Part shown: one piece after another, positions 1 through 32,188 of the stretch | Layout: the number at the start of each line of letters is the position of its first letter | How positions within the stretch are numbered: position 1 is the stretch's first letter | From: Candidatus Levybacteria bacterium GW2011_GWA1_37_16 | Lineage (GTDB): Bacteria; Patescibacteriota; Microgenomatia; Levybacterales; UBA12049 | Assembly (NCBI GenBank): GCA_943354875.1 | Contig: CALRDJ010000007.1 | Location: forward strand, 1-32,188 | DNA length: 32,188 bases | Direction of reading: 5' to 3' | Notes under the pieces: generated by a model | Database searches by the model: none | Seen by the model: only the letters and a program-made list of their open reading frames with translations | Told to the model about the DNA's origin: nothing | Made by a program: the position numbers and the translations under genes

Positions 1-2
1 AA

Positions 3-239
3 ACCATGCATATCGGATCAGAGCTGGCTGAACTGGATCTGTCACTCCGTGGACCAGGGGATTTATATGGAACCATGCAGCATGGCATGGTAAAACTAAA
101 GATAGCAAATTTTTTCGATCAGGCACTTATAAGACTCGTCAGGAATGAAGCGAATAAGATATTTCCAAATCTCGATAGCTACCCGATACTCAGAGATAAA
201 CTGCGCCTGATATCTACGGAAAACGTAACCCCAGACTAG
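3..239 (+). CDS. recG: ATP-dependent DNA helicase RecG, C-terminal fragment (truncated by window start)
   Basis: Translation contains ELDLSLRGPGDLYGTMQHG, matching the RecG C-terminal motif (A-E-x-DL-x-LRGPG-x-x-x-GTxQHG); reading frame is open at the window edge. Confidence 0.85.
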   Translation, partial: TMHIGSELAELDLSLRGPGDLYGTMQHGMVKLKIANFFDQALIRLVRNEANKIFPNLDSYPILRDKLRLISTENVTPD

Positions 240-337
240 GCACGATATTATTGATCATAAAACATGTTCAATATTCAGCCTCATCAGATCTCATAGTTTC
301 TTATATTAATCTCAAATCGATCAATAACCTTAATCTG

Positions 338-430
338 TCATGACATTTGCAACAGGGTGATAATCTCTATTGGTGTTTTTAAATCTATGCCAAGATGTGG
401 TCTTTCGTAATTGTATTCATGGGACCATGT
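338..430 (-). pseudogene. Remnant of a DDE integrase-type transposase (IS3/IS481-like), C-terminal end only
   Basis: Minus-strand translation reads ..TWSHEYNYERPHLGIDLKTPIEIITLLQMS*, the hallmark C-terminus of integrase-core transposases (YNxxRPHxxLxxxTP); an in-frame stop lies immediately upstream. Confidence 0.75.
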
Positions 431-888
431 TCACCTCACATTCGTTAGTGATGAATAATTTGACAGGAGGAACGCAATATCAGTACCGAGTGAGAAGTAC
501 CGATGCGAACGGAAATGTCACAACTTCTGATGTTAAATCATTTACGACCAACACTAATTCTAGTGGGGGATCAAGTCCTACAGCAAGTCCTACAGCAAGT
601 CCTACAGCAAGTCCTACACCAAAACCAGCAGGATCAGCTACTGCTACGCCAACTCCGATAAGCGGAGGCGCCACGTCTGGAGAAATTACGCCTACAACTA
701 CACCAGCGCCCACAACTATGGGGTCAAGAACTAGTAACTTAAAACTACCCTCACTCATAGGATTTACAGTAGCTATGGCCGAAGGAGTAGGGTTTATATT
801 TCTCACCAGTCTTATACTCCAAGGTGTAGGAGTTATAAAAGTCGGATTCCTAGATAAAGTCATCCGCTTCATCCTTCGCATCAACTAA
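427..888 (+). pseudogene. Truncated fibronectin type III-like surface protein with PT-rich linker and C-terminal hydrophobic anchor
   Basis: HSLVMNNLTGGTQYQYRVRSTDANGNVTTSDVKSFTT resembles the C-terminal half of an FN3 domain, followed by PTASPTASPTASPTPKP and a hydrophobic C-terminus; the ORF region 5' of about 427 is antisense to the transposase remnant. Could still be expressed from ATG 427. Confidence 0.6.
572..619 (+). repeat. 12-bp tandem repeat (CAAGTCCTACAG), 4 units, encoding SPTA repeats
   Basis: caagtcctacag x3 followed by caagtcctacac, read directly. Confidence 0.95.
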
Positions 889-900
889 TAATTCGGAGCC

Positions 901-929
901 TTGCAGAAAAGCCAGAAATCAGGTAAAAT
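901..929 (+). promoter_or_regulatory. Sigma70-like promoter for rpmF (TTGCAG-17 bp-TAAAAT), predicted leaderless transcript
   Basis: -35 TTGCAG 901-906, 17-bp spacer, -10 TAAAAT 924-929; ATG at 936. Confidence 0.55.
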
Positions 930-935
930 ACTTCC

Positions 936-1157
936 ATGCCACAGGAGCCAAAGAAAAGACATTCACGAGCTAGACAAGGAAAACGCAGGCACGCGATTAA
1001 TCTGACCGTAACGCGTGGTATGGCGTGTTCTAATTGTGGAAAAGCATCGCTTCCACACACAGTGTGCAAAAACTGCGGATATTATGATGGTCGTCAAGTT
1101 TTAGCAATCAATAAAACCACAGTCAGAAAAATCTCGAAAGAAGAAGCAAGCGCATAA
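936..1157 (+). CDS. rpmF: 50S ribosomal protein L32
   Basis: MPQEPKKRHSRARQGKRRHA...CSNCGKASLPHTVCKNCGYYDGRQV; two CxxC zinc motifs typical of bL32. Confidence 0.95.
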   Translation: MPQEPKKRHSRARQGKRRHAINLTVTRGMACSNCGKASLPHTVCKNCGYYDGRQVLAINKTTVRKISKEEASA

Positions 1158-1172
1158 TATCATCGTATCCTA

Positions 1173-1535
1173 ATGAAGAACCCCTTAGACCCACGACACC
1201 AAAAACGACAAAAATTAGTCGAAGAATTATTTAAAATCGACTTTCATAAACAACCCATCGGAAAAGAAACCCAAGAGATATTAACCAATCAAAAAGCTAT
1301 CGATGAAGCTATCCACAAAGTGGCAGTAGAGTTTCCTATCGATAAGATAAATAAAATAGATTTGGCAATTTTACGTCTAGCAGTCTATGAACTACTCATC
1401 GAAAAAAAGGAACCACCTAAAGTGGTTATAGATGAAGCCATAGAATTGGCGAAAGAATATGGAGGAGATACGAGCCCGGCCTTTGTAAACGGAGCGCTCG
1501 GAAATATCATAACAAATGGATCTACCAACCTTTAA
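1173..1535 (+). CDS. nusB: Transcription antitermination factor NusB
   Basis: [20 protein letters not shown]...[32 protein letters not shown] is the NusB signature. Confidence 0.93.
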
Positions 1536-2175
1536 AAACCCTAAATTATTAGAACAAGCGTTTATTCATCGATCGTTTTTAAATGAAACGAAGGATAAGC
1601 TAGAGAGTAACGAGCGACTTGAGTTCTTAGGCGATAGTGTTATTTCATTTGTCGTATCCCAATACCTCTACAATAGCTACCCAGAATACAAAGAAGGAGT
1701 TTTGACAAATATCCGTGCGCTTATGGTAAATACCGGGAGCTTGGCACAAGTTGCGAAAGAATTAGAATTTGGTAAAAGACTTCAGTTATCACACGGGGAA
1801 GAAGAATCAAAAGGCAGAGAAAATGAATCACTATTGGCCAACTGCTTCGAAGCATTTGTCGGAGCTCTCTATCTAGACAGTGGTACCGAAGCGGTAGAGA
1901 CATTTCTAAAACCAGTGCTTCTGGTAAAAGTAGAGCAAATCGTAACGCGAAAAACATTTAAAGATCCCAAGAGCCTTTTACAAGAAAAGATCCAAGCCCA
2001 AAAACAGAAATCTCCACTCTATAAAGTCATGGAAGAAGTAGGTCCTCCACACGCACGAACCTTCACCGTGGGCGTGTATATCGACGATACTCTTATAGGG
2101 AAAGGCCATGGCACATCCAAGCAAAAAGCTCAGGAAGAAGCAGCGAAACACGCACTTGAGAACGAGCTCAAATAA
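1516..2175 (+). CDS. rnc: Ribonuclease III
   Basis: [21 protein letters not shown] signature and C-terminal dsRNA-binding domain ([20 protein letters not shown]). Confidence 0.96.
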
Positions 2176-2184
2176 TGGTACAAT
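2156..2184 (+). promoter_or_regulatory. Promoter inside 3' end of rnc for rpsP (TTGAGA-17 bp-TACAAT with extended TG)
   Basis: TTGAGA 2156-2161, 17-bp spacer, TGgTACAAT with -10 at 2179-2184; ATG at 2192. Confidence 0.55.
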
Positions 2185-2191
2185 ATTGCTT

Positions 2192-2419
2192 ATGTCACTC
2201 GTAATTAGACTTACCAGTATGGGGAAAAAAGGCGAAAGACGATTTCGCGTAGTTGTCGCGGAAAAACGAAGTCGCAGAGACGGAAGACCAGTTGAAGCAC
2301 TCGGTTGGTATGAAAAAGGTCCAGCAGGCAAGAAAGCTATAAATACCGAACGCGCCAAGTACTGGATATCTCAAGGAGCTAGGGCAAGCGCTACCGTGGA
2401 AAAACTTATAAACGCATGA
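2192..2419 (+). CDS. rpsP: 30S ribosomal protein S16
   Basis: MSLVIRLTSMGKKGERRFRVVVAEKRSRRDGRPVEALGWY; start chosen at ATG 2192 rather than the longer ORF. Confidence 0.94.
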   Translation: MSLVIRLTSMGKKGERRFRVVVAEKRSRRDGRPVEALGWYEKGPAGKKAINTERAKYWISQGARASATVEKLINA

Positions 2420-2694
2420 AAGATACATTAACCGCACTCATCGTCTCCATAGTCGACCAAAAAGATAGTGTCGTGGTCGAAGAACAAATAGGCGAAGAGG
2501 GTATAATTAATTTTATCGTTACCGTAGCACCAGAAGAAATGGGAAAAATTATCGGCAAAGAAGGAAAGGTCATCAGAGCACTGCGAAACGTGATGAAAAT
2601 CCCAGCGATGAAAGAGGGGAAACGAATCAACATATCACTTACTGATACCAACCCACCAGCCGAATCAGAACAAGTCATCGAACCAAGCGCCTAA
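2416..2694 (+). CDS. khpA: KH-domain RNA-binding protein (KhpA/YlqC family)
   Basis: Single KH domain with EEMGKIIGKEGKVIRALRNVMK (GxxG) located between rpsP and trmD, the conserved position for this family. Confidence 0.85.
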   Translation: MKDTLTALIVSIVDQKDSVVVEEQIGEEGIINFIVTVAPEEMGKIIGKEGKVIRALRNVMKIPAMKEGKRINISLTDTNPPAESEQVIEPSA

Positions 2695-2746
2695 TAAAAC
2701 CCACGAGTTTATACCTCATATATCTGCGTGATACACTATCTGTACT

Positions 2747-3421
2747 ATGAAAATAACTATACTTACCTTATTTCCTGAAATGCTCGCAGGACCGTTTGAT
2801 CATTCGATTATAAAACGCGCACGTGAAGACGGAAAGCTTACCATCGAATACGTACATATTCGAGATTTTGGTATAGGAACCCATAAGATGGCTGACGATA
2901 AGCCGTATGGCGGGGGAGTAGGAATGGTGCTTCGTGCAGACGTGGTAATTCCAGCTATTCAAAAATCGAAATGTAGTAGTGCATGTAATGAAAAAATATT
3001 TCTCATGGATGCTGGCGGTGAAAAATTTACCCAAAAAATAGCTCAAGACCTCTCAATTCTTGATCATCTAATCCTTATCTGCGGACACTATGAGGGAGTC
3101 GATGAACGAGTAGTGGAGTATATTGACGGGAAAATCTCTATCGGCGACTATATACTTACTGGCGGTGAATTACCCGCCATGGTGATAACTGATGCGGTAT
3201 GTCGACTAATTCCAGGAATCCTAGGAAAGGACGATTCGTCAAAAGAGGAATCATTTTCTGAAGGACTACTCGAGTATCCTCACTATACAAGACCTGAAAT
3301 CTTTGATGAAAAGAAAGTTCCAGAAATATTACTCTCAGGAAATCATTCAAAAATTAACGAGTGGAGAAAAGAACAGCAAATAAATCGTACGAAAAAAATT
3401 CGTCCAGACCTTCTATCCTAA
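2747..3421 (+). CDS. trmD: tRNA (guanine-N1-)-methyltransferase
   Basis: MKITILTLFPEML...MADDKPYGGGVGMVLRADV...CGHYEGVDERV...SIGDYILTGGELPAMVITDA. Confidence 0.97.
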   Translation: MKITILTLFPEMLAGPFDHSIIKRAREDGKLTIEYVHIRDFGIGTHKMADDKPYGGGVGMVLRADVVIPAIQKSKCSSACNEKIFLMDAGGEKFTQKIAQDLSILDHLILICGHYEGVDERVVEYIDGKISIGDYILTGGELPAMVITDAVCRLIPGILGKDDSSKEESFSEGLLEYPHYTRPEIFDEKKVPEILLSGNHSKINEWRKEQQINRTKKIRPDLLS

Positions 3422-4134
3422 CGAGAAGCAGATACCGTAGCTGTTTTAGTAGTCAGAGTATTCACCGCTTTCGCTTCCACTTGCCAATCAGATAATTTTT
3501 TTAACAAATCTTTATCGCTTTGTGTTATCGGTCGAAGAGGAACCGTATAATCAACCCGAAGCGGAGGCAACGATCGGTAATAAAAAAGGAGCCGAAGAGT
3601 AGAGGATCCAGAATCTGATTGAATAGTAGCTACAGAAGATAACGGCGAAGTCTTAGATAAAAGCGCTAAGAACTTCCTCGCACCGTCCGGCCCTGCCTGG
3701 ATAGTTAGCACCAAAGGGATCGATGGGGTCTCTGGAGAACCAGCCTGAGGCTTTAACAAACCTACCTGAAACGAATAGTCTGCCACACTCACGCCTGTCA
3801 CACTCGATGCGGCACTAATCGCATTAACAATGCCAGCGAAATCTTTCTCTGAAGGCAATGCCTGGAGTACCAGCTGTAAATCATCTGCTGTGTCATCCAT
3901 AGAGCTCAATATATTTAAATTACTTTGAAGCGTTGCTATCTTCTCCTGCTCTAGCGTCAAACGTTCTTTTGATGAGAAAAAATCAGATATCTGTCCTACG
4001 ACGACAAAGAGAAATACTAGTATGCTCACCAGTATTACGATCACTGGAATCAGGTATACCTTGTGGCGAAGATATAAGATTCGCCACGTTCCTGAATCAA
4101 AATTAAATTTTATCTTACTTAAGTCTGTATTCAT
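3418..4134 (-). CDS. pilO: Type IV pilus assembly protein PilO-like
   Basis: Single N-terminal TM, coiled coil and PilO-like periplasmic region; gene order pilM-pilN-pilO. Confidence 0.75.
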   Translation of the reverse strand: MNTDLSKIKFNFDSGTWRILYLRHKVYLIPVIVILVSILVFLFVVVGQISDFFSSKERLTLEQEKIATLQSNLNILSSMDDTADDLQLVLQALPSEKDFAGIVNAISAASSVTGVSVADYSFQVGLLKPQAGSPETPSIPLVLTIQAGPDGARKFLALLSKTSPLSSVATIQSDSGSSTLRLLFYYRSLPPLRVDYTVPLRPITQSDKDLLKKLSDWQVEAKAVNTLTTKTATVSASR

Positions 4135-4670
4135 GGTATCTGCGCTAATATGGTAACGGTATAGACCCCCCGACCACTTTCAAATGCCACATCAGACAAA
4201 ATAATTCGCTTAAATAGCTTCTGATCTTCGGCCAGTTTTGATATATTGTCGATATAGGTATTAATACTGAGAAGAGAACGCGAAGAAACAGTGAGCGTGA
4301 GTGTCTTTACCGTCTTCTCGCTCAGCACAAACCCATCTACGATGGTGCCACTTCCTGCCTGTCTTAGTAAGATATCCATGTAATTACCATAATCAGTCCT
4401 CTTGGAAAGAAGTGAAGAGATACTATTTAATCTCTCACCGGTTACCATATAGGTATTCGCCCGTTTATCGTAAGTAGAAAGACTTGCGAGTAATTGCTTC
4501 TCTCGCTCTACCAGCTGAGACAAGGGAGACTGAATATTAAGAAAAAAAAGAGCACCTGAAGAAGCAGTTACTAAAAACATCAAGCCAATTGCGACATATC
4601 TGGTGATAGTAAGCGCTCTTTGTTGTCCAGCTCCTGACTGCTGTTGTGGTAATAAATTAATTTCACTCAT
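4131..4670 (-). CDS. pilN: Type IV pilus assembly protein PilN-like
   Basis: N-terminal INLLPQQ motif followed by one TM helix, typical of PilN; 8-bp overlap with pilM. Confidence 0.82.
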   Translation of the reverse strand: MSEINLLPQQQSGAGQQRALTITRYVAIGLMFLVTASSGALFFLNIQSPLSQLVEREKQLLASLSTYDKRANTYMVTGERLNSISSLLSKRTDYGNYMDILLRQAGSGTIVDGFVLSEKTVKTLTLTVSSRSLLSINTYIDNISKLAEDQKLFKRIILSDVAFESGRGVYTVTILAQIP

Positions 4671-5694
4671 GTTTCATAGCTAATCCCACTGCTATCGTAT
4701 AATCAGGTGCACTATCAAGTATCTCCTTGGGCACTTCCTGAGAAGCCAAAACCTTCCATGGATTTCCCATAGCTGCCTCTATGCCAGCATTTTGTGCGAA
4801 GAATATTCCGATTCCAGGAAGCTTCGCGGTTCCTCCCGAAAGGAGAATTTGGGTAATCGGTGTTTCTGATTTATATTTCTCAGCATAAAATGCGAGAGCC
4901 TTCTTAACTTCTGAAAGAACTGAAAGTAGAATCGGCTCACTCGCTTTTCCAATCTTACCCTCAAACGTTTTAGATGAATATCCATATACTCGCTTATACT
5001 CTTCTGCTTGACTCGCAGTAAACCCAAAGTCAGAAGCAATTGCACGAGTAATCGCTATTCCTCCTACGGGAATAAAGTAAGTGAATATCACCATTCCTTC
5101 TTTTATGATAGAAAGAAGAGTACCGATAGCTCCTATGTGTACGATAAGGGTGTTTGGCAATCCTTCTCCAAAGATGAGCGCACGTATAACTGCAGTGATT
5201 TCAGTCTCAACATTTTGAATCGATAATCCTGCCAAGGCCATTACATGTTGATATTTATTAATAAGTGCTGTAGGCGCTCCGACGAGCAACACCTGCATTT
5301 TGGTATTCGGCTCACCTGCTTTTGGCTGATGCAAAATTTTCCAATCCAGAGTCACTGAGGGAAGGGGAACGGGAATATATTGTTCTGCTTCCCAATATAT
5401 GGCTGATGCCAATTCACTCTCAGATAGTACCGGCATATCCAAAACGCGGGTGTACACTTGGTTTTCTGGTAGTGCGATGTTTACTATTTTTGATGAAACT
5501 TTGGCTTCTGCTACTAATGCAGCAATACTCTGTGCCATAGCTTCCTGATCCAGAGGGGACTCTGACAGCATACCCTTTTCTGGCGTAGGAGATACCGCAG
5601 CTGCCTCCAGTACATACCCCTCTCCCGAAGGGTTTAGCGAAACCAGCTTCATCGTGGTACCCCCTATATCAAGACCGAATGCTTTTTGACTCAT
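4663..5694 (-). CDS. pilM: Type IV pilus assembly ATPase-like protein PilM
   Basis: FGLDIGGTTMKLV actin-like fold start, NIALPENQVYTRVLDMP, EAEQYIPVPL; typical PilM. Confidence 0.93.
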   Translation of the reverse strand: MSQKAFGLDIGGTTMKLVSLNPSGEGYVLEAAAVSPTPEKGMLSESPLDQEAMAQSIAALVAEAKVSSKIVNIALPENQVYTRVLDMPVLSESELASAIYWEAEQYIPVPLPSVTLDWKILHQPKAGEPNTKMQVLLVGAPTALINKYQHVMALAGLSIQNVETEITAVIRALIFGEGLPNTLIVHIGAIGTLLSIIKEGMVIFTYFIPVGGIAITRAIASDFGFTASQAEEYKRVYGYSSKTFEGKIGKASEPILLSVLSEVKKALAFYAEKYKSETPITQILLSGGTAKLPGIGIFFAQNAGIEAAMGNPWKVLASQEVPKEILDSAPDYTIAVGLAMKHE

Positions 5695-6533
5695 GGTTTT
5701 GGTGAAAAAAGAACACTAGGTGAAAATTCAGATGGAACCTCAGGATAACCCTGGAAAAATGCTATTTTTCGAGACGTTGTACCAGAAGTACCCACCGAAT
5801 CAATAGTACTGCCTTGTGCAGGCAATTCGCTATTTCCAGAAACAGCAATTTGTACCTTCGAGTAAAGGGGCATAATGCGCATAATAAGTCCTGATGTTAC
5901 TGCAATCGTTGACTTAAATTGATAGCTTCGTCCCGATATCGTCCCTCCGCCTCCAGAAACATAGGTAAAATTATTTACCGCAGTACGCGCGTTACAGGGA
6001 TCCAGTGCATAATGCTGAGAAACAGGTGCAGTCTTCGTTCCAGAAATAAGTACCAACTCCAATGCTGCCATAGAATTAACGGACACGCTGGGATCACATA
6101 CATCGCTACTTGATCCCCAATACACGGTCAGATTTCCACTCCAAGGATTCAAATAAATCTTTGATGGGTCAGCTGAGTAATCTGATAACCAAAGTGTTAC
6201 CGCATCATCCCGTAAAATAGTATTTCCACCATAGAGAGGAAACTCTGTGCCCCTTACAGTCGAAATGCTTACCTGCGCTATGACAGAATTATTATCAAAC
6301 TGCTTTGCTGTCGAGATACCACGTCCGGTTTTTGCTGCTTGCTCCACACCTGCTTCGGCAGCAGAGAAAGCACGTTGGGAATTTTCTTCTTCTGAGGCCG
6401 TACGAAGATTTGTAATAGACCGTGAAACAAGAGATAGCCCTACAGTAAGCGACACAACCATCACAAGCACTACAATTAAGAGCGCTTGTCCCTTCTCTTG
6501 TTCAAATGACCCACTTAAATTACCACGAACCAT
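5691..6533 (-). CDS. PilX-like minor pilus protein
   Basis: EKGQALLIVVLVMVVSLTVGLSLVSRSITNLRTASEEENSQRAFSAAEAGVEQA resembles the PilX N-terminal domain. Confidence 0.7.
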   Translation of the reverse strand: MVRGNLSGSFEQEKGQALLIVVLVMVVSLTVGLSLVSRSITNLRTASEEENSQRAFSAAEAGVEQAAKTGRGISTAKQFDNNSVIAQVSISTVRGTEFPLYGGNTILRDDAVTLWLSDYSADPSKIYLNPWSGNLTVYWGSSSDVCDPSVSVNSMAALELVLISGTKTAPVSQHYALDPCNARTAVNNFTYVSGGGGTISGRSYQFKSTIAVTSGLIMRIMPLYSKVQIAVSGNSELPAQGSTIDSVGTSGTTSRKIAFFQGYPEVPSEFSPSVLFSPKP

Positions 6534-6593
6534 AGGCAGGAATTATCCTTATTTAAGAGTATCAACGACGGAGTATTTCTGTCAATGACGCAG

Positions 6594-7199
6594 CTACCTA
6601 TTTATATTTCTCATACTTACTGAGGACTGAAAGTCAATTGTTCCTTGATTTTCTTGAAGCTGTACGGTACCACCGCTCGTAGCTGAAAGTGATAGGCTGA
6701 TATTAATAGTAGGGTAATTTGATAATGTGGGACGAAGACAAGTTATAGTGCAGGAATCTATGTGAACAGCTGCCGTATCCACTAAAGAAGCGCTATTGGA
6801 TGATACACCAGCAGTTGAACAAGAGAAAACTGTTTGTTCGTCATCAAACGAGGTTATCTTAATATACTTGTAATCAACCGGTGTGGGGGTTGGAGTAGGG
6901 GTTAAGGAACCACTCGTAGCGCCACAGAGAGTTGTATAGGTCACATTGTCCGTACTTACCCCATCAAAGCTCCTCGCATCTCGAAGCATTTTCGCCATCT
7001 GCCTCGTCGCATATACACCATTTTGTCTGACCACCGCTAATGCATTCGTTTTATTATTTCCTCTTAATACTCCAAATAAAATAGTTCCTATTATTCCTCC
7101 GATAGTCACTAATACGACCATAACAGCGAGCAACTCCACGAGAGTAAAACCCCCTTGTGAAACTTTTAACTTTGAACTTTTAACTTTGACCTTCATCAT
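6594..7199 (-). CDS. Minor prepilin (PilW/PulG-like) with TPTPTPTP tract
   Basis: Class III signal sequence QGG/FTLVELLAVMVVL. Confidence 0.8.
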   Translation of the reverse strand: MMKVKVKSSKLKVSQGGFTLVELLAVMVVLVTIGGIIGTILFGVLRGNNKTNALAVVRQNGVYATRQMAKMLRDARSFDGVSTDNVTYTTLCGATSGSLTPTPTPTPVDYKYIKITSFDDEQTVFSCSTAGVSSNSASLVDTAAVHIDSCTITCLRPTLSNYPTINISLSLSATSGGTVQLQENQGTIDFQSSVSMRNINR

Positions 7200-7738
7200 G
7201 GTGTTGGTATAAGCGTATAATCAGACAAGCACGAAATAAGTTTTGTCTGATGACAAAACAGATTATCTCTGTCAGTACAATTATTATCTGACCAGGAAAC
7301 AGTTACTGTCACCTTTGTCGCATTTGCCGATATGGCTACCGGTGTTGGCGTAGGCGCTAGGGGGGGGGTCAGCGTAGGAGGAGTACAATCAGATGATGCT
7401 GCCGTCAACGTCACTTCTCGAACAAAAATATCTACATTTTGACCACAACTAGTACCTATACGTGGCGTCAATGTTGTACTATTTCTAGGTAAACAGTAGA
7501 CGTTCGAGAGACTACTAAACGTAGTCCAGTCACTATTACGTAGCGTCTGAACTACTTCCATTCCTTGCTCTGCATATTGAGTAGCGAGATTTTGATTTTT
7601 CGCTGATTGCGTATTACTGAGCCCCGTAATAACCGCTATGGTTATGGCAGAGATTATACCCACAGCAACTCCCAGTGCTATCAGCACCTCTATAAGAGTA
7701 GATCCATATTCGTTATTATTGTGTTGCAATTCTTCCAT
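7196..7738 (-). CDS. Minor prepilin (PilV-like) containing a C9 homopolymer tract
   Basis: EYG/STLIEVLIALGVAVGIISA class III signal; TPPTLTPPLAPTPTPV segment. Confidence 0.8.
   Translation of the reverse strand: MEELQHNNNEYGSTLIEVLIALGVAVGIISAITIAVITGLSNTQSAKNQNLATQYAEQGMEVVQTLRNSDWTTFSSLSNVYCLPRNSTTLTPRIGTSCGQNVDIFVREVTLTAASSDCTPPTLTPPLAPTPTPVAISANATKVTVTVSWSDNNCTDRDNLFCHQTKLISCLSDYTLIPTP
7360..7368. repeat. Homopolymeric tract of 9 G on + strand (C9 in the coding strand of the prepilin)
   Basis: Read directly: gcgcta-ggggggggg-tcagcg. Confidence 0.95.
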
Positions 7739-8297
7739 CTGAAAAAATACTGATTATCCTCGGTGTCTTACCAAATCCTCCGACTGAAATAGCAGTCGAA
7801 CCATCAGAAGCCGCTCCTATAACACCTCCGGTGAGCACAGTAAAGGTAAGCGAAGGCGGATTACTACTTCCTATAAATGAAACGCCTGTAGGAAATTTCT
7901 TCGCTACAAGCGCTGGAGAAACCATGGAACCATTACATACCGTGTATAATGCATAATCCATAAGCACAGGGGTCGTCTCAGATGGCTGACACTGAGCTGA
8001 GCTTATACTACAAAATCCTATCTTATATCCATCGAGCCTACTACAGCCACTCGCAGGCTTTACCTGAGAGAATGCCCGAGATCTGGCTAGGGATAACGTC
8101 GTCACGAGCTCAGATGCAGAACTTTGAATAGCCTGAGACCGACTATATGTCACGAATGACACAACTCCGATAGTGGACAAGACTCCAACAATTGAAAAAA
8201 CAGCAAGAAGCTCTATGAGAGTAAAACCAAGACGTGAATCACGAGCTATGAAGTATGAATTATGGGGTTTTTTCTTAATTCTCGATTCATGATTCAT
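7716..8297 (-). CDS. Minor prepilin (FimT/GspH-like)
   Basis: RLG/FTLIELLAVFSIVGVLSTIGVVSF. Confidence 0.8.
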   Translation of the reverse strand: MNHESRIKKKPHNSYFIARDSRLGFTLIELLAVFSIVGVLSTIGVVSFVTYSRSQAIQSSASELVTTLSLARSRAFSQVKPASGCSRLDGYKIGFCSISSAQCQPSETTPVLMDYALYTVCNGSMVSPALVAKKFPTGVSFIGSSNPPSLTFTVLTGGVIGAASDGSTAISVGGFGKTPRIISIFSDGRIATQ

Positions 8298-8304
8298 AAT
8301 TCAA

Positions 8305-8775
8305 TTAGGGATTAGTTAATGTGTACGACCAGTTCGTGGTTCCTCCCGTACAGTAGCCACTATTATTTGTCGTATCTTTTTGGGAGTCTGCCACGTTTTC
8401 CATACAGGTATACAACGTATAGGTAGACCCATCAGAAACGTATGAATAAATATATTCTCCAGCATTCAGAGGATCACACGGAATAGTCTGTAAATATGTA
8501 TTGAGCGGAGAACCCCCCTGAAATGCATTTCCTTGCCCGCAAGGCGCAACTGGATTAGCAGGTGCAGCTGCACTCGTTACTGGATATTCTCCTTGATCTG
8601 ATCTATATAATTCAAGTGCTGATTGAAATTGACGAAGATTCGATTTCCGCTGTGCATCACGAGCACGCTGTCGTATACCGACAAAATTAACCATGAGGAG
8701 CGAAGAAAGAATCCCAATTATCGCCACCACAATCAAAAGCTCAATTAACGTAAACCCTCTTTGTGCTCTTTTCAT
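8305..8775 (-). CDS. Prepilin (PilA/GspG-like)
   Basis: MKRAQRG/FTLIELLIVVAIIGILSSLL...DAQRKSNLRQFQSALELYRSDQGEYP. Confidence 0.87.
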   Translation of the reverse strand: MKRAQRGFTLIELLIVVAIIGILSSLLMVNFVGIRQRARDAQRKSNLRQFQSALELYRSDQGEYPVTSAAAPANPVAPCGQGNAFQGGSPLNTYLQTIPCDPLNAGEYIYSYVSDGSTYTLYTCMENVADSQKDTTNNSGYCTGGTTNWSYTLTNP

Positions 8776-8786
8776 AATATATTATT

Positions 8787-8860
8787 TGTCATGCTGAATT
8801 TAGTTCAGCATCTCCCTGTGTCGAAACAGAAGTAGATCCTAAAGCAAGTTCAGGATGACA
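8787..8860 (-). repeat. Palindromic element copy 1 (double-hairpin subtype, 74 bp)
   Basis: TGTCATGCTGAATTTAGTTCAGCAT...ATCCTAAAGCAAGTTCAGGATGACA; reverse complement aligns with copy 3 at 65/74 by hand count. Confidence 0.9.
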
Positions 8861-8872
8861 CCCTAAAACGAA

Positions 8873-9394
8873 CTAGGGCGACACATTTGGACTCGTCAAT
8901 CCGTAATTACACACATATGACTCACCACCACATTTGACTCCAAGTGGTACATTGGCGCACTTATTACTCACACCAGTACAAACCTGCGAATCCTGACTCC
9001 CTCTCTCTAAACTAGCATAGAGATAGTAAGATTGTCTAGCTTCGTTCGTCACATATATATAACTACTAGAACCAGGATCTTTAGGAACCAGTGTCATATA
9101 TGGCACCCATTGCTGGCCCCATATCACCGGTGTTCCATCCAATCGCTTTATGTGGTAAGACGAGTCTGCCTCAGGATATCGGCCATTATCTTGATAATAT
9201 GCCTCAAGCGCACGAGATACTTGAGCCAAATCACTTTTTCTCCTTGAATCGTTAGCTTTCTGGAATTGTCCGAAAGGATTTAAGATATTTAATAACATAC
9301 CACCTAATAAAGCCAAAATTCCTATAACAACCACCATCTCAATGAGGGTAAACCCTTTATTTTCGGTGCTATGTAATCTTATCTTTCTCATCAT
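8873..9394 (-). CDS. Prepilin (GspG-like)
   Basis: NKG/FTLIEMVVVIGILALLGGMLLNILNPFGQFQKANDSRRKSDLAQVSRALEAYYQDNGRYP. Confidence 0.87.
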   Translation of the reverse strand: MMRKIRLHSTENKGFTLIEMVVVIGILALLGGMLLNILNPFGQFQKANDSRRKSDLAQVSRALEAYYQDNGRYPEADSSYHIKRLDGTPVIWGQQWVPYMTLVPKDPGSSSYIYVTNEARQSYYLYASLERGSQDSQVCTGVSNKCANVPLGVKCGGESYVCNYGLTSPNVSP

Positions 9395-9429
9395 TCAATT
9401 ATTCACACGCCCAACCATCTCCTACTCCG

Positions 9430-9957
9430 TCACAACGTCGGAGTAGGAGATGGCAACACATACGATGCGACATATGCACAGTCTACATTTCCAGATACTA
9501 CGCATGCCCATGTCGAATCAAATGCAGCAGGCAAGCAATCAGTGAGACCAGAGAGGGGACATACTGACGTTGTGGATGGTTCTTTCGAAAGCTGAGTAAA
9601 AAGAACCATCCATTGCGGACAAGAACCATTCTTTACATACGCATAGTCTTGATTGGTAGTGGGATCTTTAGGAACTGTCTTCATATATACTTGCTCACTA
9701 CTACTCAGCACCGAGAGAGAGGCTGGATAACACTTCGTATCATTATAATACACATCAAGCGAATTACGGATTTGTCCAATATCATGCATCCTAGCAGAAT
9801 CACGCCCCTTATTTAATTGCCCCATAGGATCTAAAAAAATAACAAGATAGGCAAGCATAACCCCCAACATAGTCAGAACTACCAGCAGCTCAATTAGGGT
9901 AAAAGCGGACTGATTTTTGTCAAAATTTCTGAGCCAAATAATAAAACCGCTATACAT
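9430..9957 (-). CDS. Prepilin-like protein with Ala at the -1 cleavage position
   Basis: MYSGFIIWLRNFDKNQSA/FTLIELLVVLTMLGVMLAYL; start set at ATG 9957 (ORF extends to 10017); 5' end overlaps the pilD 3' end. Confidence 0.75.
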   Translation of the reverse strand: MYSGFIIWLRNFDKNQSAFTLIELLVVLTMLGVMLAYLVIFLDPMGQLNKGRDSARMHDIGQIRNSLDVYYNDTKCYPASLSVLSSSEQVYMKTVPKDPTTNQDYAYVKNGSCPQWMVLFTQLSKEPSTTSVCPLSGLTDCLPAAFDSTWACVVSGNVDCAYVASYVLPSPTPTL

Positions 9958-10679
9958 CCTGCTACCAAAAACGGACCGAATGGGATGGTTCCACCGGAAA
10001 ATTTTTTCTTTCCCCATAAAACTAGTATGAGCGCCACTCCGGCGCCTGTCAAGAACGCGAGATATAATCCAATCACTATCCCGGGAAATCCTAAGACAAG
10101 TCCCATGAGAAAAACGAACTTTACATCACCAAATCCCATACCACGCCCCTTAGTCAAGAGAAATAACAAAAGAAAAAATAAAAACGCACCAACTGCCGAA
10201 GGGAGATAGTTATGAATTAAGAAGTAAGAATCATGAATTAATAATACGTAAAACAGTGAGATTATGATCGTTGGATATAAAACTTTATCTGGAATTATTC
10301 CATATCTCAGATCGGTAAAAAAGATTACAATCATGATTGAGATTATAAAAAAATAATATCCAAACTCTCCATAATTCCTAATTCCTAATTCATAATTCAG
10401 AGGAGATAAGTTTAAAAACAAAAAAACGTAAGATATTCCGGTCACTAACTCCACGACTAAGTACTGCCATCCGATAAATCGTTTACATTTAGTACAGCTT
10501 CCTCTTTGAATTAAAAATGAAATTACGGGAAGAAGTTCCCACCATTCCAGCTTCTTTTTACAAAACTCGCAATGCGACCTGCCAAATAGAACCGATTCTC
10601 CACGAGGAATTCGATCCACTAAGACGTTCAGAAAACTTCCTACACAAAGTCCGATAATAAATATTAGGAGTATAGTCAT
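9894..10679 (-). CDS. pilD: Prepilin peptidase (leader peptidase/N-methyltransferase)
   Basis: GLCVGSFLNVLVDRIPRGESV, two CxxC motifs, FFTDLRYGIIPD and MGFGDVKFVFLMGL catalytic Asp motifs. Confidence 0.95.
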   Translation of the reverse strand: MTILLIFIIGLCVGSFLNVLVDRIPRGESVLFGRSHCEFCKKKLEWWELLPVISFLIQRGSCTKCKRFIGWQYLVVELVTGISYVFLFLNLSPLNYELGIRNYGEFGYYFFIISIMIVIFFTDLRYGIIPDKVLYPTIIISLFYVLLIHDSYFLIHNYLPSAVGAFLFFLLLFLLTKGRGMGFGDVKFVFLMGLVLGFPGIVIGLYLAFLTGAGVALILVLWGKKKFSGGTIPFGPFLVAGCIAVLLFGSEILTKISPLLP

Positions 10680-12688
10680 TTTTTAAATGAATTCTGAATT
10701 ATGGTCAGGATATCTTCAGTAAATACCTCCTTAAATTTTCCTGCTACTCGCTTAGCCGATTCAGAGTCATGATAACATTCTGAGTACGTAGTATAGAGAA
10801 ACACATATGCAGTTATACTGAGCGGATCTTTTTCTATGGTTTTTTTAAACTCCTGCTCAGCATTTTCACAATTTTTTGCTGAAAGCTGATGCACTCCTTG
10901 GATAAGATAGACCTTTGGATTTTCAGGCGCCATCATACGAGCCTTATTGTAATAAACTTGAGCAGTTGACGTAGCCTGATATTCTGATAATAAGTAATTT
11001 CCTGTTATCAGAAGCCCGTCCGAGTAGATGACAGGAATTTCTGAAATGGTTAGGTTTTTATACGCCAGAGCGTTTTGTTCAGAAGTATGAAGACTATCCC
11101 AAATGGATGTGAGCGTCTTCTCATATTCTTCCTGCGATGGAAGATCGGATGGACTCACCAGCTTATAGATAATTCCATATGGCACCCAATGAAATTTTTC
11201 TCCGTTTTTTGGTTGTATCTGAAGGTAAGAAAAAACACTTCTGTCTTTTCCCATATACTCTATAATGCGCGCTAGCTCATCGCTCGGATTTATACCACCA
11301 GGATGAAGCTTGGCATATTCTTTTTGCTTTTTTTTAAAAAGTTCGTGCTGCCCTAAGGCATTAGCGTTTAGTATGGTTACATCAGGTCGAATCCCTAAAA
11401 CATAATGCGCATACCATGTATTAAAAAGCAATGTATCTCCTGACGATAAGAGTATGGCATTTTTCGGTAAAACAGATAAACTATCCATGCCTAAGTAATC
11501 ACCGATATATACTGAAGATAAGTTAGTCTTAGGATAATTATAGGTAAAAAGGAGAAATGGGATGAGAAAAAATACTGCGAGAAAAAGAAGTTGGTATTTA
11601 TGCAGAAATGTTTTTCCTAACATTTCCAAAATACCTAAAAAACCAAATGGAAGCAACAAAAGAAAAAAGATAAATGAAAGGAGAAAAAAACGTTCGAAAA
11701 TTCCTATAAAAAAAGCGCTATGAGGCGGAAACCCTGCATATGCCACGAAAACTGGCCCAGAAATAAATACTCCCAAGAGCACCGCTGCTAAATAATTTTT
11801 ATCGCGTCGAAATAGATATATACTGCCGAGCATACAGAGAGCAAGTACCGGCAGGGTAAGCTGGATAATAAATTGAGATGCGTACATCTTGAGAAGAACC
11901 ACGCGCTGCAACAACACTGGCGATTCAAATACACCAGCTGTAAATGTCCCATAATCTTTTCGGAGGAGCAAATGAATAAATGAAGGAATATCATGAACCT
12001 GATCCCAATTAATCGGCGGATTATAGGAGGATGCGATCGGCACATATACATATACGGAGAAACCGAGAAGAAAGAAAAAAGCACCCGCTAAAAAAGATTT
12101 GTACTGAAAATGTCGGAACTGAAGCTTTTTCCGCTGTGGCCACCACAATAGGAAAAAAGAAGGAATAACTAACACGATTGTCTGATGATGTGTACTGGCT
12201 AAGCCGAGAAGAAAGCAGAATAACCAAAACAGTTTCTTACTCCATCTTTCTCGAAGATGCAGTGACACGAAAAATAATGCTATAGCGAAAAAAGCATTTA
12301 ACATAAAAACTTCTGCAATCTCGCTATAAAACCAGACATAATAAGAAAATGCGACGACAAGAGAGGACAGAAGTGATATGATCACATGCTTCGTTAACTT
12401 TAATGTGATGAAGTAGTAGATCAAAACCAGTAAACTTCCCGAAAACGCAGATATAAGTCCTACATTAAACGCGGGGGTTTGACCTAAGGGCATATGGGAC
12501 AAGATATATCCCAGTAGTGTGAATAATGGATATCCTGGTGCATGAGGAACCCCGAAGACATATGCAGCGCTCACCAAGTCTCCTACGTCCCCACCATATA
12601 CACTCCGCGAGAGGTTATGAATATATAGCGAGAGTACACACAAAAAAAGAAGGGCAGGCACCAATACCGGTAATTTAGAAGAGGACAT
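10676..12688 (-). CDS. DUF2723 (TMEM260-type) multi-TM glycosyltransferase-like protein with C-terminal TPR-like region
   Basis: YGGDVGDLVSAAYVFGVPHAPGYPLFTLLGYI matches the DUF2723 signature; many TM helices; C-terminal TPR-like helices (AQVYYNKARMMAPENPKVYLIQGVHQLSAKNCENAEQEFKKTIEKDP). Confidence 0.8.
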   Translation of the reverse strand: MSSSKLPVLVPALLFLCVLSLYIHNLSRSVYGGDVGDLVSAAYVFGVPHAPGYPLFTLLGYILSHMPLGQTPAFNVGLISAFSGSLLVLIYYFITLKLTKHVIISLLSSLVVAFSYYVWFYSEIAEVFMLNAFFAIALFFVSLHLRERWSKKLFWLFCFLLGLASTHHQTIVLVIPSFFLLWWPQRKKLQFRHFQYKSFLAGAFFFLLGFSVYVYVPIASSYNPPINWDQVHDIPSFIHLLLRKDYGTFTAGVFESPVLLQRVVLLKMYASQFIIQLTLPVLALCMLGSIYLFRRDKNYLAAVLLGVFISGPVFVAYAGFPPHSAFFIGIFERFFLLSFIFFLLLLPFGFLGILEMLGKTFLHKYQLLFLAVFFLIPFLLFTYNYPKTNLSSVYIGDYLGMDSLSVLPKNAILLSSGDTLLFNTWYAHYVLGIRPDVTILNANALGQHELFKKKQKEYAKLHPGGINPSDELARIIEYMGKDRSVFSYLQIQPKNGEKFHWVPYGIIYKLVSPSDLPSQEEYEKTLTSIWDSLHTSEQNALAYKNLTISEIPVIYSDGLLITGNYLLSEYQATSTAQVYYNKARMMAPENPKVYLIQGVHQLSAKNCENAEQEFKKTIEKDPLSITAYVFLYTTYSECYHDSESAKRVAGKFKEVFTEDILTIIQNSFKK

Positions 12689-12694
12689 CAGAAT

Positions 12695-13261
12695 TTAGAG
12701 CGAACACCAGTAGCAGGTAGAGACGCCAGTTGATGCCTCAGAGACACACCCAGCTGTTATAACTCCAGATAAAGTATATCGTGTATTTGGATCTCTCATT
12801 TGAGATTTAGAGGTGGGAAGAAAACAAGCAGTAACACCGTTAGTCGAACCACTAACGATAATGCCATTCATAACAGCGGCCACAGTGGTAAATCCTGATT
12901 TTAATTCCCCCTCTGTGATAAGAGGCGAGATACATCCCGACATAGCAGCAGCTGAAAGCGCAAGACCTGTCGGAATCGAACCAGCATTACAAGCTGCACT
13001 AACAGCAGGATCAGACCAAGGAAGCGAACTATGCGTTGTATAATACCTGATATTTGCGTTTACATATTCTACCGAAGCGTTTTTTAAATTTGCATCATTT
13101 GCTTTTTTCAGTTGTTCAAATGGATCGATAGTAGCGATGAGTGCGGATGCTAAAATTCCGAGGATACCGATAACGACCAAAAGTTCGATGAGAGTAAAAC
13201 CTTTTTCGGAGCTTGAAACTTTAAACTTAAAATTTGAAATTCTTTTTAGCATGGTCGTCAT
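12695..13261 (-). CDS. Prepilin-like protein
   Basis: MTTMLKRISNFKFKVSSSEKG/FTLIELLVVIGILGILASALIATIDPFEQLKKAND; start uncertain (ORF extends to 13309). Confidence 0.8.
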   Translation of the reverse strand: MTTMLKRISNFKFKVSSSEKGFTLIELLVVIGILGILASALIATIDPFEQLKKANDANLKNASVEYVNANIRYYTTHSSLPWSDPAVSAACNAGSIPTGLALSAAAMSGCISPLITEGELKSGFTTVAAVMNGIIVSGSTNGVTACFLPTSKSQMRDPNTRYTLSGVITAGCVSEASTGVSTCYWCSL

Positions 13262-13325
13262 AAAATATTCTCTATAACTTATTGAACCATATACAAAAAC
13301 CTTTGTCAAGTGCTGACTTTATTAT

Positions 13326-14528
13326 TTACTGAATAGCTGATGTTAGATTATAAATCGGTACGATAATAGAGATGATTAAGAATGCTACTCCAAGACCCAA
13401 CACGACCATGATAAATGGCTCCATCGCAGTAGTCAATGTCTTAACTTTTTGATTTACTTCTCCTTCAAAGTAGCCTGAGATTTTTGTCATCGATTCATCC
13501 AGTTTTCCCGTCTGTTCACCGATTTTAACCGTCTGAATAAGAATGGCAGGAAAAAGAGAATACGCAGACATAGCGTCGCCCACCGATATGCCCTTTTCTA
13601 CACGTCTTGATACGTTTATGATAGCGTTTTTATATAAAATATTACCCGCCACATCTGATGATTGATTTAATGCTTCCACGACCAAGGTTCCAGTTCCGAC
13701 AAGTAAGCCAAATGTTCTACTAAATTCTGCCAAAATCGACTCCTTCAAGAGGGGACCAAAGATAGGAATTTTTAACACGAGATCATCCATAACCAGCTTT
13801 CCTGATGGAGTCGCATGCCATCTCGTGTAAAGAAAAAATCCGAGAAAAACAGCTCCCAAAACAACTGGCCAAAAATTGATAAAAAAGTTAGACATGCCTA
13901 CCACGATCAAAGTCGGTAACGGAAGCTCTACGCCCAAATTTTCATATAGAACAGATAGCTGAGGAATAACAAAAATCATCATAACAGACAGGACCAAAAT
14001 CATACCGATAATAACGATGGTCGGATACATAAGAGCTGACTTAATAGTACCTCTTAGCTTTTCTTCTTTTTCTAAATTATCTGCCAAACGAAGTAATACT
14101 TTATCCAGTAAGCCGGATGACTCAGAAGCACGAATGAGCGAGATATAGATAGATGAAAATGTGGATGGATACTTGGCAAGCGCATCAGATAACTGCCTGC
14201 CTTCCTCCACATCTGAAATAACACCTGAGACTATCTCACTCATTCGCTCATTGTGAATCTGGTCACGCAAAATAGTAAGAGATTGCATGAGAGTCAAACC
14301 AGCGGTTATCATAGAGGCCAACTGTCCAGTAAAAAACACCAGATCGGTGCTCGTCGTCTTGCTTCTGGACAAGTATTTTAAAATTCCTCCCGCTTCTTTC
14401 GGTGCGATTTTTATCGGAAGAAACTCACGACGCCTCAAGAATATAGCTGCTTCTTCCTGATCCTTCGCTTCTATTTCTCCGCTAACAGTTTTTCCTTCTT
14501 TACTCACCGCTTTGTAAAGTAGCTTCAT
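13326..14528 (-). CDS. pilC: Type IV pilus inner membrane platform protein PilC
   Basis: LYKAVSKEGKTVSGEIEAKDQEEAAIFLRRREFLPIKI; GspF/PilC TM pattern; EPFIMVVLGLGVAFLIISIIVPIYNLTSAI C-terminus. Confidence 0.95.
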   Translation of the reverse strand: MKLLYKAVSKEGKTVSGEIEAKDQEEAAIFLRRREFLPIKIAPKEAGGILKYLSRSKTTSTDLVFFTGQLASMITAGLTLMQSLTILRDQIHNERMSEIVSGVISDVEEGRQLSDALAKYPSTFSSIYISLIRASESSGLLDKVLLRLADNLEKEEKLRGTIKSALMYPTIVIIGMILVLSVMMIFVIPQLSVLYENLGVELPLPTLIVVGMSNFFINFWPVVLGAVFLGFFLYTRWHATPSGKLVMDDLVLKIPIFGPLLKESILAEFSRTFGLLVGTGTLVVEALNQSSDVAGNILYKNAIINVSRRVEKGISVGDAMSAYSLFPAILIQTVKIGEQTGKLDESMTKISGYFEGEVNQKVKTLTTAMEPFIMVVLGLGVAFLIISIIVPIYNLTSAIQ

Positions 14529-14533
14529 AGAGA

Positions 14534-15595
14534 TTATCCTACTTTTCTCATTAACTCATCCTGATGCAAGGCATAGGCTTTCGCCGTTTCAAGACTAATA
14601 GTGCCCGAAAGAACTAATTGGGCTAGAGACTGCTCCAAACTTATCATGCCGATATCTTGCGAGGTTTGAATAACTGAATCAATAAGATGACTTTTCCCAT
14701 CTCGAATATTACTCGCTACTGCCGAGGTGCCGAGTAAGATTTCGCATGCCACGACACGACCACCACCAATTTGCGGCAAAAGTCGCTGGGAGATTATCCC
14801 CTTCAGTGTAGTAGCGAGCTGATTACGTATCTGTGACTGTTGATGGGCGGGAAACGAGTCAACTATGCGATCTATGCTTTGAGATGCTGAGTTCGTGTGA
14901 AGAGTAGACAAAACCAAATGGCCGGTTTCTGCGATAGTAATGGCAGCACCCATGGTTTCTGCATCACGCATTTCGCCAACTAATACTACGTCAGGATCTT
15001 CGCGCAGTGCAGAACGCAAAGCCATTTCCCAAGAGTGCGTATCTATTCCCATCTCTCTTTGGGACACGATACTTTTTCCCGGAGGATATGTGTATTCAAC
15101 CGGATCTTCTATGGTTAGAATATGCGCTGCCTTCGTAAGATTCACTTCATTCACGATTGCAGCGAGAGTAGTAGATTTTCCATGACCAGTAGGCCCACAC
15201 ACCAAAACCAAACCCTGCTTCAACTGAGCAAATGAATGAGCTATCTGTGGCAATTTTAAATCCTCAATGGTTTTGATATTCGGAGTAAGAAAACGAAGCG
15301 CTGCAGCAAGTGCTCCTTTTTCATAATATGCGTTTACCCGAAAACGCCCTGAAGCAGAACTCTGACCAAATCCGATAGAGAAGTCCAGTTCCTTATTCGT
15401 GATCAATAATTCTTTCAACTCTTTAGATACCAAAGAAAATACCATCGATTCTATCAACTCACTAGTCAAAACAGGAAAGTTGGTCAGATAAGCGAGCTCA
15501 CCATCGATACGTACTGCAGGAGGAACTCCTACCAAAAGATGTAGATCCGAAGCCTTATTTGTTACTGTTAATTGTAATAATTGCTGGATATCCAT
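14534..15595 (-). CDS. pilT: Type IV pilus retraction ATPase PilT
   Basis: ASDLHLLVGVPPAVRIDGEL, CGPTGHGKSTTLAAIV Walker A, LREDPDVVLVGEMRDAETM, HLVLSTLHTNSASQSIDRIVDSFP. Confidence 0.95.
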   Translation of the reverse strand: MDIQQLLQLTVTNKASDLHLLVGVPPAVRIDGELAYLTNFPVLTSELIESMVFSLVSKELKELLITNKELDFSIGFGQSSASGRFRVNAYYEKGALAAALRFLTPNIKTIEDLKLPQIAHSFAQLKQGLVLVCGPTGHGKSTTLAAIVNEVNLTKAAHILTIEDPVEYTYPPGKSIVSQREMGIDTHSWEMALRSALREDPDVVLVGEMRDAETMGAAITIAETGHLVLSTLHTNSASQSIDRIVDSFPAHQQSQIRNQLATTLKGIISQRLLPQIGGGRVVACEILLGTSAVASNIRDGKSHLIDSVIQTSQDIGMISLEQSLAQLVLSGTISLETAKAYALHQDELMRKVG

Positions 15596-15618
15596 ATTCG
15601 CTCTTGCTCAAATTTGAA

Positions 15619-17454
15619 CTACTCCTGTGCTACCCTGAGCACTTCTTCAATCGTCGTCACACCCGCCAATGCCTTTAAATATCCATCCTGCTTCATGGTA
15701 ATCATTCCTCCGACTACCGCCTCTTTTTGTATGGTAGCACTATCGGACTTTTGCAATATCAAGTGAGCAATTTTTTCATTTATGGTCAAAACTTCGTAAA
15801 TACCCATTCTTCCCGTATATCGAGCATTTCCACAATCGAGACACCCTTTTCCACGATATAATTTCATCTCTTTTCCATCTTGAGGAAGATATGGACCTAA
15901 TTCTTTTTTTATCTCCTCTACTACTTCCGGTGAGGGAACATACGCCTCTCTACAAGTCTGACATACTTTTCGAACAATACGCTGCCCGATAACTCCAGTC
16001 ATGGTGGAAGCAAGTAAAAAACTTTCTGCACCCAAATCTATAAGACGAGGAAGCGCCCCCGCTGCATCGGACGTATGTAGTGTGGAGAAAACCAAATGAC
16101 CAGTAAGCGCTGCTTGAAGAGCTAAGTCTCCAGTTTCTTTATCACGAATTTCTCCGACCAGAATAATATTTGGGTCCTGACGCAAAAATGACCTCAGTCC
16201 CGAAGCAAAAGTAAGTCCCACTGCAGGATTTATCTGAACCTGATTAACACCAGCAATCTGATATTCGACCGGATCTTCTAACGACATGATATTTACTCGA
16301 GTAGTATTTAGCTTCGATAAGAGAGAATAAAGGGTAGTGGTTTTTCCAGATCCAGTAGGTCCACAAACCAAAATAATTCCATGTGGACGCAAACTAGCCG
16401 TTTCTAAGTTCTTAAGCGTTGATCCATTAATTCCCAAGTCTTGCAACGTCGGTATTCCTCCAGATTTACGAAGCAAACGCATAACAATCTTCTCACCAAA
16501 TACAGTAGGAAGAACTGAAATACGCAGATCAACCTCGTCTTTGGCTACTTTAAAGTTAAACCGACCGTCTTGCGGAATCCTGTGTTCATCGATTTTCATC
16601 TCGGATAAAATTTTTATACGAGAAACTACTGCCTCCTGTACTGGCTTTGGAAGAGAAAGTCGATCATATAAGATTCCGTCAATTCTATACCGGACTCGAA
16701 CTCGATCCTCCTGTGGCTCGATATGCACGTCAGACGCACGACTAGAAACAGCATACTCTAGAATAGTCGATACGATTTTGGCGATAGGTGCTTCCTTAAT
16801 AATCTGAGAGATCTGCGCAATATCAATCGTTTTAACTTCATTAAGTTGCTCTGTTTCTTTTATGGCTTCGCCAACTTCTGTAACGAGCTCCTGTCTATAC
16901 TGCGTCGCTATAGCCTCTGCGACACTAGAACGCGTGGCGGCAAATGATTTGATAGCAAGCCCTGTTTTCTGCTGAACGAACTGAGTAGCTTCGATATTTG
17001 TCGGATTACTCATCGCTACCGAAAGAGTTTTCATCGACTCGTCATATATAAAAGGGATCAGAGAAAAACGCTCAGCTACGGCGCGAGGAACAAAATTCAA
17101 CGCCTGGGGTGAAAACGTCGTATCGCTTAAAGAAATAAAAGGAATACCTAAAGTCTTAGCACGTGCTTCAGCAAGCTTCTCTTCAGACACATACTTTCCC
17201 GACTCCAGAATTGACTCAATTGGCTGATTTGAACTAATACTTTGTAATTTAATCTCTTCATACTGTGCTGGAGTAAGAATATGATCTTCAAATAAAATAT
17301 CCACGAGAGACTGACTATGATTTACTGGAAGCGTCGAGGGAGTAGGCTGTGATACAGGATCTGGATTTACAGCAGGTGCCACACCAGGTTGTGGTGTAGA
17401 TAAATCTACAGAAATAGAACCGACGTCTTGTGTTGCGGGCATTAGTTTCATCAT
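15619..17454 (-). CDS. pilB: Type IV pilus extension ATPase PilB
   Basis: MSHA_E/GspE N-domain, CGPTGSGKTTTLYSLL, LRQDPNIILVGEIRDKETGDLALQAALTGHLVFSTLHTSDA, CxxC...CxxC zinc motif. Confidence 0.96.
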   Translation of the reverse strand: MMKLMPATQDVGSISVDLSTPQPGVAPAVNPDPVSQPTPSTLPVNHSQSLVDILFEDHILTPAQYEEIKLQSISSNQPIESILESGKYVSEEKLAEARAKTLGIPFISLSDTTFSPQALNFVPRAVAERFSLIPFIYDESMKTLSVAMSNPTNIEATQFVQQKTGLAIKSFAATRSSVAEAIATQYRQELVTEVGEAIKETEQLNEVKTIDIAQISQIIKEAPIAKIVSTILEYAVSSRASDVHIEPQEDRVRVRYRIDGILYDRLSLPKPVQEAVVSRIKILSEMKIDEHRIPQDGRFNFKVAKDEVDLRISVLPTVFGEKIVMRLLRKSGGIPTLQDLGINGSTLKNLETASLRPHGIILVCGPTGSGKTTTLYSLLSKLNTTRVNIMSLEDPVEYQIAGVNQVQINPAVGLTFASGLRSFLRQDPNIILVGEIRDKETGDLALQAALTGHLVFSTLHTSDAAGALPRLIDLGAESFLLASTMTGVIGQRIVRKVCQTCREAYVPSPEVVEEIKKELGPYLPQDGKEMKLYRGKGCLDCGNARYTGRMGIYEVLTINEKIAHLILQKSDSATIQKEAVVGGMITMKQDGYLKALAGVTTIEEVLRVAQE

Positions 17455-17498
17455 AAGGAAAACTAATATATAATGTCAAGGCACGCAAAGCAAAAAAC

Positions 17499-18179
17499 AT
17501 GCAAAGTCTTATACTGATCTCCAAAGATTCAGACAAAATAAAACTATACCTCGATTCCCTTACTAAGGAGGAGCATATAAGTGTTTTCGATACACAATTT
17601 CTTGATCCCGAATCATCACTCGGCATAAGAGACGTACGAGAGTTACAAAATACTGTTTTTCTAAAACCTCTAGAAAGTCCGAAAAAACTTATCATCATAA
17701 AAAAAGCCGAAACCGCCACCATAGATGCCCAAAATGCCTTACTGAAACTTCTTGAAGAACCACCACCACATCTCCTTATTGTTCTTGTTACGGAAAATAT
17801 AGATGCTTTACTTCCCACGGTAAGATCGAGGTGCACGATCGTAACTATAAACGAATCGAAGGAATCCACAAATATAAAACCAGAAGAACTAGACGTGATA
17901 CTATCCGCCACAACACTGGGAGCAAAACTAAAACTTGCCCAAGACCACGGAAAAACGAAAGAAGAGGCACTACTCTGGCTACACACACTTATCGCTACGA
18001 CCCGTAGCTCCCTTACTGAGTTCCAAACCAGCCAATCAAGTCAGAAAGTATCTGCATATCTGAAACTTTTAGCATCTCTAAACAAGGCGTATGTTATCTT
18101 AAGCTCTACGAATACGTCTCCGCGACTTGTTCTCGAAAACACACTCCTGCAAGGCACAACTGAATATATACGAAAATAG
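17499..18179 (+). CDS. holB: DNA polymerase III subunit delta'-like
   Basis: GIRDVRELQNTVFLKPLESPKKLIIIKKAETATIDAQNALLKLLEEPPPHLLIVLVTENIDALLPTVRSRC; clamp-loader AAA+ motifs with SRC sensor 1. Confidence 0.82.
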   Translation: MQSLILISKDSDKIKLYLDSLTKEEHISVFDTQFLDPESSLGIRDVRELQNTVFLKPLESPKKLIIIKKAETATIDAQNALLKLLEEPPPHLLIVLVTENIDALLPTVRSRCTIVTINESKESTNIKPEELDVILSATTLGAKLKLAQDHGKTKEEALLWLHTLIATTRSSLTEFQTSQSSQKVSAYLKLLASLNKAYVILSSTNTSPRLVLENTLLQGTTEYIRK

Positions 18180-18226
18180 GCAAAGTCGAATAGTACCATG
18201 AGATATCAAACAGATTACATCAAGCG

Positions 18227-18256
18227 TTGACAAGGCTATAAAAGGTTTGGTATGCT
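18227..18256 (+). promoter_or_regulatory. Promoter upstream of gyrB (TTGACA-18 bp-TATGCT)
   Basis: TTGACA 18227-18232; TATGCT 18251-18256. Confidence 0.55.
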
Positions 18257-18280
18257 GTCTCTCTATGAAAGCCGAGCTAG

Positions 18281-20275
<1,995 letters not shown>

Positions 20276-20320
20276 TTAATTTTCTATTCGAAATTAGGAA
20301 GAGGGGGTGACTAACAAATT

Positions 20321-20836
20321 ATGGATATAAGTAAATTATCATCAGGAGAAAATCCAGAGAATGGTCAAGTAAACGTATTTATCGAAATCCCAGCAGGATC
20401 TTCGGTAAAATATGAGCTCGATAAAGAAAGTGGCATGATCGTCGTGGATAGATTCCTATACACAGAAATGGAATACCCATTCAACTACGGGTTTGTTCCT
20501 CATACTGAGTCAGGTGACGGTGACCCACTCGATGTACTAGTTTTAACGAGTAAACCAGTCGTTCCAGGCGTAGTTATCGCTGCGAAAGTTATCGGAATGC
20601 TCGAAACTGAAGACGAGAAAGGTCCAGACACGAAAATTATCGCAGTTCCCATGGAAAAAACCAATCCACCATTTGGAAAATATAATGATGTTTCTGAGCT
20701 TCCGAAAGATGTTACTGAAAGCATAAAAAACTTTTTCGAACACTATAAAGAAAAAGAACCAGGCAAATGGGTAAAAGTAAGTGGCTGGAAAGGGAGAGAA
20801 GACGCGATTACAGCAGTAAAAGAATCAATAAAATAA
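20321..20836 (+). CDS. ppa: Inorganic pyrophosphatase (class I)
   Basis: VFIEIPAGSSVKYELDKESGMIVVDRFLYTEMEYPFNYGFVPHT...GDGDPLDVLVL. Confidence 0.97.
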   Translation: MDISKLSSGENPENGQVNVFIEIPAGSSVKYELDKESGMIVVDRFLYTEMEYPFNYGFVPHTESGDGDPLDVLVLTSKPVVPGVVIAAKVIGMLETEDEKGPDTKIIAVPMEKTNPPFGKYNDVSELPKDVTESIKNFFEHYKEKEPGKWVKVSGWKGREDAITAVKESIK

Positions 20837-20840
20837 GGGT

Positions 20841-20924
20841 TGTCATCCTGGAGCGAAGCGATAGGATCTCAGACCTGCCGGCTGGCAGGGATTCTATCAG
20901 TCACTTCGTTCCCTCCAGAATGAC
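20841..20924. repeat. Palindromic element copy 2 (long-hairpin subtype with inner CCTGCCGGCTGGCAGG hairpin)
   Basis: TGTCATCCTGGAGCGAAGCGATAGGATC...GATTCTATCAGTCACTTCGTTCCCTCCAGAATGAC. Confidence 0.88.
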
Positions 20925-20941
20925 GAAGAAATTTTAAACAT

Positions 20942-23410
20942 ATGGCAGATATTGGTAAACTATTACAAACAGAAATAACGACAGAAGTTAAGAAAGCGTA
21001 TTTGGATTACGCTATGTCTGTTATCGTATCTCGCGCACTCCCGGATGTCAGAGACGGACTAAAACCTGTTCATCGCCGTATTCTCTACGCGATGCATGAA
21101 ATAAATCTTACGCATAGTGCGAAATATTCCAAGAGTGCGAAAATCGTCGGAGAAGTCATGGGAAAATACCACCCTCATGGAGACATTCCTATCTATGACT
21201 CACTCGTCCGCATGGCTCAAAATTTTTCTATGCGATATCCCCTCATCGATGGTCAGGGGAACTTCGGATCCATGGACGGAGATCCACCAGCACACATGCG
21301 CTATACCGAAGCCAGAATGGCAGCCATTACTGCCGAGATGCTCACAGACTTAGATAAAGAAACAGTTGCGTACGTAAGCAACTTCGACGCTACGCTGAAA
21401 GAACCCGTATTCCTTCCGGCAAAATTACCCAACCTTCTCCTTATGGGGTCTGAGGGTATCGCAGTCGGTATGGCCACGAAAATTCCTCCTCACAATCTCG
21501 GTGAGGTAATCGATGCAGTGGTATTTATGCTAAGCAGGGTTAACATCGACACGAAGGACTCCAAAGTCACTACTGATGTCACCGTAGACGAATTACTCGA
21601 ACACATAAAAGGCCCTGATTTTCCTACCGCCGGTGCCATTTACGATATTTCAGAAATTAAAAACCTGTATGCGACTGGACGCGGAAAAATAATTATTAGA
21701 GGAAAAGCTGACATCGAAGAAATTGGTCAAGGAAAATCAGCCATTATTATCACCGAACTACCGTACCAAGTAAATAAAGCATTACTCGTAGCGCGTATCG
21801 CAGACCTAGCAAAAGAAAAAAAGATCGAAGGCATTACAGATTTACGTGACGAATCAGACAGACAAGGCACCCGAGTAGTAGTAGAACTCAAACGTGATGC
21901 GGTACCGAAGAAAATATTAAATAATTTATTCAAACAAACAAGCCTCCAAACCATTTTCTCGGCCAACGTCGTCGCGCTCGTAGATGGAACACCCCAAACT
22001 CTAAATTTAAAGTCTATTTTAGAAGAGTACATAAAACATAGATATCTCGTCATTAAAAAACGTTCAGAGTTTGAACTCAGACAAGCCCAGGCACGACTTC
22101 ATATCCTCGAAGGACTGAAAATAGCAGTAGACCATATCGACGCAGTGATAAAGACCATTCGTGAATCAAAAACCCAGGACGAAGCAAAGCAAAACCTTAT
22201 GACGAAATTCAAACTGTCTGAAATTCAAGCAGTAGCTATCCTAGACTTACAACTGCGTCGCCTCGCAGCACTCGAACGACAAAAGATTGAAGATGAATAC
22301 AAAACAGTTAAGGAACTTATCGAATACTTACTGGATCTTCTCGGTCATTCAGAAAAAATTATTCCTATTATAAAAGAAGAGCTGGCAAAGTTAAAAGAAA
22401 AGTATGCTGATCCCAGAAGAACGAAAGTGTATAAGAGCAAGGTCGGGGAATTCTCAGACGAAGACCTTATCCCAAATGAACCCACCGTTATCACGCTTAC
22501 GACCACGGGGTATATAAAACGTCAATCTCTCGGTAGCTTCAAAACTCAACATCGTGGAGGAAAAGGAATCAAAGGCATGACGACTAAAGATGAGGATACC
22601 ATAGGTCACATCAGATATGCCGAAACACATGCCAACCTCTTATTCTTCACCAATCGTGGAAAAGTATATCAGCTGAAAGCGTACGAAATCAGTGAGTCCC
22701 AAAGAACGAGTAAAGGAACTGCTATCGTAAACCTGCTAAATATAGAGCAGGGAGAAAAAGTGGAATCTTTCATCGTATACAAGAAGGAACAAAAAAACGG
22801 CTTTGTATTCTTAACTACGAGAAATGGAACAGTAAAAAAATCCCCCCTAGCTGAATTTGATAACATTAGAAAAAGTGGAATCGTAGCCATAAAATTAGAT
22901 AAAAATGATGAGCTTGTATGGAGCAACTTCAGTAATGGTGATGATGATATCCTAATAGTCAGTAAGATTGGAAAGGCAATTCGTTTCTCAGAAAAAGAAG
23001 TTCGTCCACTCGGCAGAAGCACCATGGGAGTACGAGGAATAAAACTTACCCCAGATGATGAGGTCATCAGTATGGATGTTATTTTCAAAGGCGACAATCC
23101 GGATCTCTTGACCATTATGGAAAAAGGACTAGGAAAAAAGACATCAGTAGGTCAATTCAGAGGGCAAACCAGAGGAGGACAGGGAGTGAAAGTAGCAAAT
23201 GTTAGTACGAAAACCGGAAAAGTGATGATCGCCCAACTGATTCCACCTGCCTGTATCGACGTCATCATTACATCGAAAAAAGGGCTCATCGTAAAGCTGG
23301 AACTCTCAGGAGTACCGAAGCTTTCCAGAGCTACACAGGGCGTAATCCTTATGCGATTTTCTAATCCTGCAGACTCAGTAGCAGCAGCTACCTGTATCGA
23401 AGGCATTTAA
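20942..23410 (+). CDS. gyrA: DNA gyrase subunit A
   Basis: [35 protein letters not shown]...[21 protein letters not shown]; GyrA-type C-terminal blades. Confidence 0.97.
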
Positions 23411-23420
23411 CCATCTCTCG

Positions 23421-23494
23421 TGTCATCCCGAATTTAGTTCGGGATCTACTTCTGTCTCGACACAGGGAGATGCTGAAATGAATTCAGCATGACA
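23421..23494 (+). repeat. Palindromic element copy 3 (double-hairpin subtype, 74 bp)
   Basis: TGTCATCCCGAATTTAGTTCGGGATCTACTTCTGTCTCGACACAGGGAGATGCTGAAATGAATTCAGCATGACA. Confidence 0.92.
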
Positions 23495-23499
23495 AACAC

Positions 23500-24384
23500 A
23501 TGAGAGTAGATGGCAAAGAAATTGCACGAGTAATATTAGAACAGCTCAAACAAAAAGTAAGTGAGTTAAAAGCTTCTCCTCATCTCGTCGTAATATTAGT
23601 GGGGAATGATCCTGCATCTGCTGCGTATGTACGCCAAAAAGAACTGAAAGCAAACCTAATTGGCATACAGGCTACTGTCCACAGACTACCACAAAATGTC
23701 AGCCAAACCGAACTCCTCATGACAATCAAGCAGTTTAATGATGACTCAGGAGTTCACGGTCTTATCGTCCAAAGACCATTACCGAAAGCTATTGACGAAG
23801 CTCTCATAGATGCCGCTGTTTCACCAGAAAAAGACATCGATTCATTTCGCGATGATTCACCATACGATATGCCTTTGGCATTGGCCGTATTTAAAATATT
23901 AGAAAAAGTTTTTAAAGAGAGTGAGGGGACACAGGAGACAAATGCATCTCCCTCTGTCTCTTCTGTCTCCTATGACTCCTTTATTACCTGGCTTAAGACC
24001 AAAAACATTGTCGTTATGGGAAAAGGACAGACTGGCGGAGGACCCACCATAGCCTTACTACAAAAAAAAGGGATAAATCCTACCGTAGTAGATAGTAAAA
24101 CGACCAACCCCAGCGAGATTACCAAAACTGCAGATATTCTTATCTGCGCAGTCGGTAAGTCAAACGTCGTGAATGCTGAAATGATCAAACCAGGTGCTAT
24201 CTTACTCGCTGTAGGCATGCACAGAGGAGAAGACGAAAAACTCCATGGAGATTATGAGGAAGAGGACATTAAAGATATCGCATCATACTATACGCCGATT
24301 CCCGGAGGAGTCGGGCCAGTGAATGTAGCTATGCTGCTCCAAAACCTCGTCTCCTCAGCACAGAAAATTCAAGTTGCGGGTTGA
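23500..24384 (+). CDS. folD: Bifunctional methylenetetrahydrofolate dehydrogenase/cyclohydrolase
   Basis: ILVGNDPASAAYVRQKELKANLIGI, HGLIVQRPLPKAIDEALIDAAVSPEKDIDSF, YYTPIPGGVGPVNVAMLLQNL. Confidence 0.92.
   Translation: MRVDGKEIARVILEQLKQKVSELKASPHLVVILVGNDPASAAYVRQKELKANLIGIQATVHRLPQNVSQTELLMTIKQFNDDSGVHGLIVQRPLPKAIDEALIDAAVSPEKDIDSFRDDSPYDMPLALAVFKILEKVFKESEGTQETNASPSVSSVSYDSFITWLKTKNIVVMGKGQTGGGPTIALLQKKGINPTVVDSKTTNPSEITKTADILICAVGKSNVVNAEMIKPGAILLAVGMHRGEDEKLHGDYEEEDIKDIASYYTPIPGGVGPVNVAMLLQNLVSSAQKIQVAG
23919..23978. repeat. 60-bp imperfect palindrome inside the folD coding sequence
   Basis: GGGGACACAGGAGACA (23925-23940) and TGTCTCTTCTGTCTCC (23955-23970) are inverted repeats, 13/16 matches plus wobble positions; outer GAGT/ACTC. 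Confidence 0.75.
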
Positions 24385-24409
24385 CAGGGGAACCCGGCTT
24401 TGATAGAGT
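24381..24409 (+). promoter_or_regulatory. Promoter for pyrB overlapping the folD stop codon (TTGACA-17 bp-TAGAGT)
   Basis: TTGACA 24381-24386, 17-bp spacer, TAGAGT 24404-24409. Confidence 0.5.
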
Positions 24410-24415
24410 TAAATC

Positions 24416-24469
24416 CCAGAGGGAAGCTTTTACCACATAAGGAGAGCGACCGAGAACTCTGGTTTTTTT
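24416..24469 (+). promoter_or_regulatory. pyrB leader with terminator-like stem CCAGAG/CTCTGG and T7 run abutting the ATG; possible attenuator
   Basis: CCAGAG 24416-24421 pairs with CTCTGG 24457-24462, followed by TTTTTTT 24463-24469; alternative hairpin TCCC-AGA-GGGA at 24414-24424. Confidence 0.4.
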
Positions 24470-25441
24470 ATGGCTAAAATAAGCGACACCGCGATAAACG
24501 GCCACTTTACAGGGAAGGATATCTTGTCGCTCGATCAATTCTCTCCATCAGACATACAGCTCCTCTTTAAACACGTTTCTGACATGGCTAAAATTGCCAA
24601 AAACGCAAAAGCATCAGATCTACTAAAAGGAAACATCGTAACACTTATTTTCTATGAACCATCAAGTCGCACATTTGGTAGTTTTTCTGCATCAGTGAAA
24701 CAACTTGGTGGACAAACAGTTGAGATCCAAAACCCACAGAGTTTTTCCTCTGTTTCTAAAGGAGAGACACTGGAAGACACTATGAGAGTGTTCGAGGCAT
24801 ACTGCGATGCGATTGTCATCAGACATCCTGTACAAGGAACTGCAGAAAAAGCAGCAGCAGCATGTACTGCCGTCCCCATTATTAATGCTGGGGATGGAGT
24901 CGGAGAACACCCGACTCAGGCACTTCTGGATCTTTACACTATCTATGAAAAACATGGTCGCTTGGATAACCTGACAGGACTCGCAGCAGGAGATATACTA
25001 AATGGCAGAACCGTTCACTCGCTCATAAAAGGACTTAGCCTATATGAGGGCAACACATTGTATCTCTTATCCCCAGAGCAGCTCCGGCTTTCGAAAACTG
25101 ACTACGATAAATTTTCAAAAAAAGGAATCAAACTTATAGAAATCTCAAACGAAAACGAAATTCCAAAAGACTGCGACTTCTGGTACTGGACGCGTGTCCA
25201 AAAAGAACGATTTACCGACATGCAGGAATATGAATCAGTAAAAAATAAATTTATAATTACACCAAAATTACTAGCCGAATATGGAAATGAAAACCTTATC
25301 ATCATGCATCCACTACCTCGAGTAGGAGAAATCGAAACCACTATAGACGACGACGATCGAGCAGTATATTTAAAATCTCAAATTCGAAACGGCATGTATG
25401 TACGCATGGCACTGGTGGCATTAGTGTTAGGAAGATTATAA
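24470..25441 (+). CDS. pyrB: Aspartate carbamoyltransferase catalytic chain
   Basis: FYEPSSRTFGSFSASVKQLGG, KGETLEDTMRVFEAYCDAIVIRHP, INAGDGVGEHPTQALLDLYTI, HPLPRVGEI. Confidence 0.97.
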   Translation: MAKISDTAINGHFTGKDILSLDQFSPSDIQLLFKHVSDMAKIAKNAKASDLLKGNIVTLIFYEPSSRTFGSFSASVKQLGGQTVEIQNPQSFSSVSKGETLEDTMRVFEAYCDAIVIRHPVQGTAEKAAAACTAVPIINAGDGVGEHPTQALLDLYTIYEKHGRLDNLTGLAAGDILNGRTVHSLIKGLSLYEGNTLYLLSPEQLRLSKTDYDKFSKKGIKLIEISNENEIPKDCDFWYWTRVQKERFTDMQEYESVKNKFIITPKLLAEYGNENLIIMHPLPRVGEIETTIDDDDRAVYLKSQIRNGMYVRMALVALVLGRL

Positions 25442-25451
25442 TCATCCACGT

Positions 25452-25523
25452 TGTCATTCCGAACTCGTTTCGGAATCTCCCTAGTAATCGAGCAGGAGAT
25501 CCTGAATTTATTTCAGGATGACA
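25452..25523 (-). repeat. Palindromic element copy 4 (double-hairpin subtype, 72 bp)
   Basis: TGTCATTCCGAACTCGTTTCGGAATCTCCCTAGTAATCGAGCAGGAGATCCTGAATTTATTTCAGGATGACA. Confidence 0.92.
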
Positions 25524-25550
25524 CGAAATAAGGGATGATTTTTTATAACT

Positions 25551-26615
25551 ATGACAGGTAAACTTATTTTAGAAGATAAAACAATCATAGAGGGTATTTC
25601 CTTTGGAGCAACTACATCTATCGCTGGAGAGGTAGTTTTCTCAACTGGCATGACCGGATATCCTGAGACTATGACCGATCCATCTTTCGCAGGGCAAATT
25701 CTTATTTTCACCTATCCTATTATCGGTAATTATGGAATCCCAGATAAAAAATATTGGGAGTCTGAAAAAATCCAAACCACAGGCATCATCGTATCCCAAT
25801 ACATTGACACCCCCTCTCACTCCGAACTAAAACAGACACTCGCCAAATGGCTAAAATCCGAAAATATTCCAGCCTTAGAAATTCCTGACACGAGACATCT
25901 CACGAAAATTTTGCGAGAAAAAGGTACGATGCTTGGAAAAATCATCGTAGATGACCCTGAGCAAAGTCGAAAGGTTGACTTTGACTTTTATGATCCAAAT
26001 CTCGAAAACCTCGTCGCCCGAGTATCAACGAAGAAAATTATTCATGAAGGAGAAGGAGAGAAAACCATTGTGTTAATAGACTGCGGAGCCAAAGAAAATA
26101 TTAATCGCTGTCTCATAAATAGGGGAGTCAAGGTAATCACAGTACCATGGAATGCTGATCTATTTACCGATAAGAGAATAGGAAAATTTGATGCAATTGT
26201 TATCTCCAACGGCCCTGGTGATCCGAAAATGGCGAAAGAAACCATCGCCACAGTTCGAAAAGCTATAGAGAAAAAAATCCCAATCCTCGGTGTATGCCTC
26301 GGCAACCAGATACTCGCACTTGCAGCAGGTGGGGATACGTATAAACTAAAGTTTGGTCACAGAAGTCAAAATCAACCCTGCACACTCGTCGGTACGAAAC
26401 GTTGTTATATAACGACGCAAAATCATGGTTTTGCAGTATCGGATAAACTACCGAAGGATTTTAACACATGGTTTGTAAATGCAAATGATGGATCGAACGA
26501 AGGAATCATCCATACATCTCTTCCCATTATGTCTGTCCAATTTCATCCTGAAGCCACCCCAGGACCTGTCGACACTGAATGGATATTTGACTATTTCTTG
26601 GAGAAATTTTCCTAA
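25551..26615 (+). CDS. carA: Carbamoyl-phosphate synthase small subunit
   Basis: VFSTGMTGYPETMTDPSFAGQILIFTYPIIGNYGIP; glutamine amidotransferase GVCLGNQILALAAGG; VQFHPEATPGP. Confidence 0.97.
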   Translation: MTGKLILEDKTIIEGISFGATTSIAGEVVFSTGMTGYPETMTDPSFAGQILIFTYPIIGNYGIPDKKYWESEKIQTTGIIVSQYIDTPSHSELKQTLAKWLKSENIPALEIPDTRHLTKILREKGTMLGKIIVDDPEQSRKVDFDFYDPNLENLVARVSTKKIIHEGEGEKTIVLIDCGAKENINRCLINRGVKVITVPWNADLFTDKRIGKFDAIVISNGPGDPKMAKETIATVRKAIEKKIPILGVCLGNQILALAAGGDTYKLKFGHRSQNQPCTLVGTKRCYITTQNHGFAVSDKLPKDFNTWFVNANDGSNEGIIHTSLPIMSVQFHPEATPGPVDTEWIFDYFLEKFS

Positions 26616-26673
26616 TGTCATCCTGAACGGAGTGAAGGATCTTAGTAGATTCTTCGTTTCACTCAGAATGACA
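26616..26673. repeat. Palindromic element copy 5 (long-hairpin subtype, 58 bp)
   Basis: TGTCATCCTGAACGGAGTGAAGGATCT-tagt-AGATTCTTCGTTTCACTCAGAATGACA. Confidence 0.92.
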
Positions 26674-26683
26674 TACCAACAAT

Positions 26684-29600
26684 ATGAAAACACCAAAAAA
26701 AGTATTAGTTCTAGGATCTGGAGCGCTGAAAATCGGCGAAGCAGGGGAATTTGACTACTCCGGATCTCAAGCCATCAAGGCATTAAAGGAGGAAGGTATA
26801 AAAACTGTGCTAGTCAACCCCAACATCGCGACTATTCAAACCTCTAAATTTCTCGCTGATACCGTATACTTTCTACCAGTAAATGATTTTTTCGTCGAAA
26901 AAGTCATCGAAAAAGAAAAGCCAGATGCTATTTTTCTCTCATTTGGTGGACAAACAGCGCTGAATTGCGGTATTCAATTACATAAAAAAGGCATTCTTAA
27001 AAAACACAATGTCGAAATCCTCGGAACCCCTATGTCAGCCATCATGCTCACTGAGGATCGCCAAGCCTTTGCCAAGCATCTTAACTCCATAAACATCCCA
27101 ACCCCCATAAGCGAAACAGCCGCGAACACCACAGAAGCCTTAGTGATAGCAAAGAACTTAGGATATCCTGTTATGGTGCGAGCAGGATTTGCACTCGGAG
27201 GACAGGGATCAGGAATCGCTAAAAATGAAGAAGAACTGAAAAGTCTCGCAGATAAAGCGTTTTCATTTGTATCTCAACTACTTGTGGAGCAATACCTACA
27301 TCACTTTAAGGAAGTGGAGTATGAGGTGGTACGCGATAAAGATGATAATTGCATCACGGTCTGTAATATGGAAAACATGGACCCACTCGGTATTCATACC
27401 GGTGAATCTATCGTTATAGCACCGAGCCAAACGCTCAATAACTTTGAATATCATTCTCTTCGCGCAGCATCTATAAAAATCGTGAGAAGCCTTGGCATAG
27501 TAGGCGAGTGCAATGTTCAATACGCACTCAATCCTCATCCAAAAACCGGCCGCATCGATTACTTCGTTATCGAGGTAAACGCACGGCTTTCCAGAAGCTC
27601 TGCCCTCGCATCAAAAGCCACCGGCTATCCACTAGCCTATGTCGCAGCGAAATTAGCTCTTGAAAAAAATCTCACTGAAATAAAAAACAAAGTCACCCAA
27701 GTAACCCAATCTTGCTTCGAACCAGCTCTGGATTACATCGTGGTGAAGATTCCTCGCTGGGATATAGAAAAATTCAAAGGTGCAGACGAAGTTATCGGCA
27801 GTAGCATGAAATCCGTGGGAGAAGTTATGGGCATCGGACGAACATTTGAGGAAGCATACCAAAAAGCTATCCGCATGCTGGATCTGGATTTTGAAGGAGC
27901 TACGAGCGAACGCATACTAAAACCAGGAGAATCGGTCGTTTCAAGACTCACTACGCCTACGCCGAAAAGAATGTTTGCAGTAGCACGTGCACTCCATGAA
28001 AAAATGCCGATTAAAAAAATCTACTCCCTGACCGGCATTGATCCATGGTTTCTGAGTAGAATCAAAGACATTGTTGATGCAGAAAGAACCATAAAAGGAA
28101 AAAAACTTTCAGATATCACAAAGGACAAGATGCTTACGCTTAAAAAACTCGGATTTTCTGACAAACGCATCGGACAAATGATCGGAGTCGTAGGACTGGA
28201 TGTTCGGAAAAAAAGAAAAGAGTGGGGGATTATTCCATCTGTTTTTCAAATCGATACCCTCGCAGGAGAATTTCCAGCCAAAACTAATTATTTATATACC
28301 ACCTACCATGGCGCTCACAACGATGTAAACCCGACGGGGAAAAATGGCGTTATCGTACTGGGATCTGGTCCATATCGTATTGGGTCCTCTGTGGAATTTG
28401 ACTGGACTAGCGTGAATACTGTCCTAGGACTTAAAAAATATGGAAAGGAAAGCATTATCATCAACTGTAATCCCGAAACAGTCTCCACCGATTACGACGT
28501 CTCTGACAGATTGTACTTTGAGGAGCTTACCTTTGAACGAATTGCAGATATTTACGAATTTGAAAATCCATTTGGAGTTATCGTATCAGTGGGAGGACAG
28601 ACACCGAATAACCGCGCCCAATCGCTAAACGCATATGGTTGTCACATCCTGGGGACTCATCCTGATGACATAGACAGAGCAGAAAACAGAAGCAAGTTCA
28701 GCAAGCTACTTGACACACTAGAGATAGACCAACCAGCATGGAGTAAATTCTCCACGATTAAAGAAGCACTAAGATTCTGCAAAGAAGTAGGTTTTCCAGT
28801 ACTGGTGCGCCCTTCATATGTACTCTCAGGAACAAGTATGAGCCTCTGTTATTCTGCGGATGAGCTAGGAAGATTTTTAAAGCAAATAGCCCATATCTCC
28901 AAAGAATATCCCATCACGGTATCGAAATTTATCGAAGATGCTAAGGAAATAGAACTTGATGCGGTAGCACAAAACGGAGAAGTGAAAGCGTTTGTTATCG
29001 CCGAACATGTAGAAAACGCTGGGGTTCACTCAGGTGATGCTACCATAATTCTTCCAGCACAAAAGATTTATGTAGAAACAGAAAAAAAGATAGAAGATAT
29101 CGCGCGAAAATTAGCTAAATCACTTTCCATCTCAGGACCATTCAACATCCAGTTCTTGGCTAAAAATAATAATGTTTCGGTCATAGAAATAAATCTACGG
29201 GCATCCAGAACCTTACCATTTATCTCCAAAGTTACTGATATAGACTTCAGTGCCCTCATCGTCAACGCATTTTTTGGTCAACAAAAAGAAACTATAGCCA
29301 TCAAACCACTGAATTACGTTGCGGCCAAGGTGCCACAATTCTCCTTCGCTAGGCTGACCGGCGCAGATCCCATGTTGCATGTAGAAATGGCATCAACCGG
29401 GGAAGTTGGATGCTTTGGAAATAATTTAGAAGAAGCATTTTTAATCGGAGAGCTTTCAGTGGGAGGTAAAATTCCTAAAAAGGGAGTATTTATAAGTCTG
29501 GGCGGAGATGAGAATAAAATACGCTTTTTGGAAAGCGTACGACTTCTTATAAAACTCGGTCATGCACTATACGCGACGGAGAAAACTGCTACATTTTTAT

Positions 29601-29887
29601 CGAAAAACGATATTTCATCTATACGTCTTCATAAAATTCATGAAGGAAAAACACCAACAATCCTTGAAGCATTTAACAGTGGTGACATCGACCTGGCAGT
29701 AAATATCCCCGAAGAACAAAGTAAAAAAGCAATCGGAGATGGGTATGCCATGCGAAGATCAGCCATAGATCATAACATTCTTCTGTTCACTGATTTAAAG
29801 AAAGCAGAATTATTCATAAAAGCCATCAGCGAGAAAAAACTAGAAACTCTCCCCATAAAATCCTGGAACGAATACCTTTCTTCGTAG
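26684..29887 (+). CDS. carB: Carbamoyl-phosphate synthase large subunit
   Basis: KVLVLGSGALKIGEAGEFDYSGSQAIKALKEEGI..., two ATP-grasp halves, 1067 aa. Confidence 0.98.
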   Translation: MKTPKKVLVLGSGALKIGEAGEFDYSGSQAIKALKEEGIKTVLVNPNIATIQTSKFLADTVYFLPVNDFFVEKVIEKEKPDAIFLSFGGQTALNCGIQLHKKGILKKHNVEILGTPMSAIMLTEDRQAFAKHLNSINIPTPISETAANTTEALVIAKNLGYPVMVRAGFALGGQGSGIAKNEEELKSLADKAFSFVSQLLVEQYLHHFKEVEYEVVRDKDDNCITVCNMENMDPLGIHTGESIVIAPSQTLNNFEYHSLRAASIKIVRSLGIVGECNVQYALNPHPKTGRIDYFVIEVNARLSRSSALASKATGYPLAYVAAKLALEKNLTEIKNKVTQVTQSCFEPALDYIVVKIPRWDIEKFKGADEVIGSSMKSVGEVMGIGRTFEEAYQKAIRMLDLDFEGATSERILKPGESVVSRLTTPTPKRMFAVARALHEKMPIKKIYSLTGIDPWFLSRIKDIVDAERTIKGKKLSDITKDKMLTLKKLGFSDKRIGQMIGVVGLDVRKKRKEWGIIPSVFQIDTLAGEFPAKTNYLYTTYHGAHNDVNPTGKNGVIVLGSGPYRIGSSVEFDWTSVNTVLGLKKYGKESIIINCNPETVSTDYDVSDRLYFEELTFERIADIYEFENPFGVIVSVGGQTPNNRAQSLNAYGCHILGTHPDDIDRAENRSKFSKLLDTLEIDQPAWSKFSTIKEALRFCKEVGFPVLVRPSYVLSGTSMSLCYSADELGRFLKQIAHISKEYPITVSKFIEDAKEIELDAVAQNGEVKAFVIAEHVENAGVHSGDATIILPAQKIYVETEKKIEDIARKLAKSLSISGPFNIQFLAKNNNVSVIEINLRASRTLPFISKVTDIDFSALIVNAFFGQQKETIAIKPLNYVAAKVPQFSFARLTGADPMLHVEMASTGEVGCFGNNLEEAFLIGELSVGGKIPKKGVFISLGGDENKIRFLESVRLLIKLGHALYATEKTATFLSKNDISSIRLHKIHEGKTPTILEAFNSGDIDLAVNIPEEQSKKAIGDGYAMRRSAIDHNILLFTDLKKAELFIKAISEKKLETLPIKSWNEYLSS

Positions 29888-29907
29888 CCCCAAAAAGAGC
29901 CTACCAG

Positions 29908-29936
29908 TTGTTATCTGAGGCAAAATCTGATACTAT
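29908..29936 (+). promoter_or_regulatory. Promoter for typA (TTGTTA-17 bp-TACTAT with extended TG)
   Basis: TTGTTA 29908-29913; TGaTACTAT with -10 at 29931-29936. Confidence 0.45.
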
Positions 29937-29944
29937 CAGATAGT

Positions 29945-29970
29945 TCCCTCCGAAAGCACCGGGGGGTTTT
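29945..29970 (+). terminator. Terminator-like hairpin (CCCTCC/GGGGGG + TTTT) between carB and typA, 8 bp before the typA ATG
   Basis: ccctccgaaagcaccggggggtttt read directly. Confidence 0.4.
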
Positions 29971-29977
29971 GTCAATT

Positions 29978-31792
29978 ATGACTGGTATCCGAAACGTCGC
30001 CATTATCGCCCACGTAGACCATGGAAAAACCACCTTGGTCGATGCACTATTGCGTCAATCGAAAACAAAGCTTACGAAAGAGACGGAAGGAACTGATCTC
30101 ATCATGGATAGTAATGAGCTCGAAAAAGAACGAGGAATTACTATTTTTTCGAAAAATGCTTCGGTACGCTTCAACGAAACAAAAATCAACATCATCGATA
30201 CCCCGGGCCATGCAGATTTCGGCGGGGAAGTAGAGCGCGTTCTTACCATGGCTGATGGCTGCCTACTTCTCATAGATGCCAAGGAAGGTCCTATGCCTCA
30301 AACACGTTTCGTACTCAAGCAAGCCTTAAAGATGAAGCACAAGATCATAGTCGTAATAAATAAGATTGATCGACCTGATGCACGAATCGATCACGTACTA
30401 AATAAAACATTTGACTTATTCATAGAGCTTGGTGCTGATGACGAAACTGCATACTTCCCAACAATATACGCATCAGGAAAAAACGGCCTCGCAGGCTTAG
30501 AGCCAGATATAACCAAAATGACCGATATTACCCCCATTTTCGATGCGATCCTGCAACACATCCCAACTCCTGCAGTAGATGCGACAAAACCTCTACAAAT
30601 GCTTGCCACCACCCTAGCTATAGACACCCATAAAGGTCGCATCGCTACCGGAAGAATCTACAACGGAACTATAAAAGCGAATCAAGAAGTTATTCGCATT
30701 AGTCGCGAAGGAGTCCAAACAAAATATCGACTTACTTCACTGATGACATTTGAGGGCCTAGGAAAAACAGATGCTATTGAAGTACCGGCAGGTGACCTCG
30801 TCGCTATCACTGGTATTCCTGATATCACAATCGGAGAAACTATAGCAGACATCGATAGTCCCGTCGCATTACCGCTCTTGGCCATCGAAGAACCGACGAT
30901 AAAAATGACTTTTATGGTAAACAACAGTCCATTCGCAGGAAAAGAAGGACAATTTAAAACTTCCCGCCAAATCCGTGAACGACTTTATAAAGAACTTGAA
31001 ACCGATATGGCACTCCGTGTGGAAGATGGAACCAGTGGCGATTGGATCGTCTCAGGACGCGGAGAACTACATTTGGCAATTTTCATAGAACGTATGCGCC
31101 GAGAAGGATATGAATTCCAAGTAGCGAGACCTCAGGTTATCGATAGAACAATTGATGGAAAAAAGATGACTCCATATGAACGGATTTTTATAGAGGTACC
31201 TGATGAAATTGCTGGAATAGTTATGCAAAAAATGGGTACTCGCCGAGGACAACTTCAGGACATGAAATCGGACAATGGCATAACATACCTAGAATTTATC
31301 ATTGCGACGAAAGACTTTTTCGGATACAGAAGCGAATTCGTTACTGATACCAGAGGCCTAGGTATCATAAATACCAACTTCTTTGAATACCAACCAGATA
31401 GCGGAGGAAGCATGCAAAGAGAACGAGGATCACTGGTCGCACATGAAAGTGGCGTATCTACAGCATATGGAATAGTAAATATCCAAGACAGAGGAACGCT
31501 TTTTATAGGTCCTGCTACGCAGGTATACAAAGGTCAGGTAGTTGGACAAAACACTAGAGCCGAAGACATGGGGGTAAATGTATGCAAGACAAAACAACTT
31601 TCCAACATGAGATCGAAGGGCGATGGAGGAATGGAACATATCAATACACCGAAAAATACAGGACTTGAAGATGCACTCGAATATATCGGAGACGATGAAT
31701 TAGTTGAAGTAACACCGCTGACCATCAGGATTCGTAAAAGAATTCTAGACGAATCAGAATTTAAACGCCTCCGCTCTCAAGGTCTCGTGTAA
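29978..31792 (+). CDS. typA: GTP-binding protein TypA/BipA
   Basis: [52 protein letters not shown]; BipA C-terminal domain; start chosen at ATG 29978. Confidence 0.96.
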
Positions 31793-31824
31793 TACCGTTA
31801 ATCAGTACACAAACTTCTACTTTT

Positions 31825-31833
31825 TGCTATAAT
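31825..31833 (+). promoter_or_regulatory. Extended -10 promoter element (TGcTATAAT) upstream of the flavoprotein
   Basis: TG-c-TATAAT with -10 at 31828-31833; ATG at 31845; no convincing -35. Confidence 0.4.
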
Positions 31834-31844
31834 GCTTCATAGAA

Positions 31845-32188
31845 ATGGTTGCTAAAAATACTACTACAATTCCTCCCGCATATGAAATTCTCTCAACCGA
31901 TGTTCTTATTATTGGTGCAGGGGGCGCAGGACTTAGAGCAGCCATTGAGGCCCACAACAGCGGTGCCAAAGTGCTCATCATCACGAAAGAATATATGGGC
32001 GGAGCCCACACCAGCATGGCCATGGGAGGAATAAATGTAGCAATTAAAAAACCAGCAACTCCGAAACAGCACTATTCAGACACCATAAATGGCGGGTGGT
32101 TTATAAACAACTATAAAATGGTCGACATCTTCACGAAGGAAATGCCCGAACGTATCTATGATCTGGAAAGATATGGCGTGAAGTTTGA
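31845..32188 (+). CDS. FAD-binding flavoprotein of the succinate dehydrogenase/fumarate reductase/L-aspartate oxidase family (5' part only, runs off window)
   Basis: YEILSTDVLIIGAGGAGLRAAIEAHNSGAKVLIITKEYMGGAHTSMAMGGINVAI; Rossmann FAD motif and open frame to window end. Confidence 0.85.
   Translation, partial: MVAKNTTTIPPAYEILSTDVLIIGAGGAGLRAAIEAHNSGAKVLIITKEYMGGAHTSMAMGGINVAIKKPATPKQHYSDTINGGWFINNYKMVDIFTKEMPERIYDLERYGVKF

Follow-up and report, generated by a model that had tools for sequence, protein, structure and literature searches.

The CGTC REPs are intergenic palindromes that carry a CGTC, TGTC or CCTC tag and a stem of 8–9 bp beginning A-T, T-A, closed by a loop of 4–5 nt, and they occur mostly as head-out (HH, tags outward) heterodimers with conserved spacers (Di Nocera, De Gregorio, Rocco 2013, PMC3733652). 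The class includes RPE-4 and RPE-6 of Rickettsia and dRS3 of Neisseria, its commonest tail is CCA, which is not a requirement, and it was listed in five phyla, the CPR not among them (PMC3733652). No dedicated transposase was associated with these repeats, and the enzyme was left open (PMC3733652).

Two other systems invite comparison with the repeats analyzed here. With RAYT/REPIN systems they would share a small enzyme clade, cognate palindromes, REP-gene-REP units and gene-less dimers moved in trans. They differ in that the enzyme here is a GIY-YIG nuclease and not a Y1 HUH transposase, that the tag is TGTC/CGTC and not GTAG, and that covalent strand-joining chemistry is not expected of the GIY-YIG enzyme. 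In Neisseria, the site-specific single-stranded nuclease family Ssn, also GIY-YIG, is reportedly found with NTS repeats; it is said to act on these repeats of its own and to modulate natural transformation. A relative of the nucleases described below was found in N. gonorrhoeae among CGTCATTCCCGCGCAGGCGGGAATC repeats (43% identity over 86 aa); it joins their clade (clade S) in our tree, and it is presumably Ssn. Neisseria would then already offer one known pair of GIY-YIG enzyme and repeat. Ssn resembles the nucleases studied here in its clade and in having its gene beside its repeats, but the cases here belong to CPR bacteria, where gene and repeats make up compact units (repeat-gene-repeat) for which empty sites are seen and which have gene-less derivatives. 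Moreover, several nuclease/repeat types occur here in one genome, and single-strand cutting is only predicted.

The window is a stretch of 32,188 nucleotides from a draft genome of 1.05 Mb in 69 contigs, whose gyrA has its closest named relatives in Candidatus Levybacteria (Microgenomatia, CPR; 73–77% identity). The first-pass annotation had placed five intergenic copies of a palindromic family in the window, and all five were located there, as dimers to which no strand is assigned. Copy 1 (8787–8860) is a type A CGTC-REP head-out dimer with heads at 8787 (+) and 8860 (−), lying between two T2SSG-like pseudopilin genes (R1 scores of 39.9 and 37.3 bits). Copy 2 (20841–20925), between ppa and gyrA, is a type C dimer reading TGTCATCCTGGAG..GATAGGATCT, with CGTCATTCTGGAG as its other head. 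Copy 3 (23421–23494), between gyrA and folD, and copy 4 (25452–25523), between pyrB and carA, are both type A dimers, the latter with the top R1 score of the genome (41.8 bits). Copy 5 (26616–26673), between carA and carB, is a type B dimer (TGTCATCCTGAACGGAGTGAAGGATCT / TGTCATTCTGAGTGAAACGAAGAATCT), the first base of which is the base directly 3′ of the carA stop codon. All five sit a few bases 3′ of a stop codon between co-directional genes. The window itself contains a pseudopilin/type II secretion-like gene cluster, as well as a 12-bp tandem repeat (CAAGTCCTACAG) in four in-register copies at 572–631, inside the open reading frame 370–888.

A regular expression describing a TGTCAT head with a hairpin after it matched nine of the window's ten half-units, compared to a mean of 0.69 and a maximum of 4 in shuffled sequences; the tenth (20886–20925, minus strand) is a weak match to the covariance model. 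Every half-unit carries a TGTC or CGTC tag and every copy has the head-out form. The ends given in the first-pass annotation need correcting for copy 2, which extends to 20925 and not 20924 and whose last bases read ATGACG, a CGTC head. The type A copies have an 8-bp stem (GAA..TTC) with a 5-nt loop and an invariant AT, and form dimers of 72–74 bp, whereas in copies 2 and 5 the outer stem is limited to 5 bp and the loop is long. Copies 1 and 3 run in inverse orientation to each other (77 nt, 88% complementary), as had been proposed together with the idea that these units can sit in either orientation; long asymmetric cores are indeed common to copies in both orientations.

Judged by their sequence, the five window elements are CGTC/TGTC-tagged REPs in HH-dimer form. 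The suspected likeness to REP and Rickettsia palindromic elements is borne out by the tag, the AT-starting stem, the 8-bp stem and 5-nt loop of type A, the head-out dimers and the intergenic position, all of which agree with CGTC REPs, RPE-4 and RPE-6 included. However, the outer stem is shorter and the loop longer in types B and C, and the tails are mostly CTCC or CTAC instead of CCA; CCA and CCAG tails were found on many proteobacterial and other Microgenomatia units. The repeats also depart from those of the 2013 survey (PMC3733652) in having an associated GIY-YIG nuclease clade and a CPR host.

The covariation of stem arms claimed in the first-pass annotation is real. Over the 18 units used to build the covariance model, 18 stem cells were changed on both sides (4.3 in shuffles) and 87.5% of the stem cells were paired (14.6–44.5% in slid controls), the third stem pair being C-G in 8 units, U-A in 7 and G-C in 3. 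Searching the full genome with this model recovered dispersed copies, as that annotation would have it: at least 90 full-length units at E < 0.01, a lower bound with 150 of the 751 candidates scored. At least one unit was present in 136 of the 281 genomes of the class Microgenomatia. The loci extracted from the host genome contained 36 head-out units, a few of them chance or long pairs. At L036:1501–1859 (contig C3), head-out type A ends bound a unit of 359 bp in which type C and type D units are found but no nuclease gene. Three other loci of the host (L008:1715–1810, L029:1501–1637 and L034:1501–1628) have a second palindrome, CTTCCGCCTCGGATC..GAGTCGAGACGGGTG, in their type A hairpin loops, as would result if members of one repeat family inserted into another family's loops.

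On contig C8 of the host genome, a 374-bp element (25656–26029) consists of head-out REP ends enclosing the gene of a 97-aa GIY-YIG nuclease (PF01541 match), and the same REP-nuclease-REP arrangement was found in another genus (genome G127). When the 82 genomes of the order were searched with the C8 protein, nearly all close relatives were flanked by units; none of the 30 best PF01541 matches of the class had flanking units. The flanking is therefore limited to the subfamily near the C8 gene and is not a property of GIY-YIG genes generally.

This subfamily was delimited with a tree of 123 GIY-YIG domains, from which a fragment of a clade member was left out, and a fixed flank rule (head-out hairpin units on both sides, within 220 bp). 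Clade S (51 members, support 100/98) holds all 37 genes of the tree that are flanked on both sides; a further 7 are flanked on one side and 7 on none. Both-sided flanking was seen in 0 of the 72 other intact GIY-YIG genes, the lone case outside being the clade-S fragment, and in 2 of 283 other open reading frames of the same loci. In two sets collected later, 22 of 27 and 18 of 32 genes were flanked on both sides; IMG/VR matches served solely to test the flanking further. The catalytic Y, Y, R, H, E and N are kept across the clade, with Y10, Y21, G23, R31, H35, E68 and N87 conserved in at least 98% of its members.

A tblastn search of plasmid records yielded relatives in Neisseria, Azospirillum, Sinorhizobium, Rhizobium, Shinella, Novosphingobium, Sphingobium, Aeromonas, Photobacterium, Planktothrix and Spirosoma, and CGTC, TGTC or CCTC hairpins were found in 12 of the 14 loci. 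Several of these genera include CGTC species named in the 2013 survey (PMC3733652). Two of the records, NZ_CP119142.1 and NZ_CP119140.1, are 2.17-Mb Neisseria gonorrhoeae sequences filed as plasmids, evidently chromosomes. No relative of the nuclease was found among 50,697 phage records, and carriage of these elements by phages is therefore unlikely. Two loci (L248 and L252) have, directly upstream of the nuclease element, tandem 21-bp reiterations, each combining one REP half with its flank (TTAAGGTTGTCATCCTGAACTT..).

In our best reading, every REP type is paired with a small cognate GIY-YIG nuclease of clade S, whose gene often lies between two like units. Within a locus, the units to the left and right belong to one type (1.08 versus 2.92 mismatches of 8; 0 of 10,000 shuffles), distances between proteins go with those between REPs (Mantel r 0.48; 0 of 5,000), and each nuclease subclade has its own REP type even across phyla, the Planktothrix gene (Cyanobacteria) grouping with CPR type B genes. 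The host genome encodes clade-S genes of type A (C8), type C (C31) and type D (C10), so that window copies 1, 3 and 4 (type A) and copy 2 (type C) have cognate nucleases in the same genome. For copy 5, no type B nuclease was found in the host draft genome; it is present in relatives. The type D nuclease predicted a type D REP family in the host genome, where 7 matches were found, 5 of them away from the gene (control 0). Over the 281 genomes of the class, and treating them without phylogeny correction, the presence of clade S was associated with REP abundance (OR 16, p 2.5e-20 at ≥5 units); seven genomes have at least 20 model hits and no clade-S gene. The only GIY-YIG neighbor of a type B unit seen in the host genome belongs outside clade S and lies about 50 bp downstream of a type B dimer (L208, C12:11779–12112), an adjacency that is probably due to chance.

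In genomes G127 and G294, a 376-bp nuclease-bearing element splits thyA from folA, two genes that overlap by 4 bp in two genomes of the same genus (G295 and G246). The nuclease copies of G127 and G294 differ by a dN of 0.021 and a dS of 0.43, and the gene is therefore under purifying selection. An empty site was also found for a window copy: the gyrA-folD gap measures 89 bp in the host, of which the 74-bp copy 3 leaves 15 bp, and 0, 3, 11, 16 and 44 bp in five Levybacteria relatives, none of which has a hairpin there. In principle, empty sites could be deletions. Among 33 dimers, there was no excess of matching flanks at lengths from 2 to 9 that would point to a target-site duplication, and no target consensus was found.

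That the repeats flank, and match in type, one GIY-YIG family in several phyla makes the clade-S nuclease the likely mover of CGTC REPs. Our best reading, to which we give a probability of about two in three (0.68), is that REP units are mobilized in trans by cognate clade-S nucleases and that the window copies are gene-less members of such families. The nuclease would nick single-stranded DNA, at forks or in incoming DNA, at the tag adjoining the folded hairpin; single-strand cutting by clade S would follow from the activity reported for Ssn. The nick might then free or copy the head-to-head segment. If any segment bounded by two such heads can move, with or without a gene, gene-less dimers would thereby multiply in trans. 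Since GIY-YIG enzymes are hydrolytic and have no strand-joining activity, reinsertion would have to be completed by host repair or recombination, a lone hydrolytic nuclease leaving integration unexplained.

The same pairing could exist without mobility. REPs would then be recognition marks, serving for example to control the uptake or recombination of incoming ssDNA, and their spread would be due to recombination, gene conversion or some other process. The pairing statistics are also compatible with this, and it would agree with the action on NTS and on natural transformation reported for Ssn, with the REP-rich genomes that lack clade S and with the pseudopilin/type II secretion-like cluster of the window. 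We nevertheless regard it as rather unlikely, given that the gene lies between two head-out units, that thyA and folA are separated by an entire unit of this kind, inserted whole, and that gene-bearing and gene-less units of the host genome have the same ends. Vertical intergenic features such as terminators or mRNA stabilizers, alike by functional convergence, would account for the place of all five window copies just 3′ of stop codons between co-directional genes, and transcribed hairpins could affect operon mRNA. The first-pass annotation had itself named hairpins shared at orthologous loci as evidence against dispersal, and the orthologous gyrA-folD gaps are empty, which refutes vertical descent as the whole story. 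The asymmetric cores common to both orientations also speak against it and the type matching with the nuclease would be left without explanation, which makes this account highly improbable; a secondary effect of the hairpins on mRNA is possible.

The first-pass annotation had pointed to a Y1 (RAYT/IS200-like) transposase. CGTC REPs would then move in the manner of GTAG REPs, with the GIY-YIG gene a mere passenger. Y1 genes are indeed common in the class (190 of 281 genomes) and their presence correlates with REP abundance, but more weakly than that of clade S (OR 3.7, likewise without phylogeny correction). No PF01797 (Y1) gene was found in the host genome, and seven others with at least 10 model hits also lack one. 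Of 20 Y1/RAYT loci drawn from the class, none has such units on its flanks, the nearest approach being one locus with a dimer more than 1 kb away, and the same absence was reported in 2013 (PMC3733652). A linkage of the repeats to Y1/RAYT is not supported by the unflanked loci and the Y1-free, REP-rich host, and Y1 mobilization, already largely refuted, is very unlikely. Terminal inverted repeats of at least 6 bases and a compact size would also suit MITEs of a DDE transposase recognizing TGTCAT ends. Yet the 33 dimers show no target-site duplication, the internal hairpins covary where simple terminal repeats need not, and the linked gene encodes a GIY-YIG nuclease, so that of all these readings we find this one the least credible.

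Mobilization by clade-S nucleases might extend beyond this host. We would put at about even odds the wider proposal that CGTC REPs are generally moved by cognate GIY-YIG ssDNA nucleases, as a class of minimal elements of ~375 bp, each a single nuclease gene with a hairpin on either side, with gene-less derivatives across CPR, Proteobacteria, Cyanobacteria and Bacteroidota, operating without a strand-joining transposase, the host joining the cut DNA. If true, dispersed bacterial palindromes would be made by GIY-YIG nucleases as well as by Y1 transposases, few elements encoding their own enzyme would be smaller than the ~375-bp one, and CGTC-type repeats would be extended to CPR bacteria. The matched pairs name a candidate for the enzyme left open by the 2013 survey (PMC3733652) and provide defined substrates, the other REP types being built-in negative controls. 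Literature searches on the repeat sequence, and on GIY-YIG combined with REPs, returned nothing relevant. Relative to the literature examined, what is new is the occurrence in CPR, the compact elements in which repeats bracket a nuclease gene and for which empty sites exist, the cross-phylum type matching and the link to the 2013 enzyme gap. On a Planktothrix agardhii plasmid (L296), a type B nuclease and its repeats lie between the gene of an MmeI-like restriction enzyme and the DISARM gene drmA.
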